Position numbers and translations under genes: made by a program. Shown piece by piece: positions 1 to 53,116 of a DNA stretch of 53,116 nt. Source of the DNA: Rhodospirillales bacterium CG15_BIG_FIL_POST_REV_8_21_14_020_66_15 (lineage in GTDB: Bacteria > Pseudomonadota > Alphaproteobacteria > Rhodospirillales > Casp-alpha2); the NCBI GenBank assembly GCA_002781745.1, contig PFFW01000147.1, positions 1 through 53,116 on the forward strand. The letters run 5' to 3'. Within the stretch, counting starts at the first letter, position 1. Every line of letters begins with the position of its first letter. The notes under the pieces are model-generated. The model was not told the DNA's origin and ran no database searches. It saw nothing but the letters and a program-made list of their open reading frames with translations.

Positions 1-76
1 AAACAGCGAAGAAACATGGGGACTCGCTTTCAGGAGAGTGAGGACCGACAGGCGCGGTCGCGCCCGGCGGGACGGG

Positions 77-811
77 TCAGCCTTTCGGCGCCGTCAGGGT
101 CATCAGGATGTCGGCGTACCAGGCGCAGTTGAGGCCGAGCGCCTCGTCCAGCTTGAGGTCGCGCGTGCCGATGTCGAGCCGCGCCGAATGCACGCCCAGC
201 AGCCGCCACGGCAGGTCACCCAGGTCGCCGCCGCCCGTGTCGCGCATCACCACCGGCGCGCCGCTGGTGCCGCGGTGGGTGCGGGCGTCGGTCAGGAAAT
301 AGCCCTCGCCCTGGAAGCGCAGGCCGAACGACGAGGCGACCACCGCCTGGCGGACCACGGGCAGGTGATGGAGAGTGTCGTGGAAGCCGAGCGGAAAACC
401 GACCACCAGCAGGGTGCTGCCGATCTCCACATGGTCCGCCGGATCGATCAGGTGACGCGGCGAGAACGCGCGGAACACGGCCGTTTCCGGCAGCGCCGCG
501 CGCTCGATCTCGATGACCGCGATGTCGACCACGCCGGCGCCGTCCGTGCCCTCGGCCCACACGCTCTTGCCGTCGCGGTACAGCAGCATGGAAAACCCGG
601 TGGATTGGGCCAGGTTGTCCGGGTCCGTGTGCAGCTCGATCTCGATGCGGTTGGGGAAATGCTTGCTCGCGTCGTCGATGACCACGTGGCGGCTGGTCAC
701 CAGGAACAGCCGCCCGTCGCGTTCGAAGAAGAAGCCACTGGCGTTGGTCAGGTGGCGCTGATGCTCGAAGGTGAACAAGCGGGGGGCGGTGAACAGGACC
801 GGGTCGATCAT
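77..811 (-). CDS. Trypsin-like serine peptidase, cytoplasmic
   Basis: 244-residue protein with a chymotrypsin-fold catalytic triad: His42 in LVTSRHVV, Asp95 in VVDIAVIE and Ser182 in THRGTSGAP. No signal peptide or membrane segment is visible, so it probably acts in the cytoplasm. An in-frame ATG exists 27 bases upstream, but the start at 811 is preferred because GGAGG (821-825) lies 9 nt before it. It is the last gene of a short minus-strand run after DUF1488. The substrate is unknown. The triad makes the family call firm; the biological role is not inferable. Confidence 0.85.
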   Translation of the reverse strand: MIDPVLFTAPRLFTFEHQRHLTNASGFFFERDGRLFLVTSRHVVIDDASKHFPNRIEIELHTDPDNLAQSTGFSMLLYRDGKSVWAEGTDGAGVVDIAVIEIERAALPETAVFRAFSPRHLIDPADHVEIGSTLLVVGFPLGFHDTLHHLPVVRQAVVASSFGLRFQGEGYFLTDARTHRGTSGAPVVMRDTGGGDLGDLPWRLLGVHSARLDIGTRDLKLDEALGLNCAWYADILMTLTAPKG

Positions 812-841
812 CGCGGCAAACCTCCTATCCCGCGGCACCCC

Positions 842-1111
842 TCAGAAATGCCCCTCGGCCAGGACGTGGACGTCCGACCGTTCGCGGCTGTTCTCGTAGA
901 CCTTCCTGGCGACGTCGTGAATCCGCGCCACCGCGGCGTCGAAGGCCCGGAGAACCCCCGTTTCGTCCGGCCCGGCCTCGGGACTGAGCTTCCGCAGGGC
1001 GCTCCCTTCCAGAAAGAAGGTAATCTCGAGGGCGCTATCATAGCCCCAGAACCGCACGCGGTTCCACCTGGCCTCGAAACTGCGGCAGTGGTTGGGAAAG
1101 TTGAGACCCAT
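842..1111 (-). CDS. DUF1488 family protein
   Basis: 89-residue protein that I recognise as DUF1488. It has the N-terminal pattern LNFPN...SFEARWNRVRFWGYDSALEI and a length typical of the family. No function is established. It lies 9 nt downstream of a 58-residue gene and 30 nt upstream of the serine peptidase gene, so all three may be one transcript. The ribosome binding site is weak (GAGCGG). Confidence 0.8.
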   Translation of the reverse strand: MGLNFPNHCRSFEARWNRVRFWGYDSALEITFFLEGSALRKLSPEAGPDETGVLRAFDAAVARIHDVARKVYENSRERSDVHVLAEGHF

Positions 1112-1120
1112 CGCCCGCTC

Positions 1121-1297
1121 TTAACTCTTCCGCGCGGCGCGCTGCGACTGGGCGACGGCGCCTTCCAGGTTGGTATAGCGGTACTTGCCGATGCAGTAAT
1201 AGTCGACGGTCGTTTTCGTGATTCCGTGCATGGCCATTTCCTCGTCTTCGGAAATGTTCACGGATTTCGGGGGTCTTTTTCGATCAACGTTTTTCAT
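1121..1297 (-). CDS. Small hypothetical protein, 58 residues
   Basis: ATG at 1297 preceded by AGGAAG at good spacing, ending with TAA 9 nt before the DUF1488 start. The product is basic at its ends, with an acidic SEDEE patch near residue 16 and a YYCIGKYRY stretch in the middle. I do not recognise a family. Close spacing and the ribosome binding site argue that it is real and co-transcribed with DUF1488. Confidence 0.6.
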   Translation of the reverse strand: MKNVDRKRPPKSVNISEDEEMAMHGITKTTVDYYCIGKYRYTNLEGAVAQSQRAARKS

Positions 1298-1379
1298 GAT
1301 TACTTCCTAAAATGTTCACGTCGGTTAAAAACAAACTGAGAACGGCGTCAGGCGGATCGCGGAATTCATCCGGGCGGCC

Positions 1380-1595
1380 CTACCGTTGCGCGCGCTCCGC
1401 ATTGCACGCGGCTTCCGGACGAATTCTCGAACCTTTTCCATTTTCCGTCCGCAACATTCCGGGAATGCCGACGGGGCCTTCGCCCGTGAATATCCGCACA
1501 TCCCGCATCGCGCCGGGTCGAGGGTCCTGCCACTCCCGATGACCGTCAATCAGGCCGACTGTCCGATGCGGAAAGCGGATATCAGCGTTTTGCAT
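1380..1595 (-). CDS. Possible small hypothetical protein, 71 residues
   Basis: Open frame overlapping the preceding 67-residue gene by 14 nt. Third-position GC is lower than in neighbouring genes, and no family is recognised. It could be translationally coupled to the gene before it or could be a chance frame. It is listed because no other gene explains 1380-1580. Confidence 0.3.
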   Translation of the reverse strand: MQNADIRFPHRTVGLIDGHREWQDPRPGAMRDVRIFTGEGPVGIPGMLRTENGKGSRIRPEAACNAERAQR

Positions 1596-1785
1596 TTGCC
1601 CGAAAAATCCGATCTCCTCGGATCAGGTTTTTCAGTTCCAAAGCCAGCCGCAACAGACTCTTATCCGCCGCCGCCGGCTTCGGCTTCGCCGGCAAGGCTT
1701 CAGGCTCTTCGCCAAGGCGTCGACTGGCCGCAAACATTCGCCCGTCGGGCGGGCGTGTGTCGTCCTGATCGGCGAGAACTCTCAT
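1582..1785 (-). CDS. Small hypothetical protein, 67 residues
   Basis: Start codon overlaps the stop of the 131-residue gene as ATGA (1782-1785), a classic sign of translational coupling. The product is charged, with an alanine/proline/lysine-rich middle and a leucine-rich amphipathic segment (LLRLALELKNLIRGDR) near the C-terminus. No family is recognised. Confidence 0.5.
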   Translation of the reverse strand: MRVLADQDDTRPPDGRMFAASRRLGEEPEALPAKPKPAAADKSLLRLALELKNLIRGDRIFRANAKR

Positions 1786-2177
1786 TGTTCAGACCCTGAA
1801 ACCGCCGCGCCGGCGGAACGCCGGCCGTGCAGGGCCATGCCCTCGTTCTCTCCCCGTTCGATGGCGCGACGATCCGCTTTGCCCGTCCCGTTGCCGGGTT
1901 GCGGCGACGGGCCGGCAACGGTGGCACGGTCGCGGGCCAGGGCGGCGTCAAGCACATTCGCGGCGATGGTCAGCGTACGGGTGCGGCCGGGCGCCGTGTC
2001 GGTCGGATGCAGGGCGATGACGGCCCGCACCCGGTGAAAGGCGGGGAACGAAAGCCCCTGCAGCAGTTCCTCGTCGATCTCGACGCTGTAATCGCCCGCG
2101 GGCAGCACTTCGTCAAAACCCGCCAGAACGAACGGCCTTTCGAAGGTAACGGTCTTCTCGGTGGTACGGATGGTCAT
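1782..2177 (-). CDS. Conserved hypothetical protein, 131 residues
   Basis: Strong ribosome binding site AGGAGG lies 7 nt before ATG 2177. Residues 1-65 look like a compact beta-rich domain (TVTFERPFVLAGFDEVLPAGDYSVEIDEE) resembling a small alphaproteobacterial protein of unknown function. The C-terminal 60 residues are low-complexity and basic. It is coupled to the next gene by ATGA and follows the 41-residue gene by 77 nt. The role is unknown. Confidence 0.7.
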   Translation of the reverse strand: MTIRTTEKTVTFERPFVLAGFDEVLPAGDYSVEIDEELLQGLSFPAFHRVRAVIALHPTDTAPGRTRTLTIAANVLDAALARDRATVAGPSPQPGNGTGKADRRAIERGENEGMALHGRRSAGAAVSGSEQ

Positions 2178-2254
2178 CTCGGGCCTCCTGATGGCCGGCT
2201 TGAGGGTCCGCCCGCGGCAGGTTCACCTGATCGGCGGCGTGCAGCCCGGCCCGG

Positions 2255-2380
2255 TCATTTGGCGACCGGCGTTCCTGCGGCGGGCTGCGCCTCGGGCTTG
2301 GCCGGCTCGGCGCCGGGCTTAGCGGCGGACGGGACGGGCTTCGCGGGCTTCTGGGACGTGGAAAAATCCTTAAAGGACAT
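2255..2380 (-). CDS. Small Ala/Pro/Lys-rich protein, 41 residues
   Basis: Begins with MSFKDFS and continues as a low-complexity alanine/proline/lysine tail, a layout I associate with short conserved alphaproteobacterial proteins starting MSFKDF. It ends at TGA 2255-2257. The ribosome binding site is weak (AAAGA). It is the first gene of the minus-strand run and sits directly downstream of an AT-rich stretch that probably holds its promoter. Function unknown. Confidence 0.55.
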   Translation of the reverse strand: MSFKDFSTSQKPAKPVPSAAKPGAEPAKPEAQPAAGTPVAK

Positions 2381-2523
2381 GCGATGTCTTTCCATTTATT
2401 TACGGAAACATTTCTGTCGCTAATATATGGTCATCTCAAAATAAATCTGCAATGGGATTATTTTTTATTTTGAAAATAAATAATAGATATTTTCATCATC
2501 AAATTATCGACATTCCGATAATT
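2381..2523. other. AT-rich intergenic segment
   Basis: About 140 bases of markedly AT-rich sequence in an otherwise GC-rich region. On the minus strand, TTGCAG (2447-2452) and TATATT (2422-2427) are 19 nt apart, a poor-spacing promoter candidate for the 41-residue gene. No gene is supported here. Confidence 0.4.
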
Positions 2524-2567
2524 TGTACGCCGGCCGCCTGATAGTTCCATCGCGACCGAACCCCGCC

Positions 2568-2718
2568 CTCCCGGTACACCTCCCGCCGCTGGTCGATCCT
2601 GAGAACCAGCACCACGAGCCGCCGGTCCCGGATGCCGCAGGTGATGCGCCGGTCGCCCACGCGGTAGCGCCACAGGCCGCCCAGGGAGCCGCTCAAGGCC
2701 CGACCTGGGCTGCGCGGG
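2568..2718 (-). pseudogene. Truncated duplicate of RelE/ParE-type toxin gene
   Basis: By my count, positions 2571-2718 match 3127-3274 of the intact toxin gene at 133 of 148 bases without gaps, covering its C-terminal 49 codons. Homology stops abruptly at 2718, so the N-terminal half is missing. The stop codon TAG of the intact gene is replaced by GAG at 2568-2570. No antitoxin copy accompanies it. It reads as a decayed partial duplication. Confidence 0.8.
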
Positions 2719-2793
2719 GCCCTTATGCGGCTGATGGACGGCCGGTTCGGCAGGCGGCCCGAGCGCGGCGCTGCACCCCGCCTGGCCGGCCGC

Positions 2794-2988
2794 CTACGGC
2801 CGGTTCAGGAAGGCGTCGCGGATGAGGTCCTGCGCCTCGCCGCCCAGGATGCTGGTGCTGATATCGGTTGCGGGGCGCGCGGATCGGCCGGACCGGCCAC
2901 GCGCCTTCTTCGCCGCCGGTTTCCGCGCGGACGCCTTGGCGGATTTTTTCCGGGAGCCTTTGGATTTCTTTTCAGGACCGTGCGCCAT
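2794..2988 (-). CDS. Small lysine/arginine-rich protein, 64 residues
   Basis: Start at 2988 is chosen because AAGGA lies 7 nt upstream; the open frame itself extends further. Residues 4-45 are dense in Lys, Arg, Ser and Ala ([17 protein letters not shown]), giving an H1-like basic tail. The C-terminal [18 protein letters not shown] is hydrophobic/acidic and could form a short helix. Nucleic-acid binding is a composition-based guess only. It lies between the toxin remnant and the intact toxin-antitoxin pair. Confidence 0.55.
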
Positions 2989-3123
2989 TGCGGATCCTTC
3001 GCCGTTGTTCGATACGTCACCCCCGACCGGGGCCGATTGAAGAATAGCGAATTTTCGCGGCCATGGCACCGCCTGCATGCAGGTTCGGCGTGGGGAGGCG
3101 CCAACCGGCCCGCCTAGCCTCCC

Positions 3124-3390
3124 CTACCGGCACACCTCCCGCCGGCGGCCGATCCTGAGCACCAGCACCACGAGCCGCCGGTCCCGGATGTCGCAGATGA
3201 TGCGCCAGTCGCCCACGCGATAGCGCCACAGACCGCCCAGGGGGCCGCTCAAGGCCTGGCCCAGGCTGCGCGGGTCGTCGAGGCCGGCGACGCGGGTTTC
3301 CAGGAAATCGCGGAGGCGCCGCCGCGTCGCCGGATCGAGTTTCGCCACGGTCTTGCGGACCGAGGCGGCGTACTCAATCGTCCAGCCCAC
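3124..3390 (-). CDS. RelE/ParE-family toxin
   Basis: 88-residue protein with the RelE-fold pattern: N-terminal IEYAASVRKTVAKLDPATRRRL helix pair, then [20 protein letters not shown] and a C-terminal [14 protein letters not shown] strand. Members usually cleave ribosome-associated mRNA (RelE) or poison gyrase (ParE); the arginine-rich core fits RelE better. It starts at GTG 3390 inside the antitoxin gene (17-nt overlap), so translation is coupled. The antitoxin is encoded first, as usual for relBE operons. Confidence 0.88.
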   Translation of the reverse strand: MGWTIEYAASVRKTVAKLDPATRRRLRDFLETRVAGLDDPRSLGQALSGPLGGLWRYRVGDWRIICDIRDRRLVVLVLRIGRRREVCR

Positions 3391-3595
3391 GCCAGAAGTC
3401 CTCGGCGTCCAACACCTTCTCCTCGCCCTTGCGCAGGCGCTCCAGCACGTCGGCGGCGAGGTAGTAGTCCTCCATGTCGTCGAGGCCGCGCTCGATCATC
3501 TCGCGCAGGTAGAAGGCCTTGCTGCGCCCGGTCCGGGCGGCGAGGAAATCGAGGCGCTGTTCCGCCTCGGGCGACAGGCGAACGGACGTGGCCAT
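3374..3595 (-). CDS. RelB-like ribbon-helix-helix antitoxin
   Basis: 73-residue protein. Residues 3-45 (TSVRLSPEAEQRLDFLAARTGRSKAFYLREMIERGL) match a ribbon-helix-helix DNA-binding domain. The acidic C-terminus (DAEDFWRGLDD) is the expected toxin-binding tail. GGAGG lies 8 nt before ATG 3595. It should neutralise the downstream toxin and repress its own promoter through the TGAATA repeats just upstream. Confidence 0.88.
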   Translation of the reverse strand: MATSVRLSPEAEQRLDFLAARTGRSKAFYLREMIERGLDDMEDYYLAADVLERLRKGEEKVLDAEDFWRGLDD

Positions 3596-3616
3596 GGCGC
3601 GGTCCTCCGTGAATGG

Positions 3617-3654
3617 TTGTATTCATTATATTCAGGATATTCATATCCCGGCAA
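3617..3654 (-). promoter_or_regulatory. Toxin-antitoxin promoter with three 9-bp repeats
   Basis: On the minus strand, three head-to-tail 9-mers of form TGAATANNN occupy 3617-3643, immediately before the antitoxin ribosome binding site. The middle repeat contains TATAAT (plus-strand 3625-3630). TTGCCG (3649-3654) lies 18 nt upstream of it as a -35. Repeats overlapping the -10 are what an autoregulating ribbon-helix-helix antitoxin would bind. Promoter and operator are inferred from pattern only. Confidence 0.6.
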
Positions 3655-3741
3655 GCCGGCCGCGCTTGAACCTCCCGCCGCCACGCCCTTTCCCCGTTAT
3701 GACACCTTGTAAATATCGGCGGATTCCGCAACTGTTCGCGG

Positions 3742-4644
3742 ATGACCGAATACATGACCAGCAAGGAACTGGCGGACTTCCTGCGCATCAAGCAGCGCAA
3801 GGTCTATGACCTGGCCGCGTCGGGGCGCATCCCCTGCTCGCGCGCCATGGGCAAGCTGCTGTTCCCGCGCGCCGAGATCGAGGCCTGGGTCGCCCAGGGC
3901 ATGGGCGGCACCGGCTTCGCCGCGGCCGCGGCGGCGGCGGCGCCCAACGTGGTGCTCGGCTCCCACGATCCGCTGCTCGATTGGGCGCTGCGCCAGTCGC
4001 GCTCGGGCCTCGCCACCTTCTTCGACGGCTCCGCCGACGGGCTGGACCGTTTCACCCGGGCCGAGGGCGTCGCCGCCGGCCTGCACATGTTCGATCCCGA
4101 GGGCAGCCGGGATGCGGGCGACGATGCGGCGTGGAACATCGGCTGGGCGCGGCGCATGGCCGCCGACATGCCCTGCGTGCTGGTCGAGTTCGCGTGGCGC
4201 GAGCGGGGCCTGATGTTCCGCCCCGGCGGGGCCGGGAACGTGCACGACATCGGCGACCTGCGCGGCCGGCTGATCGTGCCGCGCCAGCCCGAATCCGGGG
4301 CGCAGGCGCTGCTCGAGCATCTGATGGGCCAAGCCTGGGTCGCCCCGGAGGCCTGCACGATGACCGAGCCCGCGCGCACGGAAACGGAGGCGGCGGAGAT
4401 GGCGGCGGCCCACGGGGGCGCGGTCGCCTTCGGCCTGCGCGCCTCGGCCAATCAGTTCGGCCTCGCCTTCGCGCCGGTGCTGCGCGAGCGCTTCGACCTG
4501 CTGGTCGACCGCAAGGCCTGGTTCGAGCCGCCGTTCCAGCGCTTCCTCGCGTTCTGCGGCACGCGGGAATTCACCCTCAAGGCGGCGGCCCTGGAAGGCT
4601 ACGACGTGTCGGGCCTGGGCACCGTGCATTTCGTCGGGGCGTAG
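3742..4644 (+). CDS. HTH regulator with periplasmic-binding-like sensor domain
   Basis: 300-residue protein. Residues 4-52 (YMTSKELADFLRIKQRKVYDLAASGRIP...LLFPRAEIEAWV) form an excisionase/MerR-type helix-turn-helix. Residues ~70-300 resemble a PBP-like substrate-binding domain (DPLLDWAL...; RGRLIVPRQPESGAQALLEHLM). This architecture commonly accompanies molybdate or tungstate transporters, and the gene is convergent with a tup operon here. It probably senses the oxyanion in the cytoplasm and binds the dyads upstream of tupB. No copy of those dyads is evident upstream of its own start. Confidence 0.8.
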   Translation: MTEYMTSKELADFLRIKQRKVYDLAASGRIPCSRAMGKLLFPRAEIEAWVAQGMGGTGFAAAAAAAAPNVVLGSHDPLLDWALRQSRSGLATFFDGSADGLDRFTRAEGVAAGLHMFDPEGSRDAGDDAAWNIGWARRMAADMPCVLVEFAWRERGLMFRPGGAGNVHDIGDLRGRLIVPRQPESGAQALLEHLMGQAWVAPEACTMTEPARTETEAAEMAAAHGGAVAFGLRASANQFGLAFAPVLRERFDLLVDRKAWFEPPFQRFLAFCGTREFTLKAAALEGYDVSGLGTVHFVGA

Positions 4645-4734
4645 GCGCAAGACCCGAAGGTCGTTTTGCGCGCAATCGACGACCAACGTTGATCGTTAAT
4701 CGCCGCGCCGGTTCCATGCCGCCGGGGAACAGGA

Positions 4735-4880
4735 AAACCACAAAGACCGTGAGGCAGTGAGGATTCTGGATTCCCGCGTTCGCGGGAATGACGGGATTCA
4801 ACCGATACCCGTCACCCCCGCGCATGCAGCGGAGCCAGTTCACCTTTTATCTTCTCACTGCCTCACCGCCTCTGTGGTTT
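4735..4880. repeat. 27-bp imperfect inverted repeat enclosing a palindromic unit
   Basis: Arms 4735-4761 and 4854-4880 are reverse complements at 24 of 27 positions (core GAGGCAGTGAG / CTCACTGCCTC). Between them is the 20-bp palindrome 4770-4789 with ATTCCCGCG / CGCGGGAAT arms, inside a TCTGGATTCCCGCG type unit that is widespread in proteobacterial intergenic regions. No coding capacity. It looks like a compound intergenic repeat. Confidence 0.75.
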
Positions 4881-4997
4881 GAAATCAACGCCCGCCGCGA
4901 ACAGAAAGGACGGACCCGAAGGCCCGCCCTCTCCGTTTCGAAAATCCGGAAGGTTTCCCCTTTTTAGACCGTCCTTCATTTCACGCAAAACAACGTC

Positions 4998-5017
4998 GCG
5001 GGCGCTTGTGCGCCCGC
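4998..5017 (-). terminator. Likely terminator of the tup operon
   Basis: Perfect 8-bp stem (GCGGGCGC / GCGCCCGC) with a 4-nt loop, 13 nt past the tupA stop on the minus strand. The following sequence has only a short T stretch (GTTGTTTT), so termination efficiency is uncertain. Confidence 0.5.
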
Positions 5018-5030
5018 TCGGGTTTTGCGC

Positions 5031-5867
5031 CTACGACGACTTGCCGTTGGGGAAGAACAGCTGCAGGCCGTTCAGCTTGTAGGACGCGATGACGTCCTGG
5101 CCGTCCTTGGACAGCAGCCAGTCGATGAAGGCCTGGCCCTCGGCCCGCTTCACCTTGGGGCATTTCTTGGGGTTGACCAGGATCACGCCGTACTGGTTGA
5201 ACAGTTGCTTGTCGCCCTCGACGGCGATCCTGTAGGTGCCCTTGTTCTTGAAGCTGATCCAGGTGGCGCGGTCGGTCAGCGCATAGGCGCCCATGCCGAC
5301 GGCGGCGTTGAGGGTGGCGCCCATGCCGCTGCCGGTCTCGCGGTACCAGGAGCCCGAGGCCGTCTTGATGTCGACGCCGGCCTTCTTCCACAGCGCCACT
5401 TCCTTCTTGTGGGTGCCCGAGTTGTCGCCGCGCGACGCGAAGTTCGCCTTGGCGCCGGCGATCGTCTTGAGCGCCTTGGGCCCGTCCTTCATGCCGCCCA
5501 CCCCGGCCGGATCCTTGGCCGGGCCGACGACGACGAAGTCGTTGTACATGACGTCGGAACGCGTCACCCCGAAGCCTTCCTTGACGAACTTCTCCTCGGC
5601 CGGCTTGGCGTGGACCAGCAGCACGTCGCCGTCGCAGTTCTTGGCGTTCTTGATGGCCTGGCCGGTGCCGACGGCGACCACGTTGACCTTGATCCCCGAT
5701 TTCTTCTCGAAGATCGGCAGCATGTAGTCGTACAGGCCCGAGTTCTGGGTCGAGGTCGTCGACTGCACGATGATCGATTTGCCGGCGGCCGCGGCCGGGC
5801 CCGAGGCGAAGGCCCAGGCGGCCAGAAGGGCGGCGGCGCCCAGGGTGGTGCGTTTGAGGATTTGCAT
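5031..5867 (-). CDS. tupA: Tungstate ABC transporter, substrate-binding protein
   Basis: 278-residue periplasmic protein with a cleavable signal peptide (about residues 1-28, ending AAAA|GKS). It then carries the TupA hallmarks STTSTQNSGL and SRGDNSGTHKKE, which line the oxyanion pocket in this family. Start 5867 is chosen because GGGAGA precedes it and the signal peptide begins there; an upstream ATG at 5933 would add 22 residues. TupA proteins bind tungstate very tightly and usually prefer it over molybdate. Here tupA is last in the operon, 62 nt after tupC, which is unusual. Confidence 0.9.
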   Translation of the reverse strand: MQILKRTTLGAAALLAAWAFASGPAAAAGKSIIVQSTTSTQNSGLYDYMLPIFEKKSGIKVNVVAVGTGQAIKNAKNCDGDVLLVHAKPAEEKFVKEGFGVTRSDVMYNDFVVVGPAKDPAGVGGMKDGPKALKTIAGAKANFASRGDNSGTHKKEVALWKKAGVDIKTASGSWYRETGSGMGATLNAAVGMGAYALTDRATWISFKNKGTYRIAVEGDKQLFNQYGVILVNPKKCPKVKRAEGQAFIDWLLSKDGQDVIASYKLNGLQLFFPNGKSS

Positions 5868-5929
5868 GGTTCTCTCCCTTGTTGCCGGTTCCGTTTGAGG
5901 GGTCCGGTTCGTCGATGCGGCGGCCAGGG

Positions 5930-6712
5930 TCACAGGATGATCTTGCCCGCCATGTAGTCGCCGGCCTCGGCCGAGGCCGGCTGGGTGAAGAAGCGCGCCG
6001 CCGGGGTGTGTTCCAGCAGCTTGCCCCGGTGCACGAACGCCACGTCGTCGGCCAGGCGCCGCGCCTGGCCCACGTCGTGGGTGACGAGGATGATCTTGGT
6101 GCCGCGGTCGCGCGCGGCCTTGGTGATGTCCTCGATGTGCAGGGTCGAGGCCGGGTCCAGGTTGGCGGTCGGCTCGTCCATGAACAGCACGTCCGGATCG
6201 GTGGCGAGCGCGCGGGCGAGCGCCAGGCGCTGCTGCTCGCCGCCGGACAACAGGCGCGCCGGCTGGTCCGCGTGGGCGGCCAGGCCCGCGTGCTCCAGGA
6301 TCTCGCGGCGGCGCGCCGGGTCGGCGCGGCCGCGCAGGCGCAGCACGAAGTCGATGTTGGCGGCGACCGAGCGGCGCAGCAGCACGGCGCGCTGGAACAC
6401 CATGGCCTGGCGCCGGCGGACGGCCGCGTCGAGCGCCCGCCCGCCCCAGGCGATGGCGCCGCCCGAGGGTTCGATCAGGCCGTGCATGAGGCGCAGCAGG
6501 ATGCTTTTCCCGGCCCCGTTGGGCCCCATGATGACCGTGACGCCGCCGGCCTCGAGCGTCAGGTCGATGCCCTTGATCAGCACCGCGCCGCCGACCTGAT
6601 AGGTCAGGTCGCGGACGGTGACGGGAAACAGGTCGGCGCCGGCGCCGGCGTCCCGGGCGTTTCGCAGGTCGACCACGTTGGCCAAGCTCGGGGCGGAGCG
6701 CGGCCTAGGCAT
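5930..6712 (-). CDS. tupC: Tungstate ABC transporter, ATP-binding protein
   Basis: 260-residue ABC ATPase with Walker A GPNGAGKS, signature LSGGEQQRLALARAL, Walker B VLFMDEPT and H-loop VTHD. An N-terminal extension of about 28 residues precedes the ATPase core. It overlaps the end of tupB by 8 nt, indicating coupled translation. It energises uptake through TupB at the inner membrane. No C-terminal TOBE/Mop domain is visible, consistent with TupC rather than ModC. Confidence 0.88.
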   Translation of the reverse strand: MPRPRSAPSLANVVDLRNARDAGAGADLFPVTVRDLTYQVGGAVLIKGIDLTLEAGGVTVIMGPNGAGKSILLRLMHGLIEPSGGAIAWGGRALDAAVRRRQAMVFQRAVLLRRSVAANIDFVLRLRGRADPARRREILEHAGLAAHADQPARLLSGGEQQRLALARALATDPDVLFMDEPTANLDPASTLHIEDITKAARDRGTKIILVTHDVGQARRLADDVAFVHRGKLLEHTPAARFFTQPASAEAGDYMAGKIIL

Positions 6713-7412
6713 AGGCCTGCCGTTTCGCCGTGGCGTTCAGGGCCATGACGCCCGCGTTGATGGCGAGCGCGATGGTCAGCAGCACGACGCCGAGGCCGAG
6801 CGCCATCGCCAGGTCGCCTTTCGAGGTCTCCAGGGCGATGGTCGTCGTCATGACCCGCGTCAGATGGTTGATGTTGCCGCCGACGATGATGACCGCGCCG
6901 ACCTCGGCCATGGCGCGGCCGAGCCCGGCCAGCATCACGGTCAGCAGCGAGTAGCGCGCGTCCCACAGAAGCTCCGCCATCATGCGCCCCTTGGGCAGGC
7001 AGAACGAGCGGAACTGTTCGGCGTACTCGTTGTGCAGGTCCTCGATCACCTGGCGCGACAGGGCCGCGATGATGGGCAGGATGAGAACCGCCTGGGCGAT
7101 GACCATGGCCTCGGGCGTGTAGAGCAGGCCCAGGAACCCGAGCGGTCCCGCGTTGGACAGCAGCATGTAGATGATCAGGCCGACCACCACCGGCGGCAGC
7201 CCCATCATGGAGTTGACGACGATCAGCACCATCCCGCGCCCGGGGAACCGCGTCACGGCAAGCGCCGCGCCGGCGCTCAGGCCGAGCAGCCCGGCCGCCA
7301 GGAGCGCCGTCAGGCTGACCCGCAGCGACAGCGCGATGATCTCCATGAGGTCCGCGTCGAACCCGGCCAGCAACCTGAAGGCCGTGAGAAAGGCTTCACT
7401 GAAATCCTGCAT
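6705..7412 (-). CDS. tupB: Tungstate ABC transporter, permease
   Basis: 235-residue membrane protein with about five or six hydrophobic segments and the binding-protein-dependent permease signature region LGRAMAEVGAVIIVGGN near residues 150-175, matching TupB. It is the first gene of the tupB-tupC-tupA operon. Two dyads lie 42-93 nt upstream of its start, suggesting oxyanion-responsive control. Confidence 0.88.
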   Translation of the reverse strand: MQDFSEAFLTAFRLLAGFDADLMEIIALSLRVSLTALLAAGLLGLSAGAALAVTRFPGRGMVLIVVNSMMGLPPVVVGLIIYMLLSNAGPLGFLGLLYTPEAMVIAQAVLILPIIAALSRQVIEDLHNEYAEQFRSFCLPKGRMMAELLWDARYSLLTVMLAGLGRAMAEVGAVIIVGGNINHLTRVMTTTIALETSKGDLAMALGLGVVLLTIALAINAGVMALNATAKRQAYA

Positions 7413-7453
7413 CTTGTGGCCGTCCGCCCGCTCCGCTTCCCAGGACGCGCTTC

Positions 7454-7505
7454 CGTAAATTATGCATATTTATGCGCAATAAGCGTAATTTTGCATAAAT
7501 TACGC
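7454..7505. promoter_or_regulatory. Paired 21-bp dyads upstream of tupB (candidate operators)
   Basis: Dyad 1 (7454-7474) has arms CGTAAAT / ATTTATG. Dyad 2 (7483-7505) has perfect 9-bp arms GCGTAATTT / AAATTACGC around TGCAT. Both share the outline CGTAA...TTAyG over 21 bp and their centres are 30 bp apart, about three helical turns. They lie in AT-rich DNA where the tup promoter should be. The neighbouring HTH/PBP-like regulator is the natural candidate ligand-responsive binder; this is inference. Confidence 0.6.
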
Positions 7506-7836
7506 AGGGACGCAAGCAATCCTCCGGACGTCGCGCCGAGGCCTGCGTCGGCGCCCCCGGCACCTACCGCCCGGACGGCGGGGCCGCCGCCGTACCCGCC
7601 GGAGATCCGGCCGCGGCGCCGATCCCAGGCCTAAAATTTCACATCATTCACATTAAAACACAAAATAATACACATCCGTTTACCTATTTTTTATAATAAT
7701 TTCAGTATTTAAGTTGCCATTCTCCATCATCCGTGTATTTTTAACATCAAATATTCCGGCACGCGCCGGTCGCCCGAAGATGGGTCCGATGGGGCCGGGG
7801 CGTTGGGTTATGAGTTTCACAACGGGAGAAATGGTT
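7506..7836. other. Intergenic region with AT-rich leader
   Basis: From 7506 to about 7630 the sequence is GC-rich with no supported gene. From 7632 to about 7760 it is AT-rich and probably contains the promoter of the 26-residue membrane protein gene; TTGCCA with TATTTT 16 nt downstream is a weak candidate. Longer open frames across it lack plausible ribosome binding sites. Confidence 0.4.
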
Positions 7837-7917
7837 ATGGGTAAAATCAACAAGGCGTTCCTGGTCCTGCCGGTGGTGTTCGCCATCCTGATCGCGGTCG
7901 GCATCCTGACCAGCTAG
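7837..7917 (+). CDS. 26-residue single-span membrane protein
   Basis: ATG 7837 has GGGAG 8 nt upstream; an ATG at 7831 is too close to that site. The product begins MGKINK (positively charged), followed by about 18 hydrophobic residues (FLVLPVVFAILIAVGIL) and ends TS. This fits a small N-in single-pass inner-membrane protein. A strong rho-independent terminator begins 28 nt after the stop, so the gene is a compact standalone unit. I do not recognise a family; small subunits of membrane complexes have this form. Confidence 0.6.
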   Translation: MGKINKAFLVLPVVFAILIAVGILTS

Positions 7918-7944
7918 GTCATATCGTTCCAAAGACTGGTGATC

Positions 7945-7977
7945 AAAGCGCGGGTCCGCCGGATCCGCGCTTTTTTT
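7945..7977 (+). terminator. Strong rho-independent terminator
   Basis: 13-bp stem (7945-7957 with 7961-7973; one G-U pair) closed by a 3-nt loop and followed by a run of seven T (7971-7977). It ends the transcript of the small membrane protein gene. Confidence 0.85.
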
Positions 7978-7997
7978 GCGCGCGCGGCGGGACGGGG

Positions 7998-8105
7998 CGT
8001 TACGGTCAGTCCAGGCGCGCGGCCAGGCGACCTTGTCCGACGTTACGGTCAGTCTAAGCTGGCGGCCAGCGCCGCCCGCGCGGCTGCCTTGGCGATCTTG
8101 TCCGA
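7998..8105. repeat. Tandem partial duplication of the ScfR gene 3' end
   Basis: Positions 8041-8105, the last codons and stop of the regulator gene, are repeated immediately downstream at 7998-8040. Both copies begin with CGTTACGGTCAGTC and end with TTGTCCGA in plus-strand order. The outer copy has lost about 22 internal bases. It leaves a non-coding remnant past the stop codon. Confidence 0.7.
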
Positions 8106-9713
8106 AGTGGCCTGGGCGCGCTCGACCGCATGGACCAGGGTCGGATGGGCGCGCTGGGCGCAGTCGGTCCGCTCGCACAGGCGGCAGGTGACGCCCACCG
8201 GCAGGAACGTTTCCGAGCGCGTCAGGTCGAGCCCGCCCGAATAGACCAGTTCTCCCGCATCATCGAGACGGCAGCCGAGGGCCAGCGCGTAGCTTCCTTC
8301 CGGCTCGTTGTATCCGGCTCCGGGCCGGCGCTGGCCGAAGGCGACGGAGAGATAGGCGCTGCCGTCGGCGAGTTGCAGGACCTGGGCGTCGACGCTGCCG
8401 GGCCGGCCGCTGGCCGCGTGCACGTTCCAGCGCGGGCAGATGCCCGCGAACCTGGGGATCGGCAGGCCGGAGCCCGAGAACCGCTTGAACACGTTGCCCG
8501 CCCGGTCGATGCGAAGGAAGTGGAAGCGCACGCCCTCGTGGCCCGGGCGGCGCAGGGTCGCCAGGCGCTGGCAGGCCTGTTCCAGGCTGACCCCGAAGGC
8601 CTGTGCGAGGCGTTCGACGTCGTAGCGGCAGGCGCGCGCGCGATCGAGGAACGAGTCGTACGGCATCAGGAGGGCCGCGGCGAAATATCCCGCCAGGAAA
8701 TCGACGCACTGCTCCTCCGACGCCGACGCCAGCCGGGCCTCGCCGACCAGGTCCGCGATAAGGTCGGCGGCAACGCGGCGCGCGACCTCGCGCGCCAGCA
8801 CGAAACGCAGGCTGGGCGGCGCCAGGTCGTCGCGGACGACGAGCCGCCCGCCCGCGCCGCCCGACCCGGCCTCGACACGGAGCGCCGGCGGGACCGCCGC
8901 CGCACGGCCCGGGTCGCCGGCGCGCGCGGTTTCGACCGCGATCCCGAAGCGGTCGCCGAGAAGCCGGCAAAGGCGCGAGAACAAGCCCACGGTCTCCATG
9001 CCGATCTCGTGACGCAGTTCCTCGGCCCGGCGATCCAGGTCGTCGAAGAAGTTGTCGTTGCGCTCGATGAAATCACCGACCTCCTCGGCCGGGGTGCGGC
9101 TGTCCAGGAGGCCGTCCAGGTTCTCGCCGGTGATGAAGCGCAGCAGCTCGTCGACCTGATGGGTCAGCTTCTCCGTGCCGTCGACGACGATGCCGAGGAA
9201 CTGCTGCCGCTCTTCGGCCGCCAGATCGATGTTGTCGAGCAGAATCTCCGAGAAGCTGCGCACGGAGGTCAGCAGCGTGCGCACGGAATGGCTGGAGGCG
9301 ACCAGGTAGGGGCTGGAGGCCAGCTTGTCGGTGAGGGCCTCCACGTCCTCGCGCGAGGTGCGGTAGGACCGGTAGAGGCGGAGGAAGGCGCGGCAGATGT
9401 CCGGCACGGAGGTCACGAATTCGTCCAGCTCCGCCGCCGAGGGCCGGGTGCCGCCGAACATCGGGTCGCTGAGCGCTTCCTCGAGGTCGCTTTTGATGCG
9501 CACCTCGTCGCCCGCGGAGAAGTCGCGCAGGTCGACGCCCAGCGCCTCCGAAAGCTTGAGCAGCAGCGACACGGTCAGGGGCCGGTCGTTGTGCTCGATC
9601 ATGTTCAAATAGCTGGGCGAGATGCCGAGAATCTCGGCCAGCTTGACCTGCGTCAGGCCGCGGTCCTTGCGGAGCCTGCGCAGGCGCGCGCCCAGCATCG
9701 GTGATCGCGCCAT
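8049..9713 (-). CDS. ScfR/RamB-type regulator with HisKA-like insertion
   Basis: 554 residues. Residues ~8-63 are an XRE helix-turn-helix (RLRRLRKDRGLTQVKLAEILGISPSYLN). The C-terminal half matches the short-chain acyl-responsive regulator family (COG3800), ending in the cysteine motif CRLCERTDCAQRA. The ImmA/IrrE-like segment lacks a zinc HExxH (REVARRVA instead), as usual for this family. Residues ~133-195 resemble a HisKA dimerisation helix pair, including SSHSVRTLL with His142 at the H-box position. Start 9713 is preferred because GAGGGGG precedes it. It probably controls acetate or propionate metabolism. Confidence 0.85.
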   Translation of the reverse strand: MARSPMLGARLRRLRKDRGLTQVKLAEILGISPSYLNMIEHNDRPLTVSLLLKLSEALGVDLRDFSAGDEVRIKSDLEEALSDPMFGGTRPSAAELDEFVTSVPDICRAFLRLYRSYRTSREDVEALTDKLASSPYLVASSHSVRTLLTSVRSFSEILLDNIDLAAEERQQFLGIVVDGTEKLTHQVDELLRFITGENLDGLLDSRTPAEEVGDFIERNDNFFDDLDRRAEELRHEIGMETVGLFSRLCRLLGDRFGIAVETARAGDPGRAAAVPPALRVEAGSGGAGGRLVVRDDLAPPSLRFVLAREVARRVAADLIADLVGEARLASASEEQCVDFLAGYFAAALLMPYDSFLDRARACRYDVERLAQAFGVSLEQACQRLATLRRPGHEGVRFHFLRIDRAGNVFKRFSGSGLPIPRFAGICPRWNVHAASGRPGSVDAQVLQLADGSAYLSVAFGQRRPGAGYNEPEGSYALALGCRLDDAGELVYSGGLDLTRSETFLPVGVTCRLCERTDCAQRAHPTLVHAVERAQATSDKIAKAAARAALAASLD

Positions 9714-9882
9714 GATGTTCCCCCTCGTGGGATTCCACGATTTCGCGCCCATCCCGGCTGCGTTCCACCGGCCGGGTCGGGGCGTCGCGCTACGTTAACC
9801 GGTGTTCACGCTTATGTCGCCGTGAATCGGCAATGTAAAATCTCTTGATTACAAGGGCAAGAGGCGCGGAGAAGTGAAATGT

Positions 9883-12630
9883 TCACGCTGCCGGTGCGGC
9901 TTCCAGGGCCGGCAAGGTGAAGCGGAAAACCGAGCCCCGCTCGGCCGCCGGCTCGACCCACACCTTGCCGCCGAAGCGCTCGACGATCTCGCGGCAGATG
10001 GCGAGCCCGAGGCCCGTGCCCTTGGGCTTGTTGGTCAGGGTCTCGCCCGAACCGCCCTGCTGGAAGCGTTCGAAGATACGCTCGCGTTCGCCGGGCGCCA
10101 CGCCGGGGCCGTTGTCGATGACGTCGACGACCACCGTGCCGCCGTTCCGCCGGGCGGTGATGTGGACCCGGCCGTCGGCCGGATCGCAGAACTTGACGGC
10201 GTTGGAGATCAGGTTGACCAGCACCTGGATCAGCCGGTCGCGGTCGGCGTACACGCGGGGCAGCCCCCCGGGCAGTTCCGCGCCCAGGCGCACGCCCTCG
10301 GCCTGGGCAAGCGGCGAGGCGGCCGCGACGGCGGCGTCGATCGTCGCCCCCAGATCCAAGGGCGCCATGCTCCATTCGATGCTGCCCGCCTCCATCTTGG
10401 AGAGATCGAGAAGCTGATCGATCAGGCGCGTGAGGCGCTGCGTCTCGGCCACCACGATGCTGTAGAAGCGGTCGCGTTCGGCGTTGGGCAGCGCCGGGTT
10501 GTCGGACAGGATCTCGCCGGCCGCGCGGATCGACGTAAGCGGCGTGCGGAACTCGTGTCCCACCGTGGTGATGAAGTTGTCCTTGAGCCGGTCCAGTTCC
10601 TGAAGCCGCACGTTGGCGGCGCGCAGTTCGGCGGTCGTCTCCTCTAGCGCGCGGGATTTCTCCTCCAGTTCATGCGAATACTCGATGACCTGCGAGGTTT
10701 CGTCGAGGATGCGCATCAGGTCCTCGGTGCTGACGACCTCGCCCTTGGTCACGCTGGCGACCATGGCCTGCGCCGACGCCGCGCCGATCACGCCGGCAAG
10801 CTGCCGCTCCGCGAACGAAACCAGCGCCGGCACGGCCTCCGCATGATGGTCGAGATTCATGTCGTGCCGCCGCGCGAATTCGGCGAACGCCGCCACCGCC
10901 CGGTCGTCGCCCAGAAAACGCCGCAGCACATCCTGCAGTTCCCCGACCGAGGCCGAGCCCCGCCAGGCGGTGACCGGCGCCGCCCCCGGGCTGTCCAGCT
11001 TCTGCACGAACTCGCCGGCCTGAAGCAGTTCCAGTTCGCTCGGCTTGCTGAGGAGCGAAACCCAGATGAACCCGCCGATGTTCACCAGCATTGACCAGAA
11101 CAGCGAATGCGACAGATGGTCGATGCCGCTCATGCCGAACAGGGCATAGGGCTTCAGCACCTCGATGCCGAAGGGGCCCAGTTCGATGAAGTCCATGGAC
11201 AGCCAGCCGGACCGGGCGAAGGACGGCAGCACCAGGGTGTAGAGCCACATCACCGTGCCCAGGAGCAGCCCCGTCATGGCGCCGGCGCGCGTGCCGCCCT
11301 TCCAGAAGATGCCGCCCAGCAGAGCCGGCGCGAACTGCGCCGCCGCGGCGAACGACACCAGGCCGATGGTGACCAGCGCATAGGATTCCCCGATCAGCCG
11401 CATGTAGGTATAGGCCAGCAGCAGCACGAACAGGATCGCGCTGCGCCTGACGAACAGCAGGAACGCGGTCAGGTCGCCCGTGAAGCGGGCCTGGAACGAC
11501 CGCATGCGCAACAGGACCGGGACCACCAGGTCGTTGCACACCATGGTCGACAGCGCGATGGTCGCGACGATCAGCATCCCCGTCGCCGCCGACAGGCCGC
11601 CGATGTAGGCGAACAGCGCCAGGCCTTCCTGATGGTTGGCCATGGCCACGGTCAGCACGAAGGTGTCGGCGTCGACGCCGCGGTCGGGAAACTGCAGCAG
11701 GCCGCCGATGGCGATCGGCAGGACGAATACGTTGATCAGGATCAGGTAAAGGGGAAACAGCCACGCCGCCTTGCGCACGTGGTCCGGGTTCACGTTCTCG
11801 ACGACCGCGACCTGGAACTGGCGCGGCAGGCAGACGATGGCGAACATGGACAGCACCAGCAGGGTCGACCATTGCGCGTAGCCGCCGACGCTGGCCTGGT
11901 GGAACAGCTGCGAGACCTCGGCCACGGCGTTGGCGCGGGCGAACAGGTCGCCGAACCCGTCAAACAGCCCGAAGGTGACGTAGGCTCCCACGGCCAGGAA
12001 CGCCGCCAGCTTGATCACCGATTCGAAGGCGATGGCGATGACCATGCCTTCGTGGTGTTCGCTGGCGTCGATGTGCCGGGTGCCGAACAGGATGGCGAAC
12101 AGGGCCATGATCAGGGCGACGAAGAAGGCCGTGTCCTGGAACAGGGGCACCCGGCCCAGGTGGCGGGGCATGACGATTTCCGGATACTGGATCAGCACCG
12201 TGAAGCTGGTCGACACGGCCTTAAGCTGCAGCGCGATGTAGGGCAGAATGCCGAACACGGCGATCACGGTGACGATGCCGCCGAGATAGAGGCTTTTGCC
12301 GTAACGCGAGGCGATGAAGTCGGCGATCGAGGTGATGCGGTTCTCGGCGCTGATGCGCACCATCCTTTCCAGGACGAAGGGCCACAGGACGAGCACCAGG
12401 GTCGGCCCCAGATAGATGGGCAGGAAGTCCAGGCCCGAAGTGGCCGCCCGGCCGACGCTGCCGTAGAAGGTCCAGCTGGTGCAGTAGACGGCCATCGACA
12501 GCGCGTAGATGTAGGGATTGTTGATGATCGAACGCCCGGCGTCCGCCCGCTTGTCGCCCCAGAAGGCGATGGCGAACAGCAGGCCGAGATAGGCCACCGA
12601 CGCGATGAAGATGATCCAGCCCTCGAGCAT
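9883..12630 (-). CDS. Sodium/solute symporter-histidine kinase hybrid (CrbS-type)
   Basis: 915 residues. The N-terminal ~510 residues form a multi-span sodium:solute symporter (SSF) domain, followed by a linker to ~670. A HisKA domain comes next with phosphoacceptor His near residue 691 in GHEFRTPLTSI. The HATPase domain has N-box LISNAVKF, DNGPGV and GTGLGL. CrbS proteins of this layout sense or couple to acetate and drive acs expression in other proteobacteria. It sits between the ScfR-type regulator and a small membrane protein plus receiver gene, consistent with a short-chain fatty-acid sensing locus. Confidence 0.88.
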   Translation of the reverse strand: MLEGWIIFIASVAYLGLLFAIAFWGDKRADAGRSIINNPYIYALSMAVYCTSWTFYGSVGRAATSGLDFLPIYLGPTLVLVLWPFVLERMVRISAENRITSIADFIASRYGKSLYLGGIVTVIAVFGILPYIALQLKAVSTSFTVLIQYPEIVMPRHLGRVPLFQDTAFFVALIMALFAILFGTRHIDASEHHEGMVIAIAFESVIKLAAFLAVGAYVTFGLFDGFGDLFARANAVAEVSQLFHQASVGGYAQWSTLLVLSMFAIVCLPRQFQVAVVENVNPDHVRKAAWLFPLYLILINVFVLPIAIGGLLQFPDRGVDADTFVLTVAMANHQEGLALFAYIGGLSAATGMLIVATIALSTMVCNDLVVPVLLRMRSFQARFTGDLTAFLLFVRRSAILFVLLLAYTYMRLIGESYALVTIGLVSFAAAAQFAPALLGGIFWKGGTRAGAMTGLLLGTVMWLYTLVLPSFARSGWLSMDFIELGPFGIEVLKPYALFGMSGIDHLSHSLFWSMLVNIGGFIWVSLLSKPSELELLQAGEFVQKLDSPGAAPVTAWRGSASVGELQDVLRRFLGDDRAVAAFAEFARRHDMNLDHHAEAVPALVSFAERQLAGVIGAASAQAMVASVTKGEVVSTEDLMRILDETSQVIEYSHELEEKSRALEETTAELRAANVRLQELDRLKDNFITTVGHEFRTPLTSIRAAGEILSDNPALPNAERDRFYSIVVAETQRLTRLIDQLLDLSKMEAGSIEWSMAPLDLGATIDAAVAAASPLAQAEGVRLGAELPGGLPRVYADRDRLIQVLVNLISNAVKFCDPADGRVHITARRNGGTVVVDVIDNGPGVAPGERERIFERFQQGGSGETLTNKPKGTGLGLAICREIVERFGGKVWVEPAAERGSVFRFTLPALEAAPAA

Positions 12631-12631
12631 G

Positions 12632-12904
12632 TCAGCGTTCCGGCGGACCCGGGCGCGCGACCCGTTCGGCGATCAGGTAGACCATGGCGACGACGACGCC
12701 CCACACCGCGAACAGGAAGACGAAGACGCGCGGCAGGCCGAACAGGTCGGCCTGACCCTCGGCCAGGGTCAGAAGCGGCGGCAGGAACATCAGGATCGCC
12801 ATCAGGAACAGCGAGATCGAGAACGCGCCGACCTTTCCCGGGCCGCCGTCGGAAGCGCTGCCCGCCCGGCGCCGCTGGGAATCGCGTGCCGGTTCCGTCG
12901 CCAT
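12632..12904 (-). CDS. Small two-span membrane protein
   Basis: 90 residues with two hydrophobic helices (about FSISLFLMAILMFLPPLLTL and VFVFLFAVWGVVVAMVYLIA) and charged ends. The ATG at 12904 overlaps the receiver stop (TGATG), and the stop is only 1 nt from the symporter-kinase start, so the three genes are translationally coupled. Position and topology suggest an accessory subunit of the symporter-kinase. No named family is recognised with confidence. Confidence 0.7.
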   Translation of the reverse strand: MATEPARDSQRRRAGSASDGGPGKVGAFSISLFLMAILMFLPPLLTLAEGQADLFGLPRVFVFLFAVWGVVVAMVYLIAERVARPGPPER

Positions 12905-13281
12905 CACCCCGCGGCCATGCCGATGGCGGCCTTGACCTTGGCCACCAGGTCACGGGTGGAGAACGGTTTGGTGATGAATTCGTCGGCCCCTGCGGCGAGG
13001 CCCTTTTCCCGGTCGGCGTCGCGCCCCTTGGCGGTCAGCATGATGACGTGAACGTCGGACCAGGCGCTGTTGGCGCGGATCTCCTCGCAGACGGAAAAGC
13101 CGTCGCGTTCCGGCAGCATGACGTCCAAAAGCACCACATCGGGCTTGGCTTTGCGCATCTCGTTGAGCGCCGCATTGCCGTCGCCGACGACGCGCGTCTT
13201 GAACCCCGACTTTTCCAGAAGGAAGGTCAGGGACAGGACGATGTTGTCGTCGTCTTCGACCACCAGAACCGAGTGATTCAT
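12904..13281 (-). CDS. Single-domain response regulator
   Basis: 125-residue receiver domain with all key residues: acidic EDDD at 9-12, phosphoacceptor Asp53 (LLDVMLP), Thr83 (MLTAKG) and Lys105 (TKPF). There is no output domain, unlike CrbR partners, which carry LuxR-type DNA-binding domains. It is the first gene of the operon with the symporter-kinase. It may act as a phosphotransfer intermediate or through protein contacts. Confidence 0.9.
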   Translation of the reverse strand: MNHSVLVVEDDDNIVLSLTFLLEKSGFKTRVVGDGNAALNEMRKAKPDVVLLDVMLPERDGFSVCEEIRANSAWSDVHVIMLTAKGRDADREKGLAAGADEFITKPFSTRDLVAKVKAAIGMAAG

Positions 13282-13425
13282 GAACGTCTCCCACTCATGC
13301 CCGCGTTTACGATCGCGCGCCGGCCGTTTTCGGCTTTGGCCCGATTATACCCCGGACATCCGCCGCCGCCGCAAGAATTCTGAACGGGCGGCCGGCAGGG
13401 ACCGGTTTGACAGGCGGCGGCCCAT

Positions 13426-15162
13426 TTGCCATGCCTGGACCGCATGGAACGGGAAACGCCCCTGGAATTCACCCGCCGCGCGGTGCTGACCGGCATGGTC
13501 CTGGGCGCCGCGCTGACGCCCTGCAACGTCTATTCGGGGCTGAAGATCGGCTGGTCCTTCAACATGTCGATCGCCGCCGGCCTGCTGGCCGTGGGCGCGT
13601 GGCGCCTGGCCGGGCGCGGCCTGGGCACGGCTCCCTTCGACCTGCGCGAGAACAACATCAACCAGACGGCGGCCTCGGCCTCGGCCTCCATCGTGTCGGG
13701 CGGCCTGGTGGCGCCGATCCCGGCCCTGACACTTCTGACCGGGCAGACGTTCGAGTGGCCGGTGCTGGCGTTCTGGGTGTTCAGCGTGTCGATCCTGGGC
13801 GTGGTCGTCGCCGCGGGCCTGCGCCGGCAGATGATCGAGCACGAGAACCTGGCCTTTCCGGCGGGCCTGGCCACGGCCGAGACGCTGAGGCGCATCCACG
13901 GGGCGGGCCGCGAGCAGGCGGGCCGCCTGCGCGCCCTTCTGGCCGCCGCCGGCGTATCGGCGGCGGCCAAGCTGGCCGTGGACCTGGCGGCGGCGGTGCC
14001 GCGCCTGGCCCTGCCGGGCGGATTCGCGGGCGGCGTCACCTTCAGGAACCTGGGGCTGGCCTTCGATCCGTCGCTCCTGATGATCGGCTTCGGCGCGCTG
14101 ATCGGCCCGCGCGCGGGGCTGTCGTTGCTGCTGGGGGCGGTCGCCGCCTGGGGCGTCCTGGCCCCCTGGGTGCTGGACCGGGGCTGGGCCCGGCCGGGCG
14201 CGGCGGACGCGGTGTGGTTCTCGGATCTGGTGGGCTGGCTGCTGTGGCCGGGAGTGACGCTGACGGTCGTCTCGGCGCTGACGTCGTTCGCGCTCTCCGT
14301 CCTTCGCCTGCGCCGCCGCCTGGCCGGAACGGGCGGCCTGGGTGGGCGGATCGGCCGGGGATACGTGCTGGCGCTGGGATCGGTCACGGCGCTGATCTGC
14401 GTCGCCGGCTGGGCCCTGTTCGGCCTGCCGGTCTGGGTCTCGGTGCTGGCGGTCGGGCTCAGCTACGTGCTGGCGGTGATCGCCGCCCGCGTGTCGGGCG
14501 AGACCGGGGTGACCCCCGTGGGCGCCCTGGGCAAGGTGACGCAGCTGACCTATGGCGCCGTCACGCCGGGCGACGTGGCGGCCAACCTGATGACCGCCAA
14601 CGTCACGGGCGGGGCCGCCGGCCAATGCGCCGACATGATGCACGACCTGAAGACGGGCCACATCGTCGGCGCTACGCCGCGCCTGCAGCTCTACGCCCAG
14701 GCCTTCGGCGTCCTGACCGGCAGCCTTGCCGGGGCCGCGGTCTACCTGGTCCTGGTGCCCGATCCCGGGGCCATGCTGATGACGCCCGAGTGGCCGGCGC
14801 CCGCGGTCGCCACCTGGAAGGCGGTGGCGGAGGTGCTGTCGGCGGGCCTGGGCGCGATCCCCGAGGGGACCGCCCCCGCCATGGCCGTGGCCGCCGTCCT
14901 CGGCCTGATCCTGGGCGCGGCGGACCGTCTGCTGCCGGAACCCGTCGCGCGCTTCCTGCCGAGCGCGCCCGCCGCCGGCGTCGCCTTCGTCATCCCGGCG
15001 TGGAATTCGTTTTCGCTGTGCCTGGGGGCGGTGATCGCGGCCTTGGCCGCGTACCTGCGCCCCGAATGGACGGCGCGCTACGGTACGGCCCTCGCCGCTG
15101 GACTGGTGGCCGGGGAAAGCCTGATCGGCGTGGCGCTGGCGTTCAGGGGCATGGCGGGGTAG
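13426..15162 (+). CDS. OPT-family oligopeptide/metal-chelate transporter
   Basis: 578 residues with many membrane spans and OPT signatures: EFTRRAVLTGMVLGAALTPCNVYSGLKIGWSFNMS at the N-terminus, NNINQTAASAS near residue 80, and AGLVAGESLIGV at the C-terminus. OPT proteins import small peptides or metal-siderophore complexes across the inner membrane. A second start at 13444 (MERETPLEF) is about equally likely; neither has a clear ribosome binding site. It diverges from the receiver operon. Its last 63 bases are present again 1.2 kb downstream. Confidence 0.85.
   Translation: MPCLDRMERETPLEFTRRAVLTGMVLGAALTPCNVYSGLKIGWSFNMSIAAGLLAVGAWRLAGRGLGTAPFDLRENNINQTAASASASIVSGGLVAPIPALTLLTGQTFEWPVLAFWVFSVSILGVVVAAGLRRQMIEHENLAFPAGLATAETLRRIHGAGREQAGRLRALLAAAGVSAAAKLAVDLAAAVPRLALPGGFAGGVTFRNLGLAFDPSLLMIGFGALIGPRAGLSLLLGAVAAWGVLAPWVLDRGWARPGAADAVWFSDLVGWLLWPGVTLTVVSALTSFALSVLRLRRRLAGTGGLGGRIGRGYVLALGSVTALICVAGWALFGLPVWVSVLAVGLSYVLAVIAARVSGETGVTPVGALGKVTQLTYGAVTPGDVAANLMTANVTGGAAGQCADMMHDLKTGHIVGATPRLQLYAQAFGVLTGSLAGAAVYLVLVPDPGAMLMTPEWPAPAVATWKAVAEVLSAGLGAIPEGTAPAMAVAAVLGLILGAADRLLPEPVARFLPSAPAAGVAFVIPAWNSFSLCLGAVIAALAAYLRPEWTARYGTALAAGLVAGESLIGVALAFRGMAG
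15100..15162 (+). repeat. OPT 3'-end repeat, left copy
   Basis: The final 21 codons of the OPT gene match 16319-16381 at 52 of 63 positions in the same reading frame with the same stop. The longest identical run is 17 bases (GAAAGCCTGATCGGCGT). Together the copies bracket a low-GC gene. See the right copy. Confidence 0.75.
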
Positions 15163-15301
15163 CGCGGCTGTTCCTTGGATTGGATGGCGGGGCTACCCCA
15201 TCCGAGGCGCGCGCGCCTGGAAATCGCGCCGTCAAATGTCCGACATTAGCCAGCATCAGACTTTCAGTCGGGATATTGAAAAGCCTCCGATTCGCGCAGT
15301 G

Positions 15302-15331
15302 TTGATGACCGTCGGCTCCATTCTCTTATAT
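15302..15331 (+). promoter_or_regulatory. Candidate promoter of the low-GC orphan gene
   Basis: TTGATG (15302-15307) and TTATAT (15326-15331) are 18 nt apart, within an AT-rich leader unlike the surrounding DNA. A perfect small palindrome AATGTC-C-GACATT lies upstream at 15235-15247 and could be an operator or a boundary sequence. Confidence 0.45.
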
Positions 15332-15378
15332 AGAAAATTTGTGCTATCCTCTTTCATAAGTAGAGGGAAGCGGGGGGA

Positions 15379-16224
15379 ATGACTTTCGACGAAATGACCG
15401 CTGCGGTAAGCGCGAAGTTGGTCGCTACGTTCGAGCGCCGAGACAGAGACTTGTCGAGCGAGAGAAACAAGAAAAACTCGCACGCCGTCAAGGCGGGGGC
15501 GTCCGGTTCTAGCCGGGCGCTGTTGATGATCGTTGATCTTTTTAAATCCGAGATTTCGGATCGCGCCGGGATCGTCTCGGAGCAGCTTCGGGAAACGTCA
15601 AGAGCGGTTGGACTTCAGCCTATCCCGGACTTGGAGGCCCAGCTTCGTGGATACGTAGAAACTACCATGGATGCTCAGCACGCTTCTCTCCGCGCCAATA
15701 TGGTAGGAAACCCGCCGTTCAAGGGGACAACCCTCCAAAATCAGTCAATGATAGCGCAAACAACCAGCCAGTTTGACGAAGTCTCCAAGACGGCAAGAGA
15801 CGGCGTTCTTGCTGATATGGCGCTGCTTGCCAGCGAAATTCAATCCGCAGCCAGTAACAAAGTGGGACGGGGTGATATGCATGTGAATATCAACGCCCCG
15901 GTTGGCATACTTCAAACCGGTGACTTTGCGAGCGCCAGCCAATCCATCACTGTTACGCCTGACGCGGCCGCAGAGGTGGTGAGGGCGCTTGAGGTATTAG
16001 AGATTGCTGTCTCAGCCCTTACCGAAACCGCGATCAACCGCGATGAGCTAAAGGCGATCATCGGTGAGTGTAAGGCCGAATTGGCAAAAGACGCACCTAA
16101 CAAAACCCGATTGTCTGCCCTACTTTACGGCGTTGCCGGAACCGTGCAGACGACAGCGGCACTGAAACCGGCCTACGAAACATTTAGAACCGCTCTTTCC
16201 GCAATTGGGATACCGCTTCCGTAA
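15379..16224 (+). CDS. Low-GC orphan protein with QTGD motif, 281 residues
   Basis: Codon use and base composition are clearly more AT-rich than in neighbours, pointing to recent transfer. The protein is soluble and mostly helical. Around residues 160-185 it has the short beta-like motif MHVNINAPVGILQTGDFASASQSI; similar xGxxQTGxxxTA strings occur in proteins of mobile or defence-related loci, for example some with AbiTii-like domains. The N-terminal region is not recognised. It has its own AT-rich promoter region, and GGGAAGCGGGGGGA precedes ATG 15379. It lies between two copies of the OPT 3' end. Function unknown. Confidence 0.65.
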   Translation: MTFDEMTAAVSAKLVATFERRDRDLSSERNKKNSHAVKAGASGSSRALLMIVDLFKSEISDRAGIVSEQLRETSRAVGLQPIPDLEAQLRGYVETTMDAQHASLRANMVGNPPFKGTTLQNQSMIAQTTSQFDEVSKTARDGVLADMALLASEIQSAASNKVGRGDMHVNINAPVGILQTGDFASASQSITVTPDAAAEVVRALEVLEIAVSALTETAINRDELKAIIGECKAELAKDAPNKTRLSALLYGVAGTVQTTAALKPAYETFRTALSAIGIPLP

Positions 16225-16277
16225 AGTAGGTTTGATATCAATATGCATGCGTGCCCGGGCGACTGCGGGGGAAGGCA

Positions 16278-16303
16278 TGTCCGCTTCGGGTCAAAAGCAG
16301 ACA
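16278..16303. repeat. Stem-loop intergenic repeat element
   Basis: Arms TGTCCGCTT (16278-16286) and AAGCAGACA (16295-16303) pair with one mismatch around CGGGTCAA. I associate this TGTCCGCTTyGGGTCA type of sequence with common alphaproteobacterial intergenic repeats. It lies directly before the OPT remnant and may mark the right edge of the inserted segment. Confidence 0.5.
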
Positions 16304-16318
16304 CCCGCCGCCGTGGCC

Positions 16319-16381
16319 GGACCGGTGGCCGGAGAAAGCCTGATCGGCGTCGGCCTGGCGCTGACGCGAATGGCGGGATAG
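16319..16381 (+). pseudogene. OPT 3'-end remnant, right copy
   Basis: Encodes GPVAGESLIGVGLALTRMAG followed by TAG, clearly homologous in frame to the end of the OPT protein. Protein-level similarity extends about five codons further upstream (AAVA). Eleven of 63 bases differ from the left copy, so this is a diverged allele or paralogue end, not a recent duplication. It has no start and is not a gene. Confidence 0.75.
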
Positions 16382-16397
16382 GCCGGTCCCCGCCCGA

Positions 16398-16658
16398 TCA
16401 GTGCAGCCGCAACTGGCCCTCGATCAGCCGGAACTCCGCCGGGCGGACCAGCGCCACCGAGGCGACGCGCACGGAATGCAGCGGGCCGTCCAGGTTGTTT
16501 TCCCAGAATTCCAGGAACCGGCGCAGCACGGGAAAGTCCGGGGCGATGTCCAGGTCCTGCCAGATGTAGTCCTGAAGAAGGTGGAGATGATCCGGCCGCC
16601 GGTAGGTGATTTCGGCCGTGGTCAGGCGGTACCCCGAAAGCTGCATTTCCAAAGACAT
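16398..16658 (-). CDS. usg: Usg-like family protein
   Basis: 86 residues matching the alphaproteobacterial Usg-like family along its length: LSGYRLTTAEITYRRPDH, WQDLDIAPDFPVLRRFLEFWENNLDG, LHSVRVA and the terminal PAEFRLIEGQLRLH. Despite the historical association with trpF, no enzymatic function is established. It is a stand-alone minus-strand gene. Confidence 0.88.
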   Translation of the reverse strand: MSLEMQLSGYRLTTAEITYRRPDHLHLLQDYIWQDLDIAPDFPVLRRFLEFWENNLDGPLHSVRVASVALVRPAEFRLIEGQLRLH

Positions 16659-16904
16659 GTCAGATCCTCCGTCTTGGTTGCGTGGCTTGCATGTCCTCCC
16701 TGATATCCTGGATTGTCGCCCCGAAAATTCGACGCCGTCAATAATTAATGCATGAAAAACAACGGATTAGCAGCCTTCTGGTGAGAGTGCTGCCAGGGGG
16801 TGGACGGGGGTGCCGGCCGCCCTCGCCCGCCTTTCTTGTGGCCCCCGGGCCCGGCGCTGGCTATGTAGGGATTGAGGATCAACCGACCCGGGACACCCGC
16901 CGCC

Positions 16905-17783
16905 ATGGACAGCACCGCAGCGCCGAAAGTCTGGCGCGACTACGACCAGGCCGAACTCGACCGCCAGTACGACCAGCGCTCCATCGTGCCCGACGGCGAC
17001 GACTACAAGGCCGACGACGCCAAGGCCAGCGAGACGGCGCGCGCCGAGACCGACTGCCGCATCGACGTCGCCTACGGCGGCCACCCGGACGAACGCCTCG
17101 ACGTCTTTCCCGCCCGGGCGCCGGGATCGCCTGTCCTGGTGCATCTGCACGGCGGCGGCTGGGCCCGGGGCAGCAAATCCAACGAAAGCTTCGTCGCGCC
17201 CGGCCTGGTCGATGCCGGGGCCGCCGCCGTCGTCGTCGAATTCTCCCTGTGCCCGGCGGGCACGCTGGCGGGCATGGTCGATCAATGCCGCCGCGCCGTC
17301 GCCTGGGTCCATGCCCATGCCGGTGAAATGAACGCCGCCGCCGACAGGATCGTGATCTCCGGCCATTCGTCGGGATCGCACCTGGCGGCGATGATGTGGG
17401 TCACCGACTGGGCGGCGCGCGGCCTTCCCGCCGACGTCCTCAAGGGCTGCGTCGTCACCTGCGGCATCTACGAACTGACCCCGGTGCGCCTCAGCTACCG
17501 CAACGAATACCTGGGGCTCGACGACGCGGCGGTCGCGCAACTCAGCCCGATCCGAAGGCTTAAACCGGACCTGCCGCCGGTGGCGCTGTTCTACGGCGGC
17601 GGCGAACTGGCCGAATTCCGCCGCCAGGGCCGGGATTTCGCCCAGGCGCTCCGCGACGCGCACCTGGAGGTGGCGGAAACGGACATCCCCGGCCTCAACC
17701 ATTTCCAGATGGGCCGCCTGCTCGGCCGGCCGGACAGCCCGGTGCACCGGGCGGCGCTGAGGATGCTGGGGTTGGGCGGGTAG
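16905..17783 (+). CDS. Alpha/beta hydrolase, kynurenine formamidase-like
   Basis: 292 residues. Oxyanion-hole motif HGGGW is at 82-86 and nucleophile elbow GHSSG puts Ser155 at the active site; the catalytic His is probably in PGLNHF near the C-terminus. This subgroup is often annotated as arylformamidase or carboxylesterase. The N-terminal VWRDYDQAELDRQYDQR segment is typical of formamidase-like members. No tryptophan catabolism genes are nearby, so the substrate is unproven. ATG 16905 was chosen over an upstream TTG; the ribosome binding site is weak. Confidence 0.8.
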   Translation: MDSTAAPKVWRDYDQAELDRQYDQRSIVPDGDDYKADDAKASETARAETDCRIDVAYGGHPDERLDVFPARAPGSPVLVHLHGGGWARGSKSNESFVAPGLVDAGAAAVVVEFSLCPAGTLAGMVDQCRRAVAWVHAHAGEMNAAADRIVISGHSSGSHLAAMMWVTDWAARGLPADVLKGCVVTCGIYELTPVRLSYRNEYLGLDDAAVAQLSPIRRLKPDLPPVALFYGGGELAEFRRQGRDFAQALRDAHLEVAETDIPGLNHFQMGRLLGRPDSPVHRAALRMLGLGG

Positions 17784-17928
17784 CGGACGCCCGGCGCGAC
17801 AACGGCGCGCCTTGTCCTCTCCCTTGTGATTTAATCACCGACGCCGCGCGTCAGCGCGGTGTATGAGGGGGGCACCCGATCCCGGTGCGCCGGGTTCTCG
17901 CCGATGTTGGAACTTGGAACGCGTGACG

Positions 17929-18189
17929 ATGACGACGAAGCTCCGCCCCGCCCTCGCGGCCGCGATGACATGCGCGGCGATGCTTTCGGCCTGCGCCCTT
18001 CCGCAGGAGCGGGTGATCGGCGGCACCTGCGGCCTCGACGATCCGGCCTCGAAATGGGTCCTGCGCAACAACCTGACCGGCAGGGCGATGGCGATCTGCC
18101 CCAAGGGGTATGAGCGGATCGAGGAAACCGTCGCCGACACGGGCAGCCGGACGGAAATCACCTGGCGCATCCGCTGCACCGGCGGATGA
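17929..18189 (+). CDS. Small predicted lipoprotein
   Basis: 86 residues from ATG 17929. A basic start (MTTKLRP), a hydrophobic stretch and a lipobox-like LSAC near residue 22 predict signal-peptidase II processing. The mature part is short, with three further cysteines, and contains CGLDDPASKWVLRNN and EITWRIRC. I recognise no named family. Four possible cysteines could form two disulfides if the lipobox Cys is not lipidated. A GTG two codons upstream is an alternative start. Confidence 0.65.
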   Translation: MTTKLRPALAAAMTCAAMLSACALPQERVIGGTCGLDDPASKWVLRNNLTGRAMAICPKGYERIEETVADTGSRTEITWRIRCTGG

Positions 18190-18274
18190 GCCGGGGGCGC
18201 TCCGCCCCTGCCCGCCGGCCCCGCGAAAGTCGGGGGCCAGGGCGGATGGTTTCCCGCTTTCCCGGAAACGGCGA

Positions 18275-19276
18275 TTACCCTTTCGGCCGCCGCGACTGCG
18301 GGCTGTCCCACACCTCCGGGTTTACGGGGAACGGCGGCATCTCGCCCCGGAGCGCCGCCGTGATCTGCTCGGCCGCCGAGATCGCCAGCGCCTTCGACGC
18401 CTCCTGCGTCACCCCCGCCGTATGCGGCGTGAAGACGACCTTGGGGTTCTTCAGGAGCGCATGGTCGGCGGGCAGCGGTTCGGGATAGACCACGTCGAGA
18501 CCCGCCGCCCGGATGTGCCCGCCGTCGAGCGCCGCGTCGAGCGCGTTCAGATCGATCAATTGCCCCCGCGCCGCGTTGACGACCACGGCGCCTTCGGGCA
18601 GGGCCTTGAGTTCGGCGGCCCCGATCATGTTGCGGGTCTCGTCGGTCAGTTCCGCCGCCATGGCGAGGGCGTCGCATTGCCCGAGCATGGCGTGCAGGTC
18701 CGAACACATCTCCGCCCCCGTGACTCGGGCCAGGCGCGGATCGACGTAGGGGTCGTAGGCCAGGACCCGGCAGTTGAAGGCGAGGCGCAGTTTCTTGGCC
18801 AGTTCCGCGCCGATATAGCCGAGGCCGACGATGCCGACCGTGCGGCCTTCCAATTCGTAGACCTGGAGCCCCTGGCGCTGCGCCCAGGCCGTGCCGTCGC
18901 GCGCCGCGCGGTCGCCCCAGGTCAGTTGCTTCAAACAGGCCAGCAGCAGCATCACCGTATGCTCGGCCACGGGCGTGCGGCCGAAGCCCAGATGGTTGAC
19001 CACCAGGATGCCGCGTTCGGTCGCCGCCGGAATGTCGATGTTGTCGGTGCCGAAGCCCGAGGTCGAGATCACGGCGAGGCCCGGCCCGGCGTCCATGACC
19101 TCGGCGCTCACCCGTTCCGGCGTGCGCACCCAGAGCGCGTTGGCGTTGCCGAGCGCCGCCTTGACCGGCGCGGCGTCGGCGCTGTCGACGACGACGGGCT
19201 CGATCCCGTTTGCGCGCAGAAGGTCATGGCCGCCCGGATCGTACATGGGGCGCCAGAGAACGGCTTTCAAAGACAT
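18275..19276 (-). CDS. D-isomer-specific 2-hydroxyacid dehydrogenase
   Basis: 333 residues. The NAD-binding Rossmann motif GIVGLGYIGAELAKKL is near residue 150. The catalytic Arg (NAARGQLID), Glu (DVVYPEPLP) and His (FTPHTAG) of the family are all visible. It reduces 2-oxoacids or oxidises D-2-hydroxyacids, or may be a phosphoglycerate-dehydrogenase relative. The short C-terminus lacks an ACT domain, arguing against full SerA. It is divergent from the phasin gene and shares its upstream region. Confidence 0.87.
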   Translation of the reverse strand: MSLKAVLWRPMYDPGGHDLLRANGIEPVVVDSADAAPVKAALGNANALWVRTPERVSAEVMDAGPGLAVISTSGFGTDNIDIPAATERGILVVNHLGFGRTPVAEHTVMLLLACLKQLTWGDRAARDGTAWAQRQGLQVYELEGRTVGIVGLGYIGAELAKKLRLAFNCRVLAYDPYVDPRLARVTGAEMCSDLHAMLGQCDALAMAAELTDETRNMIGAAELKALPEGAVVVNAARGQLIDLNALDAALDGGHIRAAGLDVVYPEPLPADHALLKNPKVVFTPHTAGVTQEASKALAISAAEQITAALRGEMPPFPVNPEVWDSPQSRRPKG

Positions 19277-19406
19277 ATCGGAGATCCTCCCGAGGATTGA
19301 ATCGCGGTCTTGCCCCCGCCGCCATTTAGGCCCCGCCGGCGCCGGCGATCAAGCGCCGCGTCGCCGGAAATCCCCGCGAGGCCCCGGAAATCCGCCCTTC
19401 TGAAAA

Positions 19407-19423
19407 TTTGTGCACTGCACAAA
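19407..19423. promoter_or_regulatory. 17-bp palindrome upstream of the phasin promoter
   Basis: Perfect dyad TTTGTGCA-C-TGCACAAA ending 7 nt before the phasin -35. A second TTGC...GCAA dyad (19467-19480) lies just downstream of the -10. TGC/GCA-rich sites next to phasin genes are typical targets of the PHA-responsive repressor PhaR, so these are candidate PhaR operators. No phaR gene is in the window. Confidence 0.55.
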
Positions 19424-19430
19424 AAATCTC

Positions 19431-19459
19431 TTGACGACAGGGGAACGCTTGGGCATATT
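19431..19459 (+). promoter_or_regulatory. Sigma-70-type promoter of the phasin gene
   Basis: TTGACG (19431-19436) and CATATT (19454-19459) with the optimal 17-nt spacer, about 100 nt upstream of the phasin start. The leader is AT-richer than its surroundings. Confidence 0.7.
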
Positions 19460-19557
19460 AGCTATGTTGCATCGCAGCAAAACAGAGGGCGGTGCCGATG
19501 AGCGGGCCGCCCGCTCGAACCCTTAATGCCTAGATTAGGATCAAGGAGATCAGGACA

Positions 19558-20058
19558 ATGGCTACCAAGAAAACCACCATCAACACCGACCCCTTCGCCC
19601 CGGTTCGCGATACCATTCTCGAAGCCGTGAACACCGCCAAGGCGCAGCAGGAAAAGCTCGCCGGCGCCGCCCAGGTCGAGGCCGACAAGGCCCGTGCCGC
19701 GGCCGTCGAAGGGTTCGAACAGGCCGTCACGGCCTACCGCGAGAATTTCGAAACCGCCGTCAGCGCCACCAAGGCCGCGGCCGCCAACCTGAACAAGATC
19801 GAGGAACTGACCCGCGCCCAGGCGACGGAGATCGCCGAAGACCGGGTTTCCGCCATGTTCAAGGCGATGTCGGTCACCGACCCGTCCGAGCTGATGAAGC
19901 TTCAGGCCGAGCTGATCACCGCCGAACAGAAGAAGGCCCAGGCCATGGCCAAGGAAGCCGTCGCCCTCTACCAGGACGTCGCCAAGGACCTGTTCGCGCC
20001 GATCCAGGCGCAGGTCGCCAAGGCCTTCGAAACCGCTTCCAAGTTCAAGGCCGCCTAA
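19558..20058 (+). CDS. Phasin family protein
   Basis: 166 residues, almost entirely helical and rich in Ala, Lys, Glu and Gln with no membrane span. The pattern matches phasins: LEAVNTAKAQQEKLAGAAQVEADKARAAAVEGFEQAVTAYRENFETAVSATKAA, then a long amphipathic coiled region. Phasins coat polyhydroxyalkanoate granules and control their size. AAGGAG lies 9 nt before ATG 19558. Strong promoter, operators and terminator suggest a monocistronic, highly expressed gene. Confidence 0.88.
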   Translation: MATKKTTINTDPFAPVRDTILEAVNTAKAQQEKLAGAAQVEADKARAAAVEGFEQAVTAYRENFETAVSATKAAAANLNKIEELTRAQATEIAEDRVSAMFKAMSVTDPSELMKLQAELITAEQKKAQAMAKEAVALYQDVAKDLFAPIQAQVAKAFETASKFKAA

Positions 20059-20095
20059 GCTTAGCTTCCCTCCCCAAATCCACTTGCTGAAATTC

Positions 20096-20123
20096 GGCCC
20101 CGCGGCGACGCGGGGCCTTTTTT
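20096..20123 (+). terminator. Rho-independent terminator of the phasin gene
   Basis: 8-bp GC stem (GGCCCCGC / GCGGGGCC) with a 6-nt loop followed by six T, 38 nt after the phasin stop. Confidence 0.85.
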
Positions 20124-20219
20124 CTTCCCCCCCCTCCGGAACGGACGCTTGATTATACATTAATATATTGTATTTTGGCGGCGGGGATACGGACGCATGC
20201 CTGAGGTCTGCGTGCACCG

Positions 20220-20252
20220 CAACAAATTCCTGCCGCACGGGGCAATTTGTTG
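20220..20252. repeat. 9-bp inverted repeat overlapping the FNR-type box
   Basis: CAACAAATT (20220-20228) and AATTTGTTG (20244-20252) are perfect reverse complements separated by 15 nt. The right arm shares three bases with the FNR-type box. It may be a second operator upstream of ccoN or an mRNA hairpin if transcription starts upstream. Confidence 0.5.
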
Positions 20253-20263
20253 ACGTAGGTCAA
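20250..20263 (+). promoter_or_regulatory. FNR/FixK-type box upstream of ccoN
   Basis: TTGACGTAGGTCAA fits the TTGA-N6-TCAA consensus exactly, with the TTGAC/GTCAA form common in alphaproteobacteria. It lies about 105 nt before ccoN and is the expected low-oxygen activation site for cbb3 oxidase. Confidence 0.85.
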
Positions 20264-20368
20264 TATGTCCGCAGGGCGAATTCTGTAGGAATGGAGGAGA
20301 GTTATAAGAACGCCGCCGGGCCGGTCCGGACGGTAAGCAGGCTGTTTGCAATCGATAGAGGCGGAATC

Positions 20369-21994
20369 ATGTCTTTTCTCATTTTCCTGCCATTGGGCCT
20401 GATCGGCCTGTTGGGACTGGCCCTCGCCGCCGGCGCGGCGGATTCGGTCATGTACGGCCACGGATTGTTGATCGCGGCGTTCGCGGCGATCGGCGTGTTC
20501 TGGATCATCGGCCGCAACGGCGACACCGGCGGCCCCGCCAAGGCGGTGCCCGGCGGCGTGAACTACAACGACGCCATCGTCCGCGCGGGCGTCGTCGCGA
20601 CGACCTTCTGGGGCGTCGTCGGCTTCACCGTCGGCCTGGTGATCGCCCTGCAGCTCGCCTTTCCGGTGCTGAACTTCGACCTGCCCTGGACCAACTTCGG
20701 CCGCCTGCGGCCGCTGCACACCTCGGCGGTGGTCTTCGCGTTCGGCGGCAACGCGCTGCTGATGACCTCGTTCCACGTGGTCCAGCGCACCTGCCAGGCG
20801 CGCATCGCCGGCGGCTGGGCGCCCTGGTTCGTGTTCTGGGGCTATCAGCTGTTCATCGTCATGGCCGCCACCGGCTACGTCCTGGGCGTCACCCAGTCCA
20901 AGGAATACGCCGAACCGGAATGGTACGTGGACCTGTGGCTGACCGTCGTCTGGGTGGTCTACCTGCTGGTCTTCCTGGGCACCCTGTGGCGCCGCAAGGA
21001 ACCGCACATCTATGTCGCCAACTGGTTCTACCTGGCGTTCATCGTGACCATCGCCATGCTGCACATCGTCAACAACCTGACGGTGCCGGTCAGCCTGACC
21101 TCGACCAAGAGCTACGTGCTGTTCTCCGGCGTGCAGGACGCCCTGACCCAGTGGTGGTACGGCCATAACGCGGTCGGCTTCTTCCTGACCGCCGGCTTCC
21201 TCGGCATCATGTACTACTACGTGCCCAAGCAGGCCGAACGCCCGGTCTATTCCTACCGGCTGTCGATCGTGCACTTCTGGTCGCTGATCTTCCTCTACAT
21301 CTGGGCCGGCCCGCACCACCTGCACTACACGGCCCTGCCCGACTGGGCGCAGACGCTCGGCATGACCTTCTCGGTCATGCTGTGGATGCCGTCCTGGGGC
21401 GGCATGATCAACGGCCTGATGACCCTGTCGGGCGCCTGGGACAAGCTGCGCACGGACCCGATCCTGCGCCTGCTGGCGATCTCCGTCGCGTTCTACGGCA
21501 TGTCGACCTTCGAAGGCCCGCTGATGTCGATCAAGGCGGTCAACGGCCTCAGCCACTACACCGACTGGACCATCGGCCACGTGCATTCCGGTGCCCTGGG
21601 CTGGGTCGGCATGGTGTCGTTCGGCGCCATCTACTACCTGGCGCCGCGCATGTACGGCTCGGAGCGGCTGTATTCGCTGCGCCTGGTGTCCGTCCACTTC
21701 TGGCTGGCGACCGTGGGCATCGTGCTCTACGCCGCCTCCATGTGGGTGTCGGGCATCATGCAGGGCCTGATGTGGCGGGCCTACGACGCGCTCGGCTTCC
21801 TGGAATACTCCTTCGCCGAAACCGTCGACGCCATGCATCCCTTCTACGTCATCCGCGCGCTCGGCGGCCTGCTCTACGTCACCGGCGCCCTGGTCATGGC
21901 CTGGAACGTGTACCGGACCACGCAGGGCCGCATCCGCGACGAGCGTCCCTACGAACCCGCGCCGGCGGCATCACAGCCGGCCCCCGCCGAATAA
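20369..21994 (+). CDS. ccoN: cbb3-type cytochrome c oxidase subunit I
   Basis: 541-residue multi-span heme-copper oxidase subunit. Haem and CuB histidine regions are visible: [51 protein letters not shown] and [13 protein letters not shown]. It reduces oxygen with high affinity and pumps protons in the inner membrane. The start at ATG 20369 has GAGG upstream and gives the typical hydrophobic N-terminus; the open frame extends 67 codons further upstream without support. First gene of ccoNOQP. Confidence 0.95.
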
Positions 21995-22018
21995 CGCCGA
22001 CGCGGCAAGGAGAACGTC

Positions 22019-22744
22019 ATGTTCGATCACGGGAAACTGGAAAAGAACTCGATCCTGATGCTGATCGGCATCCTGGTCGTGGTTTCCATCGGCGGCATCG
22101 TCGAAATTTCGCCGCTGTTCTACCTGGAAAGCACCATCGAGAAGGTGAAGGGCGTGCGGCCCTACACCCCGCTGGAACTGGCCGGGCGCAACATCTACAT
22201 CCGCGAAGGCTGCTACAACTGCCACTCGCAGATGGTCCGCCCGTTCCGCGACGAGGTGGAACGCTACGGCCATTATTCGCTGGCCGCGGAAAGCATGTAC
22301 GACCACCCGTTCCAGTGGGGCTCCAAGCGCACGGGGCCCGACCTGGCGCGGGTCGGCGGCAAGTATTCCGACGAATGGCACAAGACGCATCTGGTCGATC
22401 CGCGCTCGCTGGTGCCCGAATCGATCATGCCGGGCTACCCGTTCCTGGCGAATACGCCGCTCAGGTACGCGGACCTCCCGGACCATCTGGCGGCCAACAG
22501 GATGGTCGGCGTGCCCTACGACGACGCCATGATCGCCGCCGCCAAGGCCGACGTCGAGGCCCAGGTCAACCCGGACGGCGACGGCGTCGAGGCCCTGCGG
22601 AAGCGCTATCCCGGCGCCCAGGCCCGCGACTTCGACGCGCAACCCGGCGCGCCGACGGAAATGGACGCCCTGATCGCCTATCTGCAGGTGCTCGGCACCA
22701 TGGTCGACTTCAAGGCCTACAAGGCCGAAGACAACTATCGCTAG
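22019..22744 (+). CDS. ccoO: cbb3-type cytochrome c oxidase subunit II (mono-haem)
   Basis: 241 residues with an N-terminal membrane anchor (residues ~12-32) and a periplasmic c-type haem site CYNCH in the conserved [26 protein letters not shown] block. The axial Met is probably in PGYPFL or SIMPGY. It passes electrons from CcoP to CcoN. Starts 24 nt after ccoN with AAGGAG upstream. Confidence 0.94.
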
Positions 22745-22756
22745 GAGGACCGCGCC

Positions 22757-22921
22757 ATGCAAACCACCGGCACGACCTTCGAACAGGTCGCCATGTTCGC
22801 CGAAACCTGGGGCCTCGCCTATCTGGTGATCCTGTTCGCCTGCGTCCTGATCTACGCCTTCCGGCCCGGCGCCAAGAAGAAGTTCCAGGACGCCGCACAA
22901 ATCCCGTTCAAGGAGGACTAA
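22757..22921 (+). CDS. ccoQ: cbb3 oxidase small subunit
   Basis: 54 residues with one membrane helix (about residues 18-35, LGLAYLVILFACVLIYAFRP) followed by KKKFQDAAQIPFKED, the standard CcoQ/FixQ form. TAGGAGG of the ccoO stop region provides its ribosome binding site. It stabilises the CcoP association in other bacteria. The stop overlaps the ccoP ribosome-binding region. Confidence 0.92.
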   Translation: MQTTGTTFEQVAMFAETWGLAYLVILFACVLIYAFRPGAKKKFQDAAQIPFKED

Positions 22922-22923
22922 GC

Positions 22924-23811
22924 ATGTCTGATCAAGGCAAATCCCACGGCCGGCATGTCGACGAGTTTTCCGGTGTCGAGACGACCGGCCACGAATGGGA
23001 CGGCATCCGCGAACTGGACAACCCCCTGCCGCGCTGGTGGCAGTGGATATTCTGGGCCTGCGTCATCTGGTCCATCGGCTACTGGGTGGTCTATCCCGCC
23101 TGGCCGCTGGTCTCGACCCACACCAAGGGCATGTTCGGCTATTCGTCGCGCGGCGACGTCGCCAAGGCAATCGAAACCGCCAACGCGGGAATGGCGGGCC
23201 AGCTGGAACGCATCCGCAAGGCGCCGCTGGAGCAGATCCGCACCGAAGCGAGCCTGCGCGAGTTTGCGCTGGCCGGCGGGCGCTCGGCCTTCGCCGTCAA
23301 CTGTACGCAGTGCCACGGTTCGGGCGCCCAGGGTTTCAAGGGCTTTCCCAACCTGAACGACGACGAATGGATCTGGGGCGGCACCGTGGACGCCATTGCC
23401 TACACGATCACCCACGGCGTGCGAAACACCGAGGACGAACAGGCCCGCGCGTCCGACATGCCCGCGTTCGGGCGTGACCAAATCCTGACGAAGGCACAGA
23501 TCAGCGACGTCGCGGAATACGTCATGGCCCTCTCGGGCAGCGGCCCGGGCGGTCAGCCGGCGGTGCGCGGCCAGGCGATCTTCGCCGAGAATTGCGCCGC
23601 CTGCCACGGTCCGGCCGGTGAAGGCAGCGCCGAATTCGGGGCGCCCGCCCTGAACAATACCATCTGGCTGTACGGCGGCGACAAGGCGACGCTTGTCGAA
23701 ACCATCACCAACAGCCGGCGCGGCGTGATGCCGGCCTGGGGCCGTCACCTGGACGCGGCGACGGTCAAGCAGCTTGCGATCTACGTCCACTCGCTGGGCG
23801 GCGGCAAGTAA
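22924..23811 (+). CDS. ccoP: cbb3-type cytochrome c oxidase subunit III (di-haem)
   Basis: 295 residues from ATG 22924, two bases after the ccoQ stop, with AAGGAGG upstream. It has one N-terminal transmembrane segment (WWQWIFWACVIWSIGYWVVYPAWPL) and two periplasmic c-type haem motifs, CTQCH near residue 125 and CAACH near residue 225, each followed by an axial-Met region (ASDMPAF, GVMPAWG). It accepts electrons from soluble cytochrome c. Confidence 0.95.
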   Translation: MSDQGKSHGRHVDEFSGVETTGHEWDGIRELDNPLPRWWQWIFWACVIWSIGYWVVYPAWPLVSTHTKGMFGYSSRGDVAKAIETANAGMAGQLERIRKAPLEQIRTEASLREFALAGGRSAFAVNCTQCHGSGAQGFKGFPNLNDDEWIWGGTVDAIAYTITHGVRNTEDEQARASDMPAFGRDQILTKAQISDVAEYVMALSGSGPGGQPAVRGQAIFAENCAACHGPAGEGSAEFGAPALNNTIWLYGGDKATLVETITNSRRGVMPAWGRHLDAATVKQLAIYVHSLGGGK

Positions 23812-23830
23812 CCACGTTCGAGGAGCAACC

Positions 23831-23852
23831 GCCGGCCCGGGAGGGGGCCGGC
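23831..23852 (+). terminator. Hairpin between ccoP and ccoG
   Basis: 8-bp stem GCCGGCCC / GGGCCGGC with a 6-nt loop but no T-run. It may attenuate read-through or protect the ccoNOQP mRNA 3' end rather than terminate fully. Confidence 0.4.
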
Positions 23853-23866
23853 CCTTGGGGTAAGAC

Positions 23867-25369
23867 ATGCAGAACATGGGCAGCATGATGGACTCGGCCA
23901 TCGACGCGCCGGACATCCGGGATTACGACGTCGAGCCCGTCAACAGGAAGGAGACGCGGCCGCCGCTCTATGCGCCGCGCAAGAGGATTCATCCGCGCCG
24001 GGCCTACGGCTTCTTCCGCACCTTCAAGTGGTGGGTGATGGCGGTGACGCTGGGCATCTACTACATCACGCCCTGGCTGCGCTGGGACCGCGGGCCGGGC
24101 GCCCCGGACCAGGCCGTCCTGGTCGACATTCCCGGCCGCCGCTTCTATTTCTTCTTCATCGAGATCTGGCCCCAGGAGTTCTATTACATCGCCGGCCTGC
24201 TGATCATGGCCGGCCTGGGCCTGTTCCTGGTCACCTCGGTCGTCGGCCGCGCCTGGTGCGGCTATACCTGCCCGCAGACCGTGTGGACGGACCTGTTCAT
24301 CTGGGTCGAGCGCTTCGTCGAGGGCGACCGTTCCGCCCGCATCCGCCTGGACAAGGAGCCGATGTCCGCGTCCAAGGCCATGAAGCGCATGACCAAATAC
24401 GTGGCCTGGCTGGCCATCGCCATGGGCACGGGCGGGGCCTGGGTGTTCTATTTCGCCGACGCGCCGACCCTGTTGCACGACCTGGCGACCCTGCAGGCGC
24501 CGACCGTCGCCTACGCCACCGTGGGCGTGCTGACCTTCACCACCTTCACCCTGGGCGGCTTCATGCGCGAACAGGTCTGCACCTACATGTGCCCGTGGCC
24601 GCGCATCCAGGCGGCGATGATGGACGAGGAAAGCCTGACGGTCACCTACCGGGCCGACCGGGGCGAACCGCGCCGGCCGTTCGAAAAGAACGCCGACTGG
24701 ACCCGGCGCGGCGACTGCATCGACTGCAAGGCCTGCGTCGTCGTGTGCCCGCAGGGCATCGACATCCGCGACGGCCAGCAGCTCGAATGCATCACCTGCG
24801 CGCTGTGCATCGACGCCTGCGACGACGTGATGTCCAAGATCGGCCGGCCGCGCGGCCTGATCGACTACGATTCCGTCGCCAACGACCAGCGCCGGCGCGA
24901 GGGCAAGGAAACCAGGCTGCGCCTGCTGCGGCCGCGCACCCTGTTCTATTTCGCCCTGTGGTCGCTGATCGGCCTCGGCATGCTCTACGTGCTGCTGACC
25001 CGCGCCGACCTGGACATCAACGTGATCCACGACCGCAACCCGCTTTACACGACGCTGTCGGACGGCGCGCTGCGCAACGGCTATACCTTCAAGATCCTCA
25101 ACAAGGCGCGCGAGCAGCGCACCCTGACCCTGCACGCCGTCGGCCTGCCGGGCGCCAGGCTGAAGGTCGTCGGCTCGGAAGACATGGGCGACAGCCCCGA
25201 TCCCTACTTCACCGTGAAGCCGGACCGTCTGCAGTCCTTCCGCCTGCTGGTCACCGTGCCGCCGGGCACCCTGAAGAGCGATGCCGCCGACCTGCGCTTC
25301 GTGCTGCGGGAGATCAACACGGGCCAGACCGCCGCCTACAACAGCCTGTTCCGGGGGCCGGGCCGATGA
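23867..25369 (+). CDS. ccoG: cbb3 oxidase assembly ferredoxin-like protein CcoG/FixG
   Basis: 500 residues. Several membrane spans carry the WCGYTCPQTVWTDLF motif. They are followed by two 4Fe-4S clusters (CIDCKACVVVCPQG and CITCALCIDACDD near residues 285-320) and a C-terminal Ig-like periplasmic domain. FixG/CcoG reduces copper for cbb3 CuB assembly in characterised systems. Start 23867 is followed by further ATGs at 23876, 23885 and 23888, so the exact N-terminus is uncertain. It overlaps ccoH by ATGA. Confidence 0.93.
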   Translation: MQNMGSMMDSAIDAPDIRDYDVEPVNRKETRPPLYAPRKRIHPRRAYGFFRTFKWWVMAVTLGIYYITPWLRWDRGPGAPDQAVLVDIPGRRFYFFFIEIWPQEFYYIAGLLIMAGLGLFLVTSVVGRAWCGYTCPQTVWTDLFIWVERFVEGDRSARIRLDKEPMSASKAMKRMTKYVAWLAIAMGTGGAWVFYFADAPTLLHDLATLQAPTVAYATVGVLTFTTFTLGGFMREQVCTYMCPWPRIQAAMMDEESLTVTYRADRGEPRRPFEKNADWTRRGDCIDCKACVVVCPQGIDIRDGQQLECITCALCIDACDDVMSKIGRPRGLIDYDSVANDQRRREGKETRLRLLRPRTLFYFALWSLIGLGMLYVLLTRADLDINVIHDRNPLYTTLSDGALRNGYTFKILNKAREQRTLTLHAVGLPGARLKVVGSEDMGDSPDPYFTVKPDRLQSFRLLVTVPPGTLKSDAADLRFVLREINTGQTAAYNSLFRGPGR

Positions 25370-25878
25370 CCGGCATGACGCGATCCGCCCCGCGGCCGAT
25401 CACCGGCCGGACGGTGCTGATATGGGCCGTGTCCTTCTTCGGGGTCATCGTCGCCGTAAACCTGTCCTTCGTCTATTTCGCCCTCGACAGCTGGCCCGGC
25501 CTGACGACCCAGAAGGCCTACGAGGAGGGTCTGGCCTACAACAAGACCCTGGAAGGCGCCGCGCGGCAGGACGCCATGGGCTGGCGCTCGCACGTCGGCC
25601 TGGGCGCCGCCACGCCCAAGGGCACGCGGGTCCTCAGCCTGACCATGACCGGCCCGCACGGCCCCCTCGCGGGACTGGCCGCCAAGGTGCGGCTGAGCCG
25701 CCCGCTCGGCGAGGGCCTGGCCTTCGAGACCACGCTGACCGAGGACCGCCCGGGCCTCTACGCGGCCCTGGTCCGCCTGCCGGCCCTCGGTCGCTGGACC
25801 GTCGACGTCACCGCCGGGGCGGCCGACGGCCGCACCTACCGCATGCTGCACGAGATCCAGGCCGGAGGCGTCAAATGA
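25366..25878 (+). CDS. ccoH: cbb3 assembly protein CcoH/FixH
   Basis: 170 residues with an N-terminal basic segment, one transmembrane helix (VLIWAVSFFGVIVAVNLSFVYFAL) and a periplasmic beta-rich domain starting WPGLTTQKAYEEGLAYN, the FixH signature. The start overlaps the ccoG stop as ATGA and the stop overlaps ccoI in the same way, so GHI are translationally coupled. Confidence 0.92.
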   Translation: MTGMTRSAPRPITGRTVLIWAVSFFGVIVAVNLSFVYFALDSWPGLTTQKAYEEGLAYNKTLEGAARQDAMGWRSHVGLGAATPKGTRVLSLTMTGPHGPLAGLAAKVRLSRPLGEGLAFETTLTEDRPGLYAALVRLPALGRWTVDVTAGAADGRTYRMLHEIQAGGVK

Positions 25879-28076
25879 CCCAGGCCCAGGCCGCCGCCCT
25901 TGCGCTGAACGTCGCCGCCGAGGCCGCCCCGGCGCCGCCGGAAACCCTCCATCTGATGGTCGAGAACGTCCATTGCGCGGGCTGCATCAAGCGCATCGAG
26001 GGCACGCTGGCCGAGACGCCGGGCGTCGTCGCCTCGCGCGTGAACCTGTCGACCAAGCGGCTGCGCGTCGACTGGCTGCCGGGCGCAACGACACCCGACG
26101 CGATCACCGAGGCGGTCGCCAACCTGGGCTTCCCCGCCCGCCCGTTCGACCCGGCCAGGCTGGAGGACGGCGGCGAGGCCGAGGACAAGCGCCTGCTCAA
26201 GGCCATGGCCGTGGCCGGGTTCGCCGCCGCCAACGTGATGCTGCTGAGCGTTTCCGTGTGGTCGGGGCATGTCTCGGGCATGGGCGGGGCGACCCGCGAC
26301 CTGTTCCACTGGGTCTCGGCGCTGATCGCCCTGCCCGCCGTGGTCTACGCGGGCATGCCGTTCTTCAAGTCGGCCGCCTCGGCCCTGGCGTCGCGCGCGC
26401 TCAACATGGACGTGCCGATCTCCCTCGCCGTGATCCTGGCCGCGGGCATGAGCCTGCAACAGACCATGAAGGGCGCCGAGCACGCCTATTTCGACGCCTC
26501 GGTGACGCTCCTGTTCTTCCTGCTGATCGGCCGCTACCTCGACCGCCGGGCCAGGACCAAGGCGCGCTCGGCGGCGACGCGGCTGCTCGGCCTGCGCGCC
26601 GCGACCGCCATGGTCGTCGACGCCGGCGGCCGGCACCGCGCCGTCGCCACGGCGGACCTCGCCCCGGGCATGGTGCTTGCCGTCGCCGCGGGCGAACGCC
26701 TGGCCGCGGACGGCGAAATCGTCTCGGGCCGCACGGACCTGGACAGCTCGCTGGTCACCGGGGAAAGCCTGCCGCGCGCGGCCGGGACCGGCGATGCCGT
26801 CTATGCGGGCACGCTCAACCTGACCGGCCCCGTCGAGGTGCGCATCACCGCCGCCGGCGAGGAGACGCTGCTGGCCGAGATCGTGCGCCTCATGGAGGCC
26901 GCCGAACAGGGCCGCGCCAGATACGTGCGGCTCGCCGACCGGGCGGCGCGCATCTACGCCCCCGCCGTGCACATCCTGTCCGCCGGCACCTTCATCGGCT
27001 GGTTCGTCGCGCTGGGCCAGTGGGAACCCGCCCTGATGACCGCCGTCGCCGTGCTGATCATCACCTGCCCCTGCGCCCTGGGCCTGGCCGTGCCCGCCGT
27101 GCAGGTCGTGGCCTCGGGCCGCCTGTTGCAGCGGGGCGTGCTGGTCAAGGCCGCCGACGGGCTGGAGCGGGTCGCCCAATGCGACACCGTGGTGTTCGAC
27201 AAGACCGGCACCCTGACCCTGGGCGAGCCGGCCCTGGTCAACGGCGGCGACATTCCGGCCGACACCCTGCGCCTTGCGGCCGCCCTGGCCGCGCGCAGCC
27301 GCCATCCGCTGGCCCGCGCCCTGGTCAAGGCCGCTTCGGATTCCGCCACCCACGCCGTCGACCTGCGCGAGGTGGAGGAAATCCCCGGACAGGGCCTGTC
27401 CGCCGTTGCCGACGGTCGGCCGGTGCGTCTCGGCAGCCGTTCCTGGTGCCGCGCCGAAGGGACGGCCGCGGCATCCGGCGGCCCGGCCGGACCCGAGTTC
27501 TGGCTCGCCGCCGGCGGCGACGCGCCGGTCCGCTTCGCCTTCGCCGATACCCTGCGCGACGACGCGCGCGACGCCATCGACCGGATCAAGGCCATGGGCC
27601 TTGCGGTCGAACTGCTGTCCGGCGACCGCGAGAACGTGGTGCGCGGCGTGGCGGACGAACTGGGCATCCCCGAATGGCGCGCGCAGCGCCCGCCGGACGC
27701 CAAGGTCCGGCGCCTGAAGGACCTGGCCGCCCGGGGACGCAAGGTGCTGATGGTGGGCGACGGCCTGAACGACGCCCCGGCGCTGGCGGCGGGCCATGCC
27801 TCGCTGTCGCCGTCCTCGGCCGCCGACATCAGCCAGACCGCCGCCGACATGGTGTTCCAGGGCCGCTCGCTCGCCGCCGTGGCCGAGGCCGTCGCCGTCG
27901 CCCGCGCCGCCACCCGGCACGTGAAGCAGAACTTCGCGCTGGCGCTCCTCTACAACGTGATCGCCGTGCCCATCGCCGTCGCCGGGCTGGCGACGCCGCT
28001 GGTCGCCGCCGTCGCCATGTCGTCGTCCTCGATCCTGGTGACGCTCAACGCCCTGCGCCTCAAGCTCGTGAGGTAG
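25875..28076 (+). CDS. ccoI: Copper-exporting P1B-ATPase for cbb3 assembly
   Basis: 733 residues. An N-terminal metal-binding domain has CAGC (Cys34, Cys37). Next come the A-domain TGES, the membrane CPC motif in TCPCALG near residue 398, the phosphorylation site DKTGT (Asp near 442) and GDGLNDAPAL. These mark the FixI/CopA2 class, which supplies copper to the periplasm for CcoN CuB insertion. ATG overlaps the ccoH stop. Confidence 0.94.
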   Translation: MTQAQAAALALNVAAEAAPAPPETLHLMVENVHCAGCIKRIEGTLAETPGVVASRVNLSTKRLRVDWLPGATTPDAITEAVANLGFPARPFDPARLEDGGEAEDKRLLKAMAVAGFAAANVMLLSVSVWSGHVSGMGGATRDLFHWVSALIALPAVVYAGMPFFKSAASALASRALNMDVPISLAVILAAGMSLQQTMKGAEHAYFDASVTLLFFLLIGRYLDRRARTKARSAATRLLGLRAATAMVVDAGGRHRAVATADLAPGMVLAVAAGERLAADGEIVSGRTDLDSSLVTGESLPRAAGTGDAVYAGTLNLTGPVEVRITAAGEETLLAEIVRLMEAAEQGRARYVRLADRAARIYAPAVHILSAGTFIGWFVALGQWEPALMTAVAVLIITCPCALGLAVPAVQVVASGRLLQRGVLVKAADGLERVAQCDTVVFDKTGTLTLGEPALVNGGDIPADTLRLAAALAARSRHPLARALVKAASDSATHAVDLREVEEIPGQGLSAVADGRPVRLGSRSWCRAEGTAAASGGPAGPEFWLAAGGDAPVRFAFADTLRDDARDAIDRIKAMGLAVELLSGDRENVVRGVADELGIPEWRAQRPPDAKVRRLKDLAARGRKVLMVGDGLNDAPALAAGHASLSPSSAADISQTAADMVFQGRSLAAVAEAVAVARAATRHVKQNFALALLYNVIAVPIAVAGLATPLVAAVAMSSSSILVTLNALRLKLVR

Positions 28077-28086
28077 GAGCCCGTCA

Positions 28087-28329
28087 ATGGATGTCCTGAT
28101 CTACCTGATCCCCGCCGCCCTGTTCCTCGGCCTGTTGGGGCTGGGGGCGTTCTTCTGGGCGCTCAAGTCGGGCCAGTTCGAGGATCTGGACGGCGCCGCC
28201 GAACGCATCCTGATGGATGACGACGATCTGCCGCCGTCCACCGGGACGGCCCCGGATTCCCGCCGCAAGGACACACCGGACCCGCCCCGGGGAACGCCGC
28301 GCCGCGCCTTCGCGCCGCCCTGCCACTGA
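28087..28329 (+). CDS. ccoS: cbb3 maturation protein CcoS/FixS
   Basis: 80 residues. One N-terminal transmembrane helix (LIYLIPAALFLGLLGLGAFFWALKSGQFEDLDGAAERILMDDD) is diagnostic of CcoS, which is needed for cofactor insertion into the oxidase. The basic proline-rich C-terminal tail of about 35 residues is longer than in many homologues. Starts 10 nt after ccoI. Confidence 0.92.
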   Translation: MDVLIYLIPAALFLGLLGLGAFFWALKSGQFEDLDGAAERILMDDDDLPPSTGTAPDSRRKDTPDPPRGTPRRAFAPPCH

Positions 28330-28452
28330 CGGCGGGGGCGGCAGGGTCGCCCGTTCCGCGATTTCTGCGTTGAACAGGTCGGCTTTCGCGCCTTATCCTT
28401 GTGCCCCGGCCGCGCCGCCGACGGTTGTGGCCCAATAACGGGGGATGGACGA

Positions 28453-29151
28453 ATGGGTCAACGCAGTCCGGCCAACACCGCGCACAACCTGGGCGGCGTT
28501 CCGCTGCTGGCCTGCCTGAACCCGGACGAACTGGCGGGGCTGGAACGCCAGTGCCGGTGGATTGAGTTCGGCCCGGGCGAGAAGATCATCGAGCGGGGCG
28601 AGGAATATTCCAGCGTCTATTTCCTGATCTCGGGCACCGCCCATGTGCTGAACTATTCCGAATCCGGCCGCGCCGTGTCCTACGCCGCGCTCAAGGACGG
28701 CGACGTGTTCGGCGAACTGGCCGCCATCGACGGCCTGCCACGCTCGGCCTGGGTCTGCACCATCACGCGCTGTACCGTCGGCGCCGTGCCGGGGCCGACC
28801 TTCCTCGATCTGGTGACCGGCAATCCGGACCTGGCCATGGCGCTTCTCAAACGCCTTGCCGCGGTGATCCGCCTGGGTGACGAGCGGCTGGCGGACGTCA
28901 GCCTTCTGGGGGCGGAGCAGCGGGTCTGCATGGAACTGATCCGCATGGCCGAACCGGACCCCAACGACCCCAGGCGCTATCTGGTGTTCCCCGTGCCGAC
29001 CCAGACGAACTTCGCCAACATGATCGGCGCCTCGCGCGAGACCGTGTCGCGCATCCTGGGCCGCCTGCGCGACGACGACATCGTCGTGCGCACGGACAGG
29101 GGCCTCGCCATCCCGGACCGCGCGCGGCTCGAGCAGCGGGCGTTGATGTAG
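28453..29151 (+). CDS. Crp/Fnr-family regulator without the FNR cysteine cluster
   Basis: 232 residues. A cyclic-nucleotide-binding-like beta-roll (residues ~18-130) is followed by a winged helix with recognition helix SRETVSRILGRL. The Glu and Ser-Arg spacing matches that used by FNR and FixK to read TTGA half-sites. FNR's N-terminal C-x2-C-x5-C cluster is missing; only Cys21 and Cys34 occur there, so an oxygen-labile 4Fe-4S cluster is unlikely. Start 28453 was chosen with GGGGATGG upstream. Placed right after ccoS, it may regulate cbb3 and the PAS/MCP genes. Confidence 0.85.
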   Translation: MGQRSPANTAHNLGGVPLLACLNPDELAGLERQCRWIEFGPGEKIIERGEEYSSVYFLISGTAHVLNYSESGRAVSYAALKDGDVFGELAAIDGLPRSAWVCTITRCTVGAVPGPTFLDLVTGNPDLAMALLKRLAAVIRLGDERLADVSLLGAEQRVCMELIRMAEPDPNDPRRYLVFPVPTQTNFANMIGASRETVSRILGRLRDDDIVVRTDRGLAIPDRARLEQRALM

Positions 29152-29164
29152 AACGCCCCGGCGG

Positions 29165-29617
29165 CTACGGACGCAGGTAGCTGTAACCGCCTTCCTGCAG
29201 TTCGATCAGGCGGATGACGCCCGACGGCACCATCTTCGCCTCCACCAGCAAGGGGATGTCCTTGCCCGCCTTCTCCGACATCTTGCGATGCGTGTTGGCG
29301 CAGGCGGAGAACTGCACCTCCGACGATTCAAGCGCCATCGTTTCGATCCGCGCCTTCACAGGAGAATCGGCCATGTACATCTTCAGGCCCGGACCGTAGG
29401 CGACAACCTCGACGATCGCCTTCTCCCCCTTCGAGGCATAGTACGTGCGCACGTTCTGCACGTTGTTCAGGGCCAGATTCATCGTCGCCGGATTGCTGTC
29501 GTCGACATGCACGGCGAGGTAATGGACCTTGTCCTTCGCGGAAACCGGACCCGCCGCCGCGACCAGGACGCCACCGGCCACCAGTACGGCAGCCGCCAAT
29601 AAACGCAGAATCGACAT
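29165..29617 (-). CDS. Periplasmic DsrE-family protein
   Basis: 150 residues from ATG 29617, with GGAGGAAG upstream. A signal peptide (residues 1-27, ending VSA) is followed by a DsrE-like fold: YLAVHVDDSNPATMNLALNNVQNVRTYYASKG, VVAYGPGLKMY and a conserved cysteine in SACANTHRKM. DsrE-type proteins relay sulfane sulfur or bind small thiols, and exported versions are poorly characterised. It is convergent with the Crp/Fnr gene (13-nt gap). Confidence 0.82.
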   Translation of the reverse strand: MSILRLLAAAVLVAGGVLVAAAGPVSAKDKVHYLAVHVDDSNPATMNLALNNVQNVRTYYASKGEKAIVEVVAYGPGLKMYMADSPVKARIETMALESSEVQFSACANTHRKMSEKAGKDIPLLVEAKMVPSGVIRLIELQEGGYSYLRP

Positions 29618-29925
29618 TTTCGTTCTTCCTCCCGATGGTCGAATGCGATGGCGGAAAGTATCAGATACCGACGGCGGCGCCAGAAATAACGTTATCGTGA
29701 TCCAGCGGGCGGCTTTGCCCGCCGCCGCTTGCCGACCGGCACCGTGCCGCCTTTTCCATAACACGGCATCCTGTGCTATCGATACGTCGCGCGAAGCGGT
29801 CCCGCGGCGGCGCCCACGTCCGTCGTTCCCGGTTCCCGGGCGGATCGACACCGCGGGCGTAAGGTATCGGTCCGCAACCTATCTCCCATTGTGCTCGCGC
29901 ATCGCGTGGAGGAGAGGCAAGCCAG
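29618..29925. other. Intergenic region between divergent genes
   Basis: 308 bases between dsrE-like (minus) and methyltransferase (plus) starts. It contains the perfect 10-bp palindrome ATAACGTTAT (29686-29695) and a GC hairpin near 29705-29725. No FNR-type box and no supported gene. Confidence 0.45.
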
Positions 29926-30714
29926 ATGGACGCTCAAGTAACGGTACTGCACTCAGACGACGTCGGCCGCAAGTTCATCGCCGTTCAAAACGGGCTCGTC
30001 GACCAGGTCTACCAACATAATCTCGCGTTCTGGAAAACGCGCTTCAACGCCGAGTTCACGCCGGAAATCAAGCGGCAGATCGTGGGAGATCAAAGCCGGG
30101 GCAACAGCCCCTATTCGGCGGGAACCACGCAAAGGCTCCGGGAAATCTACGCGGACGTGAGCGAAACCGGAGAGTTCTCCATGCTCGAGATCGGCGGCGC
30201 CAACGGCACGGCGATCGAGCGCATCGCGACGCGATACCCCGAACCGCGGATCCGCTACGTCGGGTTCGAATGCCTTCCGCTGCTCGTCGAGGACTTCAGG
30301 AAAAAGCACCCCGGCAAGACGATGCACCAGGGCGATATCGAGGATTTCATTCGAATGGATGAAGCGCCGTTCGCGGACTCTCGATTCACGTTGCTGTTTG
30401 CCAGCGTCGTCTTCGTGATGATCAAGCCGGACCTCGTCCGCGAAGCCCTTCGGAAGGCGGCGCGGCTGACCGATCAGTTTTTGATCTACGACTTCATGGA
30501 CCATCCGGTGTCGGATGTCCCGGCCGATCATTCGCTCGTCGTGCAGGTGGCGAACAGGCCCGTGTTCTGGTTCCCCCACACGTGGGAGCGTTATATGTCG
30601 GAGGTCGGTTTCTCGATCAAGGACAGACAGGTTACCGAGCTGACGGGCCCGCAACGCAGGGCGTTCGACCCTCAGCTGCGGGGTTTCGGTTTTTTGCACG
30701 CGGTGCGTGACTGA
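29926..30714 (+). CDS. Class I SAM-dependent methyltransferase
   Basis: 262 residues. SAM-binding motif I is MLEIGGANGTAIERI near residue 87, followed by VGFECLPLL (acidic residue of motif II) and a motif IV-like RFTLLFASVVFVMI. The N-terminal 80 residues (HNLAFWKTRFNAEFTPEIKRQIVGDQ) do not match a family I know. GGAGGAGAGG lies upstream of ATG 29926. The substrate is unknown; there is no biosynthetic cluster around it. Codon use is slightly less GC-biased than its neighbours. Confidence 0.75.
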   Translation: MDAQVTVLHSDDVGRKFIAVQNGLVDQVYQHNLAFWKTRFNAEFTPEIKRQIVGDQSRGNSPYSAGTTQRLREIYADVSETGEFSMLEIGGANGTAIERIATRYPEPRIRYVGFECLPLLVEDFRKKHPGKTMHQGDIEDFIRMDEAPFADSRFTLLFASVVFVMIKPDLVREALRKAARLTDQFLIYDFMDHPVSDVPADHSLVVQVANRPVFWFPHTWERYMSEVGFSIKDRQVTELTGPQRRAFDPQLRGFGFLHAVRD

Positions 30715-30784
30715 GCATCGGCGGTATCCGGTCACGACCGGCCGCGCGGCCGTGACAACACCCGATCGGCAGGTTGTCAACAAG

Positions 30785-30798
30785 TTGACCGATATCAA
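30785..30798 (+). promoter_or_regulatory. FNR/FixK-type box upstream of the PAS/MCP genes
   Basis: TTGACCGATATCAA is an exact TTGA-N6-TCAA site, 146 nt before the PAS gene start. It matches the class of site found upstream of ccoN, implying shared low-oxygen control. Confidence 0.7.
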
Positions 30799-30944
30799 TG
30801 CGCGGTCCGGCGGAACTGCCTAATGATGTATGTGAGCCGGAGAGGCTGCGGCGTATGCCAAGACCGACCGCATCGCCCCGACGGCCCGGAAAAGTCTCGT
30901 CCCGTGGGGTAGAAGGGTGGCCTTTGGGAACAGGAGATATGAAG

Positions 30945-31469
30945 ATGCCAGCGGCAGATTTCGTTACCGGCAAGGAGGCGTTCTTTCGCGATGACGAGAT
31001 CATCGTCTCGAAGACCGACCTGAAGGGCTATATCACCTATGCCAACGATGTCTTTCTGAACATCGCCGGCTACACCGAGCGCGAGGTTCTGGGGCAGCCG
31101 CACAGCCTCATCCGCCATCCCCAAATGCCCCGCTGCGTGTTCAAGCTGTTGTGGGACACCATCACCGCCGGCGGCGAAATCTTTGCCTACGTGCTCAACC
31201 GCTGCAAGAACGGTGACCACTACTGGGTGTTCGCCCACGTGACGCCGAGCCGCGACGCCGCCGGGGAAATCATCGGCTACCATTCCAACCGCCGGGTGCC
31301 CGACCGCAGGATACTGGAGGGCACCATCATCCCCCTCTACGCGACGCTGCGGAATAAGGAAGAGAGTTTCGCCAACCGGAAGGAAGGCATGAACGCGGCT
31401 TTCGGTGACATCACCGAACTGCTGCAAGGCAAGGGCGTCGCCTACGACGAGTTCATCGCGACGCTGTAA
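30945..31469 (+). CDS. Aerotaxis-type PAS sensor protein
   Basis: 174 residues from ATG 30945. AGGAG is 8 nt upstream; an ATG at 30939 is too close to it. The PAS core is of Aer type: [39 protein letters not shown], then [17 protein letters not shown]. The usual FAD-contacting Trp of Aer (GxxW) is absent; GGEIFAY occupies that place. No transmembrane or signalling domain is present, and the C-terminal [15 protein letters not shown] is typical of stand-alone versions. The adjacent MCP is the obvious partner. Confidence 0.82.
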
Positions 31470-31542
31470 AGGTGCGTCCGAGTACGTTGCCGGCACCGCC
31501 GGCGCGATCCATCAACCCCAGGGGGGGAGGCGGAGAGCGAAG

Positions 31543-32709
31543 ATGCTAATGTTCACGATCAACCGCAACCAGGACCGCGTGATGGACAAGGCCCGCCGGG
31601 TCTGCGAGGCCGTTGCCAACGGCGATTTCGAGGCCCGCATCACCGGTATCGACGGCATGAACGACGAGGCGGCGGGACTCTGCCGCGCCATCAACCGCCT
31701 GATCGACCGGGCCGACGCCTATGTCCGCGAGTCCACGGCCGCTTTGGACTATGTAAGCAGGAACAAATATTTCCGGCGCATCCAGGAAAAAGGGATGGTC
31801 GGTTCCTACCTGAGCGCCAGCCGCGCCATCAACGCCGCGACCCAGTCCATGGAGGACCGCATCGTGTCGTTCCGCAAGGTGGTCGACGAATTCGACTCCA
31901 CCATGCAGGCCGTCTCGGAAACCGTTTCCGCCGCATCGACCGAGCTTGAATCCTCGGCCGGCAGCATGAACGCAACGGCGGGATCGACCAGCGAGCAGGC
32001 GGCCGCCGTGGCCGCGGCGGCGGAACAGGCGTCGGTCAACGTGGAGATGGTCGCCGCGGCGGCCGAGGAATTGTCGAACTCGATCTCGGAAATCGGCCGG
32101 CAGGTCAGCAACTCGTCCGACGTGGCGAAGGCCGCCGTCGCGCAAGCGCGCCATGTGGACGAAAAGATCGTCGAAATGACCGAGGCATCGCGCCGCATCG
32201 GCGAGGTTCTGAAGCTGATCACCGACGTCGCCAACCAGACCAACCTGTTGGCCCTCAACGCCACGATCGAGGCAGCCCGCGCCGGCGAGGCGGGCAAGGG
32301 TTTCGCCGTGGTCGCCGCGGAAGTTAAGAACCTGGCGAACCAGACCGCGCGGGCGACGGATGAAATCGCCCAGCAGATCGAGAACATCCGCTCCGTGACC
32401 GACGAAACGGTCCAGGCGGTCGGCGAGATCAACCGGACGATCGGCCGCATCGAGGAAACCTCGACCGCCATTTCCGCCGCGGTCGAGGAACAGGATGCCG
32501 CGACCAGGGAAATCGCCGTGAACGTGGAACAGGCGGCCGCCGGCACGGCGGAGGTCACGCGCAATGTCGCCCTGGTGATGCAGGGAGCGCGGGAGACGGG
32601 CTCGGCGGCAATGGAGGTGCAGAGCGCCTCCGGCGAATTGGCCAAGCAGTCGACGGTGTGCGAGACGGAAGTCAGCCGCTTCCTCGAACGGTTGCACGCC
32701 GTCGTCTGA
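31543..32709 (+). CDS. Soluble methyl-accepting chemotaxis protein
   Basis: 388 residues without membrane spans. The N-terminal ~110 residues hold HAMP-like helices ([17 protein letters not shown]...[15 protein letters not shown]). A long coiled-coil signalling domain follows, with the conserved hairpin tip [38 protein letters not shown]. It should act in a cytoplasmic or PAS-associated receptor array with CheA and CheW. GGAGAGCGAAG precedes ATG 31543. It follows the PAS gene by 73 nt. Confidence 0.9.
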
Positions 32710-32747
32710 GGCATCGCCCGCCGGGCTCAGATCAAGGATCACCTCGA

Positions 32748-32990
32748 ATGGTGACGGATTTCGATCATCCCAAGCACACGTCCGACTACTTCCGGCTGAT
32801 GGCGCGCAAGATTCGAAACGCCGGGTGGGAGGTGTGCAGAACGTGCGGGGCGCGCCGTCTCTCTGGCGTGGAGCCTCCCTTCCCCCAGTGTAAGGGAATT
32901 GAATGCCGCGCCAAAAACGCCTTCCGGTCGGCGGCCGCGATCGAACGGGATATCGCCGGCGGGGCGGGGCCGCCGCGCGGCGAAGCGTAA
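32748..32990 (+). CDS. Small zinc-ribbon-like protein, 80 residues
   Basis: 80 residues with two cysteine pairs, CRTC near residue 30 and CKGIEC near residue 49, which could form a zinc ribbon. Charged helical ends flank it. The ribosome binding site AAGGA is rather distant. It lies 38 nt after the MCP gene and may be co-transcribed. No family is recognised. Confidence 0.5.
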   Translation: MVTDFDHPKHTSDYFRLMARKIRNAGWEVCRTCGARRLSGVEPPFPQCKGIECRAKNAFRSAAAIERDIAGGAGPPRGEA

Positions 32991-33007
32991 CTTTCCGCCG
33001 GCATAGG

Positions 33008-33448
33008 TTATCGGGGTTGCGCGCCGGAAATCCCGCCGAGGCAGGCCTCCAACGCCTCGAACGGCAGCAGCACGCAATCGTGCCGATGCTTGAGGCCGTG
33101 CGCCGGCGTGAAGGCGTTGAGGCCTTCCCACGCCCCGGTCGCCGGCGTTCCGTCGGCCATCAGGGCCCTGGCGTGGCGGATTCCGTCCATCGCCGCCGCG
33201 CGGTCGAGCCCCGGCGCGGTCTCGCCGATGAGCGCCGCCGCCGCCTGCACCAGCAGGCAGCCGCGCACCCTGCCGCCCACGCGCTTGACGGCACCGCCGT
33301 CCAGTTCGACCTCGACGGTCACCCGGTCGCCGCACAGGAAATTGTCGGCCTCGTGCCGGCAGTGGGCGTGTTCGAGCGGCCCCAGACCGGCCGTCCGGGC
33401 GGCCAGTTGCTTGATGCGCGCGTCGTAGAGGTCGTCGGTCCCGCTCAT
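33008..33448 (-). CDS. sufU: SufU/IscU-type iron-sulfur or sulfur-relay scaffold
   Basis: 146 residues. The three cysteine positions of the U-type scaffold family are present: NFLCGDRVTVEV near residue 40, VRGCLLVQAAAA near 64 and HRHDCVLLPFEAL near 125. The spacing between the second and third fits the SufU insertion type. SufU proteins accept persulfide from SufS. The start overlaps the SufS stop (ATGA), so the two are translationally coupled. In this context it may pass sulfur to molybdenum cofactor or Fe-S maturation of the adjacent hydroxylase. Confidence 0.8.
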   Translation of the reverse strand: MSGTDDLYDARIKQLAARTAGLGPLEHAHCRHEADNFLCGDRVTVEVELDGGAVKRVGGRVRGCLLVQAAAALIGETAPGLDRAAAMDGIRHARALMADGTPATGAWEGLNAFTPAHGLKHRHDCVLLPFEALEACLGGISGAQPR

Positions 33449-34647
33449 GACAGGACCGTCAGCGCATGGTCGAGGGCGTCCGAGAAGGCGTCCACGTCGG
33501 CCGGCGTGTTGTAGAGGGCGAGGCTCGCCCGCGTCGTCGCCTCGACGCCGAAACGGTCCATCAGCGGCTGGGCGCAGTGGTGACCGCCGCGCAACGCGAC
33601 GCCCCTGGCCCCCATCAGTTCGCACAGGTCGTGGGGATGGGCCCCCGCCACGGTGAAGGACAGGATGGGCAGCCGCCGGTCGTCGGCCCCGGGCCCGATC
33701 ACGGTGACGCGGTCGCGGGCGTCCAGGACGTCCATGAGACCGCCCAGAAGGTTCCATTCACGGGAGCGGACCTCCGGCCAGTCCGTCGCCAGAAGCATGT
33801 CCGCCGCCGCGCCCAGGCCGATGGCCTGGGTCACCGGCGGGGTTCCGGCCTCGAACCGGTGGGGCGGCGGGGCGTAGGTCGTTTCCTCGAAGGTGACGCG
33901 GCGGATCATCTCACCGCCGCCCATGAACGGCGCCATGGCGTCCAGCACCTCGGCCCGCGCCCACAGCACGCCGACGCCCGTGGGTCCGAACATCTTGTGC
34001 CCGGTGACGACATAGAAATCGCAACCCAGCGCCGTCACGTCGACGGCGCCGTGGGCGGCCATCTGCGCGCCGTCGACCAGCACGCGCACGCCCTTGGCGC
34101 GGGCCATGTCGCAGATCGCCGCAACATCCGTCACCGCACCCGTGACGTTGGAGGCATGGGTCACGGCGATCAGCCGGGTGCGCTCCGTGATCAGGCCGGC
34201 CAGGGCGTCGATACGGGGATAGCCCCGGTCGTCAACGGGAAGGACCTTCAGGACCACACCCGCGCGGTCGCGCAGCATCTGCCAGGGCACGATATTGGCG
34301 TGGTGTTCGCCTTCGCCGACGATGATCTCGTCGCCCGCCGCGAGCCCGGCGCCGAAGCCGTGCGCCACAAGGTTGACGGCCGCCGTGGCGCCCGAGGTGA
34401 ACACGACCTCGTTGGAGTCGCCGGCCCCCAGATAGCGCGCCACGGCCGCGCGGGCCCCCTCGAAGGCCTGGGTCGCCTGGATCGCCAGCGGATAGATGCC
34501 GCGCTTCACGTTGGCCCGGCCGGCGGTCTCGAAGGCCGCCATGCGGGCCAGCACGGAGGCCGCGATCTGAGTCGTCGCCGCATTGTCCAGATAGGTTCCG
34601 GCCAGGCCCGAGGCCACGGCGGGAAACTGATCGCTGTGCGACAGCAC
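33445..34647 (-). CDS. sufS: Cysteine desulfurase, SufS/NifS type
   Basis: 400-residue PLP enzyme. VTHASNVTGA binds the cofactor, the Schiff-base lysine is in VVTGHKMFGPTG (about residue 218), and the catalytic Cys is in RGGHHCAQPLMDRF (about 357). It releases sulfur from cysteine as an enzyme-bound persulfide. It is coupled to sufU and lies 11 nt downstream of an xdhC-type gene. There is no sufBCD nearby, so it is not the housekeeping Suf operon. Confidence 0.9.
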   Translation of the reverse strand: MLSHSDQFPAVASGLAGTYLDNAATTQIAASVLARMAAFETAGRANVKRGIYPLAIQATQAFEGARAAVARYLGAGDSNEVVFTSGATAAVNLVAHGFGAGLAAGDEIIVGEGEHHANIVPWQMLRDRAGVVLKVLPVDDRGYPRIDALAGLITERTRLIAVTHASNVTGAVTDVAAICDMARAKGVRVLVDGAQMAAHGAVDVTALGCDFYVVTGHKMFGPTGVGVLWARAEVLDAMAPFMGGGEMIRRVTFEETTYAPPPHRFEAGTPPVTQAIGLGAAADMLLATDWPEVRSREWNLLGGLMDVLDARDRVTVIGPGADDRRLPILSFTVAGAHPHDLCELMGARGVALRGGHHCAQPLMDRFGVEATTRASLALYNTPADVDAFSDALDHALTVLS

Positions 34648-34658
34648 GGGCCCGCCGC

Positions 34659-35678
34659 CTATTCCGGGCCGCGGCGCATCCGGGCGACGATCTCGGCCAG
34701 GATGCTGACGGCGATTTCCGCCGGCGACTGCGCCCCGATGGGCAGGCCGATGGGCCCGTGGATGCGCCCGATGGCGGCGTCATCGAACCCGGCGGCGGTC
34801 AGGCGCTCGACCCGTTTGGCCTGGGTCCGCTTGCTGCCGAGCGCCCCGATGTAGAAAGCCTGGGACTGCAGGGCCTTCTCCAGGGCCGGGTCGTCCAGCT
34901 TGGGATCGTGGGTCAGGGTAACGATGGCCGTGCGCGCGTCCGGCTTCAGTTCGTCCAGCGCCTCGTCCGGCCAATCGGTGCATACGGCGACGCCGGGGAA
35001 CCGCGCGTCGGACGCGAAGGCGCGGCGCGGGTCGACCACGGTGACGCGGAACCCGGCCATCGCCGCCATCGGCACCAGGGCCTGGGCGATGTGCACGGCG
35101 CCGATGACGATCAGCCGCCGCGGCGGCGCCACGACCTCGATGAACCAATCGCCGTCGTCGCCCGAATAGGCCCGCGACTTGTCGTCGCGCAGCGCCCTCT
35201 CCGCGGCCTCGGCGACGGCGTCGGGCAGGTCGCCCGAGCCCAGCATCATCGTCGCGCCGCCCTTCAGGTTCGTCACCAGGGCGGACGTCTCGCCCGAGGC
35301 GAGGGCCGCGCGGGCCTGGGCGTAGAGCGGGGCGGACGGCGCGAAGTCGCGCACCAGGACGGTGACCGAGCCGCCGCAGGCCAGGCCCACGTCCCAGGCC
35401 TGTTCGTCGCTGACGCCGAACTCCATGACCTTGGCGGGGGCGCCCTCGAGGACATCGAGCGCCTGCTTGACCACCGCGCCCTCGATGCAGCCGCCCGACA
35501 CGGAGCCCGTCATTTCGCCGTCGGCGGTGACCCCAAGGTGGCTGCCCGGCGGGCGCGGCGACGACCCCCAGGTCGAGACCACGGTCGCCAGCGCCACGGG
35601 CTTACCCGCGTCGCGCCAGGAAAAGGCGGCGTCGAACACGTCGTCGGAAGGAATCAATGCGCCGGCAGGCAGGGACAA
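34659..35678 (-). CDS. xdhC: XdhC/CoxI-family molybdenum cofactor maturation protein
   Basis: 339 residues. The N-terminal XdhC_CoxI domain has ATVVSTWGSSPRPPGSHLGVTADGEMTGSVSGGCIEGAV. The C-terminal Rossmann-like domain has RLIVIGAVHIAQALVPMA and HDPKLDDPALEKAL. XdhC proteins bind the molybdenum cofactor and present it for sulfuration before insertion into xanthine-oxidase-family enzymes. Direct coupling to a cysteine desulfurase and proximity to coxSML fit this role. Confidence 0.9.
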   Translation of the reverse strand: MSLPAGALIPSDDVFDAAFSWRDAGKPVALATVVSTWGSSPRPPGSHLGVTADGEMTGSVSGGCIEGAVVKQALDVLEGAPAKVMEFGVSDEQAWDVGLACGGSVTVLVRDFAPSAPLYAQARAALASGETSALVTNLKGGATMMLGSGDLPDAVAEAAERALRDDKSRAYSGDDGDWFIEVVAPPRRLIVIGAVHIAQALVPMAAMAGFRVTVVDPRRAFASDARFPGVAVCTDWPDEALDELKPDARTAIVTLTHDPKLDDPALEKALQSQAFYIGALGSKRTQAKRVERLTAAGFDDAAIGRIHGPIGLPIGAQSPAEIAVSILAEIVARMRRGPE

Positions 35679-35708
35679 GGGTGCTTCTCCATCCTAGGCT
35701 GGGTTCAC

Positions 35709-35812
35709 CACCCCCTCACCCTACCCTCTCCCCCTCGAAGGGGGGAGAGGGGTACGCAGACCCGGAGGGGCAGCGCCGCGCCAGGCCGGAGTTGGGTGAG
35801 GGGGAGGAACAT
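35709..35812. repeat. Imperfect inverted repeat of the CCCTCACCC type
   Basis: The left part reads CCCCTCACCCTACCCTCTCC and the right part ends GGTGAGGGGGA, with a nearer CTCTCCCC / GGGGAGAGG hairpin inside. This is a widespread proteobacterial intergenic palindromic element. It lies between coxG and xdhC, whose spacing it explains. Confidence 0.6.
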
Positions 35813-35829
35813 CCATTCACTTCTTCGTT

Positions 35830-36414
35830 CTAGCCGACCAGCTTCATGGTCGACAGCAGGTAGGCGGCGGCGGCGAAGGCGGCCACGACAATGGGAATCC
35901 ACAGCCCGCCCGCGGGCGCCCCGGCCGCGGCGGGCGCCGGCCGCGGGGCGGCTTCCGCCGGGGCGCCGCCGGCGCCTTCGACGACCAGCCTCTCGAAGCT
36001 CTCGAAGAACTCGCCGGCCAGTTTCCGGGACGTGCCCTCGATCAGGCGGCCGCCGAGCTGCGCCAGCTTGCCGCCGACGTCGGCCCTGACCTCGTAGGTC
36101 ATCAGGGTGCCGTCGCCGTCCTCGGCCAGGCGGATGACGGCGCCGCCCTTGGCGAAACCGGCGGCCCCGCCCTTGCCCTCGCCGGTGATGGTGTAGCTTT
36201 CCGGCGGGTTGAGGTCCGACAGCGTGACCTGACCGTTGAACCTGGCGCGCACCGGGCCGACCTTGGCCGTGACCACGGCGGCGAATTCCGTGTCGGAAAC
36301 CTTGTCCAGGCTTTCGCAGCCGGGAATGGCCTTGGCCAGGATGTCCGGGTCGTTCAGGGCCGCGAACACGGCCTCTCGCGGGGCGGCGATGCGGCGTTCT
36401 TCCTTCAGGTCCAT
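35830..36414 (-). CDS. coxG: CoxG-family SRPBCC protein with C-terminal anchor
   Basis: 194 residues from ATG 36414. Residues 1-145 match CoxG (SRPBCC fold): [36 protein letters not shown]...[23 protein letters not shown]...[28 protein letters not shown] proline/alanine linker and one C-terminal membrane helix ([18 protein letters not shown]) follow. CoxG recruits carbon monoxide dehydrogenase to the membrane in characterised bacteria, and the tail fits that. Confidence 0.9.
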
Positions 36415-36502
36415 GGGTCGTTCAAGTCCTTCTTCGGGTTGGCTTCCGTTTATCGTGGGCTCTTTATGCCTCGATATGTTCGAAATGTCATGTCGGGAGT
36501 GG

Positions 36503-37123
36503 TCAGGCGCCGAGGTCGGCGGGCGTGTCGATATCCATATGGATGGCGTCGCTGTCAACGTCCACCCCCAGGATGTCGTCCCGATGGCGGGCCAGCAGCG
36601 GCTTTGCGCCGACGTCGCCGGAAAGCGCATCGAATTCGCCGAACAGGGCGCACGGCCACAGCACGGGATTGCCCGGCCGCCCGGCATGGCGCGGCCGGCA
36701 GATATGTTGACCGCCTGTTCCCTCGAACGCGCCGATCAGGGCATCGACCACGGCGGCCGTGACCCCCGGCATGTCGCCCAGCAGGATCACCGCGCCCCGC
36801 GCGCCCGGAGCCACGGCGGCGATCCCGGCCTTGACCGAGGACGCCAGGCCCGTCGCATAGTCCGGATTGGCGACGAAACGCACATCCAGCCCCGAAAGCG
36901 CCTCGCGCACGGCCTCGGCCTCGTGGCCGACGACGACCACAACCTCCGCCGCCCGCGACGCGAGGGCCGCCTCGGCCGCGTGACGGACCAGCGCCGCCCC
37001 CTGGTAGTCGGCCGTCAGCTTGTTGAGCGGCGCCATGCGGGTCGAGCGTCCCGCCGCCAGCACCACGGCGGTGACCCCCGAAGGGGCCGGATCGGGATCG
37101 TTATTTCGATCTGTAACTTGCAT
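36503..37123 (-). CDS. MocA-like molybdenum cofactor nucleotidyltransferase
   Basis: 206 residues with a nucleotide-binding N-terminus [18 protein letters not shown] and metal-binding LLGDMPGV, plus [10 protein letters not shown]. This is the MobA/MocA family, in which MocA makes molybdopterin cytosine dinucleotide, the cofactor form used by CoxL-type hydroxylases. It is divergent from coxS and shares its upstream region. Confidence 0.85.
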
Positions 37124-37171
37124 CTGAACCTGTTAGCGGGTTTTCCTGCCGGAGGAGTCCTGTTATATGAT

Positions 37172-37181
37172 TTGTATACAA
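37172..37181. promoter_or_regulatory. TTGTATACAA operator candidate upstream of coxS
   Basis: 10-bp perfect palindrome in an AT-rich patch between mocA and coxS, 75 nt before coxS. GntR-family (FCD type) regulators commonly bind TnGTnTACnA sites. The same sequence occurs at 49919-49930 before the TauD-like gene. Confidence 0.55.
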
Positions 37182-37255
37182 TTTTTGCAGGCGCGTTGAC
37201 GCCTTTCATCCGAAAAACATCCAAGACAAGCCCATCCATGGGGTTTGAGGGGGCC

Positions 37256-37723
<468 letters not shown>

Positions 37724-37734
37724 GGAGAGACGAC

Positions 37735-38541
37735 ATGGAAGACTTCACGTATTCACGGCCCGCCTCGCTTTCCGACGCGGTCGCCGTCCACGGCAACGCC
37801 GACGACGCCATGTACATGGCGGGCGGGCAGACGCTGATCCCGGTGCTCAAGCAGGGGCTCGCCATGCCGACGGACGTCATCGACCTCGGCGCCGTCTGGC
37901 AACTTGACGGCATCGCGGTCTCCGGCGGCACCGTCACCATCGGCGCCATGACCCGTCATGCCGTCGTCGCGGCGTCGAACGACGTCGGGCGCGCGATCCC
38001 GGCGCTGGCCACCCTGGCGGGCGGCATCGGCGATGCGCAGGTGCGCAACCGGGGGACCATCGGCGGCTCGCTCGCCAACAACGACCCGTCGGCCGACTAT
38101 CCCGCCGCCGTGCTGGGCCTGAACGCCACGGTGGTCACCGACCGCCGCGAACTGGCCGCCGGGGGCTATTTCGACGGCATGTTCGCGACCAGCCTGGAGC
38201 CGGGCGAGATCATCACGGCGGTCAAATTCCCGGTGCCGGAAAAGGCCGGCTACGCCAAGTTCCCGAACCCGGCCTCGCGCTATGCCCTGGTCGGCGTGTT
38301 CGTGGCCAAGACCGCATCCGGCGTGCGCGTCGCCGCGACGGGTGCCGGCCAGGACGGCGTGTTCCGCGTCACCGTCCTGGAAGACGCGCTGAACGACGAC
38401 TTCAGGGCCGCTCCCCTGAGGGACGTCACGATCCCGGAGGACAACCTGATGACCGACATGCACGCCGACGCCGCCTACCGGGCGCATCTTATCGGCGTCA
38501 TGACCGCCCGTGCGGTCGCCCGGGCCAACGGCCGGGATTGA
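37735..38541 (+). CDS. coxM: Molybdenum hydroxylase FAD-binding medium subunit
   Basis: 268 residues. The FAD-binding loops are AGGQTLIPVLKQGLA (residues ~28-42) and TIGGSLANNDPSADYPA (~107-123), both standard in CoxM. GAGGAGAGA lies before ATG 37735 and the gene starts 11 nt after coxS. It delivers electrons to the quinone pool or another acceptor. Confidence 0.92.
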   Translation: MEDFTYSRPASLSDAVAVHGNADDAMYMAGGQTLIPVLKQGLAMPTDVIDLGAVWQLDGIAVSGGTVTIGAMTRHAVVAASNDVGRAIPALATLAGGIGDAQVRNRGTIGGSLANNDPSADYPAAVLGLNATVVTDRRELAAGGYFDGMFATSLEPGEIITAVKFPVPEKAGYAKFPNPASRYALVGVFVAKTASGVRVAATGAGQDGVFRVTVLEDALNDDFRAAPLRDVTIPEDNLMTDMHADAAYRAHLIGVMTARAVARANGRD

Positions 38542-38555
38542 GGGGAGGGAACGAG

Positions 38556-40916
38556 ATGAGCAACGTAAAGATCGGCGACTCCCTCAAGCGGTTCGAGGAC
38601 CAGCGGTTCCTGACCGGGCGCGGCCGCTATGTGGACGACATCAACCTGGACGGCCAGACGCGGGCCGTGGTCGTGCGCTCGCCCTACGCCCACGCGACGA
38701 TCAGGTCCATCGACACCGCGGCGGCGCTGGCCATGGAGGGCGTGCTTCTGGTCGTCACCCGCGACGACTGGCAGCGCGAGGGCTTCAAGCCCATGCCCAC
38801 CAAGTCGGCGGTCAAGACCAACGCCGACGGCACGCCCCTGAAGGAGCCGCCGCGCCACGCGCTGGCCATCGACCGCGTGCGCTACGTCGGCGAGCCGGTG
38901 GCCCTGGTCGTCGCCGAGACCCTGAGCCAGGCACAAGCGGCGGCCGAGGCGGTCGAGGTCGACTACGACGAACTGCCCGCCGTGGTCGATCCGGTGCAGG
39001 CGCTGGCGCCGGGCGCCCCCCAACTGTGGGACGGCATCCCGAACAACCTCTGCATCGATTTCGAACTGGGCGACAAGGCCGGCACGGACAAGGCCTTTGC
39101 CGAGGCGGACCACGTGGTCTCCCTCGACATCCTGAACAACCGGGTCACCGCCGTGCCGATCGAGACGCGCGGCTGCGTCGCCGCCCATGACGCGGGCTCG
39201 GACAGGTACACCCTGTGGAACGCGTCGCAGAACGTGCACGCCAACCGCGACACCTTCGCCGAGGTCCTGAACATCGCGAAGGAACAGCTCGACCACATCG
39301 CCCCCGACGTGGGCGGCGGCTTCGGCGCCAAGAACTCGGGCTATCCGGAACCGGTCCTCTGCCTCTACGCCGCCAGGCGCCTGGGCCGGCCGGTGAAATG
39401 GATCAACTCGCGCTCGGAAAGTTTCCTGTCCGACACCCACGGCCGCGGCCAGACCTCGCGCGTGGAACTGGCCCTGACCAGGGACGGCAGGTTCCTGGCC
39501 TTGCGCACCAGCACCGTCGGCGGCATCGGCGCCTATGCATGGACCGTCGGGCCGTTCACGCCCACCGGCGGCTCGGCCCGCACGCAAGGCGGCCCCTACC
39601 ACTTCCCGGCCATGCACTACCGGGGCCGCGCGGTGTTCATCAACACCGCGCCCATGGACCCCTACCGGGGCGCGGGCCGGCCCGAGGCGACGTTCCAGAC
39701 GGAACGCATCGTCGAATACGCGGCGCGCACGCTGGGCTTCGACCCGGTCGAGCTGCGCCGCAAGAACCTGATGCCGCCGGAGATGCTGCCGCACAAAACG
39801 CCCATGGGACTGGACGTGGACTCGGGCGATTTCCCGCTGCTGTTCGAGGAAACCCTGAAGATGGCCGACAAGGCGGACCTTGCCGCCCTGCGCGCCAAGG
39901 CGGAGGGCGCCGGCAGGAAGTTCGGCTTCGCCATCGCCCCCTACCTGGAATGCACAGGCGGCGGGCCCAAGGAGCACGCGGGCGTCGTCTTCAACAAGGA
40001 CGGCTCCATCGAACTGGCCGTCGGAACCTCGTCCACCGGCATGGGGCATGAAACGGCCCTGGCGCAGATCCTGGCCGCCAACCTGGGCGTCGACGTGGAC
40101 CGCATCAAGTTCCGTCAGGCCGACACCACGGCCACGCCCTTGGGCGGCGGCCACGGCGGCTCGCGCGGAATGGAGGTCGGCGGCAACGCCGTCAAGCAGG
40201 CGGCGGACGAGATCGTCGAACTTGCCAAGCCGGTCGCCGCGCGCCTTCTGCAATCGGAGACGGAGGAGGTCGAATTCGCCGACGGCCAGTTCCAGGCCGG
40301 CGCCTCTTCGGTCTCCATGAACGACGTCATCGAGGCCTCGCTGGACTCCGACAAGCTGCCCGACGGCATGGAGCCGGGTTGCCTCGACCATTCATCGGTG
40401 TTCGAACGCGGCGTCATCTCGATCCCCAACGGGGTACACGCGGCGGCCGTCGAGGTCGACCCGGAAACCGGCGTCGTCGGCTTCCTGGGCTACTGGGTGA
40501 TGGACGACTTCGGGAAAATCATCAACCCCATGCTGGCCGACGGCCAGGTCATGGGCGGCGTCGCCCAGGGCATCGGCCAGGCCTTGCTGGAGGACATCGT
40601 GTACGACCCGGACACGGGCCAGCTGGTGACCGGCTCGCTGATGGACTACGGCCTGCCCCACGCCGACGAGATCCCCAACATGGAGATCGGCTATTACGAG
40701 GGGGCGCCCACGAAAAAGAACCCGCTCGGCGTCAAGGGGGCGGGCGAGGCCGGCTGCGTCGGCGCCTGCCCGGCCGCGGTCAATGCGGTGCTCGACGCGC
40801 TCAAGGATTACGGCGTGACCCATATCGACATGCCGCTCACGCCCATGAAGGTGTGGAAGGCGATCCGGGCGGGCGGCAAGCACGACCCGCACGGCCTGCT
40901 CGGCGACGCTGCTTGA
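38556..40916 (+). CDS. coxL: Form II CoxL-type molybdenum hydroxylase large subunit
   Basis: 786 residues of the xanthine-oxidase family, with GGGFGAKNSGYPEP in the Mo-pterin domain and GEAGCVGACPAAVNAV near the C-terminus carrying the catalytic Glu. The active-site loop reads PYRGAGR near residue 370, the form II signature, not the AYxCSFR of true CO dehydrogenase. So the substrate is uncertain: CO oxidation is not established for most form II enzymes. It follows coxM by 14 nt. Confidence 0.92.
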   Translation: MSNVKIGDSLKRFEDQRFLTGRGRYVDDINLDGQTRAVVVRSPYAHATIRSIDTAAALAMEGVLLVVTRDDWQREGFKPMPTKSAVKTNADGTPLKEPPRHALAIDRVRYVGEPVALVVAETLSQAQAAAEAVEVDYDELPAVVDPVQALAPGAPQLWDGIPNNLCIDFELGDKAGTDKAFAEADHVVSLDILNNRVTAVPIETRGCVAAHDAGSDRYTLWNASQNVHANRDTFAEVLNIAKEQLDHIAPDVGGGFGAKNSGYPEPVLCLYAARRLGRPVKWINSRSESFLSDTHGRGQTSRVELALTRDGRFLALRTSTVGGIGAYAWTVGPFTPTGGSARTQGGPYHFPAMHYRGRAVFINTAPMDPYRGAGRPEATFQTERIVEYAARTLGFDPVELRRKNLMPPEMLPHKTPMGLDVDSGDFPLLFEETLKMADKADLAALRAKAEGAGRKFGFAIAPYLECTGGGPKEHAGVVFNKDGSIELAVGTSSTGMGHETALAQILAANLGVDVDRIKFRQADTTATPLGGGHGGSRGMEVGGNAVKQAADEIVELAKPVAARLLQSETEEVEFADGQFQAGASSVSMNDVIEASLDSDKLPDGMEPGCLDHSSVFERGVISIPNGVHAAAVEVDPETGVVGFLGYWVMDDFGKIINPMLADGQVMGGVAQGIGQALLEDIVYDPDTGQLVTGSLMDYGLPHADEIPNMEIGYYEGAPTKKNPLGVKGAGEAGCVGACPAAVNAVLDALKDYGVTHIDMPLTPMKVWKAIRAGGKHDPHGLLGDAA

Positions 40917-40941
40917 CCCGCCAGCCCATCCGTTGAACGAC

Positions 40942-40978
40942 AAACCGCCGCATCGGGTAGCCGGTGCGGCGGTTTTCT
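40942..40978 (+). terminator. Terminator between coxL and doxX
   Basis: 11-bp stem AAACCGCCGCA / TGCGGCGGTTT with a 12-nt loop followed by TTTTCTT. The A-rich left edge means it could also serve the convergent doxX transcript. Confidence 0.8.
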
Positions 40979-40985
40979 TGTGCGG

Positions 40986-41381
40986 TCAGCCGCCCTTGGC
41001 GCCCCGCATGCGGTCGAGGCTCAAGGCGCCGCCGCCCGCCGCCGCGATGTACAGGAACACGAAGCAGTAGAGGGCCGACAGTTCCCCGCCGTTCAGGATG
41101 GGGAAGAACCCCCGGGGGAAGTGCGCATAGAAATAGGCGACCGCCATCGTGCCCGACAGCACGAAGGCCACCGGCCGCGTGAACAGGCCGGCCACGATCA
41201 GGGCCCCGCCGACCAGCTCGATCATGCCGGCCGCGCCGCCCATCGTCATGGGGTCGATCCCGCTCATCTTGGAGGCCGGGAAATGCAGGTACTTCGTCGT
41301 TCCGTGCTGCAGGAACAAAAGCCCCGCCATGACGCGGAGCGCGCTGAGAAGATGGTCGCTGAAGGGCTTGAGAAAGGTCAT
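40986..41381 (-). CDS. DoxX-family membrane protein
   Basis: 131 residues with four predicted membrane helices and the DoxX-like start LSALRVMAGLLFLQHGTTKYLHFP and GGALIVAGLFTRPVAFVLSGTMAVAYF. Members are loosely linked to redox or quinone functions but their activities are unclear. It is convergent with coxL. Confidence 0.85.
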   Translation of the reverse strand: MTFLKPFSDHLLSALRVMAGLLFLQHGTTKYLHFPASKMSGIDPMTMGGAAGMIELVGGALIVAGLFTRPVAFVLSGTMAVAYFYAHFPRGFFPILNGGELSALYCFVFLYIAAAGGGALSLDRMRGAKGG

Positions 41382-41540
41382 CGATGTCTCCTTCGATGTT
41401 CACGCGTCCGAACGATGCGGTCCGCCTCCAAGGCGTTAGCTTTTCCCGCCATGGACGGCCCGGTCAAGCCCGCCGTCGCCCGAAGGCATTGCCCGCGGGT
41501 TGCGGAAACCGTCGACGCGTTGGCGTTTTTCAGCAGCCTT

Positions 41541-41879
41541 CTACAGCACTTTTCCCTCGAAGGGGTGCCAGCCGTCCTTGTGTTCGATCTCGACGACCCA
41601 GAGGTCCGGATCGCGCCGGATGGCGCGCCGGATGTAGTCGTCGGCTTCCGCTTCCGGCACGTCCGCGCCCTGGAACGCCGCGAGCCAGCCGAGCCGGCCC
41701 TCCATGTCCGTCGCCTGCGTCAGCACGCGGCAGGTGCCGTCGAGGCGGTTGACCTTCAGGATCAGGGTCCCCGCCCGGTCGTCGCCCCGGCGCACGACCA
41801 TGGCCGGCACGCCGTCCGCGTTGCAGCGGCGCAGGTGAGCCATGATCCAGACGTCGGAGGTAAGGCGGTCGCTTGCCAT
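41541..41879 (-). CDS. DUF1491 family protein
   Basis: 112 residues matching DUF1491: a VWIMAHLRRCNADGVPAMVVRRGDDRAGTLILKVNRLDG N-terminus and EAEADDYIRRAIRRDPDLWVVEIEHKDG C-terminus. Widespread in alphaproteobacteria, function unknown. Divergent from the Mla-type ATPase gene. Confidence 0.85.
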   Translation of the reverse strand: MASDRLTSDVWIMAHLRRCNADGVPAMVVRRGDDRAGTLILKVNRLDGTCRVLTQATDMEGRLGWLAAFQGADVPEAEADDYIRRAIRRDPDLWVVEIEHKDGWHPFEGKVL

Positions 41880-41945
41880 TTGGGTTTCCTAAGCGGTTGC
41901 GGCGTTGATACTATCCGCCCGGTGTCTGGAAAAGGAAGTACGCCC

Positions 41946-42722
41946 ATGGCCGGTCCGGCCGTCACGCTTGAGAACGTCACCAAGAGCTTCGGCGCGAACC
42001 ATGTCTTGCGCGGAGTCGACCTGGACGTGGCGGCGGGCGAATCGCTCGTGGTTATCGGCCCGTCGGGCACGGGCAAGACGGTGCTGTTGAAGACCCTGAT
42101 CGGTGTCCACGCCTCCGACGGCGGGCGGATCGCCGTGGACGGCACGGACGTGGCGTCCCTCGACGGGGCCGGCCGGCGCACCCTTTACGGCCGTTTCGGC
42201 ATGCTGTTCCAGAAATCGGGCCTGTTCGACAGCCTGCCCGTGTGGGAGAACGTGGCGTTCCGCCTGTTGCAGCAGGACGGCGTGGCGCGCAAGGAAGCCA
42301 GGGACCGCGCCGTCGAGAAGCTGGGCCTGGTCGGCTTGGCGCCGGCGGAGGCGGACCTGTTTCCGTCGGAGCTGTCCGGCGGCATGCAGAAGCGCGTGGG
42401 CATTGCCCGCGCCATGGCGGCGGACCCGGACGTCCTGCTGCTGGACGAACCCACGGCGGGCCTCGACCCCATCATGTCCAACATCATCAACGACCTGATT
42501 CTGGAGGTCATGGACAAGACCGGGGCGACCGTCATTTCCGTCAACTCGGACATGCGCGGCGCCGCCCGCACGGCGCGGCGCGCGGCGATGATCTATGACG
42601 GGCGCATCATCTGGTGCGGGCCGACGGCCGACATGCGCGACAGCGGCAACGCCTACGTCGACCAGTTCGTCAACAGCCGCGCCGAAGGCCCGATCCCCAC
42701 GGTGGTCGATCCGGCGGCGTGA
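41946..42722 (+). CDS. Mla-type ABC ATPase with altered H-loop
   Basis: 258 residues like MlaF: Walker A GPSGTGKT, Q-loop LFQKSGLFDSLPVWENVAF, signature LSGGMQKRVGIARAM and Walker B VLLLDEPT. MlaF drives phospholipid transport with MlaE permease and MlaD, but no such partners are in the window. The H-loop that normally reads THDM is NSDM, so the switch histidine is replaced by Ser201. AGGAAG lies 8 nt before ATG 41946. It may be slow, regulatory or non-functional. Confidence 0.82.
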   Translation: MAGPAVTLENVTKSFGANHVLRGVDLDVAAGESLVVIGPSGTGKTVLLKTLIGVHASDGGRIAVDGTDVASLDGAGRRTLYGRFGMLFQKSGLFDSLPVWENVAFRLLQQDGVARKEARDRAVEKLGLVGLAPAEADLFPSELSGGMQKRVGIARAMAADPDVLLLDEPTAGLDPIMSNIINDLILEVMDKTGATVISVNSDMRGAARTARRAAMIYDGRIIWCGPTADMRDSGNAYVDQFVNSRAEGPIPTVVDPAA

Positions 42723-42737
42723 TGGGAATCCAATCTT

Positions 42738-42875
42738 CTTTCTCTGTGCCCTCTGTGGAATCTCCGTGGGCTCTGTGTCCAATTACTCAGGCGATCCAGG
42801 CACGAGCCGTTCCAGGAACGCCTTGCTAATGGGTCACAGAGAGCACGGAGGAGGCACAGAGATCACGGAGCAGGT
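42738..42875. repeat. Imperfect inverted repeat with CTCTGTG units
   Basis: The left part (about 42738-42780) contains repeated TCTCTGTGCC and CTCTGTGG strings. The right part (about 42832-42875) contains their complements CACAGAGA and GGCACAGAGA. Outer matching is imperfect with indels. This family of GTG/CAC-rich intergenic repeats resembles the element at 4735-4880. No gene in 42723-42978. Confidence 0.55.
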
Positions 42876-42978
42876 TTGATTTCGGTCAAGCCTGCCTTCG
42901 CCGGAACGAAACGACGGCATCGCGTAGGCAGACCCGGCGATGACGGCATTCTCTCATTTCCACCTTCTTCTCACCGTC

Positions 42979-43407
42979 TCAGCGGTTTCCGTCCTTGACC
43001 GTCTCCGGCACGCGCGACGGCTTGGTCAGGACGAACCAGGCGCCGTAGCCCATGACCGCCGCCGCAAGGGCGACCAGATAGGGCGGCACGGAGACGATGA
43101 AAGTGATGTAAAGCAGGCTGGCCGACATCGCCGCGCAGGCGATGAACTTGGCCGAGGCCGGGATGACGCGGTGACGTTCCCATTGCCGCAGCGGCGGGCC
43201 GAATATGCGGTGGTGGAACAGCCACGCATGGAACCGTTCGCTGGAGCGGGCGAAGCACCACAGCGCGATCAGCATGAACGGCGTCGTCGGCAGCACGGGC
43301 AACACGACACCGACCACCCCCAGGCCGACGAACGTCCAGCCGAGAACGATCAGCACGCCTTTCCTGGTGGTCCCGGTCAACCGCTCATTCCTCAGCATCT
43401 TCCGCAA
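42979..43407 (-). CDS. YbaN/DUF454 family inner-membrane protein
   Basis: 142 residues with three to four membrane segments and the DUF454 signature LGWTFVGLGVVGVVLPVLPTTPFMLIALWCFARSSERFHAWLFHH. Function unknown, although YbaN-like genes are linked to haem or priB loci in enterics. Divergent from the multi-PAS kinase gene. Confidence 0.85.
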   Translation of the reverse strand: MRKMLRNERLTGTTRKGVLIVLGWTFVGLGVVGVVLPVLPTTPFMLIALWCFARSSERFHAWLFHHRIFGPPLRQWERHRVIPASAKFIACAAMSASLLYITFIVSVPPYLVALAAAVMGYGAWFVLTKPSRVPETVKDGNR

Positions 43408-43490
43408 CGAACGAATATTACCAATGGGTTAGGTGATTTCGCCCGGCAAGAGTATTACTGTTGCACGATTCCGGGCGGAGTAGAATTCGG

Positions 43491-45773
43491 ATGAAGGGAC
43501 GGGAACTCGGGGTGGCTCCTCTGGCGGAAGCGGCGGACAGCGCGCTGCTGGCCGGTCTCGACCATCTGGACCAGGGGGTGATCGTCATCGGTCCCGACCT
43601 CCTGGTTCGCGCCGGCAATAGAATTCTGACGGAAATCTACGGCTTCCCCAAGGGCTTCATCCGCGCAGGCACGCCGATGGCCGATGTCTTCCGGTTCCTG
43701 GCCGATCGCGGGGATTACGGCCCGGGCGATCCCGCCGTCCTCGTCGACGAGCTTCTGAACGGCATCCGCATGGGTCGGCGCAGCAACGCCGAACTGCGGC
43801 TGGGCACCGGCCGGATCGTCGAGGTCCGGCGCACGCCCCTGCCCGACGGCGGCATGATCGCCGTCACCACGGACGTCACCGAGCGGCACGAGGCGGCGGA
43901 GGTGCTGCGCCAGAGCGAGCAGCGGTTCCGCGACATCGCCGAGATCGCCTCGGACTGGTTCTGGGAAATGGATGCCGACCTGCGCTTTTCCTATTTCTCG
44001 GACCGCAACCGGGAGATCCTGGGTTTCGACATGGCCGAAATCATCGGCAAGCGGCGCACGGAGGTGACGCCCGAAAACGTCGACGGGGAAAAATGGCGGG
44101 CCCATCTGGACGACCTGGAAAACCGCCGGCCGTTCCGGGATTTCCGCTACGACATCCACCCTCCGGGCGCCGAGGTCCGCCATATCTCCATCAGCGGCAC
44201 GCCGGTCTTCGGGACCGACGGCCGGTTCCTGGGCTATCGCGGCGTCGGTCGCGACCTGACGCGCGAGAACGCCGCGGAAACGGCGCTGAAGAAAAGCGTC
44301 TCGGTCCTTCAGGCGACCCTGAACGCCACCGCCGACGGCATTCTGGTCGTCGATCTGGACCGCCGCGCCATCCAGGCGTTCAATCAGCGATTCATCGACT
44401 TGTTCGACGTGCCCGAGGACCTGATCGCCGAACGGGACGGCTGGAAACTGCGCGACTGGATCGCCGGCCTCGCCCAGGAACCGGAGGCGTTCTTTGCCGA
44501 CGTGGAACGCCTGTACGCCGAACCGGACAAGGAATTCCACACCGTCCTGAGGTTGAAGGACGGACGCATCATCGAGCGCTATTCGCGCGCCCAATACCTG
44601 GGGAACGAGATCATCGGCCGCGTCATCAGCTTTCGCGACGTCACCGAGCAGACCCGCACGGCCGAGGAACTGCAGTCCCAGAAGACCCTCCTGGAAACCG
44701 TGTTCCGCGACGTTCCGGACGCCATGGTGCTGGTCGACGCCGAACGCCGCATCCGCCTGATCAATCCGGCGTTCACCCGGGTCTTCGGCCACACCCAGGA
44801 CCAAGTCGAAGGCCGGCTGACGAAAATCCTCTATGCGGACCCGGGCGACTATGAACACCAGGGCTGCACCCGTTACAACATGACAGCGGCGGAACATCTC
44901 GAACCCGTCATCGTCTCCTACCGCCGCAAGTCGGGAGACGTCTTTCCGGGCGAGACCGTGGGCTCGCCCCTGAAGGACCCACAGGAAACGACCATCGGTT
45001 TCGTCTGCGTCATCCGCGACGTCGGCGCGCGCCTGAAGGCGGAGCAGGAACGCCTGGAGGCCCTGGAGCTGGCCGAGGAGGCCAACCGCGCCAAGTCCGC
45101 CTTCCTGGCCAACGTGAGTCACGACCTGCGCACGCCCTTGAACGCCGTCCTGGGGTTCGCCGAGATCATCATGCAGCAGCTTCTGGGGCCCGTCGGCCAC
45201 CCCAAATACATCGAATACGCCGAGGACATCCGCGACAGCGGCACCTACCTGCTGGACCTCGTCAACGACCTCCTGGACATCTCCACCATCGAGGCCGGAC
45301 AGCGCGCCATCCGGCCCGAGCCCGTCAGCCTGGGCCCGTTGTTCGAGGAATGCGTCAAGGCGGCGACCGCGCGCGCGGCCAAGGGCGCCGCCGTCACGGT
45401 CGACATGGAGCCGTTGCTGCCGCCGCTCCGCGTCGACCGCCGGGCCCTGAAGCAGGTCGTCCTGAACCTGTTGTCCAATGCCCTGAAGTTCACGCCCGAG
45501 GCCGGGCGCATCGTCATCACCGCGCGCCGCGACGGGGACAGCACGGTCATCGCCGTCGCCGACACGGGCAAGGGCATTCCCAAGGAAAACCTGAAGCGCA
45601 TCACGCGCGCCTTCGAGCGGGGGCAGAGCAGCACCTATGCCACGGCCGACGGCACGGGCCTGGGCCTGGCCATCGCGCGGGCGCTCGTGGAAATGCACGG
45701 CGGCGAACTGACCATCGAAAGCGAGGTCGGCAAGGGCACCGAGGTTTCCTTCTTCATCCCGGACAGGCCCTGA
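43491..45773 (+). CDS. Soluble multi-PAS sensor histidine kinase
   Basis: 760 residues without membrane spans. Four PAS-like domains occur at about residues 20-120, 140-265, 270-390 and 395-520 (LDQGVIVIGPDLLVRAGN, SDWFWEMDADLRFSYFS, TADGILVVDLDRRAIQAFN, PDAMVLVDAERRIRLINPAF). HisKA follows with phosphoacceptor His in ANVSHDLRTPLNAV (~545), then HATPase with LSNALKF, DTGKGIP and GTGLGLAI. No receiver or cognate regulator is adjacent. The ligand cannot be inferred. ATG 43491 was chosen over an upstream TTG. Confidence 0.9.
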   Translation: MKGRELGVAPLAEAADSALLAGLDHLDQGVIVIGPDLLVRAGNRILTEIYGFPKGFIRAGTPMADVFRFLADRGDYGPGDPAVLVDELLNGIRMGRRSNAELRLGTGRIVEVRRTPLPDGGMIAVTTDVTERHEAAEVLRQSEQRFRDIAEIASDWFWEMDADLRFSYFSDRNREILGFDMAEIIGKRRTEVTPENVDGEKWRAHLDDLENRRPFRDFRYDIHPPGAEVRHISISGTPVFGTDGRFLGYRGVGRDLTRENAAETALKKSVSVLQATLNATADGILVVDLDRRAIQAFNQRFIDLFDVPEDLIAERDGWKLRDWIAGLAQEPEAFFADVERLYAEPDKEFHTVLRLKDGRIIERYSRAQYLGNEIIGRVISFRDVTEQTRTAEELQSQKTLLETVFRDVPDAMVLVDAERRIRLINPAFTRVFGHTQDQVEGRLTKILYADPGDYEHQGCTRYNMTAAEHLEPVIVSYRRKSGDVFPGETVGSPLKDPQETTIGFVCVIRDVGARLKAEQERLEALELAEEANRAKSAFLANVSHDLRTPLNAVLGFAEIIMQQLLGPVGHPKYIEYAEDIRDSGTYLLDLVNDLLDISTIEAGQRAIRPEPVSLGPLFEECVKAATARAAKGAAVTVDMEPLLPPLRVDRRALKQVVLNLLSNALKFTPEAGRIVITARRDGDSTVIAVADTGKGIPKENLKRITRAFERGQSSTYATADGTGLGLAIARALVEMHGGELTIESEVGKGTEVSFFIPDRP

Positions 45774-45857
45774 CCGCAGCCATATCCCTTGGCGCGGCGC
45801 CGTTTTTTTGGCAGAACACGGGGCGGCGCCCTCATCTGAACCGGAGCACCTCCATTA

Positions 45858-47549
<1,692 letters not shown>

Positions 47550-47552
47550 GGA

Positions 47553-48233
47553 ATGATGAAACGCAAGGCGCACTGGTATTTCGACTACATCTCGCCCTAT
47601 GCCTATCTGCAGTTCCACCAGATGGACCGCTTTCGCGAGCGGCTCGACATCGCGCTGGAACCGGTGCTGTTCGCGGGCCTGTTGAACGCCTGGGGGCAGC
47701 TCGGCCCGGCGGAAATCCCGCAGAAGCGCCTCGCGACCTACAAGTTCTGCACCTGGCAGGCGCAGCGCACGGGCCTGCCGTTCCGCACGCCGCCCAGGCA
47801 TCCCTACAACCCGCTCGCGACCCTGCGCCTGACCCTGGCGCGGGGATCGGACGCGAGCGACATCGAGACCATCTTCGACGCCATCTGGGGCCGCGGCCTC
47901 GACATCGCCGATGCCGAGGTGTTCGACGAGGTCACGGCCGCGCTCGGCCCGGCGCGCGGTCCGGTGCTGGACGAACCCGCCGCCAAGCAGGCGCTCAAGG
48001 CCAACACGGACGCCGCCGTGGCCAAGGGGGTCTACGGCGTGCCGACCTTCGCCGTCGCGGACGACGCCGCAGAGAACGGCTGGCGCCTGTTCTGGGGCTT
48101 CGACGCGGGGGACTGGCTGCTCGACTGGCTGGACAACCCCGACATGTTCGACACCCCGGCCATGCAGGCCGCCGACGACTGCCGGGTCGGCGCGCGCCGC
48201 CGCCGGCCCGAGGAAAAGACCGACCAAGCCTGA
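47553..48233 (+). CDS. DsbA-family 2-hydroxychromene-2-carboxylate isomerase-like protein
   Basis: 226 residues. HWYFDYISPYAYLQFHQM at the N-terminus and GVYGVPTFAV (cis-Pro loop) near residue 168 mark the thioredoxin-fold HCCA isomerase/DsbA family. The catalytic position is SPYAY rather than CxxC, so it is isomerase or glutathione-transferase-like and not an oxidoreductase. Starts 3 nt after glnS; a second ATG follows immediately. Confidence 0.87.
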   Translation: MMKRKAHWYFDYISPYAYLQFHQMDRFRERLDIALEPVLFAGLLNAWGQLGPAEIPQKRLATYKFCTWQAQRTGLPFRTPPRHPYNPLATLRLTLARGSDASDIETIFDAIWGRGLDIADAEVFDEVTAALGPARGPVLDEPAAKQALKANTDAAVAKGVYGVPTFAVADDAAENGWRLFWGFDAGDWLLDWLDNPDMFDTPAMQAADDCRVGARRRRPEEKTDQA

Positions 48234-48260
48234 ACCGCCAACGAATAAGGACCATCCGCC

Positions 48261-48848
48261 ATGCGCCGCCTGCCCGCCGTCACTCAGGACTCCATGACCC
48301 CCGAACAGCGCGACCTGTTCGGCAAGATCACCTCGGGCCCGCGCTCCAAGGGTCGCAACGCCATGGACTTCATTGACCGGGACGGCGGCCTCATCGGGCC
48401 GTTCAACGCCTACCTCTACACGCCCGGGATCGGCGATGCGGCGCAGACCCTGGCGGGCCGCCTGCGCTTCGAATCGTCGCTGCCGGGCGACCTGCGCGAG
48501 ATCGCCATCATGGCCGTGGGCCAGCATTGGCAGGCCGATTACGAATTCTACGCCCATGCCAAGGTGGCGCGGAACGAGGGCGTCGACGAGGACACCATCG
48601 AGGCCGTGCGCCAGGGCCGGGCGCCCAAGGATCCCAGGCACGCCGCCATCGCCGCCTTCGTGTGGGAAATGCTGGCCGAGCGCAAGGTGTCCGACGCCGC
48701 CTACGCCGCCGCGCACGCCATCCTGGGCGACCAGGGCATGGTCGAATTGGTCCTGCTGGCCGGCTGCTACTGCATGGTCTCGGCCAACCTGAACGTGTTC
48801 CGCCCGCCGTTCCCGGACGGCGTGGACCGCCCGTTCGGCTCCGTCTGA
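48261..48848 (+). CDS. Carboxymuconolactone decarboxylase-family protein
   Basis: 195 residues with the CMD/AhpD fold pattern LRFESSLPGDLREIAIMAVGQHWQADYEFYAHAKVARNEGVDEDTIEAVRQG. The family includes decarboxylases and AhpD-like peroxidase partners. There is no CxxC at the usual AhpD place, so alkylhydroperoxidase activity is unlikely. It lies 27 nt after the isomerase-like gene and is probably co-transcribed. Confidence 0.85.
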   Translation: MRRLPAVTQDSMTPEQRDLFGKITSGPRSKGRNAMDFIDRDGGLIGPFNAYLYTPGIGDAAQTLAGRLRFESSLPGDLREIAIMAVGQHWQADYEFYAHAKVARNEGVDEDTIEAVRQGRAPKDPRHAAIAAFVWEMLAERKVSDAAYAAAHAILGDQGMVELVLLAGCYCMVSANLNVFRPPFPDGVDRPFGSV

Positions 48849-48912
48849 CCCTATTTCCGCCGCATTGCCCGATGATATAAGGGCGCTTCTCATCCCGAGC
48901 CCGGAGGCCAGC

Positions 48913-49767
48913 ATGTCCCGCATCGTTTACGTCAACGGCGATTACGTTCCCGAGGAAGAGGCCAGGGTCTCGGTGTTCGACCGCGGCTTCCTGTTCGCCG
49001 ACGGGGTCTACGAGGTGTCGTCCGTTTTGGACGGCAAGCTGGTCGACAACGCCGGGCACCTGGCGCGGCTGGAGCGCTCCCTGAGGGAGCTGAAAATGGC
49101 CGCCCCCTGCGCCAACGACCAGATCACGGCGATCCAGAAGGAGCTGATCGCGCGCAACGACCTTTCAGAAGGCGTGGTCTACCTGCAGATCACCCGGGGT
49201 GCGGCCGACCGCGACTTCAACTTCCCCAAGGACGCCACGCCGTCGCTGGTCATGTTCACCCAGGAAAAGACCATCCTGAACAACCCGTCGGCGACCAAGG
49301 GCCTCACCGTCGTCACCCTGCCCGACATCCGCTGGCACCGGCGCGACATCAAGACCGTGCAACTGCTCGCCTCCTCCCTCGCCAAGCAGACGGCGAAGGA
49401 CCAGGGCGCGGACGACGCCTGGCTGGTCGAGGACGGCTTCGTCACCGAAGGCACCTCCAACAACGCCTTCATCGTCACCGACGACGGCAAGATCGTGACC
49501 CGCCAGCTGTCCAACGACATCCTGCACGGCATCACCCGCCGGGCGGTGCTGAAATGCGCCGAAGCGGCGGGGCTGACCTTGATAGAGCGGCCGTTCACGC
49601 CCGACGAGGCCTATGAGGCGCGCGAGGCCTTCTCGACCAGCGCCTCGGCCTTCGTCATGCCGGTGGTGAAGATCGACGGCCGCATCCTGGGCAACGGCGT
49701 GCCCGGCCCGGTGACCCAGAAGCTGCGCGAGCTTTACATCGCCGAAGCCAAGGCGACGGCGGTGTGA
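48913..49767 (+). CDS. dat: D-amino-acid aminotransferase (class IV)
   Basis: 284 residues, fold-type IV PLP enzyme: FDRGFLFADGVYEV at residues ~22-35, PLP lysine in RDIKTVQLLASSLAKQ (~145) and phosphate-binding EGTSNNAFIV (~180). The pattern is closest to D-alanine/D-amino-acid transaminase, with branched-chain transaminase or aminodeoxychorismate lyase less likely. GGAGG precedes ATG 48913. Confidence 0.85.
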   Translation: MSRIVYVNGDYVPEEEARVSVFDRGFLFADGVYEVSSVLDGKLVDNAGHLARLERSLRELKMAAPCANDQITAIQKELIARNDLSEGVVYLQITRGAADRDFNFPKDATPSLVMFTQEKTILNNPSATKGLTVVTLPDIRWHRRDIKTVQLLASSLAKQTAKDQGADDAWLVEDGFVTEGTSNNAFIVTDDGKIVTRQLSNDILHGITRRAVLKCAEAAGLTLIERPFTPDEAYEAREAFSTSASAFVMPVVKIDGRILGNGVPGPVTQKLRELYIAEAKATAV

Positions 49768-49918
49768 CGGGACAGGCCGCCCCGGTCAACCCGCCGGGCG
49801 CCGGGCGACAGGCGCCCGATACACGGGATATATAGCCCGATCTCGCCGGGATGGCGGCCCTTGGAGCATGATGCGGAAGGCCCGGCGTCGGCTGCCCGGT
49901 TGATTCGCCCGGGGCAGC

Positions 49919-49930
49919 ATTGTATACAAT
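49919..49930. promoter_or_regulatory. ATTGTATACAAT palindrome upstream of TauD-like gene
   Basis: 12-bp perfect palindrome ending 46 nt before the dioxygenase start. Its core is identical to the 10-bp site upstream of coxS. It is of the type bound by GntR/FCD repressors. No GntR gene is in the window. Confidence 0.55.
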
Positions 49931-49976
49931 CCACGCGTTCAACCTCCTGTTCGCCGGGCTGCCCGAGGAGCATTCA

Positions 49977-51059
49977 ATGAGCCTTCCCGACGTCGACAGT
50001 CCCGCCGCCTGGCGGGTTTCCGAGATCGAAAACGACCGCGGCTGGGTTTTCCGCCTGGACGACGCGGAACGCAGCCGATTGTCGGCCGCCGCCAAGGCGC
50101 TGTATGACCCGGACCGCCCGCTGTTCGACTACCGGCGCGACGAGGCCGACCTGGGCCCGGCCGTGGAGACCCTGGCCGCCGCCATGAAGGAGGCCCACTT
50201 CGGGCGCGGCATCGCCCTGGTCAAGGGCCTGCCCCGCGACGGCATGGGCGAGAAGGAATTCGAACTTCTGAACTGGCTGATCGGCCTTCACTTCGGGGTT
50301 GCCCGGCCCCAGGGCATCAAGTCGCAGTACATTTCGGAGGTCCGCGCCGCGGGCCATACCTACCGCGCCGCCAACGGACGCGGCTACAACTCCAACGCCG
50401 GGCTGGACTTCCACACCGACGGCTGCGACCTGGTGACCCTCGCCTGCTACAACAAGGCCAAGGCGGGCGGCCAGAGCATGATCTCAAGCAGCGTCACCGC
50501 CTGGCAGCGGCTCAAGGCGGAGCGCCCCGACCTGGCCGAAATCGCCCTGCAGGACTTCCATTTCTCGCGCAACCAGGAACAGGCGCCCGACGAGGCGCCC
50601 TACTATCCCCAGCCGCTCTACGACGTCGCCGACGGCCGCCTGTTCGGAAAGTGGAACCGCAACCGGGTGCGCACCGCCCAGGACATCGAGGGCGTGCCGC
50701 CATTGACGGCCGATCAGCGCGAATGCACGGACCTGCTGGACGAGATCCTGCGCCGCCCGGACGTGATGTTCACGATGTGGCTGGAGCCCGGCGACCTGCA
50801 GATCATGAACAACCACGTGATGCTGCATTCGCGCACCCAGTTCGAGGACCACGAGGAACAGGACAAGAAGCGCATCCTCTACCGCCTGTGGCTGGCGCCG
50901 CCCGATTCCGTCCTGCTGCCGGAAAGCTGGGGCGACTATTTCCGCTCCATCGGGCCGGGAACCGTACGCGGCGGCATCCGCGGCCATCATCACGATGCCG
51001 CCTGCCGCGCCTTCGAACTGCGCCAGGCCGCCGACCTGGGCATGCCGCCGCCGGCCTGA
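49977..51059 (+). CDS. TauD/TfdA-family Fe(II)/2-oxoglutarate dioxygenase
   Basis: 360 residues. The iron-binding HxD is at His146-Thr-Asp148 (LDFHTDGCD), with the distal His at about 280 or 284 (NNHVMLHSR) followed by the 2-oxoglutarate Arg in ILYRLWL. It lacks the N-terminal zinc domain of gamma-butyrobetaine hydroxylase, but the layout is like that clade's catalytic domain. The substrate is unknown; the upstream TTGTATACAA dyad suggests a catabolic, GntR-controlled role. ATG 49977 was chosen over an earlier non-ATG start. Confidence 0.85.
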   Translation: MSLPDVDSPAAWRVSEIENDRGWVFRLDDAERSRLSAAAKALYDPDRPLFDYRRDEADLGPAVETLAAAMKEAHFGRGIALVKGLPRDGMGEKEFELLNWLIGLHFGVARPQGIKSQYISEVRAAGHTYRAANGRGYNSNAGLDFHTDGCDLVTLACYNKAKAGGQSMISSSVTAWQRLKAERPDLAEIALQDFHFSRNQEQAPDEAPYYPQPLYDVADGRLFGKWNRNRVRTAQDIEGVPPLTADQRECTDLLDEILRRPDVMFTMWLEPGDLQIMNNHVMLHSRTQFEDHEEQDKKRILYRLWLAPPDSVLLPESWGDYFRSIGPGTVRGGIRGHHHDAACRAFELRQAADLGMPPPA

Positions 51060-51069
51060 CCGGCCCGCG

Positions 51070-51846
51070 TCACATGGCGGCGGGCCGGGCGAAGGCCCCG
51101 CCTTCGACGACCGTCTGCGCCTCGCGAAGTTCCCGCAGCAGGTCGTCCGCGGCGGCATCGCCGTCCGCGGCTTCGCCCCAATGGTCGAAATGGACGAGTT
51201 CGTCGACCGGCAAACGCGGCCGCCAACCGGCTTTTTGAAGTTCGGGCTTTTCATGAAACCGGGAGACGTGCCCCAGGCAGAGATAGGCGACGGGCACGAC
51301 ACGCCGGGGGATGCCCAGGACCTTTTTCAGCGCCTTCTGGTCGAAGATGCTGACCCATCCGACGCCGAGCCCTTCGGCTCTCGCCGCCAGCCACAGGTTC
51401 TGCACGGCGCAGACGCTGCTGTAGACGTCCATGGCCTTGATATGGGTCCGGCCGACGACCACCGGGCCGGCGCGGTCCTTGTCGCAGGTCACGCAGATGT
51501 TCACCGGCGCTTCGAGGATGCCCTCGAGCTTCAGCCCCCGGTAGGTCTCTCGTGCCGGGCCCTCGAACATCTCGGCGGCTTCCCCGTGGGCTTTTTCGAA
51601 CAAGGCATGAACCCGGCGCTTGACGTCGGCGGAGCGGATGACGGTGAAACTCCAGGGCTGCATGAACCCGACCGACGGCGCGTAATGGGCGGCCGTCAGA
51701 ACCCGGGCGAGCATGTCGTTGGAAACCGGGGTCGGCAAGAACTCGGCCCGCGTATCGCGGCGGTTGTAGAGCGCCTCGTAGAGGGCGCGGCGTTCGTCGT
51801 CGGAAAATCGGTGATCGTTCAGTGGCGCATGCGCAGTGTTTTCCAT
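51070..51846 (-). CDS. bluB: 5,6-dimethylbenzimidazole synthase
   Basis: 258 residues of the flavin-destructase BluB family: YNRRDTRAEFLPTPV, HYAPSVGFMQPWSFTVI and EGLGVGWVSIFDQKALKKVLGIP. BluB converts reduced FMN into DMB, the lower ligand of cobalamin. AAGGGG lies 8 nt before ATG 51846. A cobalamin riboswitch lies just upstream on the same strand, so expression should fall when B12 is abundant. Confidence 0.93.
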   Translation of the reverse strand: MENTAHAPLNDHRFSDDERRALYEALYNRRDTRAEFLPTPVSNDMLARVLTAAHYAPSVGFMQPWSFTVIRSADVKRRVHALFEKAHGEAAEMFEGPARETYRGLKLEGILEAPVNICVTCDKDRAGPVVVGRTHIKAMDVYSSVCAVQNLWLAARAEGLGVGWVSIFDQKALKKVLGIPRRVVPVAYLCLGHVSRFHEKPELQKAGWRPRLPVDELVHFDHWGEAADGDAAADDLLRELREAQTVVEGGAFARPAAM

Positions 51847-51906
51847 TTCAGTCCCCTTCATGGAAAGCATCCACCGCGGTCGGCCTTCCGCGGTTTTCCG
51901 GTCTTC

Positions 51907-52078
51907 AGGCCGGTCTTCTGACTCAGGTTCATCCCGCCCGGACGCCTTCCCGGAGCTTCCTCCAGTGGCGTTCCGTCCCGGCGGTCCCCAATACAGCGTT
52001 GGGCACGTGGCGGATTCTCACCGCCTTCCCGATTCTCCCCGGCCGGACGACCTCCTTCCGGGGCACCTGAAGACTATG
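51907..52078 (-). ncRNA. Cobalamin riboswitch controlling bluB
   Basis: In minus-strand sense, conserved blocks appear in order: GGTGCCCCGGAAGGAGG, GGGAGAATCGGGAAG, GGTGAGAATCCGCC, GCCACTG, GGGAAGGC, and the B12 box GAGTCAGAAGACCGGCC near 51907-51923. The bluB start is about 60 nt beyond the box. The 100 bases between this element and the upstream oxidoreductase stop hold no gene and probably the promoter. Confidence 0.95.
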
Positions 52079-52180
52079 ATGGCGGTGCCCGATCAACCGT
52101 CGCGCACCGCGACGAACCATAGAGTCCATCGACGGCGCGGGCAAGTCGCCCGCGACCGGCCGTTATCCTTTTTGCCGGTC

Positions 52181-53116
52181 TCAACCGTCGGCCTCCATCG
52201 CCGCCAGTTCGCCGAGCGTGACCGGCTTGACCGGCGGGCGCGGACGCAGGAAGCCGACGCGCGCCACCAGGGTTTCGCGTTCCCGGGCGATGATCTCCGA
52301 GACGGTCAGCGCGCACATCCGCCCCTGGCACGGCCCCATGCCGGCGCGGCAGAAGGCCTTCAACTGGTTCGGGCCCTGGCAGCCGAGGCGCACGCAACGC
52401 CGCACCTCGCCCGCCGTCACCTCCTCGCAGCGGCAGACCACCGTGTCGTCGTCCGGCGGGATGCGCAAGGCGTCGGGCGGGCGGTAGAGCGTTTCCAGGA
52501 ACGGGCGCAGGCGCCGCTCGGCCGTCACCGCGCGCAGGTGCGCGCCGCTCAGGGTGTTGCGCTCGCCCTCCGAGATGATCCCCAGGTCCGCCAGCACGGC
52601 GAGGGCCGCGAGCCGCCCCTGGTGCTCCGCCGCCTCCGCGCCCTCGATCCCGCCGCCGTCGCCGGCGATGCGGATGCCGGGCACGCTGGTCCGCAGACCG
52701 TCGCCGACTTCGGGCCGCCAGCACAGCTGCGACATGTCCCAGCGGTGGGCGCAGCCGGCGGCGAGCGCCAGTTGCGTGTTGGGCACCACGCCCTGATGCA
52801 GCAGCAGGTGTTCCGTCTCCAGTACCGTTCGCCGCCCCCGGCCGCGGGCGAAGGTGACGGAGCGCAGCCGGCTGTCGCCGCGCGCCTGGATCGCCGTGAC
52901 GCCGCGATGGATGGGCACGCCGGCGCGGCGGATCTCGCCCAGCCAGCCGAGTCCCTTGCGCAGAAGGTCCAGGCGGTCGAAGGCGGCGGACAGGTGCCGG
53001 AGAGCGCGCAGGCGGTTGCCCGCGGGCGTACAGTCGAGAATCGCAAGCGGCTTCACCCCCGCCCGGACGTACTGCGCGGCGGCGAGGTAGAGCAGCGGCC
53101 CCAGGCCCGCGAACAC
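52181..53116 (-). CDS. FAD-dependent oxidoreductase with C-terminal [2Fe-2S] domain, partial
   Basis: 311 residues visible; the gene runs off the window end, so its N-terminus is missing. A pyridine-nucleotide-disulfide-type flavoprotein core is followed by a GIRIAGDGGGIEGAEAAEHQGRLAAL FAD motif and a BFD-like iron-sulfur domain (CRCEEVTAGEVRRCVRLGC...CRAGMGPCQGRMC). This is the layout of opine/octopine oxidase or hydrogen-cyanide-synthase HcnB-like subunits, which work with a FAD-dependent DadA-like partner. The first visible GTG is internal, not a start. Confidence 0.85.
   Translation of the reverse strand: MFAGLGPLLYLAAAQYVRAGVKPLAILDCTPAGNRLRALRHLSAAFDRLDLLRKGLGWLGEIRRAGVPIHRGVTAIQARGDSRLRSVTFARGRGRRTVLETEHLLLHQGVVPNTQLALAAGCAHRWDMSQLCWRPEVGDGLRTSVPGIRIAGDGGGIEGAEAAEHQGRLAALAVLADLGIISEGERNTLSGAHLRAVTAERRLRPFLETLYRPPDALRIPPDDDTVVCRCEEVTAGEVRRCVRLGCQGPNQLKAFCRAGMGPCQGRMCALTVSEIIARERETLVARVGFLRPRPPVKPVTLGELAAMEADG

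Follow-up and report, generated by a model that had tools for sequence, protein, structure and literature searches.

Foreign DNA has been inserted at the 3' end of an OPT family transporter gene in this lineage, as shown by six empty sites in congeners together with a difference in base composition. Short gene acquisitions that involve no integrase or transposase can seldom be read from the sequence. In this case they can, from the empty sites, the displaced gene end, the duplicated ends of genes at two further loci in sister species, and the repeat that borders variable slots. It thereby becomes testable whether islets of this kind come in through one-sided homologous recombination or through a site-directed mechanism not yet recognised. 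The features of the locus, numbered along the window (the whole stretch of DNA that was analysed, 53,116 nucleotides), are as follows.

13426..15162, + strand: OPT family transporter gene, complete (mechanical start codon); PF03169, E = 7.7e-95
15100..15162, + strand: left copy of the OPT 3' end, continuous with the gene; 52/63 identical to the right copy, last 31 nt nearest G003/G007
15115..15131, + strand: longest exact stretch common to both copies, 17 bp; partner 16334-16350
15163..16306, + strand: inserted DNA, right limit uncertain by several bases; absent between OPT and usg in 6/6 congeners with OPT
15379..16224, + strand: orphan gene of low GC, coding for 281 aa; its distant relatives have nuclease, methylase or ApeA genes as neighbours
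16279..16302, + strand: dispersed palindromic repeat GTCCGCTTNGGGTCAAAAGCNGAC, matching the pattern exactly; congeners lack it between OPT and usg
16307..16381, + strand: right copy, read as the displaced OPT 3' end with its stop, in the native place by usg; last 31 nt nearest G001/G002/G005/G006
16398..16658, - strand: usg gene, native downstream neighbour of OPT; PF06233, E = 2.3e-37; present in 8/8 genus genomes

Insertion at the 3' end of the OPT gene

The 3'-terminal 63 nt of OPT are repeated 1,219 bp downstream (15100-15162 and 16319-16381, 52/63 identical, ungapped), and both copies are in frame and terminate in TAG. This confirms the recurrence, in frame and with stop, reported in the preliminary description; when the 63-mer was compared with the whole of its own genome, only these two places were found at E <= 0.001 (1.2e-26 and 5.3e-12). 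The ungapped pair can be extended to 80 nt at 78% identity (15088-15167 and 16307-16386), and its longest exact match is 17 bp (15115-15131 and 16334-16350). As a control, we took the last 63 nt of the 148 open frames of the window (stop to stop, at least 150 codons) and compared them with both strands of the remaining window. The OPT end pair scored 52, and the other frame ends scored 29-39. An assembly fault that attached a foreign contig to the OPT end is very improbable: the assembly does consist of 198 contigs, but the copies have at most 17 exact bases in common, which is below the usual assembler word sizes, and similar scars are present in assemblies of other species.

Close relatives had been proposed as the place to look for sites lacking the insert, and this comparison was run. 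In all six OPT-bearing congeners OPT abuts usg with neither the insert nor the orphan gene. In the window, the stop of the right copy lies 16 bp from the usg stop, compared to 8-13 bp, or overlapping stop codons, in the congeners. Thus, an insertion at the gene 3' end that leaves a complete gene end, as previously suggested, is supported. Both OPT and usg were kept and no resident gene is missing relative to the congeners; no deletion is seen at the join. The AT-rich core of the insert spans ~15200-16250 and carries a single ORF, of 281 aa, with a GC content of 0.547 (GC3 0.59) versus 0.742 (GC3 0.94) in OPT and 0.674 in the window; one AT-richer gene does lie between the copies, as had been stated.

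The preliminary description had also offered the possibility that foreign DNA replaced most of a second OPT paralogue. A second 3' end in frame does exist, but there is one OPT match in each of the seven OPT-bearing genomes of the genus, none has two OPT genes, and the position of the right copy is that of the end of the single native OPT in the congeners. Because each genome holds a single OPT, we rejected the replacement of a second paralogue, which is exceedingly unlikely.

The only substantial ORF of the insert has no similarity to integrases, so the earlier remark that no integrase is visible holds for the insert, and none was recognised in the inserts at the other loci described below. 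No pair of transposon-like inverted ends spans the insert end to end, no Rfam family reached the gathering threshold in 15000-16700, and no tRNA genes were detected in the 10 loci scanned.

Origin of the two gene ends

Over their first 32 nt the two copies agree at 30 positions and have in common two states (GGA and GTG) that are absent from the six congeners; over the last 31 nt they agree at 22. The right tail (31 nt) matches G001, G002, G005 and G006 at 23-25 positions, and the left tail matches G003 and G007 at 23-24 and the former four at 20-22. Among 148 informative sites in the OPT body, 105 follow those same four congeners, 32 follow the other two and 11 follow neither. The right copy occupies the place expected of the native OPT end, and the tree tests decide little.

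By analogy, we prefer one-sided (homology-facilitated illegitimate) recombination as the origin of the OPT locus, and we regard the chances of this as about even. The incoming DNA would have consisted of one gene and a REP-like repeat, most likely with an OPT-like 3' end of its own beside the orphan gene. Pairing with the resident OPT would have given the left junction and a complete OPT, now with the incoming tail; the other end would have entered the resident OPT end at a point that offered no long homology, and the native OPT end would survive as a ~75 bp fragment by usg. We infer both the incoming origin of the left tail and the one-sided join. For this reading counts that the right tail is nearest to the four congeners that the OPT body follows. 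Against it count that the tail argument comprises 31 sites, that unique substitutions along OPT show no step marking a foreign tract, that no ~1 kb deletion is seen, and that G003 (below) points the opposite way. Moreover, the 30/32 identity of the first halves and their two unique states are better accounted for by a crossover within the duplicated stretch, or by plain duplication, than by an upstream crossover.

The exchange with an incoming 3' end favoured in the preliminary description fits the tail comparison, but it is unproven, as the AU test did not reject plain duplication within the lineage (p = 0.134 on 31 sites, p = 0.36 on 63 sites). Could the OPT 3' end have been duplicated by slippage or unequal exchange, with the orphan gene entering separately between the copies? 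Sister copies are compatible with the tree tests and with the near-identical first 32 nt, but two events would then be needed, the tails resemble each other (22/31) no more closely than they resemble the congeners (right 23-25, left 23-24), and gene-end duplications surround foreign-like content at two other loci; we therefore consider it unlikely. In the best of five trees on 63 sites the left copy was native and the right copy stood beside G006. This arrangement differs from the one that the preferred explanation implies.

Two further duplications of gene 3' ends were found at repeat-bearing loci, in G001 and G003, and the affected genes differ (OPT, a CoA-ligase-like gene and a decarboxylase-like gene). 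In the G001 ligase, the displaced end matches G006 at 49/57 and G005 at 48/57 positions, whereas the attached end matches each at 39/57. Foreign-like sequence begins ~216 nt before the stop, and the duplicated stretch starts near -135: G001 and G006 differ at 64/202 positions in the last 205 nt and at 13/200 in the preceding 200 nt, with a significant step near -216 (p = 6e-11 to G006, 1.4e-9 to G005). Because this sequence begins before the duplicated stretch does, one-sided homologous recombination is favoured there over an att-core crossover. A second divergent tract lies 900-1,200 nt before the stop, and the mosaic may thus stem from more than one event. In G003 it is the attached copy that is nearer to the congeners (55-56/66, against 49-50/66 for the displaced copy), and the direction seen in G001 is not present. 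Given the similar scars at two other genes of sister species, this may be a recurring route of short-DNA uptake in these bacteria.

The locus could instead be the remnant of a site-specific integrative element (a prophage, satellite or island), in which an integrase crossover within the OPT end supplied a replacement 3' end, as for e14 at icd, and the integrase was either supplied in trans or lost afterwards. A complete gene with a displaced fragment is a published island signature (in the available parts of PMC4383910 and PMC6379469), the copies combine an exact 17-bp core and similar first halves with diverged tails, and the tyrosine recombinase domain (PF00589) occurs at six places in the genome itself. 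However, none of the six is on the contig of the window, the insert holds one gene and no integrase, the core pattern was found in no viral contig, and the position of the G001 foreign-like tract is not expected from a core crossover. In addition, a single integrase site is unlikely, because the target genes differ and no common core sequence was seen by eye among the three loci. We thus judge a remnant of this kind possible, though rather doubtful. As in e14 at icd and target-regenerating islands, the gene is complete through an alternative 3' end and a native-like displaced end stands at the far side; unlike them, as far as the same sources describe them, there is no integrase in the insert, only a single gene, targets and cores vary between loci, and the foreign-like tract in G001 begins outside the duplicated stretch.

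Outcomes such as one-sided recombination would give at OPT are among the described products of homology-facilitated illegitimate recombination, with 3-10 bp of microhomology at the illegitimate junction and usually, though not obligatorily, a ~1 kb deletion (PMC3240628, available part). At OPT the donor of the inserted DNA was not found, and without it microhomology at the right junction (~16300-16307, read by eye) is indistinguishable from chance. On this reading the locus resembles these products, as well as the displacement model for T6SS immunity arrays and Rhs 3' regions, in having one homologous anchor, foreign genes on the 3' side of a gene, old 3' material retained downstream and no recombinase. 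It differs from what the available parts of these accounts describe (PMC3240628, PMC5361080) in that ordinary metabolic or transport genes serve as anchors, only a gene end is displaced, no ~1 kb deletion is seen and a dispersed repeat stands at the insert edge. Small variable segments, attributed largely to illegitimate recombination, are likewise short foreign DNA between backbone genes, but in the part of PMC2884548 available they are described within species, whereas the present case is between species and includes a duplicated gene end and an edge repeat.

The repeat at the right edge

The right-edge element is dispersed within the bacterial family and is REP-like, being a short palindrome with several intergenic copies (intergenic position was checked at some of the copies). 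The preliminary description had called it a stem-loop repeat. The repeat is indeed there (16279-16302), but the right edge folded as RNA was no more stable than shuffled sequences, as was the case for insert edges, and 'repeat' is therefore the better word. With at most 3 mismatches allowed, a genome had up to 26 copies of GTCCGCTTNGGGTCAAAAGCNGAC, and the backward control gave none in 48 genomes; in this genus the repeat is rare (0-4 copies per genome, 16 in all). Most measured copies sit at GC steps: across nine loci, GC rose by more than 0.1 in six and fell by more than 0.1 in one. At two other loci of the genus the repeat borders slots whose content differs between species.

The layout of a gene plus a repeat made us consider an integron cassette; the repeat does not look like the attC core. 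In the one library of literature searched, there was no mention of the 14-mer gtccgctttgggtc or of the peptide string alppkadi, which occurs in spurious ORFs of such repeats. Could GTCCGCTTNGGGTCAAAAGCNGAC be the active end of a system that captures cargo? One or a few AT-rich genes would then form a unit, and such units would be inserted beside the repeat, or bear it as their right end, through a putative recombination activity, with gene 3' ends as the other anchor; we think this improbable.

Br-REP1 and Br-REP2 of Bradyrhizobium are described as short palindromes between genes, some of them where convergent genes end, whose copy number varies strongly among related species (PMC5082802, available part). 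The present repeat is similarly a short intergenic palindrome that differs in copy number between species. Unlike those elements, as that part presents them, it has another consensus and, in this genus, 0-4 copies per genome, most of the measured ones at compositional edges (PMC5082802).

The inserted gene

The orphan protein matched nothing in Pfam above the curated cut-off, nothing in NCBIfam or PADLOC at E up to 1, and PHROG only at E 0.065 or worse; no solved structure scored below E 0.47, and no phage record matched. In a scan for the sigma-70 consensus, the one promoter type covered, none was found (0.5 expected), so the promoter region of its own that the preliminary description gave the gene stays putative. 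The AlphaFold model, from a two-row alignment, is weak (mean pLDDT 62.5) and mostly helical.

The neighbours of its distant relatives suggest that the cargo may be linked to phage defence; the homologue in G017, for instance, has an Mrr-like neighbour. The orphan itself did not match the profile of the phage-defence family PDC-M14B at E up to 10, PDC-M14 was not mentioned in the literature searched (one library only), and relatives of homologue set A2 were confirmed in none of 188 candidate stretches of viral contigs. Three of the four members of homologue set A1 match the PDC-M14B profile weakly (best 5.6e-4), as does a plasmid homologue (8.5e-4). If the orphan gene is defence-related, it would be an example of such a gene travelling as a single unit.

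The duplicated end of the OPT gene

The source assembly comprises 3.85 Mb in 198 contigs. As the preliminary description had claimed, the last 63 nt of the OPT transporter gene recur downstream, in frame and with a stop codon (52/63 identical), and the pair extends to 15088-15167 / 16307-16386. The relevant features are:

13426-15162, plus strand: OPT gene (PF03169), 3' end at 15162
15100-15162: OPT 3' end attached to the gene (left copy)
15379-16224, plus strand: orphan ORF of 281 aa, between the two copies
16279-16302: palindromic repeat, also between the two copies
16319-16381: displaced OPT 3' end (right copy)
16398-16658, minus strand: usg, the native downstream neighbour

A search of the window's own genome (E <= 0.001) placed the 63-nt end at these two positions only, and among the 3' ends of the 148 open frames in the window every other pair reached at most 39/63. 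The gene between the copies is indeed AT-richer (GC 0.547 vs 0.742 for OPT), and the insert measures ∼1.14 kb. OPT was found in 7 of the 61 genomes searched, with a single match apiece: its own genome and those of six of the other seven members of the genus. In all six of these congeners OPT is directly followed by usg, so that the proposed comparison of close relatives yielded sites without the insert throughout. The insertion is real and well delimited, and its general kind is already known. The remaining genus member (G004) lacks OPT and retains usg. In the samples searched, OPT is almost restricted to this genus: 2 of 385 genomes in a class sample carried it (E <= 1e-30), its own and G293 (61%).

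Origin of the two copies and mechanism of insertion

We asked which OPT end is native. Between the end of the right copy and the usg stop there are 16 bp. The OPT-usg gap of congeners measures 8 bp in G006 and 13 bp in G003 and G007, and in G001, G002 and G005 the two stop codons overlap. Over the last 31 nt, the right copy matches G001/G002/G005/G006 at 23-25 positions and G003/G007 at 18, and the left copy matches them at 20-22 and 23-24, respectively. In the OPT body, 105 of 148 informative sites go with the first group, 32 with G003/G007 and 11 with neither. From these tail identities, the affinity of the OPT body and the spacing to usg, the simplest reading of the sequences is a native right tail and a left tail that arrived with the insert. 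We compared five trees on the 31 tail sites and on all 63 sites. The best tree for the 31 sites has the right tail native and the left incoming, in line with the exchange with an incoming 3' end that had been favoured over duplication, but duplication within the lineage was not rejected (AU p 0.134). With 63 sites, the best tree has the left copy native and the right copy beside G006; only two of the five trees were rejected, and these include neither the right-native reading (p 0.58) nor duplication (p 0.36). Moreover, the first 32 nt of the copies are identical at 30 positions and have two states in common that are absent from the six congeners, which counts against a native right and an incoming left copy. 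The lack of any step in unique substitutions that would mark a foreign tract inside OPT also argues against it.

We scanned 26 loci together with the window (535,360 bases in all) for direct repeats and obtained 22 pairs. In three of them the 3' end of a gene is present on either side of other genes, and each of these loci bears the palindromic repeat: the OPT pair, a pair of 46 bp (83%) from the G001 ligase and one of 59 bp (90%) from a decarboxylase-like gene of G003, whose displaced copy has a stop. Three additional pairs touch a gene end (L119, L125, L134). The scan also recorded a 153-nt direct repeat in the window (2566-2718 / 3122-3274, 89.5% identical), where only two ORFs of at least 150 aa overlap the region 2300-3500.

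The displaced G001 ligase end matches G006 at 49/57 and G005 at 48/57 positions, the attached end each at 39/57. The last 205 nt of the attached ligase gene look foreign: against G006 they differ at 64/202 positions and the preceding 200 nt at 13/200 (p = 6e-11; against G005, p = 1.4e-9; for G006 compared with G005, p = 0.06). The duplicated stretch begins at about -135, and the step is found upstream of it, near -216. This argues against an integrase crossover in an attachment core, where the foreign sequence should start inside the stretch. A homologous anchor further up, combined with illegitimate joining within the gene end, would give this pattern, and one-sided recombination is well supported for the ligase. 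In the ligase gene (L132 ∼2600-5196), a second divergent tract (900-1,200 nt before the stop, 69-78% to G006/G005) sits between stretches of 83-97%, so the ligase is a mosaic and its two features may differ in date. G003 shows the opposite direction: its attached copy matches congeners at 55-56/66 positions and its displaced copy at 49-50/66, and left of the gene no match was found in the stretches compared from G002, G005 and G006. G003 therefore supports recurring gene-end duplication, but neither the direction nor an empty site.

For the OPT insert we also prefer one-sided recombination, by analogy, since different genes were hit, no common core is apparent by eye and, as noted before, no integrase is visible; none was recognised in the G001 or G003 inserts either. 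Attachment-type exchange or plain duplication stays a live alternative at OPT, where either would fit the similar first halves of the copies. Among published mechanisms, homology-facilitated illegitimate recombination (PMC3240628) comes closest, together with the model of displacement proposed for T6SS immunity arrays (PMC5361080), and the nearest integrase precedent is e14 at icd (PMC6379469).

A palindromic repeat beside variable slots

Allowing up to one mismatch, the repeat, GTCCGCTTNGGGTCAAAAGCNGAC, was detected in 15 of 100 relatives; allowing up to three, it was detected in 31 of 48 family genomes (backward control 0 throughout). In genus g14 it is common in many genomes, and a second half-unit often follows ∼20 nt later; the window's genus has few copies (16 across 8 genomes, 0-4 per genome). 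The copies considered include those at window 16279-16302 and at L099-L105, L121, L125, L128, L129 and L131-L136; in the window's genus the repeat mostly sits at GC steps. We measured GC in the 300 bp before and after 9 of the 16 genus copies. It was lower before the repeat in 8, by more than 0.1 in 6; at L092 (G002) the step was reversed, by 0.16. The 29 copies outside the genus gave no trend (16 richer after). Differences above 0.1 either way (7/9 vs 4/29) gave p = 0.0007, which is overstated because a single orthologous locus accounts for three of the nine, the idea was prompted by the window copy and loci were taken as listed.

The repeat borders slots that vary between species at two loci of the genus. 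At the first, G006, G005 and G001 have in common a CoA-ligase-like gene on the left and a histidine-phosphatase-like gene on the right (names judged from translations). In every comparison the right flank becomes alignable no more than 2 nt from the repeat, and the contents are mutually unrelated:

G006: 2OG-Fe(II) oxygenase gene (PF13759)
G005: 423-aa gene, no Pfam match
G001: multi-gene segment with PNPOx and LysR genes

At the second, the common right flank runs from 4 nt before the repeat onward, and ∼0.8 kb in G005 with a TumE-type toxin gene (PF20126) stands against an unrelated 4.1 kb in G003; G002 lacks the content, the repeat and ∼350 bp beyond it. The TumE-type gene overlaps a helix-turn-helix gene (PF25212; L125 8513-9155, minus strand), and the two are likely a toxin-antitoxin pair. 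A third locus (L121 of G002 vs L127 of G005) showed no slot, and the GC step there was reversed. The comparison covered these three loci, which had a comparator, and left out L131, L133 and L136.

In four comparisons at the slot loci the repeat differed at 5/24 positions each and the next 30 nt at 0-3 (p 0.013 to 0.44), a hint that the repeat moves together with its cargo. The OPT-usg junction of the congeners has no repeat, so at OPT it either arrived together with the insert or appeared afterwards. Several copies are no more than 60 nt away from where a GC-rich frame ends (3'), like REP elements, which PMC5082802 places at 3' ends and in intergenic regions; this fits the modest reading that the repeat merely travels with AT-rich DNA, although it may instead participate in insertion. 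The general kind of insertion is known and its scar recurs in the genus; for the repeat-edge pattern we found no description in the one literature library searched.

Distribution and neighbours of the orphan gene

All 7 other genomes of the genus lack the orphan, and among 200 relatives it was found only in its own genome and in G017. A class sample (385 genomes) added three genomes with relatives of it and a phylum sample (398 genomes) none; the samples overlap. A genome-contig search named a single relative, in a groundwater Rhodospirillales MAG, apparently the one in G017. Given this absence from the genus and rarity elsewhere, gain in one lineage is the simple reading.

Orphan relatives are scarce and distant (21-26% over the alignment). 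A conjugative plasmid of Beijerinckia indica carries another, with no named defence gene among the 17 features listed there. The candidate defence model PDC-M14B weakly matched three of the four alignment members and not the window protein. Near the relative in G273 are a strongly matching Eco57I-type methylase gene and a gene whose matches to PLD-type nucleases are weak and fall below the cut-off; near that in G263 is an ApeA-type pair (PF18862, PF18739). In G017, the gene immediately after the relative, 15 bp away, encodes an Mrr-type nuclease domain (PF04471, above cut-off), and the two (L021 5761-7809, minus strand) possibly form a two-gene defence unit. From these neighbouring genes we infer that the orphan may have a role in defence.
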